Shown here in pieces: positions 1-64,000 of a stretch of DNA of 64,000 nucleotides. The DNA is from Chryseobacterium glaciei. GTDB lineage: Bacteria > Bacteroidota > Bacteroidia > Flavobacteriales > Weeksellaceae. A program made the position numbers and the translations under genes. The notes under the pieces were generated by a model. That model saw only the letters and a program-made list of their open reading frames with translations. It made no database searches and was not told the DNA's origin. The stretch lies in the NCBI RefSeq assembly GCF_001648155.1, contig NZ_CP015199.1:124001-188000 (forward strand), in the 5' to 3' direction. Position 1 is the stretch's first letter. The number at the start of each line of letters is the position of its first letter.

Positions 1-82
1 TATTTTTCATTTTAAAATCAATTTAATTATTGCTATCATTTATCTCTTAATTTGTATTAATCCGCGTTTACATGATCAATAA

Positions 83-532
83 TTAGAAAAAAACGATCCA
101 TAAACAAAGAATAGAGAAAATGAAAATCATTATCAGAATGATAATTGTTTTCCTCTTTTTGTTTTCCTGTTTTCTTTCAAGCTGTGGGATTAATTGGCTT
201 TCTAATACTGATAACTTTTCCTGAATGATCTTATAATCAGCATCTGCACGATATTGCTCTATCGAAAGCTTTTTACCTAAAAAACTCACTCCTACATCTA
301 TTTTATCTGTGAAGGCATCGATGATCTTGAAATCAGCCCGATAAGGATATAGAACTTCTTTGAAACCAGTATTTCTTTTTTTTGAAGTATGATGAAGAAT
401 GGCATTGATATATATCGTTGCTGTATCAGTTAATCTGATCACTTCAATTTTGACGTCCTCGACATTTTCGGAATATGAAAACTTCAAGAGATCTTCAGCA
501 TTAAAAATAGCTTCTTCAAGTACAGGTTTCAT
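83..532 (-). CDS. Hypothetical tail-anchored membrane protein
   Basis: 149 residues, family not recognised. The N-terminal ~120 residues are soluble and mixed alpha/beta. They are followed by a basic stretch (about 118-127, ERKQENKKRK) and a single hydrophobic segment to the C-terminus (about 128-149), so the protein is probably a C-tail-anchored membrane protein facing the cytoplasm. There is no signal peptide. It lies 11 nt downstream of the outer-membrane barrel gene in the same orientation, so the two are probably cotranscribed. No catalytic motif is visible. Confidence 0.6.
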   Translation of the reverse strand: MKPVLEEAIFNAEDLLKFSYSENVEDVKIEVIRLTDTATIYINAILHHTSKKRNTGFKEVLYPYRADFKIIDAFTDKIDVGVSFLGKKLSIEQYRADADYKIIQEKLSVLESQLIPQLERKQENKKRKTIIILIMIFIFSILCLWIVFF

Positions 533-543
533 ATCTCAAGAAA

Positions 544-1137
544 TTAAAAGATATAAAATATACTGCCCTGAATTACAGCATTTTTAAAGTCAGGTTTAAC
601 GGATGAAGATGTAAACTTCCCAACATCAGTAAATCCATAATAGTATCTCGCTCCAATTCCTAATCCTTTTACCGGACCGGTTTTGAATTGATAACCAAGA
701 CCGGCAACCGCACCCCCGTCAATTTTATCAGCAAACTTCTCAAATCCGGTATTCTTTGCATCTTCGATCAAGATATTTGCCTGACCGCCTATCTCACCGT
801 ACAATCCAATATTCGAATGGTATTTTAAAAGTATCGGAACTGAAAAATAAGATAGTTTGAGATCCTTATCCCCTACAGCAAAACCATTTTTAATTTTTGC
901 ACCCTGAGTAGAATAGAGAAACTCTTCCTGTATAGACCATTTCTCAGTAAGAGCAAAATTTACAATAGCTCCGGCATGAAAACCGGTCAAGCCTTCTGTT
1001 TCAAAACTAGCACCTTCAAAATTGCTGTAATTGGCTCCGGCTTTTAATCCAAAGTGAAATCTGCTCCATAAACTTTGTTGCCCAAATGCAGCATGGCTCA
1101 CTAACAGGGTGGCAGCCACTAAAAATACTTTTTTCAT
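544..1137 (-). CDS. Outer-membrane beta-barrel protein (PorT-like family)
   Basis: About 197 residues from the chosen ATG at 1137 (MKKVFLVAATLL...), which gives a clean signal peptide ending at AFGQQ; an upstream in-frame ATG at 1191 would put a non-signal extension in front. The mature part has alternating beta strands with the LKAGANYSNFEG and GLGYQFKTGP patterns of the Bacteroidota 'porin family / outer membrane protein beta-barrel' group and ends in aromatic FYIF, as barrel proteins do. It probably folds as a small 8-stranded barrel. A -7 box TAGTTTTG lies at 1162-1169 on the minus strand, so transcription would start just upstream of this ATG. Its precise function is unknown. Confidence 0.8.
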   Translation of the reverse strand: MKKVFLVAATLLVSHAAFGQQSLWSRFHFGLKAGANYSNFEGASFETEGLTGFHAGAIVNFALTEKWSIQEEFLYSTQGAKIKNGFAVGDKDLKLSYFSVPILLKYHSNIGLYGEIGGQANILIEDAKNTGFEKFADKIDGGAVAGLGYQFKTGPVKGLGIGARYYYGFTDVGKFTSSSVKPDFKNAVIQGSIFYIF

Positions 1138-1169
1138 TGTTTTAAATTTTAAATTCTGGGACAAAACTA

Positions 1170-1503
1170 TAAGGATTGTATTTTCTAACATAGAAAAAAC
1201 AGATTGAAACGGACAAATATTCAGCAGAAGCGGTTATGTGTTAACAAACACAATCCCTGTTAATCATAAATAATTTTGTAATACCCTTTGCATAATTAAA
1301 GGAATTTAATCTATAGCAAACTTTAGGGCTAACTTTTGATTTTTCTGCAACATCATACATTGCGATCCAAAATTACCATCTTGGAGTAAGAGATTGGTTG
1401 TGGCATATTTATTTTTGTTTCTATATTAATCACTAATGAATGTTGTGAAATAAGCTGTCTAAAAAAAATGATTCTTTGCTAGAATTAAATTATCAAAAAA
1501 TGC
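1170..1503. other. Intergenic stretch, no gene seen
   Basis: AT-rich DNA between the divergent outer-membrane gene and tetR. No open frame with coding character, no tRNA and no strong hairpin was seen. The right end leads into the tetR promoter/operator. Confidence 0.6.
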
Positions 1504-1534
1504 TTGCATAATTGAACAGTGTTCAGTAAATTTG
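1504..1534 (+). promoter_or_regulatory. tetR promoter with embedded operator
   Basis: TTG at 1504-1506 and TAAATTTG at 1527-1534 (TAnnTTTG) are separated by 20 nt, which fits the Bacteroidota -33/-7 promoter. The perfect inverted repeat TGAAC-AGT-GTTCA at 1513-1525 lies inside the spacer, so a bound repressor would block the polymerase. A near-identical repeat precedes the efflux operon at 2285-2297. Autoregulation by the adjacent TetR is inferred. Confidence 0.75.
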
Positions 1535-1650
1535 CATCGTAGATATTTTTAAAATAAAATGATTCAGTATAAAAATTGATGTCTGTATAATCATTTTATT
1601 TTTTCTATTAGATATAATTAAAACAAACCTAAATTAAACCTTTAAATATT

Positions 1651-2262
1651 ATGAGCATCACAGATAGAAAATATAAGGAAAAGCTGGAAATGCGTAAGCG
1701 TATTTTAAATGGGGCACGTAAAATTTTCCTTGAGAAAGGATATGAAAATACGAGTATGCGAAATATTGCGAGCGAAATTGATTACAGTGCAGGCACACTC
1801 TATTTTCACTTTAAAGATAAAAGTGAAATTTTTCACGAACTTCATAAAGAGGGATTTCGTCTGTTACTTGATCAGCTGAAAGTGTTGGACAGCGTTACAG
1901 ATCCCTTTGAGCGTCTGAAAGCGGTAGGTAAAGTATTTATAAAATTTGCACAAGACAATAAGGATTATTATAACTTAATGTTTCTGGTTGACGAATCATC
2001 ATCCGACACTTCTGAAAGTGGCGGTTTTCAAATTGCACAGGAAGCAATCAATCACCTCTTGGAACTTATTAAAGAATGTCAGAAAGAAGGCAGATTTAAA
2101 AATATGGACGCTGAATATTTCACCTTTATGTTCCTGTCATCCATACACGGGATATGTGCACTTTTCTGTAAGGAACGCACACTCAACTTTGTAAATAAAA
2201 CAAATGATGAACTAATGATGAATGGCTATGATTGTTTTGTTTCACTTCTTGAAAAAGGGTAA
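1651..2262 (+). CDS. TetR/AcrR family repressor of the RND efflux operon
   Basis: 203 residues. The N-terminal TetR helix-turn-helix (about 12-58) shows the family pattern: KIFLEKGYENTSMRNIAS, then SAGTLYFHFKDKSEIF. The C-terminal two thirds is all-helical and would bind a ligand and dimerise. It sits 45 bp upstream of the tolC-like gene in the same direction, and both it and the efflux genes carry a TGAAC-n3-GTT(C/T)A inverted repeat in front. It therefore probably represses itself and the pump, with release by a pump substrate. The ligand cannot be read from sequence. Confidence 0.9.
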   Translation: MSITDRKYKEKLEMRKRILNGARKIFLEKGYENTSMRNIASEIDYSAGTLYFHFKDKSEIFHELHKEGFRLLLDQLKVLDSVTDPFERLKAVGKVFIKFAQDNKDYYNLMFLVDESSSDTSESGGFQIAQEAINHLLELIKECQKEGRFKNMDAEYFTFMFLSSIHGICALFCKERTLNFVNKTNDELMMNGYDCFVSLLEKG

Positions 2263-2284
2263 TCCTTTTTTTTATCCTATAATT

Positions 2285-2297
2285 GAACACTGTTTAA
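2285..2297. promoter_or_regulatory. Operator before the RND efflux operon
   Basis: TGAAC-ACT-GTTTA, 12 of 13 bases identical to the reverse complement of the perfect repeat in the tetR promoter (1513-1525). It lies 10 bp before the tolC-like start codon. This is probably a second binding site of the TetR protein encoded just upstream. Confidence 0.65.
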
Positions 2298-2307
2298 ATT
2301 TATTACA

Positions 2308-3675
2308 ATGATTAAATACTATCGAAAAAAACTAAGTTTGTGTTGCTACTTGGTTATTTTGTTAAGTTTTGCAACACAACCTATTGAAGCTCAGAATAAG
2401 TTGGATGATTACATCAAGCAAGGCATCGAATCCAACCAGAGCATCAAGCAACAGTCATTTATTCTGGAAAGAAATGTCTATGCGCTGGGTGAAGCAAAAA
2501 GTATGTTTTTGCCCAATGTTTCTTTTTCAACAACTTACACCAAGGCAGACGGCGGTCGTACCATAGATTTCCCAACAGGTGATCTTTTAAACAACGTCTA
2601 CTCTACCCTTAATCAAATGACGGGAAGCAGTTCATTCCCACAACTTGAGAATCAGAGTATTCTTCTGAATCCTGACAATTTCTATGATGCAAAATTCCGT
2701 ATTACCCAACCTATTTTGAATGCAGAATTAGGTTATAATAAAAAGATCAAGTCAAAACAGATTGATCTTCAGAAAACGGAAATAGTATTATACAAAAGAG
2801 AGTTGGTCAAGGAGATAAAAACTGCTTACTATAACTATCTCAAGGCTACGAATGCCACAAAGATCTATCAATCCTATCTAAAATTAGTCAGTGAAGGAGA
2901 AAGAGTCAATAAAAAACTATTTGATAACGGAAAAATAAACCGGACATCAGTGATCAGAAGCCAAAATGAAGTTTCAAAGATCAATGCTTCCATTATTGCA
3001 TCACAGAAAACTGAGGAATCAGCACAGTATTATTTCAATTTCCTTCTCAATCGTCCATTAACAGACACCATCTTAGTTGATGATATCAATACATTGCCGG
3101 ATGATGCGCAACTGTTCAATGAGAATGTCACCAATCGTGAAGAATTATCTAAACTTAAAATCTCAAAAGACATCAATAATGATCTGACAGGACTTGCCAA
3201 GTCTTATCTTATTCCCAAGATAGGAGCTAATCTGGATTTGGGTTCACAAGGTTTTGACTGGAAATTCAATCAAAAAAACAGGTATTATTTATTAGGTATT
3301 TCATTAGAATGGAATCTTTTCGCTTTTGGAAAGAACACCTATCGAATCAAACAATCTATTGCCGAAAATCAAGCAATTACCTCACAAACCGATTACGTGC
3401 AGCAGCAGCTTCTTACAGAGCTAAAAGTACGTCAAGCCAATATGGAAAGTGCGGTCGCACAATACAAAGCAGCGCAGTCGCAATTAAAGACAAGCCAGAC
3501 CTACTACGGTGATATGGCAAAACTCTACAAGGAAGGAATGACGATCTACATTGAGCTTTTGGATGCTCAAAATCAATGGATAGACGCCCAATTAAAATCT
3601 AACATAACATTATTTGACACGTGGATCGCTTACACAGCCATTGAACGAGCCAATGCCAGTTTTAACATACAATAA
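2308..3675 (+). CDS. TolC-family outer-membrane efflux channel
   Basis: 455 residues with a signal peptide (hydrophobic core about 11-27, ending at IEAQ). The rest has the long alpha-helical heptads and duplicated structure of TolC/OprM channels, including the terminal LYKEGMTIYIELLDAQNQWIDAQL motif region, in which the second helical hairpin is typical. The length is usual for the family. It is the first gene of a three-gene efflux operon with 6 bp to the adaptor gene, and it would form the outer-membrane exit duct of the pump. Confidence 0.92.
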   Translation: MIKYYRKKLSLCCYLVILLSFATQPIEAQNKLDDYIKQGIESNQSIKQQSFILERNVYALGEAKSMFLPNVSFSTTYTKADGGRTIDFPTGDLLNNVYSTLNQMTGSSSFPQLENQSILLNPDNFYDAKFRITQPILNAELGYNKKIKSKQIDLQKTEIVLYKRELVKEIKTAYYNYLKATNATKIYQSYLKLVSEGERVNKKLFDNGKINRTSVIRSQNEVSKINASIIASQKTEESAQYYFNFLLNRPLTDTILVDDINTLPDDAQLFNENVTNREELSKLKISKDINNDLTGLAKSYLIPKIGANLDLGSQGFDWKFNQKNRYYLLGISLEWNLFAFGKNTYRIKQSIAENQAITSQTDYVQQQLLTELKVRQANMESAVAQYKAAQSQLKTSQTYYGDMAKLYKEGMTIYIELLDAQNQWIDAQLKSNITLFDTWIAYTAIERANASFNIQ

Positions 3676-3681
3676 TATCCT

Positions 3682-4728
3682 ATGAAAAAAATTCAATCAA
3701 CATTTATTGCTCTTGCATTCATCTTGTCATCTTGCAGTGAAAAGCATCCCGACAAAAATCCGATGGGTCAACCTGATATCATCTCTGTAAAAGTATCGTC
3801 TTTATCATCACAAGAAGTTCCCAACTCTATCTTGGCTACCGGACTTGTAAGTACAGAAGATCAGGCCAATTATTCATTTAAAATTGGAGGTGTCATCAGC
3901 CGAATATTTGTAAATGAAGGACAATTCTTCCGTAGAGGACAACTACTTGCAACACTGAACACGACTGAAATTGCTGCCGGATTAGCCCAGGCTGATCTGA
4001 ATGTTGCTAAGGCACAACGTGATTACAACAGAGCCAATAACCTTTACAAAGACAGCGTTTTCTCGCTGGAACAATTACAGAATACAAGAACATCATTAGA
4101 AGTTGCCCAAAAATCAAAACAGGCGACTGCATTCAACGAGCGGTACACCAAGATATACGCCGTTTCTGATGGATTTGTTGCCAAGAAAATAGCCAATGAA
4201 GGCGAAATTATCAGTGGCGGAATGCCTGTATTTTTAACTAATTCCACTCAAAAGAATAATAGCTATTTGTTAAAAGTGGGTGTAACCGACCGTGAATGGG
4301 CAGCAATCAAGATGGGACAATCTGCAAAAGTAACGCTTGACGGTTATCCCGATTATACATTTGAAGCTACAGTTTTCAGAAAATTACAGGCTGCGGACAG
4401 AGAAATAGGCTCATTTCAGATAGAATTAAAATTGAAACTTGACCAGGTCATTCCTGCGGTAGGAATGTTTGGAAAAGCGGAAATAAAAACAGAACAGACC
4501 GAAAAATCAATAGTTGTTCCTTACAATGCCCTTGTAGAAGCAGACGGAGAACAAGCGTTTGTATTTACACCAACCGGTAAGAACAGAGTTAAGAAGGTTC
4601 CCGTAAGCATCTTAAAATTTGACAATCAAAATGTCTTTCTTAAAGAAAAACCTTTAGGAATTGATAAGATCGTCATTTCTAACAGCGCTTACCTCAATGA
4701 ACAATCTATTATTAAAATCATCAAGTAA
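3682..4728 (+). CDS. RND efflux periplasmic adaptor lipoprotein
   Basis: 348 residues. Lipobox ILSSC puts the lipidated cysteine at residue 18, so the protein is anchored in a periplasm-facing membrane leaflet. Membrane-fusion-protein order is visible: a lipoyl half motif (GGVISRIFVNEGQFFRRGQLLATL), a short helical hairpin (about 100-145), the second lipoyl half (DGFVAKKIANEGEIISGG), a beta-barrel domain (GYPDYTFEATV) and a membrane-proximal domain. It would join the TolC-like channel to the RND pump encoded 2 bp downstream. Confidence 0.92.
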   Translation: MKKIQSTFIALAFILSSCSEKHPDKNPMGQPDIISVKVSSLSSQEVPNSILATGLVSTEDQANYSFKIGGVISRIFVNEGQFFRRGQLLATLNTTEIAAGLAQADLNVAKAQRDYNRANNLYKDSVFSLEQLQNTRTSLEVAQKSKQATAFNERYTKIYAVSDGFVAKKIANEGEIISGGMPVFLTNSTQKNNSYLLKVGVTDREWAAIKMGQSAKVTLDGYPDYTFEATVFRKLQAADREIGSFQIELKLKLDQVIPAVGMFGKAEIKTEQTEKSIVVPYNALVEADGEQAFVFTPTGKNRVKKVPVSILKFDNQNVFLKEKPLGIDKIVISNSAYLNEQSIIKIIK

Positions 4729-4730
4729 TT

Positions 4731-7700
4731 ATGAAGATCACGAATTTCTCCGTTAAAAATTATCAGTTTACGCTGATCATATTTGTTCTGGTAGCTGTGG
4801 TAGGTATCCTGACGCTGTTCACGATGCCAAGATCAGAAGACCCGACGACAGATCCGCCACAATACCTGATCACTGTCATCTATCCGGGTACAAGTCCGAA
4901 AGATATGGAAGAACAGGTGGTGAAACCTATTGAAAACAAGATATATGGACTTGAAAATATCGATAAGATACTCACCACTGTTGAAGATGGTGTAGCTGCC
5001 ATACAGGTCAAGTTCAAATACGGCGTTGATGTAGACAACAAATATCAGGAGATCTCAACAGAGATCAATGCGCTGAAGAACAGTGAACTTCCTAAAGATA
5101 TTTATCTGATCAAAACTGAAAAAATATCGTCTTCAGATGTCAAGATATTGCAAGTGGCTTTGGTCTCCAATACGGTTTCAGGCAAAACACTGAGAGATAA
5201 AGCCGATCAGTTAAAAACGCAGCTTGAAAAGATCACCAATCTAAAGGAAGTAAAATATGCGGGAATTCCTGAACAGGAAATAAGGATTGATCTGCAGTTG
5301 GATAAACTGGCGCAGCTAAAAATCCCATTGAACCTTGTAATGGGAAGCCTCCAAAGTGAAGCTGCTGATATTCCCGGGGGAAGTATCAACCTTGAAAGTA
5401 AGGTTTTCAATGTAAAAACGAGCGGAAAATTTAAGAATGTAGAAGACGTTTCCAATACGGTCATCTACAACGCAAACGGTAAAATCGTTTACCTGAAGGA
5501 TGTGGCAAAAGTCAGTTATAAAGATGGTACTGTCAATCACATCACACGACTGAACGGTAACCGATGTATTTTGGTAACCGCAGCAATGAAAGACAATGTA
5601 AACATCAGCAAGGTAAAAGACGAATACACTCCTATACTTGAAGCGTACAATAAAACCTTGCCGGAAAACATCAAAATGGTTAAGAATTTTGATCAGGCAG
5701 ATATGGTTTCGAAACGTTTAGGACACTTGGGTTTTGACTTTGCTTTAGCGATACTTTTAGTGGTAATCACTTTACTGCCTTTGGGATTCAGAGCTTCCAT
5801 TATTGTGATGATTTCTATACCATTATCTCTTGCTTTGGGATTGATTACGATGAATCTTATGGGCTATTCCCTCAATCAGCTGAGCATTGTTGGTTTGGTA
5901 GTAGCACTGGGACTGTTAGTGGATGACAGTATTGTAGTCGTTGAAAATATTGAACGATGGCTGCGGGAAGGTCATTCCAGAAAAGATGCCATCCTGAAAG
6001 GAACCAAACAGATCGGTGTTGCTGTGGTTGGATGTACCGCTACTTTGGTCATTGCATTTTTGCCATTAGCTTTTTTACCTGATATTGCCGGTGAATTTAT
6101 CCGCAGTCTTCCTATGGCGGTAATGACAAGTGTGCTGGCATCAATGATTGTTGCATTGACTTTAGTTCCATTTTTAGGAAGTAAAATATTAAAGACACAT
6201 ACCCACGGTGAAGGAAATTTTTTCCTAAAAAATCTACAGAAATTTTTAAGTTATTCTTACAAAGGCATTATGCCAATCGCTTTAAAATGGCCAAAAGTAA
6301 CAATAGGAATTTCAATTGGGTTGAGTGTATTGGCATTTTTTCTTTTTTCTTTAGCAGGTTTCAAACTATTTCCCACTTCTGAAAAACCAATGTTTTTAGT
6401 AAATATCAAAATGCCTCTGCAAGCTGATATTCCTGAAAGTGACCGTGTCACCAAACTTATTGAAAAAGAACTGAAGAAGGAGAAAGAGATCGTTTATTAC
6501 ACCGCAAACGTTGGTAAAGGAAACCCACAAATTTATTATAATGTACATCAACAAGATATAAAGCCTGACTTTGCCCAGATTTTTGTTCAGATGGATGAAG
6601 AGGCTAGTCCTGATACAAAGAAAGAATTAATAAAAAAGCTTCGAAACAAATTTTCAGATTTCCCCTACGCAAGGATTGAAGTTAAGGATTTCGAACAGGG
6701 AACTCCAATAGAAGCCAATATTGTCGTGAGAGTCTTCGGCGAAAATCAGGATACTTTGCGATCGATTTCATTTAAAGTGGAAGAACTTTTGCGAAAACAT
6801 CCCGGAACATTTTACATCAATAATGAACTGAATGTTTATAAATCTGATATCAAAATAAAAATTGATAAAGAAAAAGCTCGAACATTAGGCGTGATGACGA
6901 GTGATGTAGATAAAGTAATCCGTATGGCTGTTGCTGGATTAAATGTGGGTGATTATATTGATGATAGAGGTGATTCCAGAAATGTGGTCATTACCCTTCC
7001 CCGGGAAAAGTTTTCAAACTTAAATGCACTTAAAAATTTATATGTCAATAATATTCAGGGTATCCCTGTACAAATTGACCAGATAGCAACCATCGGCTTT
7101 GAGAAATCCCCTACCGCTATCAATCATTTTAATAAATCTCGATTTGTTAAAGTTACCTCATTGACAAAGGATGGTGTATTAGCAAATGACATATTAAAAG
7201 ATATTGTTCCGCAACTAGACAAAATGAAACTACCCGCAGGATATTCCTATAAACTGGCAGGAGAAAAAGAATCTGAAGGCGATACCTTGGGAGGGAATTT
7301 TCTTTCCGTCATTATCCTAAGTGCATTTCTTTTTGTAGCCGTTTTACTACTTCAGTTCAAAACATTCAAAGGAATCATTATCGTATTGTCCATCATCCCA
7401 TTGGGAATTCTAGGTGGTGTTGTTTTACTGCTACTCACAGGAAATCCAATGTCATTGGTATCTATTATTGGTTTTATAGGTTTATCCGGGATTCAGGTCA
7501 AAAACTCTCTGTTATTGGTTGATTTTACAAACCAGCTTAGGCTTGAGGGTCACAGTATCGATGAAGCGATAAACATCGCTGGCGAAACACGTTTTCTGCC
7601 CGTAGTTTTGACTTCAATTACTGCCATTTGTGGGCTCTTGCCAATTGCATTAAACCCAAATCCATTAATCGCACCACTCGCCATCGTATTGATTGGAGGT

Positions 7701-7784
7701 TTAATAAGCTCCACTATATTGTCAAGAATCGTAACACCCGTGATGTACAAATTGATTCCTCCACAGCTGGACGAAAAAATATAA
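4731..7784 (+). CDS. RND efflux transporter, inner-membrane pump (AcrB/MdtB-like)
   Basis: 1017 residues, full length for the HAE-RND family. TM1 follows residue 12, large periplasmic loops lie at about 33-330 and 550-850, and TM clusters lie at about 335-490 and 855-1010. TM4 carries LGLLVDDSIVVVENIERWL, with the two aspartates of the proton relay, and the second half has the matching GFIGLSGIQVKNSLLLVD. It exports drugs, detergents or other amphiphiles in exchange for protons. It is the third gene of the tolC-adaptor-pump operon under the upstream TetR. The substrate is unknown; metal-type HME motifs were not recognised. Confidence 0.93.
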   Translation: MKITNFSVKNYQFTLIIFVLVAVVGILTLFTMPRSEDPTTDPPQYLITVIYPGTSPKDMEEQVVKPIENKIYGLENIDKILTTVEDGVAAIQVKFKYGVDVDNKYQEISTEINALKNSELPKDIYLIKTEKISSSDVKILQVALVSNTVSGKTLRDKADQLKTQLEKITNLKEVKYAGIPEQEIRIDLQLDKLAQLKIPLNLVMGSLQSEAADIPGGSINLESKVFNVKTSGKFKNVEDVSNTVIYNANGKIVYLKDVAKVSYKDGTVNHITRLNGNRCILVTAAMKDNVNISKVKDEYTPILEAYNKTLPENIKMVKNFDQADMVSKRLGHLGFDFALAILLVVITLLPLGFRASIIVMISIPLSLALGLITMNLMGYSLNQLSIVGLVVALGLLVDDSIVVVENIERWLREGHSRKDAILKGTKQIGVAVVGCTATLVIAFLPLAFLPDIAGEFIRSLPMAVMTSVLASMIVALTLVPFLGSKILKTHTHGEGNFFLKNLQKFLSYSYKGIMPIALKWPKVTIGISIGLSVLAFFLFSLAGFKLFPTSEKPMFLVNIKMPLQADIPESDRVTKLIEKELKKEKEIVYYTANVGKGNPQIYYNVHQQDIKPDFAQIFVQMDEEASPDTKKELIKKLRNKFSDFPYARIEVKDFEQGTPIEANIVVRVFGENQDTLRSISFKVEELLRKHPGTFYINNELNVYKSDIKIKIDKEKARTLGVMTSDVDKVIRMAVAGLNVGDYIDDRGDSRNVVITLPREKFSNLNALKNLYVNNIQGIPVQIDQIATIGFEKSPTAINHFNKSRFVKVTSLTKDGVLANDILKDIVPQLDKMKLPAGYSYKLAGEKESEGDTLGGNFLSVIILSAFLFVAVLLLQFKTFKGIIIVLSIIPLGILGGVVLLLLTGNPMSLVSIIGFIGLSGIQVKNSLLLVDFTNQLRLEGHSIDEAINIAGETRFLPVVLTSITAICGLLPIALNPNPLIAPLAIVLIGGLISSTILSRIVTPVMYKLIPPQLDEKI

Positions 7785-7874
7785 TTATCTAAAAACAAAA
7801 TTAAAGACTTGTAGCAAAATCACACAACTTGTTTGTAGAGAAACACATTAACTAAACAATCAAAATTAAATATT

Positions 7875-8771
7875 ATGAAAATTAAAAACGTCACAGTATT
7901 TGGATCCGGTGTACTCGGTGCACAGATTGCATTTCACACAGCTTATCACGGATATAATGTTACATTATTTGATATCAGTGATGAATTGTTGAAAAATGCC
8001 AAACTAAAGTTTGAGCAGTTCAAACCTATGTATCAACAAGATATAAACGCTGCCCTCCTCGATTTGGAGGCTGCTGTATCAAGAATAAGTCTAACGACAG
8101 ATTTAGCAGAATCAGTAAAAGATGCTGATCTTACTATCGAAGCAATCCCCGAAAATATTCAGATAAAGAAGGATTTTTATACTAAATTAGGGATTGTGGC
8201 ACCGGCAAAAACTATTTTCTGCACCAACTCATCTACGTTGTTACCAAGCCAATTTGCTGCTGAAACAGGAAGACCGGAGCGATTTTTAGCACTGCACTTT
8301 GCAAATTATTTATGGAAGAACAATGTGGCTGAAATTATGAGCCATTCCGGTACAGATCCTGAGGTTTTTGAAAAAGTGGTACAATTTGCTAAAACGATTG
8401 GTATGTTAACAATACCAATCTATAAAGAACAACCGGGATATGTGATGAATTCCCTTCTGGTGCCTTGGTTAATAGCAGGACTAGATTTATACCGAAATGG
8501 TATTGCAGATGCATCCTCTATTGACAAGACCTGGATGAAAACCGTAGGAGCGGATCTGGGACCTATGGCTATGGCGGATCTTGTAGGAATGACCACCGCA
8601 TATAATGTTTCTAAGTCCTATGCAGAATTGACTGGTGAGGAGATATGGAAAGAAAGACGAGATTTCTTGAAAGAAAACTTTATTGATCAAAACAAGCTCG
8701 GTATCTCTACTGGAGAAGGTTTCTACACGTATCCAAACCCAGCCTATCAAGCAGTTGATTTCCTAAAATAA
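7875..8771 (+). CDS. 3-hydroxyacyl-CoA dehydrogenase, single-domain type
   Basis: 298 residues. The N-terminal Rossmann fold starts FGSGVLGAQIAFHTAYHGYNVTLFD (GxGxxG NAD site with the acidic residue ending strand 2). The dehydrogenase core has CTNSSTLLPSQFAA and LHFANYLWKNNVAEIM, where the catalytic His of the HFxNP-type motif is kept, followed by a C-terminal helical domain. It would oxidise an L-3-hydroxyacyl-CoA with NAD+. There is no crotonase domain, so it is not an FadB-type fusion. It begins 90 bp after the pump gene and may be read through from that operon. Confidence 0.85.
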   Translation: MKIKNVTVFGSGVLGAQIAFHTAYHGYNVTLFDISDELLKNAKLKFEQFKPMYQQDINAALLDLEAAVSRISLTTDLAESVKDADLTIEAIPENIQIKKDFYTKLGIVAPAKTIFCTNSSTLLPSQFAAETGRPERFLALHFANYLWKNNVAEIMSHSGTDPEVFEKVVQFAKTIGMLTIPIYKEQPGYVMNSLLVPWLIAGLDLYRNGIADASSIDKTWMKTVGADLGPMAMADLVGMTTAYNVSKSYAELTGEEIWKERRDFLKENFIDQNKLGISTGEGFYTYPNPAYQAVDFLK

Positions 8772-8835
8772 AGTACACACTAAGATATTCATCGCTAAGA
8801 TAAATTAAGTTTTAATCAAATAAACAATACTAAAA

Positions 8836-9609
8836 ATGAAAGAATACATTTTAATTACCGGAGCATCATCCGGTATTGGTTACGAAATGGCAGACCAATT
8901 AGCAGAGAAAGCATATAACCTGATATTGGTTGCCCGTACAGAAAGTAAATTGCAACAAATGCAATCTGATTTAACAAAAAAATATGGTGTTTTGGTTCAT
9001 TATTTTGCTGCGGATTTATCCAATGTAAATGCTGCAAAAGACTTGTATAAAAAGGTAAAAGATGAAAATTTGCTCGTTAGTCATCTCGTAAATAATGCAG
9101 GTGTCGGCAACTATGGTGAGTTTACTGAAACTTCATTGGAAGAAGAACTGAGTATGATTCAACTAAACATTTCCAGTTTGGTAGTATTAACCAAGCTCTT
9201 TTCACAAGATATGGTCAGCCGTAAATCTGGCAGAATTATGAACGTAGGCTCAGTACTTTCATTTTTACCATTCCCCTACTTTGCTGTTTATTCTGCGACG
9301 AAAGCATTTGTATTAGCATTTAGCGAAACACTTGCCGCCGAGTTGGAAGGGACAGGCGTAATCGTTAATTCTCTTTATCCTGGAACAACAGATACTGGCT
9401 TTACGACACCTGATATGCAATCTACGAATCTCCATAAAACCAAACCAATGCATCCAGAGATGGTTGCAGAGCAAGGTATAAAGCATCTCTTAGAAGGAAA
9501 TGGAAAAAAAGTTGTCGGTTTTCAAAACTGGTTTAATTCTAAACTCCCCAATTTTGTTCCTGACAGTATTATGATGAAGATAAAGAAGGGTCTGGCGAGT
9601 CATAAATAA
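8836..9609 (+). CDS. SDR family oxidoreductase
   Basis: 257 residues, a classical short-chain dehydrogenase of usual length. TGASSGIG lies at residues 7-14 (NADP binding, with R at about 34 in VARTES favouring NADPH), NNAGVG in the middle, and the catalytic Ser and Tyr-x-x-x-Lys as GSVLS...YSATK. It follows the hydroxyacyl-CoA dehydrogenase by 64 bp in the same direction. Its substrate is unknown. Confidence 0.88.
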   Translation: MKEYILITGASSGIGYEMADQLAEKAYNLILVARTESKLQQMQSDLTKKYGVLVHYFAADLSNVNAAKDLYKKVKDENLLVSHLVNNAGVGNYGEFTETSLEEELSMIQLNISSLVVLTKLFSQDMVSRKSGRIMNVGSVLSFLPFPYFAVYSATKAFVLAFSETLAAELEGTGVIVNSLYPGTTDTGFTTPDMQSTNLHKTKPMHPEMVAEQGIKHLLEGNGKKVVGFQNWFNSKLPNFVPDSIMMKIKKGLASHK

Positions 9610-9641
9610 GTATAATTACCACTAAAGCAGTGTATTAAAAA

Positions 9642-9893
9642 ATGAAAAGGAAAATCGCATTTGCATTGATAATGGGAGTTATAACGACGGGGATTATATC
9701 TTTTACTGTAATATCTGTTAACATTGGATTTAAACCCAATTTCTTAAAAATCTGGTCGAAGTCTTGGGGTCTTGCATACGTCGTGGCTCTCCCAACAATT
9801 TTAATAATTGCCCCACGCATTCAAAAGTTAGTCGATTATTTATTCGACAAACAAGATAGAGAAGTATCGAAAGACACATCTAAAAATCAGTAG
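9642..9893 (+). CDS. DUF2798 small membrane protein
   Basis: 83 residues with two transmembrane helices (about 5-26 and 43-62) and a charged C-terminal tail. The pattern KIAFALIMGVITTGIISF, then SWGLAYVVALPTILIIAPRIQKLVD, matches the DUF2798 family, whose function is unknown. It is 32 bp after the SDR gene, so probably part of the same transcript. Confidence 0.75.
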   Translation: MKRKIAFALIMGVITTGIISFTVISVNIGFKPNFLKIWSKSWGLAYVVALPTILIIAPRIQKLVDYLFDKQDREVSKDTSKNQ

Positions 9894-9993
9894 TATTACC
9901 TCCAATGATATTGTTTCTTTCTATGTGAGAAATATCCTATCAGCGGATGATAATGATCAAAAATAATTAAGTTCAAATGATAAATCTTAAATA

Positions 9994-10579
9994 ATGAAAA
10001 CAACAAAATTTTTCATATTTGTTAGCTTAACGAGTATGTCATTATTACTTACCTCTTGTTACTCACATAAAAAAGTAGTTCAATCTAGTCTGCCTTATTC
10101 CGAAAAAATCAACTGGCCGGAAGGTTTTAAACCTGCAGAATCTGATTTTTTCATACACAACGAGATAGACATTAAAGCTTCTCCTCAAGTGGTTTGGGAC
10201 ATTTTCACCAATGCTGCCAAATGGCCGGAATGGTACAAAAAAGCTGAAGGTATCGAGCTGCTATTCACCTGACAGAAAGCTTAACCCAGCCAGTGTCTTT
10301 ATTTGGAATCCGGCAGGGAAATTCACTTCAACCATCAAGGAGTTCAATGCTCCATACAATATCGCTTGGTTAGGCGAAACCGATAATAAAAATATGACCG
10401 TTTACAATGCGTGGATGATTATTCCAACCATAGAAGGCTGCAAGGTTGTTTCAAACGAATCCCAAAAGGGACCTAAAACAAAAATGGAGAAAATTTTTGC
10501 CCCTAATATGGTTCGTAAAAATATTAAGAATTGATTAATAAGTCTGAAAGAACTGTCAGAAAAACAATCAAATAATTAA
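9994..10579 (+). pseudogene. SRPBCC-family lipoprotein, frameshifted and with a nonsense codon
   Basis: The first reading frame (9994-10272) encodes a lipobox (LLLTSC, Cys22) and the start of an SRPBCC/START-like domain (IDIKASPQVVWDIFTNAAKWPEWYKKAEGIEL). It then runs into TGA. The domain continues in the next frame (YSPDRKLNPASVFIWNP... to FAPNMVRKNIKN), so a net +1 shift occurred near 10255-10265. That frame meets TGA at 10532-10534 where relatives have Trp (pattern xWLxELK). Behind it the frame stays open and family-like (LISLKELSEKQSNN) to TAA at 10577-10579. There are thus two separate lesions, and the gene is probably dead. Confidence 0.75.
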
Positions 10580-10808
10580 AGCACAGGAGCTATCTCTTCG
10601 CACTTACTGTAAAGTAAACATCAAGAAGGTTAATAAAACAAGATCGAAAATAAATTACACTGCAATCTGTGTAGAAGGTGGAACCATAAAAGCAATTATC
10701 TAACAGTAAATTTCTAAATCAACTGAATGTTTGTTTTACCACGAATAAATAAACGGGATTTTAATTATAGGTTTCTTTATAAAATTTATCCATCCTGTTA
10801 TTTTGTCA
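10580..10808. other. Short intergenic stretch
   Basis: Between the SRPBCC pseudogene and the proline dehydrogenase gene. Nothing recognised. Confidence 0.5.
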
Positions 10809-11747
10809 ATGGCCAATGCCGAACCAGATATAAAACCGGCAGTTGTCAAAAAGCCGTTTTCTTTGAATGAAGATGCTAAAAACTTTGTACTTCAAAACGA
10901 AAAACTTTTTAAAACGCTCAAAAAAGCAGCAAATCGATACATTGGCGGAGAAACATTAGCTGAAACTATACTTTCAATTAAGAAATTGAACGAAAAAGAC
11001 TATACTGTCACAACCGATTTTATGGGTGAGAGTATACGTAACGAAAGAGATGCAAATGATGTGACCGAAGAATTCATAAGATTTGCAAAATCTATTGCCA
11101 CAGAAGGTATGAATAGTTCGATTTCTTTAGATCTATCTCATATTGGCTTATTAGTTTCAACGGAATTGACAATTAAAAATCTTAAATTGATTTGTGAAGC
11201 AACTGCAAAATCAAAACAAGAGGTGATCATAAGTATGGAAGGAACAGATAGAACCGACCAAATAATTGCTATTTACAAAGAGTCCTTGAAAGAGAATTCA
11301 AATTTAGGGATAACATTACAGGCGTATCTATACAGAACGAAAGATGACCTAAAAGACCTGATAAATTTGTCCGGTAGCATAAGACTGGTCAAAGGTGCTT
11401 ATGAAGCGTCTAAGGATCTTTCAATTCCAAGAGGAGACGAGCTTGATGAAATTTATTTGCAATATGCAGAACAATTATTTGAAAACAACCATCATTGCGC
11501 AATTGCATCACACGACGACAAAATATATAGAGAAATCACAAAACTTATTGATAGGTATAAACCTACAAATTATTTCTTAGAGAGACTATTGGATATTCAA
11601 AATGAGGAATTAGAAATATATAAGAATAAGGGTTATAAATGCCGAATATATGTTGTTTACGGTAAGGAATGTTATTTGTACTTATGCAATCGTTGGGCTG
11701 AATATCCATTGAACGTATTTAGGGCATTGGCGGATATTGTAGAATAA
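10809..11747 (+). CDS. Proline dehydrogenase family protein
   Basis: About 312 residues from ATG at 10809 (a TTG two codons upstream is the alternative). It has the FAD-dependent TIM barrel of monofunctional proline dehydrogenases: VTTDFMGES (strand 1), GITLQAYLYRTKDDL, SIRLVKGAYE (the signature strand), CAIASHDD and a C-terminal RIYVVYGKECYLYLCNRWAEYP. It should pass electrons from proline, or a related cyclic imino acid, to FAD and the quinone pool. Val replaces the usual Pro of the YVPYG loop, and LLDI stands where most members have a Gly (MLxGI), so activity or substrate may differ. It stands alone, without P5C dehydrogenase. Confidence 0.8.
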   Translation: MANAEPDIKPAVVKKPFSLNEDAKNFVLQNEKLFKTLKKAANRYIGGETLAETILSIKKLNEKDYTVTTDFMGESIRNERDANDVTEEFIRFAKSIATEGMNSSISLDLSHIGLLVSTELTIKNLKLICEATAKSKQEVIISMEGTDRTDQIIAIYKESLKENSNLGITLQAYLYRTKDDLKDLINLSGSIRLVKGAYEASKDLSIPRGDELDEIYLQYAEQLFENNHHCAIASHDDKIYREITKLIDRYKPTNYFLERLLDIQNEELEIYKNKGYKCRIYVVYGKECYLYLCNRWAEYPLNVFRALADIVE

Positions 11748-11965
11748 AACCGATTAGTGAGCCTCCGAAGAAACGTAAAACACTAGGGAATAACCCTTTA
11801 CAGTACCTTACTTTTTCCTATTAAAATGTTATTTAATTTTTTCTGAACATTTTGGTAGAGTGTATTTTGTTAGCGATTATTTTTATTTAATTGATAAGTA
11901 TTTAATTCCTATAAATGCAGTTAAAGAATAATTAATCCTTTTTACTTTCTCTTCTTCCGTCCATT

Positions 11966-11997
11966 AAAAAAAACCGGCTATTTTATAAAATAGCCGG
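11966..11997 (-). terminator. Intrinsic terminator for the 12030-13157 gene
   Basis: A perfect 24-bp palindrome at 11974-11997 (CCGGCTATTTTATAAAATAG... symmetrical) is followed on the minus strand by eight T residues (11973-11966). Confidence 0.85.
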
Positions 11998-12029
11998 CTC
12001 TTAACCAGTTCTTTATATGATTAGTTGAA

Positions 12030-13157
12030 TTATTCCCCCCTTTCTGTGTCTTTAGTAACCTCAGGAATGAAAACCAAATAGTCGTAACCTTTTATAATTC
12101 TTTCCAGCTTCAAGCCGTCTACTTTAAGCTTGTTTTTAGAAATTGCTTGTTTTAATGGTCTTAAATCATAAGCATACCAATTGTCATCTTTTACGACGGT
12201 TAAGAAAGATTTATATTGATCTAAATCAGCCAATGTTTTACCTTGTTGCTTTCCGATGAGCATAATGTGTAATGACTTCCGGTAATTTGCCTCTTCAATA
12301 TTAGAAACCAAGTTGCCAATATCGAATACCTCCATTAAACTCTCTCCTTTGGGCATGTGATTAGCACCAAATTTGAAAAGATTCTTCTTGTCTTTCCATT
12401 CAGGAAGTTTTTCAAAAACCAAGTGTTTCATGTATTGAACTCTTAAACGATGAATTCGATTTAAATATAGTTCCCTGCTTAATTTTAATTCTTCAAGCTG
12501 CTCTTTCTCGTTGGCTGATAAATTCAGAGTGCTCAATGCGTTCATTTTTGCCAGACAATCGTCAGAGAGCAAATAGAATGTGGTGTTCTTTTTTGTGTCA
12601 TAAGCAGCGGAATTATCTATCATCTGCTTATAAATTTCTTTTGCTTTAGCATTTTTGGATTGTTTACTCAATTCCGAAAGCAGTAACCGATCTGAAAATA
12701 TATTAATTTGATCAGCTCCATATAGTTTGATATTATGCTGAACTATGTTTTTGAATAAATCAAACTCAGATTCACCTTGTAAAAAAGATAAAGCTGAGCC
12801 TGATTCATTACGGAATTTGTCCAGTTCAGCAGGTGATAAGGATTTAATTTTTGTTGATATTGTGTTGATTGTATATTGATCAATTTCAAGAATATAGTTG
12901 TCGAACTTAGTATTATTGATAATCGCGTTTGTGAAGTAAGGGACTTCATTGGTGAAATGTTGCTCGCCCAATAAAACAGAATTGCTTTTGCTGATTTCAT
13001 CCTGTAAGGTCGTCCAGCCTTTACCTTCGAAAGCGTTGTTATTGTTTTTTTTAAAGGTGGAGTAGTTTTTTTGAATTAAACTATCCATTAATGTGGTTTG
13101 TGCGTAACTGAAATTGGCAATAAATAGGGTTAGAATTATTAGTTTGGTTTTCTTCAC
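12030..13157 (-). CDS. Secreted protein of the EreA/TraB/ChaN-like fold
   Basis: 375 residues with a signal peptide ending ...FSYAQ at residue 20. VLLGEQHFTNE (GEQH at 64-67), an acidic LEIDQ strand and the late FGANHM motif (about residue 270) fit the GxxH...E...H pattern of the erythromycin-esterase/TraB/ChaN superfamily, whose members are putative metal-dependent hydrolases or haem-binding proteins. The enzyme role here is not established. The protein is probably periplasmic. It ends in a strong terminator at 11966-11997 and stands as a single-gene unit. Confidence 0.65.
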   Translation of the reverse strand: MKKTKLIILTLFIANFSYAQTTLMDSLIQKNYSTFKKNNNNAFEGKGWTTLQDEISKSNSVLLGEQHFTNEVPYFTNAIINNTKFDNYILEIDQYTINTISTKIKSLSPAELDKFRNESGSALSFLQGESEFDLFKNIVQHNIKLYGADQINIFSDRLLLSELSKQSKNAKAKEIYKQMIDNSAAYDTKKNTTFYLLSDDCLAKMNALSTLNLSANEKEQLEELKLSRELYLNRIHRLRVQYMKHLVFEKLPEWKDKKNLFKFGANHMPKGESLMEVFDIGNLVSNIEEANYRKSLHIMLIGKQQGKTLADLDQYKSFLTVVKDDNWYAYDLRPLKQAISKNKLKVDGLKLERIIKGYDYLVFIPEVTKDTERGE

Positions 13158-13461
13158 TTTTTTTTAGAAAGATACAATTATTAATCATTATTGTCCAGCA
13201 AAATTTAAAACCAAAACATATCTAGCAATCAATTATTTGTCATTTTATTTTGATGATTTATAGAAATTAGGCATCAAAAAAAAGACATCTGTTCACTTTC
13301 AGCTTGATCAACAATCCCGTCTTTTTCAGGATTCTCTAGAAACTTAATCAATTGAATGTAATTGAAGAGGTGGATTTTACAAAAACTAACCAAGTTTGAA
13401 AATGTTCAGTTTCTTTTGAGCTTCTTTTTTATTACGGCTATCAGTAAGTTAACTGCAAAAC
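13158..13461. other. Intergenic stretch left of the dnaE remnant
   Basis: AT-rich with no start-to-stop frame of coding character. A short open minus-strand stretch near 13260-13360 was not recognised. Confidence 0.5.
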
Positions 13462-13903
13462 CAGTATAGGATTATGGTCTATCAGGAAGATATTATCAAA
13501 ATAGCATTGTATTTCCGGGGGAGGTCTGCTGGAAGAGCAATGAGCGGTAAAGGAAAATCTTTGTCCATATTACAGAAATTAAAAGACATTTTTTTTGAAT
13601 CCTTTAAGGACAAAGGACATCCTGAACAATTATCTCAGGAAGTGCATAGGCAAATCGAATCCTTTACAGGTATTGCACATTCTGCTTCTTACACAGTGGA
13701 AAGTTATCAGAGTCTATATTTATAAGACCTACTACCCTATAGAATTCATGGTGTCAGCCATCAATAACGGAGGTCAAGTTTACAGAATGGAAGTGTATAT
13801 TCACGAAGCAAAAATGTCGGGAGTAACCATTCATAATTCGTGTATCAATCTCAGCGAATTGCAGAAGACGGTCTATGGAAAAGATGTGTGTTTGGGTTTT
13901 ATG
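13462..13903 (+). pseudogene. DnaE-type DNA polymerase III alpha remnant
   Basis: A fragment with the unmistakable order of the DnaE finger/HhH region: MVYQEDIIKIALYF, RRAMSGKG-like GRAMSGKGKS, FFESFKDKGHPEQLSQEV, HSASYTVESYQSLYL. After a +1 shift near 13725 it continues KTYYPIEFMVSAINN, VYRMEVYIHEAKMSG and GKDVCLGFM. Residues have been lost in frame before GRAMSG and before AHSASY (the usual YSFCK is missing). It resembles the short second DnaE (error-prone type). Neither N- nor C-terminal parts nor imuA/imuB partners are present. Confidence 0.75.
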
Positions 13904-14863
13904 TCAAACATTGGCCAGTATTTATATATCCAGCTTGTGGTAAACAGAAAAATAATCCCATAAAGTACGATTACCATTTTCTATTAATAGCATTGCTTTC
14001 TATAGTTACTAAAGACTCTCCACGATTTAATTGATTTGATCTTGAGGAAACTCGACCTTCTTTTTATGCTCAATACTTAAATGTGACAGCAATATAATTG
14101 TTAATTTTTTCAATTGTTTTCAATGGATATCAAAGAACTTGTATGATTTAATTGATTCTTATAACTGAGGTTCCTGCTTTTTCTTTGCCGATGATCATAG
14201 GAAGTATAAGGCACATAAAACCTTAATCCTCCAAGCTGTTGGAGGAAGAGGCTCGAAATATTTTTGTCCGCAGGATTCAGGAGTGTCTGAAAAATTGATT
14301 GGAGCTTGTGGAAAGAATTTTTATAGAAACCCAAAATTATTTTTTTAGGTGACTGATACTTTTCTACATTTGCATTAGTAAAAAGCAATACCTCTGTGAT
14401 AAAGATGACAAAACAGTTTCACTGATGATCTACATTTATTTGTAAGTGTTGATGAGATAGATCAAAGAGTCGGTTGAATATTTGGCAGGAAAAATCTTTT
14501 AGAACAAAACTTTTTGACGAGATTATCAACCAATACTTTATTTTAATTCATAAAATAAAATTCAAACGATAAAAACTTATATCTAAATAAAAGGTAAGTG
14601 GTTTGAAATGCTTAAAAGAAATTTTTGGAGAATGCAGGGCTTAAACAAATAAGTAAGATTAACCATCTACTATCTTGGAAGAATATATTTAATCTGATGT
14701 TTTAAGCAATTATATTATAAATTTGTAAAAAACACTAAACATCGCAAAGCCAACCAATTTTAGATGTATATACGCTTCATTATAGCACATACATTTAAGT
14801 TCATGGCAATTTAAACACAGAATCAGAATACAAGGTGTTTTGGATTAGAAAAATAAAAAGGTA
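13904..14863. other. Decayed non-coding DNA
   Basis: About 960 bp with no convincing gene. A 92-codon minus-strand frame (14110-14388) lacks any family pattern. A stretch at 14161-14209 closely matches 42605-42650 (see findings). The rest is AT-rich with nothing recognised. Confidence 0.5.
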
Positions 14864-15181
14864 ATGAAAATTTCAGTAGCACAAACAAGACCAATTAAAG
14901 GCGACATATATGCAAATATTGAGATACATAAAAAATTGATTAACCTTGCTGTTTCTCATAAGACCGACTCAATATTTTTTTCCGAACTTTCTGTTACTGG
15001 TTATGAATCTGAGGACAAAGCAATGATACATTATCCAGAAATTGCAAAGAAATTTTCAATGCCAGTTTTAATGTCTAACTGCGTGGGGTTTTGCGACAAC
15101 TTCCAAAGTGTTGGAAAAAGTTCGGTTCGGAGCAAGCAAGGAAATTTGGTAGGACGACCAAAAAGCAATATTGACCAATAA
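14864..15181 (+). pseudogene. Carbon-nitrogen hydrolase (nitrilase family) with core deleted
   Basis: 105 residues. The start (MKISVAQTRPIKGDIYANIEIHK) and FFSELSVTGYE, with the catalytic Glu, are typical of the nitrilase/amidase superfamily, and the end (KFSMPVLMSNCVGFCDNFQSVGKSS) matches the late part of the same fold. The roughly 100 residues between them, which carry the catalytic Lys and Cys, are missing at the ED-KAMIHYPEIAKK junction. The C-terminus also diverges at GRPKSNIDQ. This is an inactive, internally deleted relic. Confidence 0.7.
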
Positions 15182-15190
15182 AAATATCAA

Positions 15191-15340
15191 GTGACACAAG
15201 AAGAAATTAACATAAATAACATCTTAACTTTCGACAATTTAATGGTAGAAATACCAAGTGGGAACATTGAATTGAGGGACGACAGGACAAAACAAAATTG
15301 GACTGTTGAGATAAACCCAAAAACGCTAATGGCAATTTGA
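15191..15340 (+). pseudogene. 5' fragment of a formylglycine-generating-enzyme-like (SUMF1) gene
   Basis: A 49-codon open frame from GTG, with NLMVEIPSGNIELRDDRTKQ and WTVEI. This matches the N-terminal start of FGE-sulfatase/SUMF1-domain proteins, whose domain opens with an (I)PxGxxxLRDD-like strand. After EINP the frame leaves the family pattern and stops at TGA 15338-15340. The rest of the ~250-residue domain is absent. The assignment rests on a short match. Confidence 0.45.
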
Positions 15341-15379
15341 GGAAACGATAATAATAAACTAATAAATAAACTAATAAAA

Positions 15380-16198
15380 ATGACTTTCATTAAAACAATT
15401 TTTACATTTTTAATTACGCTTTTAATTGTAACAACAACTTTTGCACAAGAATCTAAACATAAAACCAAAATCTTATTAATCGGGACAATTCACTTCGAAA
15501 CGCCTCATTTAGATCAGTTTGAATTAAAGACTGACGATTTTTTAGCTCCAAAAAGACAGCAGGAACTGGAAGAGTTGACCGGAATTTTGAAACGAACAAA
15601 TGCTGATAAAGTGATGATAGAAAAACCATTTAATCAGCAAAAGCAAATTGATAGTTTGTATAATGCATATTCCCAAAACAAGTATAAATTAACAGTTTCT
15701 GAACGAGAGCAAATCGGTTTTAGATTAGCTAAAAAATTAAATTTAAAACATATCAATTGTATAGATGTTTTTTATGGAATGAAACATGACAGTTTAGTTT
15801 CTGTAACTGCTAAAGAGAAAAATCAGTTATATCTATTAAATGAATTAAGTACTACTGCGAATAACTTTATACTTGAAATAGATAACGTATCAAAACGAAA
15901 TTCAATAACCGAAATACTAAAATATATCAACACAAAAGAACTTTTGCAGAAAAATTTATCACTGTACTTAAAATATTATGCAAAAATTGGTGCTGGAGAG
16001 AATTATATTGGTGCCGAATCAGTTTCTGATTGGTATTTGAGGAATTTAGCCATTTACGCTAATATAATTACTCAAATCAATGCAAATGACAAATACGTTA
16101 TACTCATATTTGGACAAGGACATATTCCGATATTAAAACACCTACTACAAAATAATGACGACTTTGAACTCGTTGAATTAAATAGCGTATTAAAATAA
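15380..16198 (+). CDS. Secreted DUF5694-like protein (TraB/EreA-type fold)
   Basis: 272 residues with a signal peptide ending TTTFAQ (about residue 23). LLIGTIHFETP (Gly-Thr-x-His), VMIEKPF (acidic strand) and the C-terminal FGQGHIPILKHLL match the DUF5694 group of the TraB/GumN-like superfamily, putative metal-dependent hydrolases with unproven substrate. Its stop codon is followed within a few bases by an attC-like repeat (16202-16340), the arrangement expected of a gene cassette. No strong promoter was seen in the 40 bp upstream. Confidence 0.7.
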   Translation: MTFIKTIFTFLITLLIVTTTFAQESKHKTKILLIGTIHFETPHLDQFELKTDDFLAPKRQQELEELTGILKRTNADKVMIEKPFNQQKQIDSLYNAYSQNKYKLTVSEREQIGFRLAKKLNLKHINCIDVFYGMKHDSLVSVTAKEKNQLYLLNELSTTANNFILEIDNVSKRNSITEILKYINTKELLQKNLSLYLKYYAKIGAGENYIGAESVSDWYLRNLAIYANIITQINANDKYVILIFGQGHIPILKHLLQNNDDFELVELNSVLK

Positions 16199-16201
16199 AC
16201 T

Positions 16202-16340
16202 GCGCCCAACCGCCCGTTTGGCAATATGAAGGATTTAGGCTAAATTTGAAGATGGTTTTGTACTTGAAAAATTAGTCAGTAACCGAAATTTGAGTTTTAT
16301 TTAGTCTGCCACATCGCCAAGCGGCAAAGCGTTGTGTAAC
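16202..16340 (+). repeat. attC-like intergenic repeat, copy A
   Basis: A ~139-bp element directly 3' of the DUF5694 gene. The left end reads CCCAACCGCCCGTTTGGCAA and the right end GCCAAGCGGCAAAGCGTTG. CAAC/GTTG and TTTGGC/GCCAAG form imperfect complementary arms, as in integron attC sites. The left half is nearly identical to copy B (17110-17176), and both ends match copy C (21184-21286, inverted). No integron integrase is present in the window, so the name describes resemblance only. Confidence 0.6.
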
Positions 16341-16396
16341 ATTTTGTGCAGAACGTGTAACTAAACAAAAAAATAAATATTTTTTAACAAAAAATT

Positions 16397-17104
16397 ATGC
16401 AAGAAGAAATAACGAAACATTCAAAAAAAATTTACAAAACTGTGAAAAATTCAGAACACACATTGGGAGAGAAAGTGAAAGAAATCATCATAGAAATTTT
16501 TATAATCGTTTTTGCTGTAACACTTTCAATATGGTTACACAGTTGGAGTGAACACAAACATCAACAAGAAGAAGTATCAGTGTTTCTTGGTAATTTAAAA
16601 AATGATTTAAAGGATGACATAAAAAAGCTCGACAATGGAAAGGAACAATATCAAAAGGCAAACATAGATTATGAAAAAATTTTAGCACTGACGCCTCTTC
16701 AACTTGACAGTATTTATAAGTCTAAAGATATAGTTCATTTCCCTGTTTTTTCACATGGAAATATAATGAATGTTGGAAATTTTGAAGGTTTTAAGTCAAG
16801 TGGTAAAATTGGCTATATTGAAGACGAAAAATTAAAACAGAAAATCTTAAGTTATTACCAAATAATTGTACCGGCAGTTAATGAAGTTGATAAAATTTAT
16901 GATAGTTTTTTATTTAAATGTTTTGATAAAATGATAGAAAACGCTGATAAACCTGAAGAAAAATTATATTCAGACCCAAAATTTAAAAAAACAGTCGAAT
17001 TTCTTGTCAGACTAGGTAAGAATAACATAAGGGTTTATGACGAAAATACAAAACCAGAAGCAATTGAACTTATTAAAGAAATTGAAAAGAAAGAGAATAA
17101 ATAA
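16397..17104 (+). CDS. Single-pass membrane protein (DUF6090-like)
   Basis: 235 residues with an amphipathic N-terminus, one transmembrane helix (about 28-48, IIIEIFIIVFAVTLSIWLHSW) and a large helical domain rich in Lys and Glu (LGNLKNDLKDDIKKLDNG), likely coiled-coil. The pattern 'KYxxYAxGEIxLVxxGIxxALxxxxW...LxxLxxDLxxD' of DUF6090 proteins is approximated. Function is unknown. It is flanked by attC-like copies A (upstream) and B (directly after the stop), so it looks like one gene cassette. Confidence 0.6.
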   Translation: MQEEITKHSKKIYKTVKNSEHTLGEKVKEIIIEIFIIVFAVTLSIWLHSWSEHKHQQEEVSVFLGNLKNDLKDDIKKLDNGKEQYQKANIDYEKILALTPLQLDSIYKSKDIVHFPVFSHGNIMNVGNFEGFKSSGKIGYIEDEKLKQKILSYYQIIVPAVNEVDKIYDSFLFKCFDKMIENADKPEEKLYSDPKFKKTVEFLVRLGKNNIRVYDENTKPEAIELIKEIEKKENK

Positions 17105-17109
17105 AACGG

Positions 17110-17176
17110 TACACAACGTCCGTTTGCCAAAATGGCGGGTTTAGGCTTAACTTGAAGATGGTTTTGTACTTGTAAA
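17110..17176 (+). repeat. attC-like intergenic repeat, copy B (left half)
   Basis: It starts CACAACGTCCGTTTGCCAAA a few bases after the stop of the preceding gene and shares the run TTTAGGC-TTGAAGATGGTTTTGTACTTG with copy A almost base for base. The right arm (GCCAAGCGGC...GTTG) is missing, so this copy is truncated. Confidence 0.55.
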
Positions 17177-17353
17177 CGAAATTCTTTAGTTTAATAACAG
17201 TTTTAAGAAATAAAAAATATTTAAAAAAATTAACAACTGTCTGAAACGATCATTTTAAATTTTGTACTATATTTACAATACAAAAAGTTAAAATTGCAAT
17301 ATGCACCCGGCAAAGGTGCATGTATCTATCATTTGATTATTCCAATTAAGTAT

Positions 17354-17809
17354 ATGAATTTCAAATCATTTCAATTCATCCTGACACTTTCGTTAATCTT
17401 TATTACAACTTCAGTTTCATTTGGTCAGTCAAAAGACGAGGTAGAAATCAGAAGGCTAGAAAAACTTTGGACTACCCTCCTGGACAAAGGTGATACAGTT
17501 TCGCTAGCATCTATATGGTCAAAAGATTATGTTGTGAACAATCCGAACGGAAAAATTGTTACACCTTCTGATATAATTAAATTAATGAAAGAAGGTCACA
17601 AATTTCCATTAGTAGAAAGGTATATTGAAAAAATAACATTCAATGAAAATGTGGCTATCGTGATGGGTAAAGAAATGCAACAGCCTTCTGAAAATATTAA
17701 GAATGTTGACAATTGGCTTCCTCGTAGATTTACGAATGTGTGGATTAAAAAAGGAAAAAACTGGCAGCTTGCAGCAAGACAATCAACAGAAATCAGCGTC
17801 AGCAAATAG
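17354..17809 (+). CDS. Secreted NTF2-like (DUF4440/SnoaL-fold) protein
   Basis: 151 residues from the ATG at 17354, chosen because it begins a clean signal peptide (MNFKSFQFILTLSLIFITTS, cut near VSFGQ). The mature part has the DUF4440 layout: an N-terminal helix (EIRRLEKLWTTLLDKGDTVSLASIWSKDYVVNN), IVTPSDIIKLMKEG, VAIVMGKE and a final strand WLPRRFTNVWIKKGKNWQLAARQSTE. It is a small cone-shaped fold, either ligand-binding or a minor enzyme; the actual role is unknown. It follows the truncated attC-like copy B. Confidence 0.75.
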   Translation: MNFKSFQFILTLSLIFITTSVSFGQSKDEVEIRRLEKLWTTLLDKGDTVSLASIWSKDYVVNNPNGKIVTPSDIIKLMKEGHKFPLVERYIEKITFNENVAIVMGKEMQQPSENIKNVDNWLPRRFTNVWIKKGKNWQLAARQSTEISVSK

Positions 17810-17999
17810 AACAAAATATTACTACTCCTTTCTCTCTGCGGGTGCGACAGCATACCAGTAGCATAATCATCTTGCTTACTTTGGGTTGGGAATACATATA
17901 TTTTCTTTGGATAAACACTTTTCCATAGCCTTCATTCTGCCTCGCTTGTATTTTCATCTGGCTAAAAGTAACCCCAAGCATCATAATTTATTCTTCAGT
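17810..17999. other. Short intergenic stretch
   Basis: Between convergent units, with no gene recognised. The minus-strand open frame here has no family pattern. Confidence 0.45.
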
Positions 18000-18248
18000 A
18001 AAATATAGTGTCAATGGTTGATGAAAATCCGTCAAAGTCCATAACGATATGATCTGCCCATTTGATTTTTTCCCAAGCGTCTAGTAAATCAGGTTCTAAT
18101 TCGGTTCTCTTTTGGTAGCCAATAAATTTTTCAAGTCTGTGATTATAATTGATTTCACTTCTGCTCCTTGTTTATAGGCTGTCGCAATTTCAAAATTGAA
18201 AGAATCCTTATTCGGATGCCCATTAATTATTAATATTTTTTTGTTCAT
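18000..18248 (-). pseudogene. NAD(P)H-dependent oxidoreductase (flavodoxin-fold) remnant
   Basis: Reading from ATG at 18248, MNKKILIINGHPNKDSFNF and EIATAYKQGA match the start of the NQO1/MdaB-like quinone reductase family, including the phosphate-binding NGHP turn. The first frame stops after KREPN. The next frame carries YQKRTELEPDLLDAWEKIKW and ADHIV, the following conserved block, after a small deletion of the expected NFNP region. Beyond that the match ends (FDGFSSTIDTIFY then stop). About half the usual ~190 residues are gone. Confidence 0.7.
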
Positions 18249-18314
18249 CTGCTTTTTGATTTATTTAAAACACAAAAGTAAAGATGGAATTTTTGTTCTG
18301 GCAGGACATTTGTC

Positions 18315-18743
18315 TTAAAAAAAATCTTTTCTTATCCTTCTCAAATGTCTTTGTGTAACACCTAACTGTTCGGCAACTATTTTCAAGAATTTCACCCAAT
18401 TCGGATTCTTCAATGCCAAATCATCAATTATATTTTTCGGGAAGATCAACAATTCAACTGAAGTAATTGCCTGGATGTTCTCGGCTGTACCTTGTCCTGT
18501 AATAAAAGATGAATAAGCGGTCACTAAATTATTTGGGAAAGTAATACAATACGTAATTTCTTCTCCTTTGTCTGAAATATAATAGGAACGAAAAATACCG
18601 GTTAAAACAAAAGCCACTTCTTTGCAAGTTTCGCCTTCACGAATAAAATAATCCGCCTTGTTTAAATCTCTTTTAGTAGATAGTTGAATGAGGTTTCCAA
18701 TTTCATCGTCTGTTAAAACATTGAAGGATTTAAGGCTATTTTT
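18315..18743 (-). pseudogene. Crp/Fnr-family regulator, 5'-truncated
   Basis: An open frame of about 142 codons without a usable start. It begins inside the cNMP-binding domain (VLTDDEIGNLIQLSTKRDLN, ADYFIREGETCKEVAFVLTG, FRSYY) and ends with a short C-terminal HTH (LGVTQRHLRRIRKDFF). Crp-like relatives in this group have ~190 residues, so roughly 45 N-terminal residues are lost. The first possible start in frame is a GTG at 18617, inside a beta strand. The broken end lies 10 bp from the LysE gene, which suggests a recombination junction. Confidence 0.7.
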
Positions 18744-18752
18744 TTATCATTA

Positions 18753-19388
18753 TTATTTAGCTTTTGACAATGCCATTTTAATTGCAAGTCCAGTTAAAAC
18801 ACTTGCCATAAACCATTTTTGCACTTTTACCCAAGAAGGTTTTTTGGCAAAAAACAGTGCGACTCTTGAGGCTGTTAGTACAATAATAAAGTTGATCGTA
18901 AAACTAACTAAAACTTGCACGGCCCCAAGTTGTAAGCTCTGCGTCATAATAGAACCATATTCCGTTTTTATGAATTGTGGAAAAAAGGATAAATAAAATA
19001 CTGCAACTTTCGGATTGAGCACATTTGTTAAAAATCCAGTGCTGAATAGTTTGCCAGGCTTGTCATAAGGCAAGTTTTTTTTTGTTTCAAAAATATTTTT
19101 GCTGTTTGGCTTTATTGCCTGGTAAGCTAAGTACAAAAGATAAATAACGCCTAATGATTTCAATGTTGTATAAGCAAATGGTACTGCAAAAAGCACCGCA
19201 GTAAGCCCAAAGGAAACCATAACAATATGAAACATAAAACCAAAAACAACGCCTGCTAGCGAAATTAGACCAGCCTTTCTGCCTTGCATTATAGAACGGG
19301 AAATCAAATAAATCATATTCGGTCCCGGACTGATAACAAGTACCAAAGCAGATAGTGCAAAAATCAAAATATCATTTAATGGGATCAT
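18753..19388 (-). CDS. LysE/RhtB-family exporter
   Basis: 211 residues with six hydrophobic segments. The family signature is ISPGPNMIYLISRSIMQGRKAG (about 20-42), followed by GVVFGF and the LKSLGVIYLLYLAYQAIKP segment. It exports amino acids or small metabolites; the substrate cannot be told. It lies directly upstream (minus direction) of the truncated Crp gene, 10 bp away. Confidence 0.88.
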   Translation of the reverse strand: MIPLNDILIFALSALVLVISPGPNMIYLISRSIMQGRKAGLISLAGVVFGFMFHIVMVSFGLTAVLFAVPFAYTTLKSLGVIYLLYLAYQAIKPNSKNIFETKKNLPYDKPGKLFSTGFLTNVLNPKVAVFYLSFFPQFIKTEYGSIMTQSLQLGAVQVLVSFTINFIIVLTASRVALFFAKKPSWVKVQKWFMASVLTGLAIKMALSKAK

Positions 19389-19508
19389 ATTTTTCTGTTT
19401 TTATTTTTGGTATTTTATAATGACTGCAAGGGGTTTCTGCTTTGTGCTGGTGGGGTAATTAGAATTTCTTCGGGTCAAATTTAGTACAAAAGCTGAATTT
19501 ATCCTGTA

Positions 19509-20522
19509 TCAGTTTAAATGGTTTTTGTTTTCTTGTAAATAGATCATTGCTTCTTTAACTGCTTGTATTGAATTTTTTGGATTAAAACCTAATTCTGTTC
19601 TTGCTTTTGTGATGTCGAAATCTTGTTGAAGGCCTGAAAACATCGCAATGTCTTTTGTACTCAACAAAGGTGCTTTGCCACTTATTTTACTACCAATTTC
19701 CATAAACCAAGCGATTATAAATAATATTGGTTTGGGAACCGCCACAGGAAGTTTTATTTTCAAGTCTGGAAATAATTCCTGTGCAATTTGTGTTGTAGCT
19801 TTTATAGAAGTACACTTTTCATTTGCTAAAATATAGCGTTCGCCATTTTTCCCTTTTGTTGCAGCTAAATAACAACCTTCTGCAACATCTTTTACATCAA
19901 TCCAATTTAAAGTGATGTTTGTTTCAACCGGGATTTGTTTTTCAATAATTAAGGAGATAATGTTGTAAGAAACGCTTAAAGGTTTAAAAGCGGTGCTGCC
20001 AATCATTGCAGATGGTAAAACGGCAACCAATTCTATATTGTGCTTTTGGGCCAATTCAAAAGCTAACTTTTCGCCGTCGTTTTTTGAATTGTAATACATA
20101 TCCCTACGGTCAGGATTTTGACCATAACTTTCTTTAGTGGGAAGTTTAGAATAATTTAGGGCAGCAATAGAACTTACGTACACAATTCGTTTTACGCCTG
20201 CTTCTGCTGCGGCTTCAACCATATTTCTTGTACCTTCAAGATTGACATCATAAATTTCTTTTTTAGGATCTTTCGCCCAAAGTTTAAAAACAGCGCCAAC
20301 AGCATAAAATGTTTCCACGCCTTGTAAAGCTTTTATTAATGACTGTTTGTCGGAAATATCAGATTGTACCACCTCACAATCTAAACCAATAAAAGGCTCT
20401 TTGTTTTTGATGTTGCGAACCGAAGCCCTTACAGGAATGCCTTTACTGATAAGCAATCTTACCAAGTTGTTACCAAGATGTCCGTTTGCACCTGTTACCA
20501 ATGCTAAATTTTTCTGTGCCAT
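19509..20522 (-). CDS. NAD-dependent epimerase/dehydratase (extended SDR, DFR-like)
   Basis: 337 residues. The N-terminal Rossmann motif TGANGHLGNNLV (about 8-19), RIVYVSSIAAL and MYYNSKNDGEKLA (catalytic Tyr-x-x-x-Lys) place it in the dihydroflavonol-4-reductase-like extended SDRs. It is probably an NADPH-dependent reductase of an aldehyde or ketone; the true substrate is unknown. A Crp/Fnr regulator is encoded 62 bp upstream in the same direction. Confidence 0.88.
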   Translation of the reverse strand: MAQKNLALVTGANGHLGNNLVRLLISKGIPVRASVRNIKNKEPFIGLDCEVVQSDISDKQSLIKALQGVETFYAVGAVFKLWAKDPKKEIYDVNLEGTRNMVEAAAEAGVKRIVYVSSIAALNYSKLPTKESYGQNPDRRDMYYNSKNDGEKLAFELAQKHNIELVAVLPSAMIGSTAFKPLSVSYNIISLIIEKQIPVETNITLNWIDVKDVAEGCYLAATKGKNGERYILANEKCTSIKATTQIAQELFPDLKIKLPVAVPKPILFIIAWFMEIGSKISGKAPLLSTKDIAMFSGLQQDFDITKARTELGFNPKNSIQAVKEAMIYLQENKNHLN

Positions 20523-20584
20523 TTTTTTAATTTTTAGTAGGACACAAAGTTGGGTAATGCATTTTCAAATACACTTCGCAAATG

Positions 20585-21160
20585 TTACTTAATCATCTGC
20601 TTTCTAATTCTACTCAAACTTTTGGGGTTCATTCCTAAAAACGAAGCAATGTATTGAAGAGGAACATTGTGTACAATTTCAGGATAATTGTCAGTTAACT
20701 TTTTATAACGCTGTTCAGCCGTTAAGGTTGCTAAATCTTTTGACCGGTTTTCGTTGTATGTAATAGATTGTTGAAACACCCAAATGCTAAAATCTTTAAA
20801 TGCTAAACTATTTTGAATAAGAAAGTCCAAATCAATTTTTGTAATTCTCAAAAGTTCACATGCTGTAATGCATTCTACATTTTCAATAGATTTTGTTTGG
20901 CTAGTAAAATTGGTGTAGGAAGTCAAAAATCCAGGTGGGCAATTGATATGCGTTGTAACTTCATCACCTAAATCGTTGTAATAAAACAATCGCATAAAAC
21001 CTGATACAACAAAATAAAGATATTTAGGAATTTTGTCTTCGTGTTCAATAATTCGATTTTTAGGAAATAACACGGGCTCAAAATACTTTTTGCATAATTC
21101 TTTGTCGTTGTCAGTAAGTACAACTTTTAGACTGATCAGATTTGATAATTGGTCGTGCAT
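20585..21160 (-). CDS. Crp/Fnr-family transcriptional regulator
   Basis: 191 residues. The N-terminal cNMP-binding-like beta barrel (KNRIIEHEDKIPKYLYFVVS, FMRLFYYND) is followed by a dimer helix and a short C-terminal HTH ending LQYIASFLGMNPKSLSRIRKQM, the compact form common in Bacteroidota. Conserved cAMP-binding residues are not obvious, so the effector is unknown. It is probably the local regulator of the extended SDR downstream. An attC-like repeat lies ~25 bp beyond its 5' end. Confidence 0.88.
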   Translation of the reverse strand: MHDQLSNLISLKVVLTDNDKELCKKYFEPVLFPKNRIIEHEDKIPKYLYFVVSGFMRLFYYNDLGDEVTTHINCPPGFLTSYTNFTSQTKSIENVECITACELLRITKIDLDFLIQNSLAFKDFSIWVFQQSITYNENRSKDLATLTAEQRYKKLTDNYPEIVHNVPLQYIASFLGMNPKSLSRIRKQMIK

Positions 21161-21183
21161 TTTTTAATATTAGGATTTCTGTA

Positions 21184-21286
21184 TACTATTTAATCTACGT
21201 TTGGCAGCTTGGCGATGTGGCAAATAAGAAAGCTTAAACCCTCCGTATTGCCAAACTGCGGCTAGCGGTCGTTATTGTTTGGCCAC
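21184..21286 (-). repeat. attC-like intergenic repeat, copy C (inverted)
   Basis: On the minus strand it runs AACGACCGCTAGCCGCAGTT to TGCCACATCGCCAAGCTGCC. Both ends align with copy A at 16202-16340 (GTTTGGCAATA and GCCACATCGCCAAGC), but the centre is ~45 bp shorter. The conserved ends with a variable middle are a property of attC sites. It overlaps the 3' end of a minus-strand gene fragment. Confidence 0.6.
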
Positions 21287-21390
21287 TCTTTGACAGGTTC
21301 TATCCAATCATCTAATGCTTTAAACAAAAAACCGTGTTTTAATTTTGTATTTAATTCAATTTCTTTATAATAAACTTGTCTAATAAACCT
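21262..21390 (-). pseudogene. 3' end of an unrecognised cassette gene
   Basis: An open frame of about 42 codons with no start, ending in TAG inside the attC-like copy C: YYKEIELNTKLKHGFLFKAL then DDWIEPVKEWPNNND. It looks like real coding sequence whose 5' part was lost next to the AraC gene. The family was not identified. Confidence 0.45.
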
Positions 21391-21401
21391 TCAAAATCCA
21401 A

Positions 21402-22298
21402 TCAATTTAAGAATTGTTCTCTATATTCTGTTGGGGTTAAGCCTACTTCTTTCTTAAATAGCCTTGAAAAATAAGGAGGATTCTCAAATCCCAGTTGATA
21501 AGCAGTTTCAGAAACAGTATTGTCTGTACTTATCAGTAAGTTTTTAGCTTCCGTAATCAAGGAAATATGAATATGATCTAATGCTGTCTTTCCTGTTTCC
21601 TGTTTTAGAAGATCACTTAAATATCTTGTGGATAGAGATAATTCTGATGCCATATAAGTAACTGTTGGCAGTCCTTCTTTTTGAAGTTTACCACTCTCAA
21701 AATATGATTTTAAAATTTGAGTAAACTTAGTGATTATTGTTCCTGACAACGAAGTTCTATTTAAAAATTGTCTTTTATAATAGCGCTGGGAATATTTTAA
21801 AATTGAATCAATATGGGTCAGCATAATATCTTTGCTGAAATCGTCCTGATTATTGTAATATTCCAATTTTATTTTTTTAAAGAGATCCCAAATCGTGTCT
21901 TCTTCTTTGGGAGATAAATGCAGAGCTTCATTAACTTCATAATCAAAAAAACCATACTTTTTAATTTCTGAATAAAGATTTGTATTCATCAGAAAATCTT
22001 CGTGAATGTAGATCATAAAGCCCTTTTCAGTCACCTCAATATCACTCATCGTAATTTTTTGTCCCGGTTTCACAAAAGCCATAGAACCATTATTATGATC
22101 ATACTTTGTTTTCCCATAAAGAATGGTACCAGATTTTATTTTTTTTAAGGCAATTTTATAAAAGTCCATTGTAAATTCTGTTTCTGCAAATGTGCAGCCT
22201 TTTAATTCTTCAAAAGTTACTAAACCCAGCAAAGGATTTTCAGGCGGTGGAAATCCATTCGAGGTATACAGATCGCTAATTGTTTTGTAATTGATCAT
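21402..22298 (-). CDS. AraC-family transcriptional regulator
   Basis: 298 residues. The N-terminal cupin-like domain starts with NGFPPPENPLLGLVTFEEL. The C-terminal ~100 residues carry two helix-turn-helices (SLSTRYLSDLLKQETGKTAL; VSETAYQLGFENPPYFSRLF) and the family end VGLTPTEYREQF. It resembles the AraC protein encoded at 42680-43594, also paired with an SDR gene. It is the last gene of an SDR-monooxygenase-araC unit and probably regulates it. Confidence 0.9.
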   Translation of the reverse strand: MINYKTISDLYTSNGFPPPENPLLGLVTFEELKGCTFAETEFTMDFYKIALKKIKSGTILYGKTKYDHNNGSMAFVKPGQKITMSDIEVTEKGFMIYIHEDFLMNTNLYSEIKKYGFFDYEVNEALHLSPKEEDTIWDLFKKIKLEYYNNQDDFSKDIMLTHIDSILKYSQRYYKRQFLNRTSLSGTIITKFTQILKSYFESGKLQKEGLPTVTYMASELSLSTRYLSDLLKQETGKTALDHIHISLITEAKNLLISTDNTVSETAYQLGFENPPYFSRLFKKEVGLTPTEYREQFLN

Positions 22299-22358
22299 TT
22301 GAAAACTGTTTATAAAATATAAATTTACGTTTTTGTAAGATTATTTTAAATTGGTTCC

Positions 22359-22652
22359 TTAGATTTCTTCAAGATAAGTAACGTTCGGTTCAACCATCAG
22401 TTTTCCATTTAGAAATGCAAAAAATTGTGTTACATAATCTTGCTCAAGATGCCAGTCATAAGTCTGTTTCGAAGTATAAACAGCAAAAATAATGATGGTA
22501 TTTGGATCTTTTACTTTTCTCATCAGTATAAAATTTTCACAACCCTCCTCATTCAGTATGTGAATTCTTGTTTCCTTGGCTAGCGGCAGAACTTCATTAA
22601 TATATTCAGATTGGATTTTAAGAACAGCATAAGTTATAATTTTATTTACCAT
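22359..22652 (-). CDS. Antibiotic-biosynthesis-monooxygenase (ABM) domain protein
   Basis: 97 residues forming one ABM ferredoxin-like domain: ITYAVLKIQSEYINEVLPLA, then ETRIHILNEEGCENFILMRK, FAVYTSKQTYDWHLEQDYVT and a final strand. Such proteins are cofactor-free oxygenases or quinone-handling enzymes, working as dimers; the substrate is unknown. It starts 6 bp after the SDR stop, so the two are cotranscribed. Confidence 0.8.
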   Translation of the reverse strand: MVNKIITYAVLKIQSEYINEVLPLAKETRIHILNEEGCENFILMRKVKDPNTIIIFAVYTSKQTYDWHLEQDYVTQFFAFLNGKLMVEPNVTYLEEI

Positions 22653-22658
22653 TTTTTC

Positions 22659-23447
22659 TTATTTAATACTTTTTAAGATTGAGCTCTCAAACATCTTAGG
22701 TGCAAATTGCTGTAAGAAAACAATCATACTAGACATTTTCCCAACAGGATTGCTGAATTTAGGTTCTTTGGTTTCTATTAATTTTGAAATAGCATTTACA
22801 ACAACTGCTGGAGACTGAGCTTCATCTAATCCTTTCTGAGTTGCCACATTCACTTTTTTTCTGTAATGGTTATAATCTTCAATATTTCCTACTGACGAAA
22901 CAGCATTATGTCCAAGATTTGTTTTGAACCACACTGGTTCAACCACACTTACTTTAATGTTAAATTGATGCAATTCAAAACGTAATGATTTGAAATATCC
23001 TTCTATTGCATGCTTAGAAGCAGAATAGTATGATAAATTCGGAGGTCCTATCAATCCAACAATAGAACTTACGGTAATGATCTGCCCGGATTTTTGTTTT
23101 CTTAAATACGGTAACAAGATATTAGTTAATTTAACTGTTCCCCAAAAGTTGGTTTCAAACTGTTGTCTTGCAATTTCTATGGGCGTCTCCTCTGCAATTC
23201 CTGTTACCATAAATCCAGCATTATTAACGAGAACATCCAAACGTTCTATTTCATTGAATAGCTTTTGACTAAAGGTGTTTATTGATTTATCATTATCAAG
23301 ATCTAACGGTAAAAGTTTAAAAGGCACATTGTATTTTTGTGGATCTCTACTGGTTCCAATCACTTTAAAACCTTTCTTATGAAGATCATTTGCCAACACT
23401 AATCCAAAGCCAGATGATGCTCCGGTTATTAAAATTGTCTTGCTCAT
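22659..23447 (-). CDS. SDR family oxidoreductase
   Basis: 262 residues. TGASSGFG (7-14), TSRDPQKYN (Arg favouring NADPH), NNAGFM, and catalytic Ser-Tyr-Lys in VSSIVGLIG...YYSASKHAIEG. It is the first gene of the SDR-ABM-araC operon. A -7 box TAACTTTG lies at 23479-23486 on the minus strand, 32 bp before the start. Its substrate is unknown; the ABM partner suggests quinone or phenol chemistry, which is inference. Confidence 0.9.
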   Translation of the reverse strand: MSKTILITGASSGFGLVLANDLHKKGFKVIGTSRDPQKYNVPFKLLPLDLDNDKSINTFSQKLFNEIERLDVLVNNAGFMVTGIAEETPIEIARQQFETNFWGTVKLTNILLPYLRKQKSGQIITVSSIVGLIGPPNLSYYSASKHAIEGYFKSLRFELHQFNIKVSVVEPVWFKTNLGHNAVSSVGNIEDYNHYRKKVNVATQKGLDEAQSPAVVVNAISKLIETKEPKFSNPVGKMSSMIVFLQQFAPKMFESSILKSIK

Positions 23448-23486
23448 ATTTTTTAATTTTTCGTTATTATTAATGAGGCAAAGTTA

Positions 23487-23984
23487 AATTGATCGTGTCT
23501 GCTGCTTGTTATACAAAAGTGGGTAGATATGATACATTTCTACGTTGATTAAATCACAAAAAATATAAATATTAGAAAGTACCTAAGATTCATTTTTAAA
23601 TTTATTTAAAGATCACTATTGAGGTTATATCAAAAACCATTAATCTTTCAATAAAAAGCCCCTATTTGAAATGCCTGACAAATTTTATGTAGAACAAAAA
23701 CTTAAATGCCTTAAAAAGATTTATTTCAGGAATATTGTAAGAAACAAGATAAACAAGAATGTGGAAAGAATAAGAAATAGCTGATAATATTTATAATATG
23801 CTTGCCATAATTATTTATATTAAATATATTTACAAATATAAAAATTTATTAAATATATAAGATAGTAAATTTTAAAATTAAGACGGCTTTATTCCTCGGA
23901 ATACATGAAAAGTACTAGTACGAAAATGTAACAATAAATTTCATTGTACATGAAATTTTTCATAAAATTTAAAACAATAACCAT
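23487..23984. other. Intergenic stretch, no gene seen
   Basis: About 500 bp of very AT-rich DNA between the divergent SDR operon and the secreted protein gene. It must hold the promoter of the latter; no clear hairpin or gene was found. Confidence 0.5.
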
Positions 23985-24656
23985 ATGAAAAAACACATTT
24001 TTAGCTTACTAGCTGTGATCAATTCACTATTTTCATTCTCTCAGATTGGAATTAATACTCCAACACCTCAAAAAACACTGCACGTAAACGGCTCTTTACA
24101 GGTAACTCGTGAATTAAATCTTGGAGGAGATGACGCTACAGAAGGAAACGCCGGAAACAAAGGCCAAATACTTACCTCTAATGGCTCTGGTCAAGTCCCC
24201 AACTGGACTGATCCTAATACTTCAGCTGGAAGTATGACATTTTCCGGTTTGGGAGAAAGGACAACCTTAAGTAATATTATCCAGCCTAGCGTCACAGTCT
24301 ATGTTCCGTATGAAACCATTCCATTGATATCTGCAAATTTGATGTATGAGACGTCTACCAATTCATTTGTGGTTTTAAAAGCAGGATATTATCAATGTAT
24401 GGCATTTATTCGATTTGATTTTCTTTCTTCACCAACAGGGGCTGCAAATACTGGTATCTTTATTGTTAGAAATGATTTTCCCAACGTGATTGGTGCTGTA
24501 ACTTCTAGTGTTATAAGTGGTCAAACCGGATTATATAGCAACTTAGCGGGAATAGGTTATTTTAATGTAGGAGATAAGATTAAAACAGCTATAATCGTTG
24601 GAGGTAAGGAATGGAAATACGATGTTGGTAACTTGAGTATTACACGCATAAATTAA
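23985..24656 (+). CDS. Secreted hypothetical protein with C-terminal beta-sandwich
   Basis: 223 residues. A signal peptide (MKKHIFSLLAVINSLFSFSQ) is followed by IGINTPTPQKTLHVNGSLQV, the N-terminal segment common to flavobacterial cell-surface proteins with tail-fibre-like or adhesin start regions. Then comes a linker (GNAGNKGQILTSNGSGQVPNW), again typical of that group, and a beta-rich C-terminal half (VVLKAGYYQCMAFIRFDF) resembling a C1q/TNF-like sandwich. A strong terminator follows at 24717-24760. The role is unknown. Confidence 0.7.
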   Translation: MKKHIFSLLAVINSLFSFSQIGINTPTPQKTLHVNGSLQVTRELNLGGDDATEGNAGNKGQILTSNGSGQVPNWTDPNTSAGSMTFSGLGERTTLSNIIQPSVTVYVPYETIPLISANLMYETSTNSFVVLKAGYYQCMAFIRFDFLSSPTGAANTGIFIVRNDFPNVIGAVTSSVISGQTGLYSNLAGIGYFNVGDKIKTAIIVGGKEWKYDVGNLSITRIN

Positions 24657-24716
24657 CCTTATTTTACAACAGCATGTAACTTTTAATGTTATTAATTAAA
24701 GCTTAATTCTATTTCA

Positions 24717-24760
24717 AAAAAACAAGAGCATTTCAAAAATAAAGGCTCTTGTTTTTTATT
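24717..24760 (+). terminator. Intrinsic terminator
   Basis: A 13-bp perfect stem (AAAAAACAAGAGC at 24717-24729, GCTCTTGTTTTTT at 24745-24757) runs into a T-rich tract, 60 bp after the secreted protein's stop. Confidence 0.85.
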
Positions 24761-24894
24761 TGAAAGAATATCTTATACTATATTAGAAATTTAAGCTTAG
24801 TTGAAAAAAAATATTTAATACAGCTACAAATTAATGACTCTATTTTAAATCTATTAAAATTATATTTGTAATTTAAATCATATACTTTACTAAG

Positions 24895-25707
24895 ATGGAA
24901 TTTGAAATTGTCTACACAAAGTCTATCGACAATCTATTTAAGAAAAGCCCTAAAAAGAATGGCTTTTATAGTGTTTTGCTTTGTTTGAAAGGTAGTTTAT
25001 CAATAAAAATAGGCTATCATAGTTTTGAACTACGTTCCAACATGATATCTATTTTAGCTCCCGATATGATTTTTTCAACGGCTCAACCCTCAGATAATTT
25101 TGAAATAATTCAACTAATTTTTCCTAAATCTTTTTTGCAAAAAATCTTTCTTAAAGAGGAAATCATCAATGAACTATTGGAACTGAACACTGATTATCCG
25201 CCCGTATTTATGTTGGAAGAATCTTTTGGTCACGTTTTACAAAAATTCAATCAAATCGGCGAGGAACTTGAAAGAAAATCTGCTTATCATCTAGATATTA
25301 TCCGGTTAATCACAGTAGAAATTTTGTACGAATATAACCGTGCTTGTGAGTACTGTTTACTCGGTTTCCGAAAAAACATGAACCGCAACTATCAACTTAC
25401 CTACCAGTTCAAAAAATTAGTAGATGAGCACTTTTTAATGTGGAGGTCAATTGGTAATTATGCAGATCATCTGGGTATTACGGCAAAGCATTTAACCGAA
25501 GTTGTCAAAATAGAAACAGGGCATACAGCATTGCAAATTCTTCATGAGCGATTACTGTTAGAAAGTCAGTATTTACTAAAGCATACGGCAAACTCTATAA
25601 AAGAATGTGCATATCTCTTAGGATTTGATACACCTTCTTATTTCACCCGGTTTTTTAAAACGCAGATGGAAATTTCTCCTCACGAGTATAGAGACCAAGA
25701 ACAATAG
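24895..25707 (+). CDS. AraC-family transcriptional regulator
   Basis: 270 residues. The N-terminal AraC-binding cupin (LLCLKGSLSIKIGYHSFELR, ILAPDMIF) is followed by two C-terminal HTHs (YADHLGITAKHLTEVVKIETG; IKECAYLLGFDTPSYFTRFF) and the closing ISPHEYRDQ. It lies upstream of, and in the same direction as, the MFS transporter and VOC genes, which it may control. Confidence 0.9.
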   Translation: MEFEIVYTKSIDNLFKKSPKKNGFYSVLLCLKGSLSIKIGYHSFELRSNMISILAPDMIFSTAQPSDNFEIIQLIFPKSFLQKIFLKEEIINELLELNTDYPPVFMLEESFGHVLQKFNQIGEELERKSAYHLDIIRLITVEILYEYNRACEYCLLGFRKNMNRNYQLTYQFKKLVDEHFLMWRSIGNYADHLGITAKHLTEVVKIETGHTALQILHERLLLESQYLLKHTANSIKECAYLLGFDTPSYFTRFFKTQMEISPHEYRDQEQ

Positions 25708-25924
25708 GTGATTTTATATCAAGTCAATGAAGATAAATTCTACTTCTCAATCGTCATACCTATCGCCCATTAAACAATTGTTATAATATCTTTTTTTATC
25801 AAACATCAAGGGGGAGAAAGAACGAAATGTCCATAATCCGAAAATAATGAAATAGATTCCGAAGAATTGGGATGGTGTAAATGTGTCTGTATTTCGAAAT
25901 TTGTCATCATCAATTAAAATCGAA

Positions 25925-27340
25925 ATGAGTACGATCAATCAAACAACATCTCTTTCTGAAACGGCCAGTTGGAAAGCTTTGTTTATCGGCGGTAATGGAA
26001 TAAAAGCGATTGCTTTAGCATTGGGAGTTATGCTACATGCTACAAATATATATTTGGCAACAACGGTCATGCCTTCTATTATAGAAGAAATTGGTGGATT
26101 GGAGTATTATGCTTGGAATACCACTTTATTTGTGGTTGCCTCAATAATAGGATCTGTTATTTCCGCTAATAGACTTTCGTTATTAGGACCTCGAAAAGCA
26201 TATCAGACTGCTATTATTCTATTTTTCTTAGGGTCATTATGCTGCGCTTTTGCACCAAGTATGTACATCTTGCTGATGGGCAGGTTTATACAGGGGCTTG
26301 GAGGCGGGTTGCTCTTTGCCTTGTCATACGCTATGGTTCGTATCGTTTTCGATAAAAGATTATGGTCTAGGGCTATGGCCTTAATCTCAGGAATGTGGGG
26401 GATTGCCGCTTTCTCTGGACCTTTTATCGGCGGTATTTTTGCGGAAAATGATCAATGGCGCTGGGCATTTGGTAGCCTTTTGGTCATATGTATCCTTATA
26501 TTTATTATCAGTAGCATAATTCTTCCTGTTCATAAAAGTAAAAACAATGCCCCATTAATACCGTATTTAAAACTAGTATTGCTTGTTCTGGCTGTCTTAT
26601 CTGTTTCTATAGGAAGTATTTTAGAAAATATCATTGCTAATGTCTCAGGGGTCATTCTTGCCTTACTACTGTTATATATATTAATGGTAGCAGAGAAAAA
26701 AAATAGTGTGCGTCTTTTGCCTACCGGTGCATACAAACTCTCCTCTCCATTAGGTACTACCTATGCAATTATGACATTGCTGACAATTGCCACATCAATT
26801 GAAATTTTCGTTCCTTACTTTGCACAGATCATTAACGGATTTTCGCCTTTGAAATCAGGGTATCTCACCGTTTTAATTGCATTTGGATGGACCTTTTCTT
26901 CTCTTCTGTTCTCTGGTGTAAAAACTAGTTCTGTTGCTAAAATCATTCGCTTTGGCGCGGTATTTATGTTGGTCGGTTTAGTAGGGCTAACTTGGATTGC
27001 CGGTACAAATAATCATTCTACGTCATTATTTTTGATTTTGAATTGTCTATTTCTCTTTTTGATAGGCGTAGGAATTGGAATGGGCTGGCCTCATTTATTA
27101 ACGAGTGTATTTTCAATGGCACCCAAAGGAGAAGAAGAGTTAGCGTCTGCTTCGGTCACCACTGTTCAATTAATGGCAACTGCTTTCGGAGCTGCTATAG
27201 CGGGGTTGGTTTCCAATATGGGAGGTATAACCGAACCCGGCGGTATAATAGGAGCACAAAATGCATCTTTGCTGTTATATGGTGTCTTTTCTATTGCTCC
27301 ACTGTTAGCAATAGCGCTACTATTGAAAAAAAATAAGTAA
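25925..27340 (+). CDS. MFS transporter, DHA2-like drug exporter
   Basis: About 471 residues from ATG at 25925 (an ATG 14 codons upstream is possible but adds a polar tail). Around 13-14 hydrophobic segments. It has the MFS loop 2-3 region (VISANRLSLLGPRKAYQ) and the antiporter motif C-like GRFIQGLGGGLLFALSY / GMWGIAAFSGPFIGG. It is probably a proton-coupled exporter of a toxic compound. It is followed 19 bp later by a VOC-family gene, a common pairing in resistance loci. Confidence 0.85.
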   Translation: MSTINQTTSLSETASWKALFIGGNGIKAIALALGVMLHATNIYLATTVMPSIIEEIGGLEYYAWNTTLFVVASIIGSVISANRLSLLGPRKAYQTAIILFFLGSLCCAFAPSMYILLMGRFIQGLGGGLLFALSYAMVRIVFDKRLWSRAMALISGMWGIAAFSGPFIGGIFAENDQWRWAFGSLLVICILIFIISSIILPVHKSKNNAPLIPYLKLVLLVLAVLSVSIGSILENIIANVSGVILALLLLYILMVAEKKNSVRLLPTGAYKLSSPLGTTYAIMTLLTIATSIEIFVPYFAQIINGFSPLKSGYLTVLIAFGWTFSSLLFSGVKTSSVAKIIRFGAVFMLVGLVGLTWIAGTNNHSTSLFLILNCLFLFLIGVGIGMGWPHLLTSVFSMAPKGEEELASASVTTVQLMATAFGAAIAGLVSNMGGITEPGGIIGAQNASLLLYGVFSIAPLLAIALLLKKNK

Positions 27341-27359
27341 CAAATTAAAAATTTAAGAT

Positions 27360-27809
27360 ATGATAAGAGGACTTTATGAAACGCATATTCAAGTGAGTGA
27401 TTTGAAAAAATCAGTTGAATTTTATACCCAGGTTTTAGGATTAAAATTTGCGCATTATGATGTAAACAGACCCATAGCTTTTTTATGGATCGGAGATGAT
27501 AAGAAAGCTATGCTTGGCTTGTGGGAGCAAAAAGAAAATTTACAAAAACGACATTTTGCTTTTAGCTGTGATCAAGATTTTATACTGAATTCTGCTGAAG
27601 GATTTTTAAGCGATCGTGATTTAAAACCCTATAATTTCCTGAAAAATAAATCTGAAAAACCAATGGTGTTTAGCTGGATGCCTGCACTTGCTATTTATTT
27701 TGATGATAGAGATGGCAATCAATTAGAATTTATTTCTATTCTGGAAGGAGAAAGTCAGCCAGAATTAGGCGTAATTACCTACCAGGAATGGCTTGAATTG
27801 AAAAAGTAA
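27360..27809 (+). CDS. VOC-family (glyoxalase/bleomycin-resistance fold) protein
   Basis: 149 residues. One vicinal-oxygen-chelate domain: GLYETHIQVSDLKKSVEFYT (metal-ligand His at about 9), VLGLKFAHY, and the last strand ALAIYFDDRDGNQLEFISIL with the C-terminal Glu ligand. It may bind or modify a small toxic molecule; no specific substrate can be named. It sits 19 bp behind the MFS exporter. Confidence 0.85.
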   Translation: MIRGLYETHIQVSDLKKSVEFYTQVLGLKFAHYDVNRPIAFLWIGDDKKAMLGLWEQKENLQKRHFAFSCDQDFILNSAEGFLSDRDLKPYNFLKNKSEKPMVFSWMPALAIYFDDRDGNQLEFISILEGESQPELGVITYQEWLELKK

Positions 27810-28239
27810 TTAGAGTTTGCTAAGAAATCAAATTGATTTTGATAATCAAAGAATTGTTACAATATTTTATTGAATAAATTTGGAACACGGCAAATTAATG
27901 CTATAAATCAACTGTCAACTCAATGAGCAACAGCGATGAAAATAAAATACATATAGACCAAATGTGGAGATTGTTCGTGGGATATTTTAACGACAATGTT
28001 TTACATCGGTACTATACTTTACAAATTGGTGTTGCTTTAAAGCAAAATTTTGAAATAAGCCTTGCAACATTTATATTATTGTAAGGCTTTATTTTCGTAT
28101 TTAAATAATTGATATTAAATCTGATGCTATTTTTAGAAAACATTTTACATATCTCTAATTTCTTCCTAGGATTAATACTAAATCCTTTGTGAAAATTGAA
28201 TTCACCCTGTGTAATCGATTTACAAAAGTAGAAGCTCTC
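27810..28239. other. Decayed intergenic stretch
   Basis: It contains a 53-codon ATG-started frame at 27923-28084 (MSNSDENKIHIDQMWRLFVG...) with no recognised relatives and no other supported feature. Confidence 0.4.
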
Positions 28240-28420
28240 TGTGGATTTTTACCATATACATTTTTCACCCGTTAGTACTTGTTGGAGTCATACTGGCTGT
28301 AAGAAACTGGTCGATTGAGCCCTGCATAAAACATCTGGTTGTAATGCCATTAATAGTATTAAAAAGCTTTGTGTTTGGAACACTTATTTTACTAATCCTT
28401 GGAATCAATAACATAATTTA
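28240..28420 (+). pseudogene. 3' end of an acyltransferase-3-like membrane protein
   Basis: The frame HPLVLVGVILAVRNWSIEPC then VVMPLIVLKSFVFGTLILLI ends at TAA 28418-28420. It reads like the last two membrane helices of acyltransferase-3 family proteins, where the penultimate helix starts IFHPLV. A VDFYxIHF-like piece just upstream is out of frame. The rest of the ~370-residue gene is missing. Confidence 0.45.
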
Positions 28421-28465
28421 ATGATATTTCAATATTTAAAAAAAACGTTATTGCTGTGCTCTAAA

Positions 28466-29866
28466 TTAATCCACAGTTGTTTTTTTGACCTTGATAAGAA
28501 TTACTGAAAAGGAAGCCAGTAAAAATAAAACACCAGCCATAACAATAGCATTTGAAGGGTTGCTGCCTAAAAAACATTTGTAAATAAATCCAAAAGAAAC
28601 TGTCTGAATCAGCATCGGAATGACGATCATCATATTGATCACCCCCATATAAACTCCCCTCTTGTTTGAAGGAATCGATGGAGAAACCATCGAATACGGT
28701 AACCCCATCATTGCAGCCCATCCAATTCCAAAGAGAACCATCGGTAATAATATCAAATATTCATTGTGAATGAATGGTAGGATTAGTAATGATATTCCTG
28801 TTGCCAAGAGACAAAATACATATACATTTTTGGAAGAATATTTAAGAGCAAAAGGAATCAGAAGCAGTGCTGAGATCATCGTTATAAAATTATAAAAACC
28901 ATTCATCAGTCCTGTCTGACCGACTGCTGTTTCTACCAAACGAAGTATATTATGAGCCCATTCTATTTCAGTTGAATTTCCCAAACCAGTCTTCGAAAGT
29001 GCAATAATATGTTTAGCTTTTACCTCATCATTTTCAGAAACGTGATACAAGGTCTGCTTGATCATTGGAGTGACAAACTGCCAATAGCAGAACAGTGCAT
29101 ACCATTGAAATAAATAGACCAGAGCCAACTGCCAGAGTATTTTTGGCATATTGACAATAGACGTAAAAATATCAACAAATGGTGTAAAAACTGTATCTTT
29201 TTCTTTTTCCGCTTTCAACTTTACAAGTTCTTCTTCCGTTGGTGGAATTTCCGGTGTTTTGTACACAGACCATACCACAGAAGCAATGGAACAGAAAGAA
29301 CCTAAGAAAAATGAATAATAGACCCAAGCAGGAATACCCCCCGATTCCGAAGTTCCACCGAAATATTTTTGAAAAACAAATAAGGAAAGGTTTGCCAGCG
29401 TAATTCCACCACCTACAAACAGACTCTGCATCTGAAAACCATAGGTCTGCTGTTCTTCTGGAAGTTTATCGCCAATAAAAGCTCGGTATGGTTCCATTGC
29501 GGTATTATTTGCAGCATCCAAAATCCACAGTAATCCTACCGCCATCCAAATTGAAGAACTGAATGGAAAAACGAATAATGCCAAACTGCAAAATACTGCA
29601 CCCAGCAAGAAAAAGGGTTTGCGGCGTCCCCATTTTACACTCCACGTTTTATCACTTATTGCCCCGATCAATGGTTGAATAAGTAATCCTGTAACAGGAC
29701 CTGCCAAATTGAGAATAGGAAGTTGATCTGCGTGAGCACCTAAAAATGAATACAATGGATTTACAGCAGTTTGCTGAAGCCCAAAACTATACTGAATCCC
29801 AAAAAATCCAACATTCATATTCCATATCTGCCAAAAACTCAGTCTTGGTATTATTTTCTTATTCAT
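28466..29866 (-). CDS. MFS sugar transporter (SLC45/sucrose-symporter-like)
   Basis: 466 residues with 12 predicted helices. The opening SFWQIWNMNVGFFGIQYSFG and the loop GAISDKTWSVKWGRRKPFFLLG (the RWGRRRP motif) are hallmarks of the GPH/SLC45-type disaccharide:proton symporters. It is the last gene of a TonB receptor-glycosidase-kinase-transporter cluster, so it probably brings sucrose or a similar disaccharide across the inner membrane. It lies 3 bp after the kinase-like gene. Confidence 0.85.
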   Translation of the reverse strand: MNKKIIPRLSFWQIWNMNVGFFGIQYSFGLQQTAVNPLYSFLGAHADQLPILNLAGPVTGLLIQPLIGAISDKTWSVKWGRRKPFFLLGAVFCSLALFVFPFSSSIWMAVGLLWILDAANNTAMEPYRAFIGDKLPEEQQTYGFQMQSLFVGGGITLANLSLFVFQKYFGGTSESGGIPAWVYYSFFLGSFCSIASVVWSVYKTPEIPPTEEELVKLKAEKEKDTVFTPFVDIFTSIVNMPKILWQLALVYLFQWYALFCYWQFVTPMIKQTLYHVSENDEVKAKHIIALSKTGLGNSTEIEWAHNILRLVETAVGQTGLMNGFYNFITMISALLLIPFALKYSSKNVYVFCLLATGISLLILPFIHNEYLILLPMVLFGIGWAAMMGLPYSMVSPSIPSNKRGVYMGVINMMIVIPMLIQTVSFGFIYKCFLGSNPSNAIVMAGVLFLLASFSVILIKVKKTTVD

Positions 29867-29869
29867 CGC

Positions 29870-30508
29870 TTATGACTTTATAATTTGATAGTTCTTATCA
29901 AGTACGATATCCGCCTTTTCTTTGAATTCACGGATGATGTTGTGTTCAATATCCAAAACTTTTTCAACAAAATCACTCTGCTCATCACGGTTTCTTTCCA
30001 TTCGGTTTTCATATGTATCTTTATAATTACGATCTATGAAAATACTGAAATCAAAATCATCAATGTCCAATATATAAGTTCCTTCAATAATGAGAACCTG
30101 AGTACCGTCTATTGCTAGAATTTCCTCAGCGATAGAATTATTTATATAATGAACAAGGGGCTTTTCTATAAAAGATTTTCCTTCTTTAAACTGCTTTATA
30201 TTTTCCTGAATGATATTTAAATGAACTTCGTGAATTCCAACATTGTCAAGACTTTTCTGTCGGTTTTCGTGATTGCTTTTAGGAGGAAGTTTAAAATAAT
30301 CATCCATTTGTATCACTACACTTTTTATACCTTCTTCTTCCAAAACTTTTTTAAGGGCAAAGGCTGTGACCGATTTCCCGCTTCCACTTTCTCCACAAAT
30401 CCCTATAGTCCATTTTTCATTGTGATTATAATTTTCCTTTATAATTTCGTAAATATTTTCAGCTGTATCCAAATGTCTCTGTTCCAAATTAATTACATCT
30501 CCAATCAT
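29870..30508 (-). CDS. Uridine-kinase-like P-loop kinase
   Basis: 212 residues. The Walker A motif is GICGESGSGKSV (about 37-48), Walker B-like is QVLIIEGTYIL, and the lid is RNYKDTYENRMERNRDE. The fold is that of uridine kinase/phosphoribulokinase. Its position inside a sugar uptake operon suggests that it phosphorylates a sugar or nucleoside released there. That is inference; a sugar specificity cannot be read from the motifs. Confidence 0.75.
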   Translation of the reverse strand: MIGDVINLEQRHLDTAENIYEIIKENYNHNEKWTIGICGESGSGKSVTAFALKKVLEEEGIKSVVIQMDDYFKLPPKSNHENRQKSLDNVGIHEVHLNIIQENIKQFKEGKSFIEKPLVHYINNSIAEEILAIDGTQVLIIEGTYILDIDDFDFSIFIDRNYKDTYENRMERNRDEQSDFVEKVLDIEHNIIREFKEKADIVLDKNYQIIKS

Positions 30509-30565
30509 CTTTCAATCCGTTTTAAAAATAAATAGTTTTTGTTTTAAATTCATTAATCTTCAGCA

Positions 30566-31687
30566 TTATATCTTCATCAAAAGATAACCGGAGGCTGAAA
30601 AACACAGCTGATCTGTTCCTGAAGGGATCAACTGATCCGTAGAATAGTATTCTCTGAAACTCGAACCCTTCTCTGTGAGAAGTTTCTCATATTGGTTTAC
30701 AATTTTTAAAGGTATTTCATTATAGCCTCTTTTCTTTAATCCCAGACAGAGCCACCCAAGATATATAGGCCAAGAACCTCCGTTATGGAAATGATAAGGC
30801 TGATTTTTAAAGTCGTAGCTGTAATTGTTTTCTAATAAATTCCAGTCAGCATCCTTTGGAAATATGATTGGATAAAAAACAGGAAGCATCCAATGATTAA
30901 ACTCATCACTTAATTGTTCTAAAAACTGTAAAAAGGTTTCCATATTTAAATCAAAACCTAAAAGCACTGCCAAGGCATTTCCTGCAAGATCGAAGCGTTC
31001 ATCATATCCGTCAGCATTCAACGATGCCCAGAAATAAGGTTTTTCATTAGCTTTTTGATAGGCTGTTTCGTGATATTTAGTTTCTCCAGAACTGTTTTTT
31101 CTGAAATTATTTTCTATCAGTTTTTTGGTTGTTTCAGCAAAAGATTTTAGCTTTTTATCTTCATATACTTCCGCTGCATTTTTCAAAGCCCAGTATCGCA
31201 GAACATTATCATAAAGTACATAGCCTGAAGTAACATATTCGTCTGCCCAATTCCCACCTAACGGACTATACAATAAACCTTTTTGATTAAATTCCCACGT
31301 TTTTAAGCAAGAAAATGCCTGATATATTTTATCCTTTAAAGTTTCTTTTAAATCTTCATCTTTAGAATATATGATGTATTCGCAGGCTCCAATAATCCAC
31401 CAGATCGTTGCGTCTGTTCTTCCTACTAGCGTACCATAACTTGCCTTATCTCCATAAACATTGGAAGGGATCTGTCCGTTTTCGGCCTGATGATTTGCAA
31501 GAGTTTTTATAGATTTTTCCAGACCGTCCACTATCGTTTGATTTTTGATAAAAATCCCCGTGATTCCTGTCATCATAGAATCTCTTGACCATACCCTCGC
31601 ATAATTATCTTTTTTCTCCGAAGATGCCAGGATTCCCTGGTCTGAAATTGCTTGTTCTATAACGCATAAAGCTTTTTTTGTAAACAT
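30566..31687 (-). CDS. GH100-like glycoside hydrolase (probable invertase)
   Basis: 373 residues of an (alpha/alpha)6 barrel. NYARVWSRDSMMTGITGIFI carries an Arg-Asp resembling the catalytic-acid segment, and LVGRTDATIWWIIGACEYI parallels the VDSGLWWIxxLRAY motif of neutral/alkaline invertases (GH100). GGNWADEYVTSGYVLYDN and the C-terminal YHFHNGGSWPIYLGWL also fit the six-hairpin glycosidase group. No signal peptide, so it is cytoplasmic. With the TonB receptor and SLC45-like carrier, it would split imported sucrose. An amylo-1,6-glucosidase-like activity is the main alternative. Confidence 0.65.
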   Translation of the reverse strand: MFTKKALCVIEQAISDQGILASSEKKDNYARVWSRDSMMTGITGIFIKNQTIVDGLEKSIKTLANHQAENGQIPSNVYGDKASYGTLVGRTDATIWWIIGACEYIIYSKDEDLKETLKDKIYQAFSCLKTWEFNQKGLLYSPLGGNWADEYVTSGYVLYDNVLRYWALKNAAEVYEDKKLKSFAETTKKLIENNFRKNSSGETKYHETAYQKANEKPYFWASLNADGYDERFDLAGNALAVLLGFDLNMETFLQFLEQLSDEFNHWMLPVFYPIIFPKDADWNLLENNYSYDFKNQPYHFHNGGSWPIYLGWLCLGLKKRGYNEIPLKIVNQYEKLLTEKGSSFREYYSTDQLIPSGTDQLCFSASGYLLMKI

Positions 31688-31711
31688 ATAATTTTTTAAA
31701 TATGATTAAAG

Positions 31712-31740
31712 AAACTAACAGCAGAATATGCTGTTAGTTT
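31712..31740 (-). terminator. Hairpin between the TonB receptor and the glycosidase
   Basis: A perfect 12-bp stem (AAACTAACAGCA / TGCTGTTAGTTT) with a 5-nt loop, followed on the minus strand by a weak T-rich stretch. It is probably a partial terminator or stabiliser that lowers downstream expression relative to the receptor. Confidence 0.6.
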
Positions 31741-31797
31741 ATAATGTAAATTCATTTCACTATCAATAAGTGATCATCTGATGGTCATCATTCGTTA

Positions 31798-34215
31798 TTA
31801 AAAATCAAATTTCATGCTCGCTCCGAAAGTCCTTCCCGGTAGTGTTCTCGCTCTGATGATTCCATTGGTTCCCTGTAAAGTACCTTCTTCTGCCTCTGTA
31901 ATAGCCAATGCATTGAATACATTGTTGGCATTGACATTAAGCGTCAAATTTTTCAATAACCTATAAGAAATGTACGGATTTACGATCACATAACCCGGCA
32001 TAATCAGCTCATTGCTGTCCTGAGTAAACGCTTTTGTAGATCCTACCGCAAAGAAACCAAAGCTTAACTTTTCAATATTCACATTTGGATTGAAAGAGTA
32101 CATTACTTTTGGAGTTCTTCTCGGCATATTTCCGATGATGGTCTGATCTATCGCATTTTTAATTTCAGCGTGGGTATAGGTAAGTCCGGCTTTGATGTCA
32201 AAGTTTTTATTGATCTTATAGAACCCATCTAACTCTACTCCAAATGACTCATATTTATTTTCTGTTCTAAGCTGTGTGGTCGCTTCGTAATTAGCTTCAA
32301 TTGTTCTCGCTTGAAATAAGGTCGTATTCAGGAAATAATTCGCACCTCTTAATTTGTAACCTACTTCGATCTGATTGAGTTTATTTACTTTTACTGCATC
32401 TAAAGCTGGATCATCATTATTCGTGTAGTTATAGCCTGCAAAAAGAATTCTGTCGGCAGAAGCACTTCCACCCTGACTTACCCTTGCAAAAACTGCATTA
32501 CGGGAATTTAAAGCATAGTTTGCCCCAAATGAATATCCGAAAATACCATATTTGTAATCAACAGGAACATTTCCGTTCACGACTTCCACTGAAAGTTCGG
32601 GTGTTTCCAAAGTTCCGTTTTGATTAATGTCTATTGCACCTTTCGTATTCTGCGTCCCTGAGAAACTTCCCGTAACATTTCCGAAATCATATCTTGCTCC
32701 AAAATCCAACGTCAATTTTTCAATCGGATTTATTTCCACCTGAGCGTGTGGAGCTATCACTGAGTATTTGGTATCGTAAATTCTGTTCACGCCGCCAAAA
32801 GCCGGAACACCGTAATTTAGAAGTCCGTTATCTGTAATTTTAGTTCCTGTAGGGCTCAAAACATCCACTAATCTGGCATTATTATCAGAGACTTCCATCA
32901 GATAAGTATTCCAGTTCCAAGAGAGATTGATGTTTTGTGAGCTGTTGTAAACGCCGGTATTCAACTTTACTTTGTTCCATTTTTTACTGACATTAACATC
33001 GCTGAAAAAGTTGTTCAGATTATTTATTTTAGTGTTGAACAAAACCGTTTTCATATATTTTGCATTGCTGTCAACCGCTGTATTGGTTCCTGCATATACT
33101 GCGCTTCCGTAACCTATAACAGATTCCAAAATTTCAGATTTACTTCCAACTGATGCCGGAAACGGTGCTAAAAACTGACCGTCGTTTGCTGCATATCTTG
33201 CTTTAGCATCGACTTTCCAACCGGAACCGAAATCATAATTAAATTCAAACCCAACTGTTTTTGAGACGGAATGCATTCCGTCACGAATATCACTTTTCAA
33301 AATCTGTCCGTTTGCGCCAAGCGTAACATCATTTTTGAAGTTGGAAGACTGTAAAGCGCCAGTTAGGATATTATAATTGCTGAGAGAGCTGTAATCCGGA
33401 TTCGAATCTGAGCCTGAAACTGCAATAGGCATCGGCATATAAGCTGCTGTACGGTCGTCTAGATATTTACCATAAATTCTGACACTTCCCTTTTCGAATT
33501 TCTTTAATAATGATAAACGAAACTGTCCTCCGTTATTGGAAGTATAGCCCGTTTTTCTGGGTCCGTCTCCTCCTCTGTAGAAGCCACCAACTCCAATGAA
33601 AAAATCTTTGCCAAGCCGTGTTCCATAATCGATATCTGTTCTGAAGTTTTTATAATTCAGACCAACCTGCTGGGTGATACTACCTCCTTCCTTTTCACCC
33701 GTTTTCGTAATAAAGTTAATGATCCCGGCTGGTGAATTAGATGCAAAAACAGATGCAGAACCTCCTCTCAATGCTTCAACCCGAGATACAAAAGAATCAA
33801 ATCTTGTAAACTGATCCTGTGTTCCAAAAGCAATATCTCCAAACTGCATTACGGGAAGACCATCTTCCTGAATTAAAAGATACCTAGATCCTCCAGCAGA
33901 AACAGGAACCCCTCTCACAGTAATGTTCGAGTTACCCTCACCTCCTGAAGATTCGGCGCGTATTCCCGGAATGGTTCTGAAAATCTCAGCAGTGGTTCTT
34001 GGTGCAGCATTGATAATATCCGCTTGTTTTAAAGTAGAAATTGAAGTACTGGTCTTGATCGAAGATTTAGGATTAGAGTTACCTGTAATCACAACTTCGT
34101 CTATCACCTTATCTCGGGTTGATATTGTATCAGTAACAGTATTCTGAGAGAACATAAAGGCTGCAATATTCATTGTCCCGAAAATCAGTAATTTCTTTAT
34201 TACTTGTGATTCCAT
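31798..34215 (-). CDS. TonB-dependent receptor, probable sugar transporter
   Basis: 805 residues. A signal peptide is followed by a plug domain (TAEIFRTIPGIRAESSGGEG, ITVRGVPVSAGG, QDGLPVMQFGD-like, VEALRGGSASVFASNSPAGI) and a 22-strand barrel ending in aromatic FGASMKFDF. There is no carboxypeptidase-like N-terminal extension and no SusD partner next to it, so this is a stand-alone receptor rather than a SusCD pair. It is divergent from a LacI regulator with a LacI-type operator between them. The substrate is probably a disaccharide (inferred from neighbours). A -7 box TACTTTTG lies at 34242-34249 (minus). Confidence 0.88.
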   Translation of the reverse strand: MESQVIKKLLIFGTMNIAAFMFSQNTVTDTISTRDKVIDEVVITGNSNPKSSIKTSTSISTLKQADIINAAPRTTAEIFRTIPGIRAESSGGEGNSNITVRGVPVSAGGSRYLLIQEDGLPVMQFGDIAFGTQDQFTRFDSFVSRVEALRGGSASVFASNSPAGIINFITKTGEKEGGSITQQVGLNYKNFRTDIDYGTRLGKDFFIGVGGFYRGGDGPRKTGYTSNNGGQFRLSLLKKFEKGSVRIYGKYLDDRTAAYMPMPIAVSGSDSNPDYSSLSNYNILTGALQSSNFKNDVTLGANGQILKSDIRDGMHSVSKTVGFEFNYDFGSGWKVDAKARYAANDGQFLAPFPASVGSKSEILESVIGYGSAVYAGTNTAVDSNAKYMKTVLFNTKINNLNNFFSDVNVSKKWNKVKLNTGVYNSSQNINLSWNWNTYLMEVSDNNARLVDVLSPTGTKITDNGLLNYGVPAFGGVNRIYDTKYSVIAPHAQVEINPIEKLTLDFGARYDFGNVTGSFSGTQNTKGAIDINQNGTLETPELSVEVVNGNVPVDYKYGIFGYSFGANYALNSRNAVFARVSQGGSASADRILFAGYNYTNNDDPALDAVKVNKLNQIEVGYKLRGANYFLNTTLFQARTIEANYEATTQLRTENKYESFGVELDGFYKINKNFDIKAGLTYTHAEIKNAIDQTIIGNMPRRTPKVMYSFNPNVNIEKLSFGFFAVGSTKAFTQDSNELIMPGYVIVNPYISYRLLKNLTLNVNANNVFNALAITEAEEGTLQGTNGIIRARTLPGRTFGASMKFDF

Positions 34216-34316
34216 AATATTTCTTAGTTTTTGTTATGTCTCAAAAGTATTTTTTTTAGGGTATCAAAAATTGATTTTAAACAAACTGTTAACAGCGTAT
34301 TAATTTCAAACGATTG

Positions 34317-34330
34317 CGCAAACGGTTGCG
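34317..34330. promoter_or_regulatory. LacI-type operator
   Basis: CGCAAACGGTTGCG: a 14-bp inverted repeat (6 of 7 pairs) with central CG, the form bound by LacI/GalR proteins. An adjoining half-overlapping palindrome TTGCGCAA lies at 34314-34321. It sits in the 220-bp gap between the divergent TonB receptor and lacI-like genes. Confidence 0.65.
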
Positions 34331-34456
34331 GTTGGTAACTTTAAAATATATTAACTTTTAATTAACAAATACATTGTATTTATTTAACAAATATTAACAA
34401 AATACTATTACGTAATTATTCTTATTTTCTCCCAATAATTGAGACGAACAATCAAA

Positions 34457-35431
34457 ATGAAAAGAACGACCATAAAAGACCTTGCTGAGATGCTTAATAT
34501 TAGTACCTCAACAGTTTCGAGAGCATTGAAGGATCATCCTGACATTAGTAGTTCTGTTAAGCTCAAGGTCAGAGAAGCTGCTGAAACATTTAATTATGTT
34601 CCCAATGATTTCGCCATCAACTTTAGAAAAAAGTCTTCTAAAGTTATCGGTCTTATTGTTCCTGAGATATCGATGTTTTTTATACCCTCCATCATTAGGG
34701 GAATTTCCTCTGTACTTAATAAGGAAGGATATCATTTTTTCATCCTTTCTTCTGACGATACTTCTGCAACAGAAGAACAAAATATACAAACCTGTATTAA
34801 CTCCAGAGTAGATGGTATTCTTGTTTCTCTCACAAAAGAAACGAAAGACTTTCAACATTTTCAAAAAGTAAAGGAAATGGAAATCCCCATTGTGATTTTT
34901 GATAAGATCATACCTCACCATAGCTTCGATTCTGTGATCTTTGATAATGCAAAAAACTCGGAACTATGTGCAGAGAATCTAATAAAGAATGGCTGTAAGA
35001 ATATATTAGCAATTTTTGGTGATGAAAGTCTCGATATCACACAAACGAGAATGGATTCTTTCTTAAAAAAAATCGGGGAGTTTCCGGAAATTGAATGCAA
35101 AACAATATTTTGTGAGTCTGCAGATGTAGTAAAAGAAAAACTTGATATTCTTTTGAGTCAAAATAATTTTGATGGCTTTTTTGCGATGAGCGACGAAACT
35201 TTAATTGGACTTCATAGTTCCCTAATTAAAACAAATCTCCACAACAGTAACATAAAAGTGATTGCAATAAGTGAAGGTACACTTCCAAAATATCTTGACG
35301 AATCTTACCAATTTCAAATTAATGATGGATATAAAATGGGGATTATTGCAGCATCCGAATTACTTAAAATTATAAATAAAGTAGATGATGATGGTAGTAC
35401 GAGACGTCTTCCTACTACACATCTCATATAA
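34457..35431 (+). CDS. LacI-family transcriptional regulator
   Basis: 324 residues from ATG at 34457 (TTG six codons upstream is less likely). The N-terminal LacI HTH with hinge reads TTIKDLAEMLNISTSTVSRAL and DHPDISSSVKLKVREAAETF. The periplasmic-binding-like domain follows (KVIGLIVPEISMFF, VDGILVSLTKET, NGCKNILAIFGDES). The end (RRLPTTHLI) is a little short: relatives normally run on to an IRxST-like tail, so the last ~10 residues may be lost. It is divergent from the sugar operon and probably represses it until a sugar binds. Confidence 0.88.
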   Translation: MKRTTIKDLAEMLNISTSTVSRALKDHPDISSSVKLKVREAAETFNYVPNDFAINFRKKSSKVIGLIVPEISMFFIPSIIRGISSVLNKEGYHFFILSSDDTSATEEQNIQTCINSRVDGILVSLTKETKDFQHFQKVKEMEIPIVIFDKIIPHHSFDSVIFDNAKNSELCAENLIKNGCKNILAIFGDESLDITQTRMDSFLKKIGEFPEIECKTIFCESADVVKEKLDILLSQNNFDGFFAMSDETLIGLHSSLIKTNLHNSNIKVIAISEGTLPKYLDESYQFQINDGYKMGIIAASELLKIINKVDDDGSTRRLPTTHLI

Positions 35432-35470
35432 TTACCTTAAAGCTGTTTACTACAAGGAAAAAATAGGGAA

Positions 35471-35699
35471 AATGCATTGGAAGCTTACAGAATTTTATAG
35501 CAGGAGTCTGGCGATCTAATGTATTTGGATATTCAGATACCAAATCTGAACGGAATTGAATCTCTTAAATCATTAAATAAAAGGTCTAACAGTTTTCATT
35601 ACCGCTTATCGTGAATATACCATTGAAGGATTCGAATTGGAGGCTGCTGATTATTTATTGAAGCCCATGACATTTGAACGATTTTTCAAATCAGTTTAA
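35471..35699 (+). pseudogene. LytTR-type response-regulator receiver-domain remnant
   Basis: LMYLDIQIPNLNGIESLKSL (phospho-acceptor Asp region) is followed in the next frame by VFITAYREYTIEGFELEAAD and YLLKPMTFERFFKSV, the canonical end of a receiver domain (T/S, Lys-Pro). A TAG interrupts the frame upstream (NALEAYRIL-stop-QESG), and a shift occurs near 35583. The gene stops at TAA 35697-35699, without a LytTR DNA-binding domain. Confidence 0.7.
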
Positions 35700-35819
35700 T
35701 TTATTATAGCAAATCAGGACGGATCAGTAATTAAAATAGTTAGTTCCTTACTGTTGACCTGAATAAATAATTAAAATCGACTGATTAATATAATGTTACA
35801 ATTTTTCAAAAATAAAAAT

Positions 35820-35833
35820 ATACCTTTCGGTAT
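35820..35833. promoter_or_regulatory. TetR operator, copy 1
   Basis: ATACC-TTTC-GGTAT, a perfect 5+5 inverted repeat with a 4-nt spacer, just upstream of the -7 box TATCTTTG at 35841-35848 of the tetR gene. The same repeat, with a different spacer sequence, precedes the thioesterase operon at 36480-36493. Confidence 0.75.
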
Positions 35834-35840
35834 TATTTCA

Positions 35841-35848
35841 TATCTTTG
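35841..35848 (+). promoter_or_regulatory. -7 promoter box of the second tetR gene
   Basis: TATCTTTG matches TAnnTTTG, 20 bp before the ATG. A TTG -33 box is not evident, and the operator occupies the spacer. Confidence 0.55.
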
Positions 35849-35867
35849 TTATACAACTATCAGATAA

Positions 35868-36461
35868 ATGACAAAGGCAGAACAAACGCGACAGTTCATT
35901 ATTGAAAAAACAGCACCTATTTTTAATAAAAAAGGTTACGCAGGTACCTCTTTGTCAGATATTACCAATGCCACAGGTTTAACTAAAGGAAGTATCTATG
36001 GGAATTTTTTAAATAAAGAAGAGGTTGGCCTTGCCGTCTTTAAGTATAATACAAAAGAACTTTCAAGAAAAACCGAAGCTTGGATCTCAAAGAAGAACAA
36101 TGCCTACGAACAGCTGATAGCATTTCTGAATTTTTACCGTGTAAATTGGAAAACTGTCTTTGAAAATGGCGGATGTCCGATTCTAAATTCAGCTGCAGAA
36201 TCCGATGATGTTATGCCTGCGATGAAAGCATTGGTAAGATCAACTTTTGAAAATTGGGAAGACTATATTTCAGCGATGATAGATGAAGGTAGACAGAAAG
36301 AACTATTTAAAAAGGAAATTAATGTTCCTGAATACTCTAAATTATTCATTATGATGATAGAAGGAGGGATTTTGTTTGCGAAAATTTCAGATGATCCGGC
36401 AGATCTTTACTTAGTGTTGAACAGAATTAAGAAAATCATTGATGTGGAAATTATAAAGTAA
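35868..36461 (+). CDS. TetR-family repressor of the thioesterase/KAS/thiolase operon
   Basis: 197 residues. The TetR HTH (APIFNKKGYAGTSLSDITNA, LTKGSIYGNFLNKEEVGL) is followed by a helical ligand domain with FENGGCPILNSAAESDDVMP, a pattern of the TetR_C group near AcrR/YxaF proteins. It is encoded just before the operon it probably controls, and ATACC-n4-GGTAT stands in front of both units. An acyl-CoA or related metabolite would be a reasonable effector, by analogy with fatty-acid TetR regulators; this is inference. Confidence 0.9.
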   Translation: MTKAEQTRQFIIEKTAPIFNKKGYAGTSLSDITNATGLTKGSIYGNFLNKEEVGLAVFKYNTKELSRKTEAWISKKNNAYEQLIAFLNFYRVNWKTVFENGGCPILNSAAESDDVMPAMKALVRSTFENWEDYISAMIDEGRQKELFKKEINVPEYSKLFIMMIEGGILFAKISDDPADLYLVLNRIKKIIDVEIIK

Positions 36462-36479
36462 AATTTTTTACCCATAAAA

Positions 36480-36493
36480 ATACCGATTGGTAT
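36480..36493. promoter_or_regulatory. TetR operator, copy 2
   Basis: ATACC-GATT-GGTAT, the same 14-bp inverted-repeat architecture as 35820-35833, 30 bp before the thioesterase ATG. Only the spacer differs. Confidence 0.75.
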
Positions 36494-36523
36494 ATTTTAT
36501 TGATCATTAAAAACAAAAAAAAT

Positions 36524-36958
36524 ATGACACCACTAGAAAAAATCAAATCCTATAGAGGAAAAGAATTTACTGAATCACCATCGCCATTTATGCGTTGGTT
36601 GAATCCAATCATTGTTGCGGCGGAGCCGGGAAAACTGGAATTCACTTACCGAATTTGCCCGGAGTGGTTAAATCCTGTAGGTAATCTTCATGGAGGTGTT
36701 ACAGCTGATATCATAGATGATATCATTGGTGCAACAATGTTTTCATTGGATGAGCCCTATTTCTATACTACAATTAATAATGTTATTGATTATTTTTCTC
36801 CAGTGGCAGGTGACGAAATTATCATTGCAAAAACGACTATTGTAAAAAAAGGAAAACAATTTATCAATGCCGAATGCGAAATCTGGAACAGTGACAAAAG
36901 CAGATTAATAGCTAAAGGCTCTTCCAATTTATTTAAAACAGAAATTAAAAAAAACTAA
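36524..36958 (+). CDS. PaaI-family hotdog thioesterase
   Basis: 144 residues from ATG at 36524. Single hotdog fold: PEWLNPVGNLHGGVTADIID (the Asn/HGG motif around the central helix), TTINNVIDYFSPVAGDEIII, then AECEIWNSDKSRLIAKGSS. It hydrolyses acyl-CoA (often phenylacetyl- or short-chain types) to free acid and CoA. It is the first gene of a five-gene operon, and its TAA overlaps the next ATG (TAATG), so translation is coupled. Confidence 0.85.
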   Translation: MTPLEKIKSYRGKEFTESPSPFMRWLNPIIVAAEPGKLEFTYRICPEWLNPVGNLHGGVTADIIDDIIGATMFSLDEPYFYTTINNVIDYFSPVAGDEIIIAKTTIVKKGKQFINAECEIWNSDKSRLIAKGSSNLFKTEIKKN

Positions 36959-38196
36959 TGAAAAGAGTTGTAATTACAGGCTTAGGAACAATCAATCCTT
37001 TGGGAAATGATATAGATTCTTTCTGGGACAATGCCGTAAATGGCCATAGTAGCACAGACTATATCACACGATTTGACGCCTCGAAATTCCGTACGCAGAT
37101 TGCTTGTGAAATTAAGAATTTTGAACCTCAAAAGTACCTTGACCGTAATGAAATCAAAAGAAGCGACCTATTTACGCAGTATGCCCTCTACAGTGCCTCG
37201 CAAGCATTGGAAGATTCAGGCTTGGACATCTCATCTATAGACCCTTTCGACATCGGTGTTATTTGGGGTGTTGGTCAGGGAGGTATGGAAACATTTGAAA
37301 GCGAAGTAGAAAATTACGTCACAGGAAATTACGTTCCCAGGTTCAGTCCCTTCTTTGTACCTAAACTGATCGTTAATATGGCATCAGGAATGATCTCCAT
37401 TAAATTTGGTCTGCAGGGAATCAATTATACAACAGTATCAGCATGTGCTACATCAAATACAGCAATAATGGATTCCTTTAATTACATACGTTTAGGAAAA
37501 GCAAAAATATTTGTGACCGGTGGTTCAGAAGCTCCGATCACCGCTGCTTCTATTGGAGGATTTTCTTCGATGAAAGCAATGTCAGCCCGCAACGCTGATC
37601 CGCTTACTGCAAGCCGACCTTTTGATAGAGACCGTGATGGTTTTGTAATGGGTGAAGGTGCCGGTGCAATAATTTTGGAAGAATATGAGCACGCAAAAAA
37701 AAGAGGAGCGAAAATCTATGCTGAATTAGTAGGGGCATCAATGACTGCTGACGCCTACCATATGACCTCCCCACATCCGGAAGGGTTAGGTGCTTCTAAA
37801 GCAATGCAACTTGCCTTGAAAGAAGCAAAATTAAATCCCTCAGAACTAGACTACCTGAATCTTCACGCAACCTCTACACCTGTAGGAGATATTGCAGAAC
37901 TTAATGCTGTCAATAAAACTTTTCAGGGTTCCAGTAACTTATGGGTGAGTTCATCAAAATCCATGACCGGACATTTATTGGGAGCTGCCGGAGCCATTGA
38001 GGCCATACTTGCTATCAAATCGATAAATGAAAATATCATTCCTCCAACGATCAATATTGAAAATCTTGACCCTCTAGTGCCAAAAGGTATTCAAATAGTG
38101 ATGAACCAGCCATTGCAGAAAAAAGTTACAACGGCAATGAGTAATGCTTTCGGATTTGGAGGTCACAACTCAACTGTTATATTTCGTGAAATTTAA
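36958..38196 (+). CDS. Beta-ketoacyl-ACP synthase II-like (FabF homologue)
   Basis: 412 residues, full length. Active-site Cys163 lies in VSACATSNTAI; His in LHATSTPVGD (about 303) and SSKSMTGHLLGAAGAIEA (about 340, with the conserved Lys) complete the Cys-His-His triad; the GFGGHN end loop is present. It would condense malonyl-ACP with an acyl group. Its place beside thiolases and not beside ACP or FabD genes suggests a specialised paralogue rather than the housekeeping enzyme. Confidence 0.9.
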   Translation: MKRVVITGLGTINPLGNDIDSFWDNAVNGHSSTDYITRFDASKFRTQIACEIKNFEPQKYLDRNEIKRSDLFTQYALYSASQALEDSGLDISSIDPFDIGVIWGVGQGGMETFESEVENYVTGNYVPRFSPFFVPKLIVNMASGMISIKFGLQGINYTTVSACATSNTAIMDSFNYIRLGKAKIFVTGGSEAPITAASIGGFSSMKAMSARNADPLTASRPFDRDRDGFVMGEGAGAIILEEYEHAKKRGAKIYAELVGASMTADAYHMTSPHPEGLGASKAMQLALKEAKLNPSELDYLNLHATSTPVGDIAELNAVNKTFQGSSNLWVSSSKSMTGHLLGAAGAIEAILAIKSINENIIPPTINIENLDPLVPKGIQIVMNQPLQKKVTTAMSNAFGFGGHNSTVIFREI

Positions 38197-38208
38197 ATTG
38201 AATTAATA

Positions 38209-39387
38209 ATGAAAGATGTTTTTATAGTAGCCGCTAGACGTACACCTATCGGTGGTTTTTTAGGCAATTTTGCAGAAGTTTCAGCAACCGAGCTAGGAGC
38301 GGCAGCAATCAAAGGTGTCATGAGTACTGTAGGTATAGACGGTAAAAATATTGACAGTGTCTATATGGGAAATGTTCTGTCTGCAAATTTGGGTCAGTCT
38401 CCTGCCCGACAAGCCTCAAAATTTGCAGGAATTCCTGATGAAACAGATTGCACCACAATAAATAAAGTATGTGCGGCCGGAATGAAAGCAACAATACTTG
38501 GCGCCCAGCAAATCCAGTTGGGACTTGAAGATCTTGTAATTTCCGGAGGAATGGAAAGTATGAGCAATGTTCCTCATTATACCAATAAACGCAAGATAAA
38601 CAAACTAGGTCATGAAACCTTGACAGATGGACTCCTAAAAGATGGACTGACTGATGTGTATAATGATTATCATATGGGAAATGCCGCTGAGCTTTGCGTT
38701 GAGAAATTTCAAATAACAAGAGAGCAGCAGGACGAATATGCGATTCAATCTTATGAAAAAGCGGCTAATGCAACCAAATCAGGAAAGTTTGAAAAAGAAA
38801 TCATTCCATTTAATTTAAAACAGAAAAATGGAGAAATATTAATTACTGAGGATGAAGATATTTATAAAATAGTTCCTGAGAAAGTTTCTAAATTAAAACC
38901 AACTTTTGTTGAAGGTGGAACCATTACAGCAGCCAATGCCAGTAATTTAAATGACGGTGCCGCGGCTATACTATTAGCATCCAAAGAAGCGGTGGAAAAA
39001 TACAATCTCAAGCCTTTGGCAAAAATTATAAGCTATGCAGATGCTGCTCAGGCTCCGGAATGGTTTACCACTGCTCCATCTGTTGCCATTCCAAAAGCAT
39101 TAGAAAGAGCAAATCTCACATTGGAAGACATTGATTTTTTTGAAATCAACGAAGCTTACGCTGCCGTGTCTTTGGCAAATCAAAAGATATTGGAATTGAA
39201 TCCTGAAAAAATAAATGTATATGGAGGTGCAGTAGCATTAGGACATCCCTTAGGTGCATCAGGAGCTCGAATTATTTGTACTTTAGTTTCTGTATTAAAA
39301 CAGGAAAATGGAAAATATGGTGTTGCAGCTATCTGTAATGGAGGTGGTGGCGCATCTGCAATTGTCATAGAAAATATAACTCACTAA
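38209..39387 (+). CDS. Acetyl-CoA C-acetyltransferase (AtoB-like thiolase)
   Basis: 392 residues. All thiolase residues are present: Cys88 in NKVCAAGMKA, His in NEAYAAV (about 310) and GHPLGASGAR (about 347), and the second Cys in ICNGGGGASA (about 377). It reversibly condenses two acetyl-CoA to acetoacetyl-CoA, or cleaves 3-ketoacyl-CoA. It lies 12 bp after the KAS gene and 13 bp before the Lpd gene. Confidence 0.92.
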   Translation: MKDVFIVAARRTPIGGFLGNFAEVSATELGAAAIKGVMSTVGIDGKNIDSVYMGNVLSANLGQSPARQASKFAGIPDETDCTTINKVCAAGMKATILGAQQIQLGLEDLVISGGMESMSNVPHYTNKRKINKLGHETLTDGLLKDGLTDVYNDYHMGNAAELCVEKFQITREQQDEYAIQSYEKAANATKSGKFEKEIIPFNLKQKNGEILITEDEDIYKIVPEKVSKLKPTFVEGGTITAANASNLNDGAAAILLASKEAVEKYNLKPLAKIISYADAAQAPEWFTTAPSVAIPKALERANLTLEDIDFFEINEAYAAVSLANQKILELNPEKINVYGGAVALGHPLGASGARIICTLVSVLKQENGKYGVAAICNGGGGASAIVIENITH

Positions 39388-39400
39388 AGATATATGCATA

Positions 39401-40804
39401 ATGGAAAATTTTGACATCGCAGTAATCGGGTCAGGACCCGGAGGATATGTTGCTGCAATACGTTGTGCCCAATTGGGTTATAAAACTGCAATTATTGAAA
39501 AATATCCAACATTGGGCGGAACTTGTACTAACGTGGGATGCATCCCTACCAAAGCTTTACTTGACAGCTCAGAACATTACCATCAGGCAATAGAAACTTT
39601 CGATAAACATGGGATTGAAGTGGGTGAGGTAAATCTGAATTTTCAGCAATTTATCTCAAGGAAAAATGAGGTGGTTGCACAAAACACGAAGGGATTGAAT
39701 TTTTTAATGAATAAAAATAAAATTACTGTATTTGAGGGGACTGCACAATTTCTGAACAATACTACTATAAAAGTCACTCAATCAAATGATATAGTTACAG
39801 AAATTCAAGCTAAACACTTTATCATTGCCACAGGCTCAAAACCTGCAACACTTCCCGGTATTACAATCGATAAAAAAAGGATTATTACTTCTACTGAAGC
39901 TTTAACTTTAAAGGATAAGCCCAAAAGCATGATCATCATTGGCGGTGGCGTTATTGGGGTAGAAATAGCATCCATATATAACCGGATCGGAACTAAGGTT
40001 ACAATAATTGAATATACGAAGGAACTGATCTCGACAATGGACCGTGAACTTGGTACTAGTTTAAGGAAGATCCTCACCAAGCAAGGTATTGACATCCAAC
40101 TCAATCAAAGTGTTTATAATGTAGAAAATGCGGGAGATAAAGCAATCGTATATTATAAGAATGAAAGTCAGGAAGATTTTAATTTGGAAGCTGATTATGT
40201 ATTGATGGCTGTAGGACGCAGACCATACACCGAAGGGCTTGGCCTGGAAAATACAGAAATCGAGCTCGATGAGAAAGGCAGAATAAAAACCAATGAAAAT
40301 CTTCAGACAAATGTTCCATCAATTTACGCTATCGGAGATGTAGTTGCAGGACCAATGTTGGCTCACAAAGCGGAAGAAGAAGGTGTATTTGTGGCAGAAA
40401 TTATTAATGGACAAAAGCCCCATATTCATTATAATAGAATCCCTGGAGTAGTTTACACCTGGCCTGAAGTCGCATCTGTAGGTTATACGGAAGAAGAGTT
40501 GATAGCTAAAGGAATTGAGTACAGAAAAGGGAAATTTCCATTTTCCGCAAGTGCCAGAGCCAGAGCGGCTATGGAGAAAGATGGTTTTGCAAAGGTATTA
40601 TCAGAACCTAAATATGGCGAGGTTTTGGGCGTGCATATCATCGGCCCCCGAGCTGCTGATCTGATTGCTCAAGCTGTAATTTCATTAGAATATGAAGTTA
40701 CCGACAGTGATATGTTTATGATTTCTTATGCACATCCTACCTATTCAGAAGTTTTGAAAGAAGCCTATATGCTGGTCTCCGGTCAACCTGCAATTAATAT
40801 TTAA
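39401..40804 (+). CDS. lpdA: Dihydrolipoyl dehydrogenase (E3)
   Basis: 467 residues. FAD GxGPGG site (IGSGPGGYVAAI), redox disulfide GGTCTNVGCIPTKALL, NAD site IIIGGGVIGVEIASIY, AIGDV, and the C-terminal interface motif AHPTYSEVLKEA with the His-Glu base. This makes a complete, probably active flavoprotein that reoxidises protein-bound dihydrolipoamide with NAD+. It is unusual here, because no E1/E2 or glycine-cleavage genes accompany it. Either it serves complexes encoded elsewhere or the operon uses it in an unknown redox step. Confidence 0.93.
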   Translation: MENFDIAVIGSGPGGYVAAIRCAQLGYKTAIIEKYPTLGGTCTNVGCIPTKALLDSSEHYHQAIETFDKHGIEVGEVNLNFQQFISRKNEVVAQNTKGLNFLMNKNKITVFEGTAQFLNNTTIKVTQSNDIVTEIQAKHFIIATGSKPATLPGITIDKKRIITSTEALTLKDKPKSMIIIGGGVIGVEIASIYNRIGTKVTIIEYTKELISTMDRELGTSLRKILTKQGIDIQLNQSVYNVENAGDKAIVYYKNESQEDFNLEADYVLMAVGRRPYTEGLGLENTEIELDEKGRIKTNENLQTNVPSIYAIGDVVAGPMLAHKAEEEGVFVAEIINGQKPHIHYNRIPGVVYTWPEVASVGYTEEELIAKGIEYRKGKFPFSASARARAAMEKDGFAKVLSEPKYGEVLGVHIIGPRAADLIAQAVISLEYEVTDSDMFMISYAHPTYSEVLKEAYMLVSGQPAINI

Positions 40805-40819
40805 TTAAAAAAACCAAAA

Positions 40820-42088
40820 ATGACACCAAAAAAAGTCGCCATTGTAGGTTATAACAGAACGCCTTTTGTAAAACATAACGGCGTTTTTGCCGATGCTACT
40901 AATCAGGATTTATTAGTTGCTGCCCTAAATGGATTAATTGATAAATGTAATTTAACCAATAAAAGATTGGGGGAAGTTGCAGGCGGATCTGTGATCAAGC
41001 ACATTTCTGAGAGCAACCTTATTCGGGAATCTGTAATGAAAACTTCACTTGACCCGGCAACTCCCGGATGTGATATTCAACAGGCTTGCGATACGGGTAT
41101 TGAATCAGCCATCTACATCGCAAATAAAATTGCATTGGGACAGATAGAAAGTGGCATCGCGTGTGGCGTGGAAGCAATGAGTAACATCCCTTTTGAAACA
41201 AATGCACGTCTGCGAAAAATACTATTAAAAGCAAACAGTGAAAAATCAACATTGGGTAAATTAAAAGTTTTATCAAAAGCGAAAATTAAAGATTTCATAC
41301 CGATTCCTTACAAAGGTAAAGAGCCCGAAACTGGTTTGGTAATGGGAGAACATACAGAAATTACTGCTAAATATTACGGGATTTCCAGAGAAGATCAGGA
41401 TAGATTAGCACTGCAAAGTCATCAAAATATGGCTAAAGCCTATGATGAAGGTTTTTATGATGACATGATAACCCCTTTTTTAGGAATTTCGATTGATAAC
41501 AATATGAGACGTGATACTTCTTATGAGAAATTATCAAGACTAAAACCTGCCTTTGGTAAACAAAACGGAACCTTAACAGCTGGTAATTCTACCCCATTTA
41601 CTGACGGCGCTTCATCCATATTGCTAGGCAGTGAAGAATGGGCAAAAGAAAATAACCTTCCAATTTTAGCGTACATCACTCAGGCTGAAATCGCAGGAAT
41701 AGAATATATTAAGAACAAACAAAATTTATTATTGGCACCCGTTAATGCTGCAGATCGAATGCTAAAAAGAGCACACTTAAAGCTGGATGAATTTGACTTT
41801 TATGAGATCCACGAGGCTTTTGCGGCGCAGGTTTTAGCGACTTTAAAAATATGGGAAAGCGAAAAACTATCAAAAGAATTTGGCTTAGAAAATGCTTTAG
41901 GACACATTGACAGAAGCAAACTGAATATAAAAGGAAGTAGTCTTGCAGCGGCCCATCCATTCGCTGCTACCGGTGGAAGAATTATTGCAACGCTTGCCAA
42001 ATTACTAAATGAAAAAGGAAGTGGAAAAGGTTTTATTTCGATTTGTGCTGCAAGAGGTCAAGGTGTGACCATGATTCTTGAAAAATAA
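40820..42088 (+). CDS. Acetyl-CoA acetyltransferase (FadI-like thiolase)
   Basis: 422 residues. Thiolase residues: Cys in IQQACDTGIESA (about 92), His in HEAFAAQ and AAHPFAATGGR, Cys in SICAARGQGVTMI near the end. The length and the KxVA(I)VGYNRTPFVK start are those of the longer FadI-type thiolases, which prefer long-chain ketoacyl-CoA. It is the last gene of the operon, 15 bp after lpdA. Two thiolases of different type in one operon point to a multistep acyl-CoA conversion. Confidence 0.9.
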   Translation: MTPKKVAIVGYNRTPFVKHNGVFADATNQDLLVAALNGLIDKCNLTNKRLGEVAGGSVIKHISESNLIRESVMKTSLDPATPGCDIQQACDTGIESAIYIANKIALGQIESGIACGVEAMSNIPFETNARLRKILLKANSEKSTLGKLKVLSKAKIKDFIPIPYKGKEPETGLVMGEHTEITAKYYGISREDQDRLALQSHQNMAKAYDEGFYDDMITPFLGISIDNNMRRDTSYEKLSRLKPAFGKQNGTLTAGNSTPFTDGASSILLGSEEWAKENNLPILAYITQAEIAGIEYIKNKQNLLLAPVNAADRMLKRAHLKLDEFDFYEIHEAFAAQVLATLKIWESEKLSKEFGLENALGHIDRSKLNIKGSSLAAAHPFAATGGRIIATLAKLLNEKGSGKGFISICAARGQGVTMILEK

Positions 42089-42252
42089 ATGTTTATATCA
42101 ACATTAGATCAGGATAATATTATTATAAAAAATACCCTCTTTTTATCGAATCATTTAAGATCCTCCTAATCAATTATTTGACATAATCGATGAATCGGTT
42201 AAGCAGTTGTATTCATGAATCCTTAATTGGTAAATTTATCTAATATTACTGA

Positions 42253-42576
42253 ATTTTTCTTGAGGATATATTCTCTTTCAACTATAAAACATTGGAGTCA
42301 TTTACTGATGGTATAATTTCTGAAGAAAAACTAAAAAAAAATTTCAATGAAATAAGCTTTAAGTTTGGTGATCTTGAAAAACATGACATAGACCATTTTC
42401 TGCTTGGAAATCCTGTTCAGGAAAAACCATTTATACAGGTTACAGAAAATGACACTATTTTCAATACAAGTATTTCAAATCTAGACAGATCACCCATTCT
42501 TAGAGTTGTCAAATCGATACTTGTATTCATTTGGAATGCTGTAAATATATTTATAAAAATTATCAATATCAGCTGA
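42253..42576 (+). pseudogene. Unrecognised ORF fragment without start codon
   Basis: An open stretch of about 107 codons. The first ~80 look genuinely coding (ESFTDGIISEEKLKKNFNEI, FGDLEKHDIDHFLLGNPVQE, KPFIQVTENDTIFNTS), while the last part is hydrophobic and probably out of frame. There is no ATG at the 5' end, only TTG at 42292. It is probably the 5'- and 3'-truncated remains of a larger cytoplasmic protein of unidentified family. Confidence 0.4.
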
Positions 42577-42679
42577 CAATTGATTTAAATATAATCCTGT
42601 TATTAGTAACTGAGGATTCTGTTTTTTCTTTGCCAATGATAGGAAATTTAACAATGAATAATAGTGAATTTTTGGTATT

Positions 42680-43594
42680 TCAATTAAACGACTGCCTAAA
42701 CTCCAAAGGCGAAAGGTTGGTCTTGATCTTGAAAAGTTTGCTAAACGATTGTGAATGTTCAAAGCCCAATTCATAAGCAATTTCCGAAACAGATAGATCT
42801 GTCGTTGATAATTTTTCCTTCGCTTTTTCTATGATCGTATTCTGAATGTATTGCTGTGTGTTTAGTCCTGTCAATGAACTTAGCATATCGCTCAAATAAC
42901 GTTGCGACAGCTTTAATTCTGTGCTGATATATTTCACCGATGGCAAACCATTTTTTAAACTATTTTCTTCTTCAAAATAGCTGTTTAAAAGTTTGTCCAA
43001 AGAAGTGATGATGTCGTGATTGACGGCTTTCCTCGTCAAAAATTGCCTGTTGTAAAAACGATTGCTGTAATTCAATAACAATTCTATCTGTGACACTAAA
43101 ACGTCTTGACTGAAACTGTCGATATTGTTGTCTAATTCATTGACTATTGACGCAAATAAATTGGCTATAATTTCTTTTTCTTTTGCCGATAAAAACAAGG
43201 CTTCTGAAACATCGTAAGAGAAAAAACCATACTGATTGATCGCTTTACCTAACGGATAATTTCGGATAAAGTCCGGATGAAAATACAAAGCGATCCCTTC
43301 ATAGCTTTCTGTTTCTTCGGGTGAAGTAACAATTTGTTTTGGCTTTAGAAATGCCAATCCGCCCTCTTCAAAATCATAATAGCCCTGTCCGTATTTTATT
43401 TGCCCTGTGAAAGTAGGCTTAAAGGAAATTTTGTAAAAATCAAGACTTACTTTTTGCCCTTTCGGAAACATTTCGATCGAAACATTATTGTAATCAACCA
43501 GTGCGATCAATGGGTGCAAGGGTGCAGGAAATCCTAAGACGCACACCAATTGCGATATACTTTTAATTTGATTGATGTTAGATTTTTGCTGCAT
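42680..43594 (-). CDS. AraC-family transcriptional regulator
   Basis: 304 residues. N-terminal cupin domain with VCVLGFPAPLHPLIALVDYN, close to the start of the AraC protein at 21402-22298 (GFPPPENPLLGLV). Two C-terminal HTHs (KLSQRYLSDMLSSLTGLNTQ; VSEIAYELGFEHSQSFSKLF), ending LSPLEFRQSF. It is the third gene of an AKR-SDR-araC unit, 18 bp after the SDR, and probably regulates it. Confidence 0.9.
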   Translation of the reverse strand: MQQKSNINQIKSISQLVCVLGFPAPLHPLIALVDYNNVSIEMFPKGQKVSLDFYKISFKPTFTGQIKYGQGYYDFEEGGLAFLKPKQIVTSPEETESYEGIALYFHPDFIRNYPLGKAINQYGFFSYDVSEALFLSAKEKEIIANLFASIVNELDNNIDSFSQDVLVSQIELLLNYSNRFYNRQFLTRKAVNHDIITSLDKLLNSYFEEENSLKNGLPSVKYISTELKLSQRYLSDMLSSLTGLNTQQYIQNTIIEKAKEKLSTTDLSVSEIAYELGFEHSQSFSKLFKIKTNLSPLEFRQSFN

Positions 43595-43612
43595 TTTCGT
43601 TTACGAATGTAA

Positions 43613-44350
43613 TCAATTTTGTTTTGACGGACGAATCACAATGTCGCCAATTTCAACATCATCAGGTTGGCTTATTGCATAAATGACGGCATTGGCAATA
43701 GCTATGGGATCTATGGCTATTTGTTCCATTCCCTTTTGAATAGCTATTTTCATTTCTTCGTTTTTTATATTGTCCGCAAAATCTGTTTTCACAAATCCGG
43801 GCGAAATGCCTGTAATGCGTATCGTTCCGTCCGACTCCTGTCGAAACGCTTCTGCAATCGTGCGAATGGCATTTTTAGTCCCTGCATAAACGCCTTGCAT
43901 TGGAACAATCTTTATTCCTGACGTTGAAATGATATTGACAATATGTCCCGATCGTTGCTGTTTGAAAACGGGAATTGCAGCCGCCATCCCATACAAAACA
44001 CCTTTGAGGTTAATGTCGATCATTTCTTCCCAACCGTCAATATCCAATTCATCAATGCGGCTTAATTGGCTGACCCCTGCGTTGTTTACAATGACATCCA
44101 ATTTTCCGTACTGCTCAACTGCCGTATTGACCAACCTAATCAGATCAGCTTTATTCTTTACATCAATTTGAGCAAAGGCAGCTTCACCACCCTTGCTTTT
44201 AATTTCTTCAACAAGTTGTTGTAATTGTTCTGTTCGTCTTGCACCTAAAACAACCTTTGCACCATTTTTTGCTAATTCTACGGCGATGGCTTTACCCATT
44301 CCGCTGCTTGCACCTGTAATAGTGACAACTTTTCCTTCAATATTCTGCAT
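43613..44350 (-). CDS. SDR family oxidoreductase
   Basis: 245 residues. TGASSGMG (about 12-19), LGARRTEQL (Arg, NADPH-type), NNAGVS and catalytic Ser-Tyr-Lys as IISTSGIKIVPMQGVYAGTK. The classical length and motifs suggest an NADP-dependent alcohol/ketone oxidoreductase like YdfG or the 'SDR family NAD(P)-dependent' stress enzymes. It lies 12 bp after the aldo/keto reductase gene. Confidence 0.9.
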   Translation of the reverse strand: MQNIEGKVVTITGASSGMGKAIAVELAKNGAKVVLGARRTEQLQQLVEEIKSKGGEAAFAQIDVKNKADLIRLVNTAVEQYGKLDVIVNNAGVSQLSRIDELDIDGWEEMIDINLKGVLYGMAAAIPVFKQQRSGHIVNIISTSGIKIVPMQGVYAGTKNAIRTIAEAFRQESDGTIRITGISPGFVKTDFADNIKNEEMKIAIQKGMEQIAIDPIAIANAVIYAISQPDDVEIGDIVIRPSKQN

Positions 44351-44362
44351 TGCTGTTTGTTT

Positions 44363-45772
<1,410 letters not shown>

Positions 45773-46090
45773 ATGACAGAATTTATTGCCGTTATGACTA
45801 TTGCAATCTTGGCAACCATAAGCCCAGGACCAGATTTCGTACTAGTTACAAAAAAAAGTCTAGTACATGGAAAAACTCCGGGGATTTATACTGCTATTGG
45901 CATATCTCTAGCGGTTATGGTTCACGTGGGTTACACTCTTTTTGGAATAGGTTATATTATTTCGCAATCCATACTTTTATTTACTGTGTTGAAAACGGTA
46001 GGATCATTATATCTTATATATATTGGCATTAAGATGTTCCTTGCAAAAAAAGGAAATAATTCCTACAAATGGTTGGATGTTCTAACTTAG
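45773..46090 (+). pseudogene. LysE-family exporter, 3'-truncated
   Basis: 105 residues. The first half of a LysE/RhtB protein is intact (ISPGPDFVLVTKKSLVHGKT, LKTVGSLYLIYIGIKMFLAK) and then ends with unrelated NSYKWLDVLT and a stop. The usual length is ~205, so three of six helices are gone and the protein is unlikely to transport. It differs clearly from the intact LysE at 18753-19388. Confidence 0.75.
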
Positions 46091-46196
46091 CTAGGAATTC
46101 TGATTAAGGAGAAAATCTTAACTTTAGTATAATATTTAGCATCTTAATATCATGAAGCAGTAGCGATAATGCTAAAAAGCTATAATAATAAATAAA

Positions 46197-46775
46197 ATGC
46201 AAGAAAAAGAATTTTTGAAAACAATTTTTTCAGAGAACGACTTTAAAGAAGATGAACTTTCAATGATACTTCCAAAATTCAAGAAGGTAAAATTTATCAA
46301 AAATGACTTTTTACTTCAAGAAGGGCAAACAGAAAATTATTATTGGTTTTTAGAAAGTGGCTTTGCCCGCTCGTTTGTAAATGATATCAATGGCAATGAC
46401 ATCACAACAAACTTTTATAGTTCAGAAGACGCTGTGATTGATTATTCATCATTCTTTCTTCGTAGTCCGACAAGAGAAAACATTCAGGCATTAACCGACT
46501 GCGTTTGCTGGCAGCTGGATTTCAAAACCTTTCAACAACTCTTTCACGGGATTGAAGCTTTCAGGGAACATGGACGAACAATATTAGTGAGTTCTTATTT
46601 TGTATTGAAAAATCATAGGGTATCAATTATTGCAGACCAAGCTAAAGAAAGATATATACAGCTTCTGAAAGACAAACCACAGATCGTTCAAAATGTTGCT
46701 TTGAAGCACATCGCAACTTTTTTAGGTATTACAAAATCTTCTTTAAGCAGAATAAGAAAGGAAATTTCTTTATAA
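46197..46775 (+). CDS. Crp/Fnr-family transcriptional regulator
   Basis: 192 residues. cNMP-binding-like N-terminus (KNDFLLQEGQTENYYWFLES, FARSFVNDINGNDITTNFYS, EDAVIDYSSFFLRSPTRENI) and the compact C-terminal HTH (VALKHIATFLGITKSSLSRI). It follows the truncated LysE gene and precedes a YciI-like gene, either of which could be its target. Confidence 0.88.
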   Translation: MQEKEFLKTIFSENDFKEDELSMILPKFKKVKFIKNDFLLQEGQTENYYWFLESGFARSFVNDINGNDITTNFYSSEDAVIDYSSFFLRSPTRENIQALTDCVCWQLDFKTFQQLFHGIEAFREHGRTILVSSYFVLKNHRVSIIADQAKERYIQLLKDKPQIVQNVALKHIATFLGITKSSLSRIRKEISL

Positions 46776-46857
46776 ACTCATTTTTTTTTGCCATAGGACA
46801 ACTTTTCAGAAAACAGAGTCCGGTACTTTTGTTCAATAATCAGAACTAAAAGGAAAA

Positions 46858-47205
46858 ATGGGAAACTTAAAAGAGTTTGTGTTGCTATTTAGACTACCAC
46901 AAGAAGACAATCAATTAACCAACGAACGTGCTGCTAAAATTAACCAGCAGTGGAAAAAATTTATTGCATTAATTGCGTCACAGGTAAAACTAGTTAATGT
47001 CTCAAGATTAAGTTTTGAAGGGACTATAATTAAAAGTGACCTTTCAGTAGTACACAAGACTGTTCTCGAAAATGGTTTTTTTGTTAGTGGCAATTTGACA
47101 ATGAAATCCGAAACAATTGAGAATGTAATTTTAGTGGCTAAAAAATGTCCCATTCTTTTGGTAGGTGGAACAGTTGAAGTACGACAAACAATTCCATTGA
47201 ATTAA
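46858..47205 (+). CDS. YciI/DGPF-like domain protein
   Basis: 115 residues. FVLLFRLPQEDNQLTNERAA and the second-half pattern VLENGFFVSGNLTMKSETIE followed by a strand (NVILVAKKCPILLVGGTVEV) resemble YCII-related/PhnB-adjacent ferredoxin-like proteins, usually met beside sigma-70 or Crp regulators. The catalytic His-Asp pair of YciI is not clear, so function is open. It lies 82 bp behind the Crp gene. Confidence 0.65.
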   Translation: MGNLKEFVLLFRLPQEDNQLTNERAAKINQQWKKFIALIASQVKLVNVSRLSFEGTIIKSDLSVVHKTVLENGFFVSGNLTMKSETIENVILVAKKCPILLVGGTVEVRQTIPLN

Positions 47206-47811
47206 ATGAACTTATGTCTATTTCTGAAACAAAATTTTATAAATTCTTTATAAGCATTAATAACTAATTAAATTATGAATATGGAAAATAAATCAGAAAA
47301 AAACTGTTTCAATAAAAAATTATGGCTTTGAACACACAAACGCTGGAAGTAGTTTTTTAAATTTATCAAATAACAATTGATAAATCACCCAATTCATTGT
47401 AATATTTAAATGTCCCGTCCTAAAAATCCGATACAGATTTTTAGGACGGGACAGTTTGTAATATGCTTAAATAAAATTAGCTTGTAGCTCATCAAATTAT
47501 TATCATTAACGATATACTACTTCGTTTTTTCGATTCGATACTTTATCTATACAAACGAAGATGTATTAATGAAGATGAGCAGTCATTATCTTGAATTTTC
47601 AATATATGTTAGCAGCTTCTTTGAAGAAAGTTGATAATATTGATGAGTTACAAGATTGAATGGTTAAAGGAATATCGAACACATAATAATGAAGAATAGG
47701 AGTGTTTTAAAGCCAATATTTTTTTATTAAGGTAAACACTGAAAAACTCGAACACATATTTATATAACTTTATTCAAATGTAAAACATTGTAAATCAATG
47801 AATAAAGCTTA
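47206..47811. other. Intergenic stretch with one long hairpin
   Basis: About 600 bp with no supported gene. A short frame (MENKSEKNCFNKKLWL) near 47282-47332 may be a remnant. The only clear structure is the palindrome at 47411-47453. Confidence 0.5.
47411..47453. repeat. 18-bp perfect inverted repeat
   Basis: TGTCCCGTCCTAAAAATC and its exact complement are separated by a 7-nt loop (CGATACA). There is no T-run directly after either arm, so it is a poor terminator. It resembles the terminal inverted repeats of some insertion sequences placed end to end, i.e. a possible IS scar (inference). Confidence 0.5.
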
Positions 47812-47846
47812 CAAAAAAGGGAGACGTTTAAATATAAACGTCTCCC
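47812..47846 (-). terminator. Terminator of the tRNA-Ser gene
   Basis: A perfect stem, GGGAGACGTTTA at 47819-47830 and its complement at 47835-47846, with a 4-nt loop. On the minus strand it is followed by TTTTTT. It lies 5 nt past the tRNA 3' end. Confidence 0.85.
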
Positions 47847-47850
47847 TAAG

Positions 47851-47935
47851 CGGAGAGAGAGGGATTCGAACCCCCGGACCTGTTACAGTCAATAGTTTTC
47901 AAGACTATCGCAATCGACCACTCTGCCATCTCTCC
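47851..47935 (-). tRNA. tRNA-Ser(TGA)
   Basis: An 85-nt tRNA read on the minus strand. The acceptor arm pairs GGAGAGA with TCTCTCC plus discriminator G; the D-arm has AGAGTGGTCGATTG; the anticodon loop CTTGAAA has anticodon TGA; a long class II variable arm follows; and the T-arm reads GGGGGTTCGAATCCC. No CCA is encoded. The serine identity fits both the anticodon and the long variable arm. Confidence 0.95.
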
Positions 47936-48078
47936 TTAAACTTCGATTATATCGTTGTTTTTGGTGGTGCAAATATAGAAAGTTTTTCAATTCTGTCAAA
48001 ACATTTTCGAAAGAATTTCATTCAAAAAACAATAATCACCTATAAATCAACCTAATTATTTTTCGTAAATACCGACTA

Positions 48079-48447
48079 CTACAGTGAAGTTTGAATTTTC
48101 ATTCCTAAAATCACAGCTCCAAATCCTAAAATCAGGCTTAATAAAACATATAAAGATAAGATTCCGTACTGTTGATTTTGCCACAAAGAGAAATTTTCTA
48201 CAGAGAAAGTAGAAAAAGTAGTGTAACCTCCGCAAAGTCCTGTAATTAAAAGAAATTTTAATGAATTGTCATTCTTCACAAAATAAGAAGTCAGAAAGCC
48301 AATAAGAAGGCATCCTGTGATATTCACCAAAAAAGTGCCCAACGGAAATGAATTAACATTCCAAAGTTTTTGGGTATAGTTTGATATCAGATATCTTAGA
48401 ATACTTCCTAAACCACCTCCAATAAATATGTAGAAAAGATTTTTCAT
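48079..48447 (-). CDS. crcB: Fluoride ion transporter CrcB/Fluc
   Basis: 122 residues from ATG at 48447 (an ATG seven codons upstream would lie inside the preceding terminator stem). Four transmembrane helices. Fluc motifs are GGGLGSILRYLISN, FPLGTFLVNITGCLLIGFL (the Asn of the pore) and GLCGGYTTFSTFSVE (the Na+ site and Phe box). It works as a dual-topology dimeric F- channel that lowers cytoplasmic fluoride. No fluoride riboswitch is visible upstream. Its start codon is only ~10 nt past the trxB terminator hairpin, so it may depend on readthrough. Confidence 0.9.
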   Translation of the reverse strand: MKNLFYIFIGGGLGSILRYLISNYTQKLWNVNSFPLGTFLVNITGCLLIGFLTSYFVKNDNSLKFLLITGLCGGYTTFSTFSVENFSLWQNQQYGILSLYVLLSLILGFGAVILGMKIQTSL

Positions 48448-48448
48448 C

Positions 48449-48480
48449 GTAAAAAACAAACGCACCAAAAAGGTGCGTTT
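48449..48480 (-). terminator. Intrinsic terminator after trxB
   Basis: AAACGCACC at 48458-48466 pairs with GGTGCGTTT at 48472-48480; on the minus strand GTTTTTT follows. It lies between trxB and crcB. Confidence 0.8.
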
Positions 48481-48499
48481 TATATTTTAAAATTAACTA

Positions 48500-49441
48500 T
48501 TAATGTAATTCAGCTAAATATTTTTCAGCATCCATTGCAGACATACATCCACTTCCAGCCGCTGTAATCGCTTGTCTGTAGATATGATCTTGAACATCTC
48601 CTGCTGCAAAAACTCCGGGAAGATTGGTTCTTGTAGAACCTTTTTCAGTTACGATATATCCGTTTTCGTCAAGGTCGATTTGTCCTGCAAAAATATCCGT
48701 ATTCGGCTTGTGACCGATCGCGATAAAAATTCCGTGAACATCAACTGTAGACTTTTCCTGAGTTTGGTTATTGATGGCAACTGCTCTTTCTACTAAATTA
48801 TTTTCACCTTCAATACCAATCAATTCGTGGAAAAACTTCACTTCAATATTCGGTGTATTCTGAACTCTGTGGATCATCGCTTTTGACGCTCTGAACTCCC
48901 CTTTTCTCACTAACATGGTTACTTTATTCACCAATTTAGCAAGGTAAGTAGCTTCTTCAGCTGCTGTATCACCTGCTCCTACTACTACAACATCTTTTCC
49001 TCTGTAGAAAAATCCGTCACATGTAGCACATGCGGAAACTCCTCCTCCATTGTATTTTTTCTCGTCATCAAGACCTAAATATTTTGCTGTAGCTCCTGTT
49101 GAAATAATTACTGTTTTAGCAAAAATCTCTTTGGTTCCAGCGTATAATTTATGAACTCCTCCAACTTCTTTAGAAAATTCAACTTTAGTGATCATTTCGT
49201 AATGAACTTTAGTATCAAATCTTTCAGCTTGTTTTTGCAAATCCATCATCATTTCAGGACCTGTAATCCCTGCCGGATACCCTGGAAAGTTATCAACTTC
49301 TGTGGTTGTCGTTAATTGTCCGCCCGGCTCCAAACCTGTGTATAATTCAGGTTTTAAGTCTGCTCTTGCTGCATAAATTGCCGCTGTGAAACCAGAAGGT
49401 CCAGATCCAACGATCACACAATCTAAAATGTTTTGCTCCAT
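48500..49441 (-). CDS. trxB: Thioredoxin-disulfide reductase
   Basis: 313 residues, full length. FAD site GSGPSGFTAAIYAARADLKP, ETTTEVDNFPGYP-type TTTTEVDNFPGYPAGI, redox motif CATCDGFF, NADPH site VVVGAGDTAAEEATYL, and the final GVFAAGDVQDHIYRQAITAAGSG. It reduces thioredoxin with NADPH in the cytosol. A terminator follows at 48449-48480. Confidence 0.96.
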   Translation of the reverse strand: MEQNILDCVIVGSGPSGFTAAIYAARADLKPELYTGLEPGGQLTTTTEVDNFPGYPAGITGPEMMMDLQKQAERFDTKVHYEMITKVEFSKEVGGVHKLYAGTKEIFAKTVIISTGATAKYLGLDDEKKYNGGGVSACATCDGFFYRGKDVVVVGAGDTAAEEATYLAKLVNKVTMLVRKGEFRASKAMIHRVQNTPNIEVKFFHELIGIEGENNLVERAVAINNQTQEKSTVDVHGIFIAIGHKPNTDIFAGQIDLDENGYIVTEKGSTRTNLPGVFAAGDVQDHIYRQAITAAGSGCMSAMDAEKYLAELH

Positions 49442-49627
49442 AATTTGCTTTTCAAAAGATTTAAAAATTTCCGACTGCTAATTTCGGAATTTTTAATATG
49501 TAATTAAAGTTATTTTAATGATACTTGTCAATATTTAATATGTCGAATTTCGATAGTTAATGGTTGATTGTTTTTGATTGACAGATTTTAATATCCATCA
49601 ACTGAAAACTAACAACAAGCAACAAAA

Positions 49628-50659
49628 TTAGACCTTAATCTTATCTACATTGATAATCTTGTAAACCAATTCTTTGATCAATTCCGCTTCGCTCATATTT
49701 ACCGCTCCGAGGCCCTTTCCTTTCATGTCAAATTCTCTCAAAATTGAAATCACTCTTGTTGCATGTTTTAAAGGATATAATCTTGCACTTTCGGCATAAT
49801 CTTTAACAAAATAAGGATTAATTCCCATTTGTGAAGCGATAACCTGCGGTGGCTGACCAGCCATTGTATTGTAAATAATAACATTGGAAAAGTAGCTGTA
49901 CAAATTCGCCAACATCATTACAAAAGGATTATTTTTAGGATTTTTGCCCATAAAATGAGCAATTTTAAAAGCTGCATTGGCATTTTTTGTTCCTAAAGCT
50001 TTCTGTAATTCGAAAACATTGTATTCTTTACTGATTCCGATGTGGTTTTCAATGATTGTTCCGTCGAGAACTTCTCCTTCTTTAAGGATTATTTTTAATT
50101 TATTTAATTCATTGGCGATTCTGGAAAGGTCATTTCCAAGATATTCTGCCAAGAGGTTTGAAATATTCGGGGCTGTTTTTATTTTTAATTTAAGACATTC
50201 GTCAGCTATCCATTTTGGGAGATTATTTTCTCTGATAGATTCACTCAGAAAAAGTGCTTTGGCTTTATCTAAAGCTTTCGTAACCTTTTTTCGACTGTCT
50301 AACTTCTTGTGTTTGTGGGCAAAAACCAAAACGGTAGACGGAACAGGATTTTCAACATAAGCTTCTAAAGCTCTACCTTCTTCTTCATTCAGCTTTAAAT
50401 CCTGAGCTTCTTTTACGATAATTACCTGCTTATCTCCCATCATCGGAAACTGTCTGGCCAACGAAAGAATTTCCTGATAAGTAGTATCTTTTCCGTAAGT
50501 AACAGTTTGGTTGAAAGCCTTTTCATCTTCTTCCAAAAAGTCGTGTTCAAGAGCTTTTACCGCTAAATCAATAAAATAAGGTTCATCTCCGTGGAAAAAA
50601 TAAATAGGTAAAACTTCTTTATTTTTAATATTTTTGAGGATTAAATCTAATTCTTTCAT
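49628..50659 (-). CDS. holA: DNA polymerase III subunit delta
   Basis: 343 residues from ATG at 50659 (MKELDLILKNIKNKEVLPIY), chosen because the 51 codons upstream are unlike the family. FFHGDEPYFIDLAVKALEHD, the AAA+-like N-terminal domain (VIIVKEAQDL; VENPVPSTVLVFAHKHKKLD) and the C-terminal collar (EYNVFELQKALGTKNANAAF; MSEAELIKELVYKI) are typical of HolA. It opens the sliding clamp within the clamp loader. It is divergent from the HsdR-N-like gene with only 9 bp between starts. Confidence 0.93.
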   Translation of the reverse strand: MKELDLILKNIKNKEVLPIYFFHGDEPYFIDLAVKALEHDFLEEDEKAFNQTVTYGKDTTYQEILSLARQFPMMGDKQVIIVKEAQDLKLNEEEGRALEAYVENPVPSTVLVFAHKHKKLDSRKKVTKALDKAKALFLSESIRENNLPKWIADECLKLKIKTAPNISNLLAEYLGNDLSRIANELNKLKIILKEGEVLDGTIIENHIGISKEYNVFELQKALGTKNANAAFKIAHFMGKNPKNNPFVMMLANLYSYFSNVIIYNTMAGQPPQVIASQMGINPYFVKDYAESARLYPLKHATRVISILREFDMKGKGLGAVNMSEAELIKELVYKIINVDKIKV

Positions 50660-50668
50660 CTTACTATA

Positions 50669-51097
50669 ATGGAACTCCCAAAACTGAATTTTCAGGAAAC
50701 TTTTGATTTTAAATTCAAGAAAGACAAAGATAAGTTTTTTATTTATGATGTCGTTCGTAAAACTTACCTTTTGCTCACCCCCGAAGAATGGGTGCGGCAG
50801 CATTGGATACATTATTATCTTACCGTAAAATCCTATTCTGTATCGGCATTGATTACTGAAAAAAAGATTGTTTTAAACGGTTTAACAAAGAGAATTGACC
50901 TTTTGGTTACCGAAAAAGCACAACCTAAAATCTTGATTGAATGCAAGGCTCCATCTATTAAATTAACGGAGAAAACGTTTGAACAAACCGCTAGATATAA
51001 TTCCATTATCGGAGCAACAGAAATTGTTCTGACAAATGGTTTGCAACATATTAATGCGTATTACGAAAACGGCGAGTATCAGTTTTATAAAGCTTAA
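50669..51097 (+). CDS. Orphan HsdR N-terminal-like nuclease domain protein
   Basis: 142 residues. The 'type I restriction enzyme R protein N-terminal' domain: YLLLTPEEWVRQHWIHYYLT, then the PD-(D/E)xK core GLTKRIDLLVTEKAQPKILI with ECKAP, then ETAxRYN-like FEQTARYNSIIGATEIVLTN. The Asp and Glu-x-Lys of the nuclease site are present. No helicase domain or restriction partners are nearby. The stand-alone form is found beside holA in relatives (recalled, not checked), so it probably has a housekeeping DNA role. Confidence 0.8.
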   Translation: MELPKLNFQETFDFKFKKDKDKFFIYDVVRKTYLLLTPEEWVRQHWIHYYLTVKSYSVSALITEKKIVLNGLTKRIDLLVTEKAQPKILIECKAPSIKLTEKTFEQTARYNSIIGATEIVLTNGLQHINAYYENGEYQFYKA

Positions 51098-51184
51098 TGT
51101 TTCATAACGTTTTATTAATCGTTGTTGTGAGTTATTTTCATTAATTTAGATGAGGATTTTACTTCAAATACAAATCATTACGAC

Positions 51185-51217
51185 AAACCTAACAGGTTTC
51201 GAAAACCTGTTAGGTTT
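51185..51217. repeat. Palindromic repeat (AACCTAACAGGTT type)
   Basis: AAACCTAACAGGTTT and its exact complement with a 3-nt loop. The same motif is widely dispersed in flavobacterial intergenic regions (recalled, not searched). Confidence 0.65.
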
Positions 51218-51310
51218 AGATTCATAGTATGGAAAGATTCGAGTCTAGATTACTGCGGGATGACAAAGAGAATATTGATTTTATTGTGAAAAAATTTAAA
51301 ATCCGACAAA

Positions 51311-51383
51311 TACCCTAGCCCCGATTGCAGAGAAAATCCTTTTTTGAAAAAAAAGATTGTAACGGAAAGCGGGAAATAGCTCC
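51311..51383 (-). repeat. Dispersed intergenic repeat with CTATTTCCCGCTTTCCG
   Basis: On the minus strand GGAGCTATTTCCCGCTTTCC leads to TTACAATC, a T-rich spacer, then TTTTCTCTGCAATCGGGGCT. This arrangement resembles a repeat I recall from Flavobacterium and Chryseobacterium intergenic DNA. It produces a spurious minus-strand open frame (51250-51438) that is not a gene. Confidence 0.55.
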
Positions 51384-51403
51384 TAAAAAATAAATTACGA
51401 AAT

Positions 51404-52147
51404 ATGATACGTTCAATCTTATTAACAGCTTCTCTCATGGCTTCAGGAACAATTTTCAGTCAAAATCTTAAAACAGTTTCTTATCAGGATGGTACGCAAA
51501 AACTGAATGGTTTGGTAACTTCCAATGCAGGTAAAAAACTTCCCGGAGTCTTAATTCTTCCAGCTTGGAAAGGAATTGATGATGAAGCAAAAATGGCTGC
51601 CACTGAATTAGAAAAACAAGGCTATATTGCTTTCATTGCTGATATTTATGGTGAAGGAAATATTCCGGCTGACGGTGATTCTGCTGCAAAAACTTCAGGA
51701 TATTATAAAAAGAATTATGAAGCTTATCAAAAAAGAATTTCTTTGGCTTTGGAACAATTAAAGAAAAATGGAGCTATTTCAGATAAAATTGCCGTGATTG
51801 GTTATTGTTTCGGAGGAACGGGAGCTCTAGAATCTGCGAGAGGAAGTCTGCCTGTTGTGGGCGTTATTTCTATCCATGGAAGCATCGGGAAAGACCAAGC
51901 CAGAAAAAACGGAGTGATCTCTACTAAAATTTTAGTTGAAAACCCTGCTGATGACAAAAGCATCACACCAGAAGATTACAATAATTTGGTTAAAGAGATG
52001 AATGACGGCAATGCGGATTGGCAAATTATTACTTATGCGCACTCAAAACATACTTTTACAGATCCAAAATCACCTGATTATAACGAAGTGATGGCCAAAA
52101 GAGCTTGGAATCATACGTTGATGTTTTTGAACGAGATTTTAAAGTAA
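51404..52147 (+). CDS. Secreted dienelactone-hydrolase family protein
   Basis: 247 residues. A signal peptide (ILLTASLMASGTIFSQ) is followed by an alpha/beta hydrolase fold: LPGVLILPAWKGIDDEAKMA, nucleophile elbow IGYCFGGTGALESA (Cys nucleophile as in dienelactone hydrolases), Asp in LVENPADDKS, and His in YAHSKHTFTDP. It probably hydrolyses an ester or lactone in the periplasm. The gene stands alone between dispersed repeats. Confidence 0.87.
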   Translation: MIRSILLTASLMASGTIFSQNLKTVSYQDGTQKLNGLVTSNAGKKLPGVLILPAWKGIDDEAKMAATELEKQGYIAFIADIYGEGNIPADGDSAAKTSGYYKKNYEAYQKRISLALEQLKKNGAISDKIAVIGYCFGGTGALESARGSLPVVGVISIHGSIGKDQARKNGVISTKILVENPADDKSITPEDYNNLVKEMNDGNADWQIITYAHSKHTFTDPKSPDYNEVMAKRAWNHTLMFLNEILK

Positions 52148-52164
52148 AATTCTAAAAATATAAT

Positions 52165-52276
52165 AGTCTTTTTGTCATTCTGCCGCATTTTAACCATTAA
52201 GTTTCATTTAAGAAGTTAAGATTATTAAGGTAGATTCTTCATTCCGCTTCGCTACTTTCAGAATGACAAAGAGACT
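52165..52276. repeat. ~110-bp element with long inverted termini
   Basis: AGTCTTTTTGTCATTCTG at 52165-52182 and CAGAATGACAAAGAGACT at 52259-52276 are complementary at 17 of 18 positions. It looks like a small non-autonomous (MITE/REP-like) repeat. A partial arm (TGCGGGATGACAAAGAG) also occurs near 51255. Confidence 0.55.
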
Positions 52277-52297
52277 TTATAATTTTTATTCAGTTTC

Positions 52298-52657
52298 CTA
52301 CTCTTCCCTATTTACAAGGTCAATTGAAAAGGCAGGAAGACAAATGGCAACATATTCGCAAGGCTCAGAAAAGGGATTACTGTAACGAACTCTCGCTCCT
52401 TTTTCTACTAAAATGCTTTGTCCTTTTTCGAGGATAACAATTTCGCCATCGATTTCAAATTGTTTTTTACCTGAAATAATCATGGTAAATTCGTCAAATT
52501 GAGGAGTCTGATGTGGTTCACTCCAATCTGGCGGTGCAACCATGTGAGCAATTGAAATATTTGAATTTTGGGTAGAATTGCCCCAATGTTCTTCAATTAA
52601 TTTCCCGTCTGTAGTCGGAACTACAAAGGGTGATTTTTGGATTTTAAATTTTTTCAT
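52298..52657 (-). CDS. Small cupin-domain protein
   Basis: About 119 residues from ATG at 52657. Single cupin: SEPHQTPQFDEFTMIISGKK (histidine/acidic metal ligands), QFEIDGEIVILEKGQSILVE and RYSNPFSEPCEYVAICLPAF. It may be a metal-binding isomerase/dioxygenase or a simple ligand binder; no specific function. Its ATG overlaps the preceding GNAT stop (ATGA, 52654-52657), so the two are translationally coupled. Confidence 0.78.
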   Translation of the reverse strand: MKKFKIQKSPFVVPTTDGKLIEEHWGNSTQNSNISIAHMVAPPDWSEPHQTPQFDEFTMIISGKKQFEIDGEIVILEKGQSILVEKGARVRYSNPFSEPCEYVAICLPAFSIDLVNREE

Positions 52658-53181
52658 GACCAATTTTCTTTTTTGATTTCGTAAACAAAATTAGTTCTCG
52701 TAGGTTCTCCGAAATAGGCAACTTCCTCTTCCGCAATCTTCTCACCTCCAAGTCTTCCCAAAGCAATCTGCGAACGGAAATTTTCTTTACCAATATGGAA
52801 AAATACTTTGTCTACAAATTGGAAAATATAATCCAGCATTAATTTTTTGATCTTCGGATTGATTCCTTTTCCCCAAGATTTTGTACCGTAAAAAGTATAG
52901 CCAACAAAAATGCCATTTTTATTTTCATCAAAATCATAGTAACGGGTACTTCCCAAAACATCTCCGGAACTTTTATCTATAATTTTAAAAGCACCTTTGC
53001 TTTCTATTGCGCCTTTGAAAAAGTTTTCAAAAACTTCTCTCTGATAACGATCTTTATTGGGATGCTGTTCCCAAACTTTAGGGTCTGAAGCCACTTCGTA
53101 TAAAGACTCAAAATCCCCTTGCTGTAAGGGGATTAATTGATATTCCTGATTTTCTAAAATAGGTTGAATAGAAAAATCCAT
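52654..53181 (-). CDS. GNAT-family N-acetyltransferase (RimJ/RimL type)
   Basis: 175 residues. YQLIPLQQGDFESLYEVASD, the central IFVGYTFYGTKSWGKGINPK (acetyl-CoA pyrophosphate loop, degenerate RxxGxG) and VFFHIGKENFRSQIALGRLG are the RimJ/RimL pattern. It acetylates an amine on a protein or small molecule. It is coupled to the cupin gene by a 4-bp overlap. Confidence 0.82.
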   Translation of the reverse strand: MDFSIQPILENQEYQLIPLQQGDFESLYEVASDPKVWEQHPNKDRYQREVFENFFKGAIESKGAFKIIDKSSGDVLGSTRYYDFDENKNGIFVGYTFYGTKSWGKGINPKIKKLMLDYIFQFVDKVFFHIGKENFRSQIALGRLGGEKIAEEEVAYFGEPTRTNFVYEIKKENWS

Positions 53182-53184
53182 CTC

Positions 53185-53790
53185 TTAGCTTTTTGTTTTT
53201 GCAGCGTCTGATTCAATTTTCTTGATCTCTTTCAGCTTTTCAGCAATTTTGGTTACTGCCTCTGGTTTTGCTGGTTTTAAAGCAACCTCTGCCTGAGCAA
53301 GATCCCATTTGATGACAAGATTTCCAGAATTTTCATCTGTTGGATTTAATGTGATTTCAAACCACTCTTGTTTGTCTGCCAATTTATTAACAGGTACTGT
53401 AACATCTACAACATCCTGTTTTGCGTCATAAGTATACGCTCCCCACTGTTGGAAATCTTTATTCAAGATTACTTTCCATTCTTTTTCTGTAGGAACGATG
53501 AACAATCCGTAAGTTCCCGCAGGAACGATTTTCCCACCGAAGTTAACCGACTGTCCGAATGTGATTTTTGTAGAAGAGTTTGCTCCCGCTCTCCAAACTT
53601 GTCCGTAAGGAACCAATTCTCCGAAGATCTTACGACCTTTTACTCCCGGTCTTCCGTAATCGATGGTGATTTTAGACATTGAGAACTGCTGTTCTACCTG
53701 TTGACGCGGACTTGCTGCCGGTACCGAGTAGTCTTGTGCAAAACTGAAAGCTGAAGCTGATATGCAAAGTGCAAATAGTAACTTTTTCAC
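53185..53790 (-). CDS. DUF2911 secreted protein
   Basis: About 201 residues from GTG at 53790, which starts a signal peptide (KKLLFALCISASAFSFAQ). SPRQQVEQQFSMSKITIDYG and RPGVKGRKIFGELVPYGQVW with RAGANSSTKITF are the DUF2911 signature, a Bacteroidota family of unknown role. The C-terminus is a charged helix (KIAEKLKEIKKIESDAAK). It lies 3 bp before the GNAT gene, probably in one operon. Confidence 0.88.
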   Translation of the reverse strand: MKKLLFALCISASAFSFAQDYSVPAASPRQQVEQQFSMSKITIDYGRPGVKGRKIFGELVPYGQVWRAGANSSTKITFGQSVNFGGKIVPAGTYGLFIVPTEKEWKVILNKDFQQWGAYTYDAKQDVVDVTVPVNKLADKQEWFEITLNPTDENSGNLVIKWDLAQAEVALKPAKPEAVTKIAEKLKEIKKIESDAAKTKS

Positions 53791-53819
53791 GTGTAAATTT
53801 TTGTTTAAAAATACGAAAA

Positions 53820-54863
53820 TCAAAACAAAATAGCCTTCTCTAATTCTAATAATTTTTGTTTTCTCCAGATTCCGCCTGCGTAGCCTACCAGTTCACCGTT
53901 TGAACCGATCACCCGGTGACACGGAATTAAAATGGCTATTTTATTGATTCCGTTGGCGGTTCCTACGGCTCGAATTGCTTTTGGATTTCCTAAAAATTCA
54001 GATTGCTGTTTGTAAGTTCTGATCTCTCCTATTGGAATTTCGCGCAAAAGCTGCCAGACATTTTTCTGGAATTCTGTTCCTGTAATAAATAACGGAACAT
54101 CAAATTGACTTCTTTTTCCTTCAAAATACTCTGCTAATTCATCTTCCAACTGTTTGAAATGCTTGTTTTCACCTTGAACAATTTCAGCGTTTAATGCTTT
54201 GGATAATGAGATAAATTGTTTTTCCATATTTTTTCGGTCTGTAAATTCAAGCAAACAAATACCTTCATCTACAGCGCATGCAAACATGGTTCCGAGGGGA
54301 GTTTCAATTCTTTTAAGATCAATAATCATTTGTATTCTGCTGTTTTTTGGAGAAACTCCTAGAATATTTTTAAAACTTTCATTAAAACCACTTAAACTTT
54401 CATATCCTGAATCCAAAGCTGTTTCCATAATACTTTCACCATTTTTTATTTTTTTGAAAGCTGTGTTCATCCTGAATTCTCTTTGAAAAGTCTGAAAGGT
54501 CATTCCGTGATTTTTCAGAAACCAGCGACGGATTGTTACGGGTTCAATATTTCTTTTCAGGAGATCAACATCTTTTATTTTTAAAGATTCATTTTGTGTA
54601 AGTTCAGCCAATAATTCCTGAATATATTGAGGTGTTTCATTTAATTTTTCAAGAGGCTTGCATATTTTGCATGCTCTGTATCCTTTTTCAATCGCTTCTT
54701 TTGCGTTTAGAAAGAATTCTACGTTTTCTTTCTTCGGCTTTCGTGCAGTACAGGTTGGCCGACAAAAAATTCCGGTAGTTTTTACAGCCATCCAGTAAGT
54801 TCCTTCAAATGAAGAATCTTTATCCAACGATGCCTGATACATTCTCTCTGCTGTAAGTTTCAT
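53820..54863 (-). CDS. ada: Ada: methylphosphotriester/O6-methylguanine repair protein
   Basis: 347 residues. The N-terminal Ada zinc domain has Cys34, Cys38, Cys65 and Cys68 (IFCRPTCTARKP, YRACKICKP). An AraC-type HTH lies in the middle (SIMETALDSGYESLSGFNES), and the C-terminal methyltransferase domain has PCHRVIGSNGELVGYAGG with the acceptor Cys near 315. It repairs alkylated DNA by suicide methyl transfer and activates its own gene when methylated. The start overlaps the stop of the upstream gene by one base. Confidence 0.94.
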   Translation of the reverse strand: MKLTAERMYQASLDKDSSFEGTYWMAVKTTGIFCRPTCTARKPKKENVEFFLNAKEAIEKGYRACKICKPLEKLNETPQYIQELLAELTQNESLKIKDVDLLKRNIEPVTIRRWFLKNHGMTFQTFQREFRMNTAFKKIKNGESIMETALDSGYESLSGFNESFKNILGVSPKNSRIQMIIDLKRIETPLGTMFACAVDEGICLLEFTDRKNMEKQFISLSKALNAEIVQGENKHFKQLEDELAEYFEGKRSQFDVPLFITGTEFQKNVWQLLREIPIGEIRTYKQQSEFLGNPKAIRAVGTANGINKIAILIPCHRVIGSNGELVGYAGGIWRKQKLLELEKAILF

Positions 54864-55639
54864 TAATTATTTAAAAATGGGTAAAAAACTTTGTTCCTGC
54901 ATAATTTCACGGCCTTTCCCTCTAAATTTTTATAAATATGTCCATTTACAAAATTACCGGAAGATATTCTTTTTACGCCTAAATCCTGAAGGGTTTTAAA
55001 ATCAGGTAACTCAGGCATACACATAACGTTAACAGGGATTTTAGTTGAATTAACAATCGTTTCAATATCTTTTTCTTGAGTAATACACGGAACAAAAATT
55101 CCATCAATGCCAGCTTCTTCAAACAGTTTGATTCTTTGTAGCGTTTCTTCTACAGGATTTTCCAGTTCTAATAAAAAAGTATCTGTTCTTACGTTGATAA
55201 ACATTTCTATTTTCTCTTCTTTGAGTTTTGAAATAATTGATTTCAGTTTTTCAAAAAACACTTCTTTATCTGCTATTTTCCTTGTCCCATCAATAATAAA
55301 ACTGTCTTCTATATTAATACCAACCGCTCCTATTTCTGCAATTTTAGAAATATTTGAAACAACAGCATCAACTGTCTTTCCATAACCGCCTTCAAGATCC
55401 ACCGTTAATGGAATTGATATTGATTTTAAAATTCTTTCAACTATATAAAGATATTCATCGAAACTCATGTTTTCTCCATCTTCATATCCTAAACTATGTG
55501 CAACGGCTGAACTTGAAGTCGCCAACGCTTTATATCCTAACTTCTCATAGATTTTAGCACTTTGCGGACTCCAGACATTTCCTAGCAATAACAGTTCGTC
55601 ATTTTGATGCAGTTCTTTAAATATTTGAATATTTGTCAT
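54863..55639 (-). CDS. Isocitrate lyase/PEP mutase family protein
   Basis: 258 residues forming a TIM barrel: LLLLGNVWSPQSAKIYEKLG, ATSSSAVAHSLGYEDGE, PLTVDLEGGYGKT (the DxEGGYG Mg2+ motif), GINIEDS and FINVRTDTFLL. Related to oxaloacetate decarboxylase/PEP mutase-like lyases; the substrate is not clear. It is upstream of ada, overlapping by 1 bp, and divergent from the aspartyl-protease-like gene. Confidence 0.85.
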   Translation of the reverse strand: MTNIQIFKELHQNDELLLLGNVWSPQSAKIYEKLGYKALATSSSAVAHSLGYEDGENMSFDEYLYIVERILKSISIPLTVDLEGGYGKTVDAVVSNISKIAEIGAVGINIEDSFIIDGTRKIADKEVFFEKLKSIISKLKEEKIEMFINVRTDTFLLELENPVEETLQRIKLFEEAGIDGIFVPCITQEKDIETIVNSTKIPVNVMCMPELPDFKTLQDLGVKRISSGNFVNGHIYKNLEGKAVKLCRNKVFYPFLNN

Positions 55640-55780
55640 TCTATTTTTTTGATAAAATTAAACTTTTACACCATTGATGAGCAACCGAAAAATGGACAAG
55701 TATTTTTTTACATTCTTCTTATGTCAAAAATAAAAGGTAATTTACTTCCTTTAAAACATCAACTCATATCCAAATCATCC

Positions 55781-56629
55781 ATGTTCAAAAAACTAAGTCT
55801 CCTCGTTCTTCTTTTCATAAGTTTTTCACTTGTAAAAGCTCAGGAAAAAATTCCGTTTAGAATAACCAAACATAACAATATCATTGTAAAAACTTTAGTA
55901 AATGATAAAGATTCTCTGGATCTTATGTTCCAAATTGCGATGGAAGACGCTTCCATTTCTCCTGAACGTACAAGAAAGGCTGACCACATTATTTTTAAAG
56001 ACGAAATCAGTGAAAATAATACTGTAAAAATCGGAAAATTAACCAAGAAAAACATTCAATTTTTTGATAATGAATTGACAGGTCATGAAGCTGACGGAAA
56101 AATTGGGACGGGGATTTTCAAAGGAAAAGCTTTTAAAATTGATTATGATAACAATCAATTTATGATTTATAACAAAATGCCAGATTTGAAAGGCTACGAA
56201 TCAACGCCTTTATTTTCAGAAAACGGGCAATTTTATATTGTTGCAGATAACGTTATTGGAGGTAAACAAGAGGAAGTTTATTTTCTTTTACAATCGGGAT
56301 ATTCTGGCGGAATTCTCTACAGTAATGAGTTCGCAGACGGAAAAGAATTAGACAAAAAATTAACCGTAACCAGCGAAAAAACATTAAAAAATTCTGCAGG
56401 AAAAAGCATCGTAACCAAACAAGGAGTTTTGCCTTTTTTGAAGTTAGGAAACATTGTATTAAAAGATGTTTCGGCCGGATTTTTTGCGGGTGATCTTAAA
56501 ACTCAAAAAACAAATTATTTCGGAGCCGATTTGCTGAGAAGATTTAATTGGATCTTTGATGCAGAAAGAAAAACGGCTTATTTTAAACCTAGTAAGTATT
56601 TTTCTGAGGGGTATTATAAGATTAAATAA
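55781..56629 (+). CDS. Secreted aspartyl-protease-like hypothetical protein
   Basis: 282 residues from ATG at 55781, where a signal peptide (MFKKLSLLVLLFISFSLVKA) begins. The layout resembles retropepsin-like proteins of Bacteroidota: a beta-rich body, DGKIGTGIFKGKAFKIDYDN, and the C-terminal NYFGADLLRRFNWIFDAERK. The first half-site reads FQIAMEDAS and the second FLLQSGYSGG rather than the catalytic DTG/DSG, so it is probably not an active protease. Confidence 0.65.
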   Translation: MFKKLSLLVLLFISFSLVKAQEKIPFRITKHNNIIVKTLVNDKDSLDLMFQIAMEDASISPERTRKADHIIFKDEISENNTVKIGKLTKKNIQFFDNELTGHEADGKIGTGIFKGKAFKIDYDNNQFMIYNKMPDLKGYESTPLFSENGQFYIVADNVIGGKQEEVYFLLQSGYSGGILYSNEFADGKELDKKLTVTSEKTLKNSAGKSIVTKQGVLPFLKLGNIVLKDVSAGFFAGDLKTQKTNYFGADLLRRFNWIFDAERKTAYFKPSKYFSEGYYKIK

Positions 56630-56710
56630 TTTCTTTTGTCTTGAAATAAATTGTAATCTTACTCACATAAAAAACAATAAATATTTATAAATTTGTTTAA
56701 AACAAAAGAG

Positions 56711-56941
56711 ATGGAATCTGTTACTTTAAAAAACATTAATGAAATACTGAAAGATGCTCCCGAAAGCACTTTAGAAAGGGTCTTAGGCTATATTGAAGGT
56801 ATTTTAGAAGATAAAAGCAGTGAATTTAAACTTTCTGAAGAACAAAAAGAAAGTCTAAAAAAAATTAAGCAGAGGTCTTATAATCAGCACACCGAAATTG
56901 ATACCTTTCTCAATGAAATGAGTTCAAAATATGGGATATAA
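56711..56941 (+). CDS. Probable antitoxin of a RelE/ParE-type pair
   Basis: 76 residues from ATG at 56711. Helical and acidic (LKDAPESTLERVLGYIEGIL, then FKLSEEQKESLKKIK), ending in EIDTFLNEMSSKYGI. It overlaps the toxin gene by 11 bp, the usual toxin-antitoxin arrangement. No DNA-binding HTH is recognised in it. Confidence 0.75.
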   Translation: MESVTLKNINEILKDAPESTLERVLGYIEGILEDKSSEFKLSEEQKESLKKIKQRSYNQHTEIDTFLNEMSSKYGI

Positions 56942-57224
56942 GATCATTATTTCGGATGAAGCAAAAATCGATATAGAACATTCTTATCTCTATTATAAGA
57001 CCAAAGTAAATAAAAAAGTTGCTAATCAATTTTTCAAAGAATTTAAATCTTCATTGAATATAATTTCTAAAAATCCATTTTTCAAAATTTGGTTTGATGA
57101 TTTCCATGGCAAACCAATGAAAAAATATCCTTTTCTAATTTTTTACATTGTTGATAGAGAAAATCTAACAATTGTTGTAGCAAGAGTTTTTCATACTTCT
57201 CAAAGTCCTGAAAAATATCCATGA
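56931..57224 (+). CDS. RelE/ParE-family toxin
   Basis: 97 residues. RelE/ParE fold: YKIIISDEAKIDIEHSYLYY, ANQFFKEFKSSLNIISKNPF, KPMKKYPFLIFYIVDRENLT with a final VVARVFHTSQSPEKYP, where the Arg/His of the C-terminal strand is typical. It would poison translation (RelE type) or gyrase (ParE type); the closer group is not certain. Encoded just after its antitoxin. Confidence 0.85.
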   Translation: MGYKIIISDEAKIDIEHSYLYYKTKVNKKVANQFFKEFKSSLNIISKNPFFKIWFDDFHGKPMKKYPFLIFYIVDRENLTIVVARVFHTSQSPEKYP

Positions 57225-57272
57225 TAATCTAGAAATTCTTCATGATTTACAGTGTATTAATATAACGTTATT

Positions 57273-57548
57273 TTACTTTTCTGAAATATAATCATATCCT
57301 ATTTCTTTAGTTCCTAAAAAATCTTGCTTAGATATTCTCTTAATTAAAATTCCGTCTTGATCAAGTTCTTTCAAGATTTGCTTTAAATTTAATAATACAG
57401 ACTTATTTTTAATAATGAAAGAATGTTCAATAATAGGAAAACCGAGATTCTTTAAAATACTCGTTGGTGTTATGACATATTTCTTTTTTGCCTGTTGAAT
57501 CTTTAAGATTTCAATTATTTGAGCTTTGTCAAGTTCTTCTAAGTTCAC
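57273..57548 (-). CDS. Hypothetical small protein
   Basis: 91 residues, unrecognised. Two helical stretches (EELDKAQIIEILKIQQAKKK; VLLNLKQILKELDQDGILIK) around a short strand region. No TM segment or signal. Convergent with the toxin gene; the short distance suggests it belongs to the same accessory block. Confidence 0.45.
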   Translation of the reverse strand: MNLEELDKAQIIEILKIQQAKKKYVITPTSILKNLGFPIIEHSFIIKNKSVLLNLKQILKELDQDGILIKRISKQDFLGTKEIGYDYISEK

Positions 57549-57594
57549 AATATTGTTAATTTATGAATATCTAAATTAATCATTTTTCTTCATT

Positions 57595-57632
57595 TAAAAA
57601 CAAAAATCCCCGCAAGAAAACTTACGAGGATT
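57595..57632 (-). terminator. Intrinsic terminator of carB
   Basis: AATCCCCGCAAG at 57605-57616 pairs, with two G-U/A-C imperfections, with CTTACGAGGATT at 57621-57632. On the minus strand ATTTTTGTTTTT follows. It lies 24 bp after the carB stop. Confidence 0.75.
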
Positions 57633-57655
57633 AAATTTATATTTTAGTTTTGAAA

Positions 57656-60600
57656 CTACATCGTCTCCATTTTGAAACTCATGCTTTCGATCACTTTCAA
57701 GATTGCTTCCACTGTATCCATTGATGTTAAACAAGGAACACCGTTCTCAACACTCATTCTTCTGATTTGGAAACCATCTCTTTCAGACTGTTTTCCTTTT
57801 GTCATCGTGTTGACAACATACTGAACTTTTCCTTTTTGGATAAGATCAATTAAGTTAACGCTGTCTTCTCCGATTTTGTATCCGATCTTACAAGGAATTC
57901 CCTGTTCTGCAAAGAATTTTGCAGTTCCTTCCGTTGCCCAGATTCTGAAACCAACTTCGTGGAATCTTGCTGCCAAATCTGCCGCTTCCTGCTTGTGTTT
58001 ATCTGCTACCGTGAACAAAATAGATCCGTGCATCGGAACTTTTCTTCCTGCTGCAACCAATCCTTTGTAAAGCGCTTTTTCCAACGTTGTGTCTTTCCCC
58101 ATAACCTCTCCTGTAGACTTCATTTCTGGGCCTAGAGAGATGTCAACCTTCGTTAATTTAGAGAAAGAGAACACAGGAACTTTTACATAAACTCCTTCTT
58201 TGTTTGGAACCAATCCGTTTTTGTAACCTAAATCTTTCAGTTTCTGACCTAAAATTGCTTTTGTAGCAAGGTTTGCCATCGGAACTTCTGTGATTTTAGA
58301 TAAGAAAGGAACTGTTCTTGATGAACGTGGATTTACCTCGATTACAAACACATTTCCTTCAAAAAGAACGTATTGAATATTCATTAATCCAATCACATTC
58401 AATCCTTTAGCTAATCTTTGAGTGTAATCTACCAAAGTATCGATTTCTGCCTGAGAAACATTCTGTGGCGGATATACTGCGATTGAATCTCCTGAGTGAA
58501 CTCCAGCTCTTTCGATATGCTCCATAATTCCTGGAATCACCACCGTTTCACCGTCGCAGATTGCGTCTACTTCCACTTCTCTTCCTGTGATATAACGATC
58601 GACCAAAACAGGCTGATCAGGACTTGCGTCTACCGCAAATTCCATATAGTGCGCCAATTCTTCTTCAGTGTATACAATTTCCATTGCTCTTCCTCCCAAA
58701 ACGTAGCTTGGACGAACCAAAACCGGATATCCGATTTCGTTCGCAATCACAATTGCTTCTTCTTTTGAAGTCGAAGTTTTTCCTAAAGGCTGAGGAATTC
58801 CCATTTCCTGAAGGGCTTTTTCAAACTTATCTCTATTTTCAGCTCTGTCAAGATCTTCCAATGAAGTTCCAAGGATTTTTACTCCGTAACTTGCCAATTT
58901 ATCAGCTAAGTTAATTGCTGTCTGACCTCCGAACTGAACAACAACTCCCATTGGTTTTTCAAGATCGATGATGCTCATTACATCTTCTTCCGTTAAAGGC
59001 TCGAAGTATAATTTATCTGAAATTGAGAAATCTGTAGAAACTGTTTCAGGATTATTATTGATGATAATCGCTTCGTAACCCAATTCTTTGATCGCCCAAA
59101 CCGAGTGAACCGTTGCGTAATCAAACTCAACTCCCTGCCCGATTCTGATTGGCCCTGAACCTAAAACGATGATCTTTTCTTTATCTGTAATGATACTTTC
59201 GTTTTCTTCTTCGTAAGTTCCGTAAAAATATGGTGTTTCGCTTTCAAATTCAGCAGCACAAGTGTCTACCATTTTGTAAACCGGAATTACGCCATTTTCT
59301 TTTCTGAAGTTATACACTTCTCTTTGAGTAGACTCCCATAAGTGAGCGATATTCTGATCCGAGAAACCTAATTTTTTAGCTTTAATTAAAATTTCTTTGT
59401 CGAATTTATGAGCAGCGATTGTTTTTTCGAAATCAACTAATTTCTTTAATTTCCAGATGAAGAATTTATCAATTTTACTCCATTCTACGATTTGTTCCCA
59501 GTCGTAACCTCTTCTTAAAGCATCACAAATGATGAACAATCTTTCGTCATCACAAACTCTGATTCTTCTTTCGATATCTTCATCTGTTAAAGCTGCAGCC
59601 TGTTTTGTTTTTAAACCTAAATGTCTCAAGCCTGTTTCCAGAGAACGAACTGCTTTTTGTAAAGACTCTTCGAAATTTCTTCCGATTGCCATTACTTCAC
59701 CTGTTGCTTTCATCTGTGTTGACAATCTTCTGTCTGCTGTTTCGAATTTATCGAATGGGAATCTTGGGAATTTTGTTACCACATAATCCAAAGCCGGCTC
59801 GAAACAAGCATATGTTTTACCTGTAACCGGATTCATGATTTCATCTAAAGTTAATCCTACAGCAATTTTTGCAGCAATTTTAGCGATCGGATATCCTGTC
59901 GCTTTTGATGCTAAAGCTGATGAACGAGAAACTCTTGGGTTAACCTCGATGATATAATATTCGAATGAATGTGGATCTAAAGCCAACTGTACGTTACATC
60001 CTCCTTCAATTCCTAATGCTCTGATGATTTTTAATGAAGCATTTCTCAACATCTGATATTCTCTATCAGAAAGCGTTTGAGAAGGTGCCACAACGATTGA
60101 GTCACCAGTGTGAACTCCAACCGGATCTATATTTTCCATGTTACAAACCACAATCGCGTTGTCGTTTGCATCACGCATTACTTCATACTCAATTTCCTTG
60201 AAACCTGCAATTGATCTTTCGATAAGACATTGTGTAACAGGACTATATTTTAGACCTAATTCTGCAATTTCTTTTAATTCGATTTCATTTGAAGCGATTC
60301 CACCTCCTGTTCCACCCATTGTAAAAGCTGGACGAACAATCACAGGATAACCAATTTCTTCAGCAAAGCTTAATGCTCCTTCAACCGTTGTTACGATATC
60401 AGATTCAGGAACGGGTTCGTTCAATTCTCTCATCAATTCACGGAAAAGATCTCTGTCTTCCGCTCTGTTGATCGCAGAAAGTGTAGTTCCAAGAACCTCA
60501 ACTTTACATTCTTCAAGAATTCCTGATTTTTCCAATTCTACCGCCATGTTCAGACCTGTTTGCCCACCAAGTGTCGGTAAAAGTGCATCCGGACGCTCTT

Positions 60601-60835
60601 TTCTGATGATGTGACTTACAAACTGAAGTGAAATCGGCTCGATATATACTTTATCAGCGATTTCAACATCCGTCATAATCGTCGCAGGGTTTGAATTAAT
60701 CAAAATCACCTTGTACCCTTCTTCTCTCAAAGACAGACAAGCCTGCGTTCCTGCGTAATCAAATTCTGCTGCCTGACCAATGATAATAGGTCCTGAACCG
60801 ATTACTAAAATTGTTTTTATGTCGTTTCTTTTCAT
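57656..60835 (-). CDS. carB: Carbamoyl-phosphate synthase large subunit
   Basis: 1059 residues, full length. Two homologous halves, each starting with an ATP-grasp pre-domain ([40 protein letters not shown]). The first ATP-grasp carries [14 protein letters not shown] and [20 protein letters not shown], the second [15 protein letters not shown] and [17 protein letters not shown]-terminal MGS-like allosteric domain ([14 protein letters not shown] to [16 protein letters not shown]) is present. With CarA it makes carbamoyl phosphate for pyrimidines and arginine. It is separated from carA by a transposase-like gene and REP-like hairpins. Confidence 0.97.
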
Positions 60836-60854
60836 TTTTTTCTTTTTTATTATT

Positions 60855-61011
60855 CCATGGATTGCATCCGTGGCTATTATTGTTGAACCATTTCATGGTT
60901 CTGTCTCTTTTTTTTGTTGGGCAGCCACGAAGTGGCTGAATCTTAATAGCCGTAGGTGAAACCTATGGATTGGATATTAAATCACATTCAGACAACCCAT
61001 GAAATGGGTTG
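60855..61011. repeat. Cluster of five REP-like hairpins
   Basis: Five short stems with 3-nt loops: 60855-60873 (CCATGGAT-TGC-ATCCGTGG), 60885-60901 (GAACCAT-TTC-ATGGTTC), 60922-60938 (CAGCCAC-GAA-GTGGCTG), 60950-60968 (CCGTAGGT-GAA-ACCTATGG) and 60993-61011 (CAACCCAT-GAA-ATGGGTTG). They are joined by linkers like CTATTATTG and AATCTTAATAG. They lie between carB and the IS200-like gene and share their form with the hairpins before pyrB's stop (62622-62666). Confidence 0.75.
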
Positions 61012-61019
61012 AATATTAT

Positions 61020-61466
61020 TTACCACAGATATTTTTCATCAAATTCAACTCCATGAGATTTTAGCAAATTCTTATATTCATCCTCAAAAGATTCAGTTTT
61101 ATGATGCTCTTTTTGATTTTTAATATAATTAATGACCATATCCTTTTCTCTTTCTGAATAGGTGAATGCGCCGTAGCCATTCTGCCATTCTTCAAAATCA
61201 GGAAATAATCCGCTTTGCTTGATCCATAAGTTGGTTGAAACCTTTATATCTTTTACAAAACTGCTTAAAGAAACTGATGGATGCAGATCTGTAAATAAAT
61301 GAACATGATCCGGCATTCCATTAATCCTATAAAGTTTGCAGTTTTTATTTTTTACAATTCCCCAAATATATTTGTATAATTCATCTTCATGCTCAATATT
61401 CAACACAAGTTTTCTGTGCTTCGTACTGAAGACAATCTGATAATATATTTGACGGAATGTTGACAT
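61020..61466 (-). CDS. IS200/REP-associated tyrosine (Y1) transposase
   Basis: 148 residues, the usual length of IS200-like TnpA. Start FRQIYYQIVFSTKHRKLVLN, HUH-type motif MPDHVHLF, and the catalytic tyrosine in MVINYIKNQKEHHKTESFED. Such single-strand transposases recognise hairpins at element ends. The adjoining crowd of GAA-loop hairpins suggests a REP-associated (RAYT) type rather than a free IS; no TnpB is present. It is inserted between carA and carB in the same orientation, and no terminator is seen around it. Confidence 0.85.
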   Translation of the reverse strand: MSTFRQIYYQIVFSTKHRKLVLNIEHEDELYKYIWGIVKNKNCKLYRINGMPDHVHLFTDLHPSVSLSSFVKDIKVSTNLWIKQSGLFPDFEEWQNGYGAFTYSEREKDMVINYIKNQKEHHKTESFEDEYKNLLKSHGVEFDEKYLW

Positions 61467-61505
61467 TTATATTTCTATCTATTAAATGTAAATTATTGAT
61501 TCTTC

Positions 61506-62579
61506 TTACTTTTTGAAATCCTCCATCAGAGTGATGAAATCATCAAACAAATAGTTTGCATCTTCAGGACCTGGACTAGCTTCCGGGTGATACTGCACTG
61601 AGAAACAAGGATGAATTTTATGCTTCAGACCTTCGTTTGTTCTGTCGTTCAATGCGATGTGTGTTTCGATTAAATCTGTATCTTTCAAACTTTCCTGATC
61701 AACAGCGTAACCATGATTTTGAGAAGTAATTGCTACTTTATTTTTTTCTAAATCTAAAACAGGGTGATTTCCTCCTCTGTGACCGAATTTTAACTTGAAA
61801 GTTTTCGCTCCACAAGCCAATCCTATTAATTGATGTCCTAAACAGATTCCGAAGATTGGAACTTTTCCTAATAATCCACGGATCATTTCCAACGCTTGTT
61901 GATTGTCTTCGGGGTCACCAGGCCCGTTTGACAACATAATTCCGTCCGGATCCATTAATAAAATCTCTTCTGCTGTTGTATCGTGAGAAACCACTGTGAT
62001 GTCGCAGTTTCTTTGAGATAATTCTCTGATAATCCCTAATTTAGATCCAAAATCTACCAACACAACTTTCAAGCCTCTACCCGGATTTGCATAAGAAGTT
62101 TTTGTAGAAACTGTTTCTACCTGATTTGTTGGAAATGTTGTTCCTTTTAATTCTGCAATAACTGTATTTTCGTCAGCATCAGCATTTACAATTTTACCTT
62201 TTACGACTCCAGAATTACGTAGAATTCTTGTCAGTCTTCTTGTATCGATTCCTGAAATTCCTGAAAGGTTTTTCTTTTTAAATAATTCATCTAAAGTAAT
62301 CTGAGTACGGAAATTTGAAGGCAAATCACAAACTTCTTTTACAATAAGACCTTTGATAGCCGGCTCGATACTCTCATAATCATCTCTATTAATCCCATAG
62401 TTTCCGATTAGCGGATAAGTCATACAAACAATCTGACCGCAATATGATGGATCAGAAATCAATTCTTGATAACCCGTCATTCCGGTATTGAAAACCACCT
62501 CTCCTGCAGTCTCCAATTCTGTTCCGAAACCTTCTCCATGAAACACTTCACCGGATTCCAGTATTAACTTTTTCTTCAT
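61506..62579 (-). CDS. carA: Carbamoyl-phosphate synthase small subunit
   Basis: 357 residues. The N-terminal CarA domain (LILESGEVFHGEGFGTELET, FNTGMTGYQELISDPSYCGQ) is followed by a class I glutamine amidotransferase: MLSNGPGDPEDN, nucleophile FGICLGHQLIGLACG, and HGG...VQYHPEASPGPEDA with the His-Glu pair. It supplies ammonia to CarB. It lies ~120 bp after pyrB, in the same direction. Confidence 0.97.
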   Translation of the reverse strand: MKKKLILESGEVFHGEGFGTELETAGEVVFNTGMTGYQELISDPSYCGQIVCMTYPLIGNYGINRDDYESIEPAIKGLIVKEVCDLPSNFRTQITLDELFKKKNLSGISGIDTRRLTRILRNSGVVKGKIVNADADENTVIAELKGTTFPTNQVETVSTKTSYANPGRGLKVVLVDFGSKLGIIRELSQRNCDITVVSHDTTAEEILLMDPDGIMLSNGPGDPEDNQQALEMIRGLLGKVPIFGICLGHQLIGLACGAKTFKLKFGHRGGNHPVLDLEKNKVAITSQNHGYAVDQESLKDTDLIETHIALNDRTNEGLKHKIHPCFSVQYHPEASPGPEDANYLFDDFITLMEDFKK

Positions 62580-62621
62580 TTTTATTTAGATTTTCTTTTT
62601 ATTCTTTCTATTTTTTGTCTT

Positions 62622-62666
62622 CCATGAATTTCATTCATGGCTATTAATATTTCGCCCCCTTGGGGC
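62622..62666. repeat. REP-like hairpin pair between carA and pyrB
   Basis: CCATGAAT-TTC-ATTCATGG at 62622-62640, linker CTATTAATATTTC, then GCCCC-CTT-GGGGC at 62654-62666. Same 3-nt-loop design and linker as the cluster at 60855-61011. Confidence 0.7.
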
Positions 62667-62699
62667 TCAGAAACTTTTTACTTTTAACTTGGCTCTTTT

Positions 62700-63590
62700 T
62701 TATTTAAAAGTATGTCCTTCTTTTTCTAAGGCTTCTTTTAAAATGGCCATTCTTGCGAAGACTCCGTTCTGCATTTGTTTGAAAACTCTTGAACGCTCGC
62801 ATTCTACTAAGTCTGTATCAATTTCAACTCCTCTGTTGATTGGTGCCGGGTGCATGATAATCGCTTCTTTTTTCATTGCCTTTTCTCTTTCTTTCGTCAA
62901 ACCGTATTTTCTGTGGTAATCTGAAGCTGAGAAACTCATTTTAGCATCGTGTCTTTCGTGTTGGATTCTCAATAACATTAAAACATCAACATCTTTTATC
63001 ATTTCATCTACAGAAAGATATGTTCCGTTGATTAAAGCGCCTTCGTCAAACCAATCTTCTGGTCCTGAGAAGTAAACTTTAGCACCTAATCTTCTTAATG
63101 CTTCTGCATTTGAATTGGCAACTCGGCTGTGTTTTACATCTCCTACAATTCCTACTTTTAAACCTTCAAATTTCCCAAATTCCTGATAAATTGTCAGTAA
63201 ATCCAGCATACATTGTGAAGGGTGATTTCCCGTTCCGTCTCCTCCGTTGATTACAGGAATTTTAATATCTTTTAATTCATCAAAATATCTGTCTTTCTTA
63301 TCTCTTATCACAACAAGATTTACTCCTATACTTTCAATCGTTTTTACCGTATCATAAAGACTTTCTCCTTTGTTTACCGAACTGTGAGATGCATCGAAAG
63401 GAACCACTTGTAATCCTAATTTTCTTTCGGCAATATCAAAACTTGTTTTCGTTCTTGTACTGTCTTCAAAAAAGAGATTTGAGCAAAAAACTTCTCCTTC
63501 AATTTTGGCAGTTTTTCCATTCGCAAAAGCCATCGCTTCAGCCAGTATACTGTTGATTCTCTCGGTGCTTAGTTCTGTAATCGTAAACAT
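62700..63590 (-). CDS. pyrB: Aspartate carbamoyltransferase catalytic chain
   Basis: 296 residues; the ATG at 63590 is fixed by an in-frame TAA 9 nt upstream. Carbamoyl-phosphate loop [66 protein letters not shown] and [10 protein letters not shown] carry the family's substrate ligands. It makes carbamoyl-aspartate, the first committed step of UMP synthesis. No pyrI regulatory chain is seen. Upstream lies a leader with ORF and terminator (63610-63745). Confidence 0.96.
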
Positions 63591-63609
63591 AATATCTTAA
63601 ATTTTTTAC

Positions 63610-63639
63610 AAAAAAAAAGCGAAGAAAATATCTTCGCTT
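63610..63639 (-). terminator. Attenuator terminator in the pyrB leader
   Basis: On the minus strand AAGCGAAGA (63639-63631), loop TATTT, TCTTCGCTT (63625-63617), then seven further T residues. It is a perfect intrinsic terminator 27 nt before the pyrB ATG and inside its own transcript, so it must be passed to express pyrB. The leader ORF stop lies directly before its left arm. Confidence 0.85.
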
Positions 63640-63640
63640 A

Positions 63641-63709
63641 CTATAAATAAATATCGTAAAGGGCGTCTACGCCCGGTAATTCTAATGATATAAATACTGT
63701 GTTATTCAT
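63641..63709 (-). CDS. Candidate pyrB leader peptide (22 codons)
   Basis: ATG at 63709 to TAG at 63643-63641, in the sense direction of pyrB. The peptide begins MNNTVFISLELP and ends DALYDIYL. The ATG is about at the expected transcription start. A ribosome stopped at the TAG would cover the left arm of the terminator. No repeated regulatory codons are present, so a pyrimidine mechanism would act through polymerase pausing (as in enteric pyrBI), not through charged-tRNA sensing. That it is translated is inference. Confidence 0.5.
   Translation of the reverse strand: MNNTVFISLELPGVDALYDIYL
63661..63674 (-). promoter_or_regulatory. Candidate pause hairpin in the pyrB leader
   Basis: GGGCGT-CT-ACGCCC, a 6-bp GC-rich stem in the leader transcript. 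It is followed in the RNA by a U/A-rich stretch (63660-63641), then by the terminator. This order of pause hairpin, U-rich tract and terminator is that of pyrBI attenuation. Confidence 0.5.
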
Positions 63710-63715
63710 TAGGTG

Positions 63716-63745
63716 CAAAGATACTATAAATTCTGAAACTGACAA
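63716..63745 (-). promoter_or_regulatory. pyrB-carAB promoter
   Basis: TTG (63745-63743) and TATCTTTG (63723-63716) on the minus strand with a 19-nt spacer, a near-perfect Bacteroidota -33/-7 promoter. The start point should fall close to 63709-63711. Confidence 0.75.
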
Positions 63746-63834
63746 AATCAAAGTTTCAAATAAATTAAAAAACTTTAATCATTCCTTACTTTTCATTTTT
63801 AAATACTATTTTTGTTAAAACTCAAACCTTGTTT

Positions 63835-64000
63835 ATGGACTTAAAAGACAAAATGATTCTCAGCATCATTCAGGAGGACTCTACTTATTCTGTGAAAGAC
63901 ATTTCAGAAAAGATAGGTCTTACCTTTACTCCGACTTATGAAAGAATCAAACAGCTAGAGAAACAGGGAATTATTGAGAAGTATGTAGGTCTATTGAATC
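63835..64000 (+). CDS. Lrp/AsnC-family regulator (partial, runs off the window)
   Basis: 55 codons from ATG at 63835 to the window edge. The N-terminal Lrp HTH reads LKDKMILSIIQEDSTYSVKD, ISEKIGLTFTPTYERIKQLE and KQGIIEKYVGLL. The C-terminal effector (RAM) domain would lie beyond the end. A -7 box TATTTTTG lies at 63807-63814. It is divergent from pyrB and may control amino-acid-related genes; whether it affects pyrB is unknown. Confidence 0.85.
   Translation, partial: MDLKDKMILSIIQEDSTYSVKDISEKIGLTFTPTYERIKQLEKQGIIEKYVGLLN

Follow-up and report, generated by a model that had tools for sequence, protein, structure and literature searches.

A putative ribosome-controlled transcription attenuator upstream of pyrB in Chryseobacterium glaciei and its bacterial family

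We analyzed a stretch of 64,000 nucleotides from Chryseobacterium glaciei (contig NZ_CP015199.1), referred to here as the window, in which pyrB is followed by carA and, beyond an insertion-sequence gene, by carB (Table 1). The PyrB protein encoded in the window has its closest named match, at 98%, in C. limigenitum. A carA match was found near pyrB in all 109 loci from the genus (some genomes being counted twice), and an Lrp-family match fell inside the fetched stretch at 97 of these 109 loci. In the window itself, the Lrp-family regulator gene lies at 63838-64000 and is divergent from the pyrB leader, and the IS200/IS605-type transposase gene (61020-61466) is oriented in the same direction as carA and carB, which flank it. 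Elsewhere in the window, a Flavo-1 RNA is located at 51313-51380.

Read 5' to 3' on the reverse strand, the pyrB leader consists of a TTG, 19 nt, the box TATCTTTG, the sequence CACCTA, a short ORF, one base and an intrinsic terminator, with 26 nt, T run included, between the terminator stem and the pyrB ATG. A preliminary description of this DNA had listed a promoter, a 22-codon ORF, a GC hairpin, an AU-rich run and a terminator, all in sense and ahead of pyrB, and we were able to confirm every one of these elements. It had also placed the beginning of the ORF at the predicted start point of transcription, which proved to be near the mark rather than exact. In Flavobacterium psychrophilum, the -7 box occupies positions -12 to -5 (PMC9723704); by analogy, with a start 5 nt past the box, transcription of the window leader is predicted to begin at 63711, i.e., approximately 2 nt before the AUG and not at the AUG itself. 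This predicted start would make the leader ORF one of a small number of near-leaderless mRNAs in the phylum, given that leaderless mRNAs make up 5.5% in F. psychrophilum (PMC9723704) and 5' UTRs under 10 nt make up 3.7% in Bacteroides thetaiotaomicron (PMC7366714).

Table 1. Positions of the pyrB leader elements and of the neighboring pyrimidine genes in the window.
Feature	Position	Strand	Remarks
-33 element TTG	63743..63745	-	19 nt 5' of the -7 box
-7 box TATCTTTG (TAnnTTTG)	63716..63723	-	Bacteroidota-type promoter
Predicted transcription start	63711	-	Predicted position, 2 nt 5' of the AUG; effectively leaderless
Leader ORF MNNTVFISLELPGVDALYDIYL	63641..63709	-	22 codons; ATG at 63709; stop TAG 63643-63641
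Start-codon hairpin, 5' arm CTAATGA	63706..63712	-	Pairs with TCATTAG
Start-codon hairpin, 3' arm TCATTAG	63682..63688	-	Pairs with CTAATGA
GC hairpin GGGCG-TAGA-CGCCC	63661..63674	-	Possible pause hairpin
AU-rich tract UUUACGAUAUUUAUUUA	63644..63660	-	Candidate UTP-sensitive pausing stretch
Intrinsic terminator AAGCGAAGA-TATTT-TCTTCGCTT	63617..63639	-	9-pair stem, 1 nt after the TAG
Remaining T run of the terminator	63610..63616	-	From sequence
pyrB, aspartate carbamoyltransferase catalytic chain	62700..63590	-	NF002032, 357 bits (cut-off 263); ATG at 63590
carA	61506..62579	-	3' of pyrB; probably on the same transcript
carB	57656..60835	-	IS200-type transposase gene between carA and carB

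Taken singly, the pieces of the leader are near chance expectation: the window contains six promoter motifs (2.4 expected) and two cases of a box followed by 6 nt and an ATG (1.7 expected), with one terminator found in the interval 62000-64000 (0.9 expected). It is by its conservation that the locus rises above chance. In a genus sample of 98 genomes, a PyrB match was obtained in all 98; with the omission of G062, in which the match was broken and partial, the box, ORF and terminator were present in 97 of 97 upstream regions, and the leader frame reached the terminator in each of them. The family sample comprised 120 genomes, 88 of which carried this PyrB at E 1e-60 (12 from the genus and nine from a divergent genus, g17). 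Sixty of the 77 non-genus PyrB places were read upstream, the rest of g17 being added later, and the three elements were found at 59 of these 60 loci in 24 genera (58 parsed leaders and L138), the lone exception (L168) being a member of g17. The ORF and terminator are thus kept in relatives, a check that the preliminary description had proposed.

The parser used to read the leaders demanded the motif TAnnTTTG and found 155 of 156 leaders outside g17. Within the 4-7 nt that it allowed between box and ATG, the spacing was 6 nt in 148 of the 155 parsed leaders, 5 nt in six and 7 nt in one. A TTG was present 19 nt ahead of the box in 94 of the 97 genus leaders; of the 58 parsed family leaders, just 28 had one at a distance of 18-22 nt. 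The unparsed leader, L138, nonetheless contains a TAnnTTTG box. An in-frame UAG lies 16 nt ahead of its stem, earlier than the usual stop, and approximately 120 bases separate its terminator from pyrB, as against the usual 25 or so; it is perhaps a decayed leader.

Retention of the open frame was evaluated in 23 further genera of the family, on a set of 55 distinct leaders that does not include L138. In 54 of these the frame reached the terminator, with at most 7 nt between the stop and the stem, where dinucleotide shuffling would predict 13.9 +/- 3.2; the counts for the other two frames were 6 and 17. In L144, the stop is 11 nt ahead of the stem. Owing to the relatedness of the genomes, a count per genus is the safer guide, and every distinct leader reached the terminator in 22 of the 23 genera. 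A stop beginning exactly 1 nt ahead of the called stem was seen in 33 of the 55 leaders (8.4 expected). This offset varies with the definition of the stem end: the window leader gives -4 with the 9-pair stem and -1 with the extended stem. For a stop-to-terminator control drawn from ordinary genes of the window, just three of nine terminators could be assigned to a gene, too few for a comparison. In 11 of the 58 parsed family leaders the frame enters or crosses the terminator instead, and it continues into the terminator in 13 of 155 leaders overall; a frame running into or through the terminator would block it equally.

Leader length was 19-26 codons in 48 of the 58 parsed family leaders, and the encoded peptides differed widely across genera (e.g., MKRTFPLDD..., METLHPTIQ..., MCRLENIF..., MNLVQNLAT...). 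This retention of the frame in spite of peptide divergence is the strongest evidence, on comparative grounds, that the ORF is probably translated and that the place where it ends is likely to be relevant.

A test for bias in synonymous substitutions had been suggested, and within the genus its outcome was the opposite. Amongst 30 genus loci, synonymous codon change (same amino acid) amounted to 0.5% in the leader versus 36.8% in pyrB. The changes that do occur are located in codons 3-5, 10, 14-15 (the hairpin loop) and 22-23, and most of them alter residues. The freezing of synonymous sites indicates that it is the nucleotides, whether as RNA or DNA (hairpin arms, AU tract), that are conserved in the genus and not the peptide; selection at the level of the peptide within the genus was therefore rejected. 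The frozen stretch of the genus leader (63644-63709) also takes in the UUACC ahead of the GC hairpin.

The leader RNA (121 nt) was more stably folded than its shuffled counterparts (z = -4.2; 0 of 200 shuffles as stable). RNAalifold analysis of 41 leaders yielded the terminator as its sole prediction, with three of nine pairs changed on both sides yet kept, so that the compensatory changes foreseen for this stem were indeed observed. When leaders were registered on the AUG, the GC hairpin paired in 161 of 220 cells at one register, as compared with 25-51% at eight slid registers, this register having been picked after inspection of the single-sequence hairpin results; the single-sequence significance of the hairpin is weak (8 of 55 leaders at p <= 0.05). 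In 53 family tracts, the AU-rich stretch had a mean U content of 0.49, versus 0.30 ahead of the hairpin, and a G+C content of 0.16.

A further hairpin, which takes in the start codon and had been missed by the preliminary description, occurs in part of the family. Stems of at least 5 pairs that include the AUG were present in 26 of the 55 distinct leaders of the family, where 4.5 would be expected, in the versions CTAATG/CATTAG and CCAATG/CATTGG, and were unseen in the remaining leaders. Such a structure would be expected to oppose translation and, in those 26 of 55 leaders, it counts against the model developed below. The covariation evidence for the GC and start-codon hairpins is mixed. In 25 leaders of equal length, 75.7% of cells were paired, a share that none of 500 column shuffles attained (72.4% in the shuffles), and doubly changed cells exceeded those in shuffles (2 of 500 as high), whereas the number of pairs with a double change was ordinary (212 of 500 shuffles as high), as was the covariation score of 0.132 (101 of 500), a 3-column slide of the partner giving a higher value, 0.156.

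An upstream complement of at least six bases to the left arm of the terminator was found in none of 85 distinct leaders, less often than in shuffles. With no such exact complement in the 85, antiterminator pairing of the trp or his type was rejected; the switch is then probably a ribosome lying over the left arm, and an alternative RNA fold is unlikely.

To survey the distribution of the leader, we used a covariance model made from 41 of the leaders, which renders the result partly circular, and ran Infernal with stricter filters. At E below 1e-3, the model gave 77 matches in 76 of the 120 family genomes, each directly before pyrB, and none before any other gene in those 120 genomes. Outside g17, 79 genomes carry this PyrB and 76 of them were matched; G121, G114 and G112 gave a weak match or none, yet their leaders were readable. 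Weaker matches occurred in the family at E 0.004-0.1, including one at E 0.03 in the genome of the window. In a class sample of 295 genomes, the only strong matches were to three genus members, with nothing convincing in the 292 non-genus genomes, and four further matches had E values of 0.006-0.009.

None of the nine g17 genomes (L285-L293) gave a match to the model. An open frame nevertheless runs through the pyrB terminator in eight of the nine, against 0.6 expected; in the ninth, L288, a run-through terminator was not seen either. The frame measures 72-97 codons from stop to stop, is ambiguous between two frames in L291 and, by eye, has a probable UUG start approximately 60 nt from the box. 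The g17 leader precedes the same gene in the same family as the window leader, but its terminator differs and the PyrB proteins are only 51-53% identical. In having its terminator inside an open frame, it is like pyrL of Escherichia coli.

PyrR had been named as a form of control that might be assumed for pyrB in Bacteroidota, an assumption that fails in the family genomes tested. None of the 30 family genomes tested, that of the window included, reached the PyrR cut-off (best 34 bits versus 138). At gathering score, Rfam yielded no match in the leader and no PyrR element in the window, and PyrR control of the window pyrB was accordingly rejected. In the order's other families, all 14 tested genomes had PyrR, with pyrR adjoining pyrB, and the leader and PyrR were mutually exclusive in the tested sample. 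Amongst the 30 PyrR-less genomes, six are also without this PyrB and two belong to g17. In all, this PyrB was absent at E 1e-60 from 32 of the 120 family genomes, the six just mentioned being those tested for PyrR; such genomes may have no pyrimidine synthesis or may use another enzyme. In the pyrR-pyrB regions of other families, no PyrR-type RNA element was detected in 20 loci, and no attenuator was discernible by eye ahead of pyrR in 11 outgroup loci; PyrR would there be at most a candidate regulator of pyrB.

Attenuation of pyrBI in E. coli is not known to need a regulator protein, and the window leader would be like it in this. The E. coli pyrBI/pyrL leader (NC_000913.3) shares with the window leader a sense ORF before pyrB, a GC hairpin, a U-containing tract and a terminator within reach of a translating ribosome. 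By eye, pyrL has 44 codons, an AGGA before its AUG and an ORF that passes through the terminator, and its hairpin (GCGTCT/AGACGC) is separated from the terminator stem by 38 nt. In the family leaders, by contrast, the AUG is approximately 2 nt from the predicted start, the stop is usually at the terminator base and the gap between hairpin and terminator is 15-28 nt in 51 of 55. The window peptide gave no local alignment with the E. coli pyrL peptide at E up to 100, a weak test for sequences so short. Judging from the leaders themselves, an origin independent of the enteric pyrL seems likely.

Short leader ORFs before biosynthesis operons have been described in the same phylum, i.e., in the proposed attenuators of F. 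psychrophilum amino-acid operons (PMC9723704), and short leader ORFs have also been proposed as attenuators amongst the sORFs of B. thetaiotaomicron (PMC7366714); pyrB does not occur in the main text of either. Leader-peptide attenuation as such is consequently not new, since it has already been proposed for Bacteroidota amino-acid operons (PMC9723704). A pyrB attenuator in Bacteroidota was not described in the literature searched. Amino-acid attenuation typically relies on cognate codons and rival hairpins, neither of which was seen in the pyrB leader. By eye, the leader peptides contain no run of codons for an amino acid of the pathway, the product of which is not an amino acid. Corynebacterium and Sinorhizobium likewise have attenuators with leaderless leader peptides, in which the 5' UTR of the leader ORF is short or absent. 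Those cases concern amino-acid operons under control of the trp or ilv type.

Taken together, the data are best read as an attenuator that would extend across one Bacteroidota family and be pyrBI-like and effectively leaderless. Comparison of the leaders shows selection on the open frame, on the terminator and on where the one stands relative to the other; translation of the ORF, occlusion by the ribosome, pausing and the UTP signal are what we infer beyond this. Polymerase would start approximately 2 nt 5' of the AUG of the leader, then transcribe the short ORF. If the AU tract were crossed fast, the ribosome would lag behind, the terminator hairpin would form and transcription would end. If instead polymerase were slowed there, with low UTP as the most plausible cause and the GC hairpin as a possible aid, the ribosome would catch up and reach the leader stop codon, where its footprint would cover the left arm of the terminator and permit read-through into pyrB. 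Of the pyrBI logic previously suggested for this locus, the translation-linked attenuator is well supported (frame retention in 23 genera, the stop at the terminator, covariation, a GC hairpin in a fixed place and no antiterminator); the UTP step is suggested by the AU-rich tract, the gene controlled and the missing PyrR. In E. coli, a terminator that directly follows a stop codon was almost fully repressed, with a similar effect reported for pyrBI (PMC4824070), and the pyrL pause was sequence-dependent, with neither a NusA effect nor rescue by compensatory changes (PMC9291695). Documentation of transcription-translation coupling in Bacteroidota was not found in a search of the literature. Overall, we consider it probable that pyrB and carA are governed by a ribosome-controlled transcription attenuator, with UTP as the most plausible signal.

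All of the direct evidence concerns the frame and the terminator and none of it the signal, and a ribosome-controlled attenuator might therefore respond to something other than UTP, whether to translation itself (e.g., initiation on the near-leaderless mRNA or the supply of a charged tRNA) or to a peptide that stalls the ribosome at the stop. The final codons are often those for Ile, Tyr, Phe and Asn, which would suit such a signal, but they are also U/A-rich, as a U tract would be, and the operon makes pyrimidines. An arrest peptide or a single tRNA is, moreover, difficult to reconcile with a peptide that varies among genera, at its C terminus too (IYFI, IFYI, YCYY, IFIF, IYCY). On balance, a signal other than UTP seems unlikely, if well short of negligible. 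The near-frozen synonymous sites of the genus leader, the UUACC without an assigned role included, would also fit an RNA that serves as the target of a protein or metabolite, or as a small RNA in its own right, with the ORF in a secondary role. We regard this as improbable, since the sequence diverges across genera and the frame stays open, the leader matches no Rfam family at gathering score and PyrR is missing.

With a promoter, an ORF and a terminator of its own, the leader could even be taken for a small-protein gene that stands before pyrB by chance. The peptide, however, is unconserved between genera, the terminator is placed where a terminating ribosome would disable it, 13 of 155 frames continue into that terminator and all 77 strong matches to the model precede pyrB, which together make a chance neighbor very improbable. 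As for a PyrR-dependent attenuator, the 14 of 14 genomes with PyrR come from other families of the order, and set against 0 of 30 over the cut-off in this family, and a window devoid of an Rfam PyrR element, they leave the idea with practically no credence.

The attenuator controlled by the ribosome, with UTP as its signal, may be drawn together with the other observations into a wider reading, which we consider as apt to prove wrong as right. The family would control pyrimidine synthesis without a regulator protein, by means of an effectively leaderless leader ORF with its stop built into the terminator, and UTP-dependent polymerase speed would decide the arrival of the first ribosome. Such control would have taken over where PyrR is missing, would have arisen apart from enteric pyrBI and would exist in two layouts within one family. 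It would also demand tight coupling of transcription and translation in Bacteroidota, a phylum without Shine-Dalgarno-led initiation. If true, the pyrB leader would represent UTP control without a repressor, separate from that of enteric bacteria, and its variants (a stop at the terminator, a frame that runs through the terminator, or PyrR instead) would constitute a comparative series for the gain and loss of such control. It would, in addition, provide a natural reporter of transcription-translation coupling for Bacteroidota.
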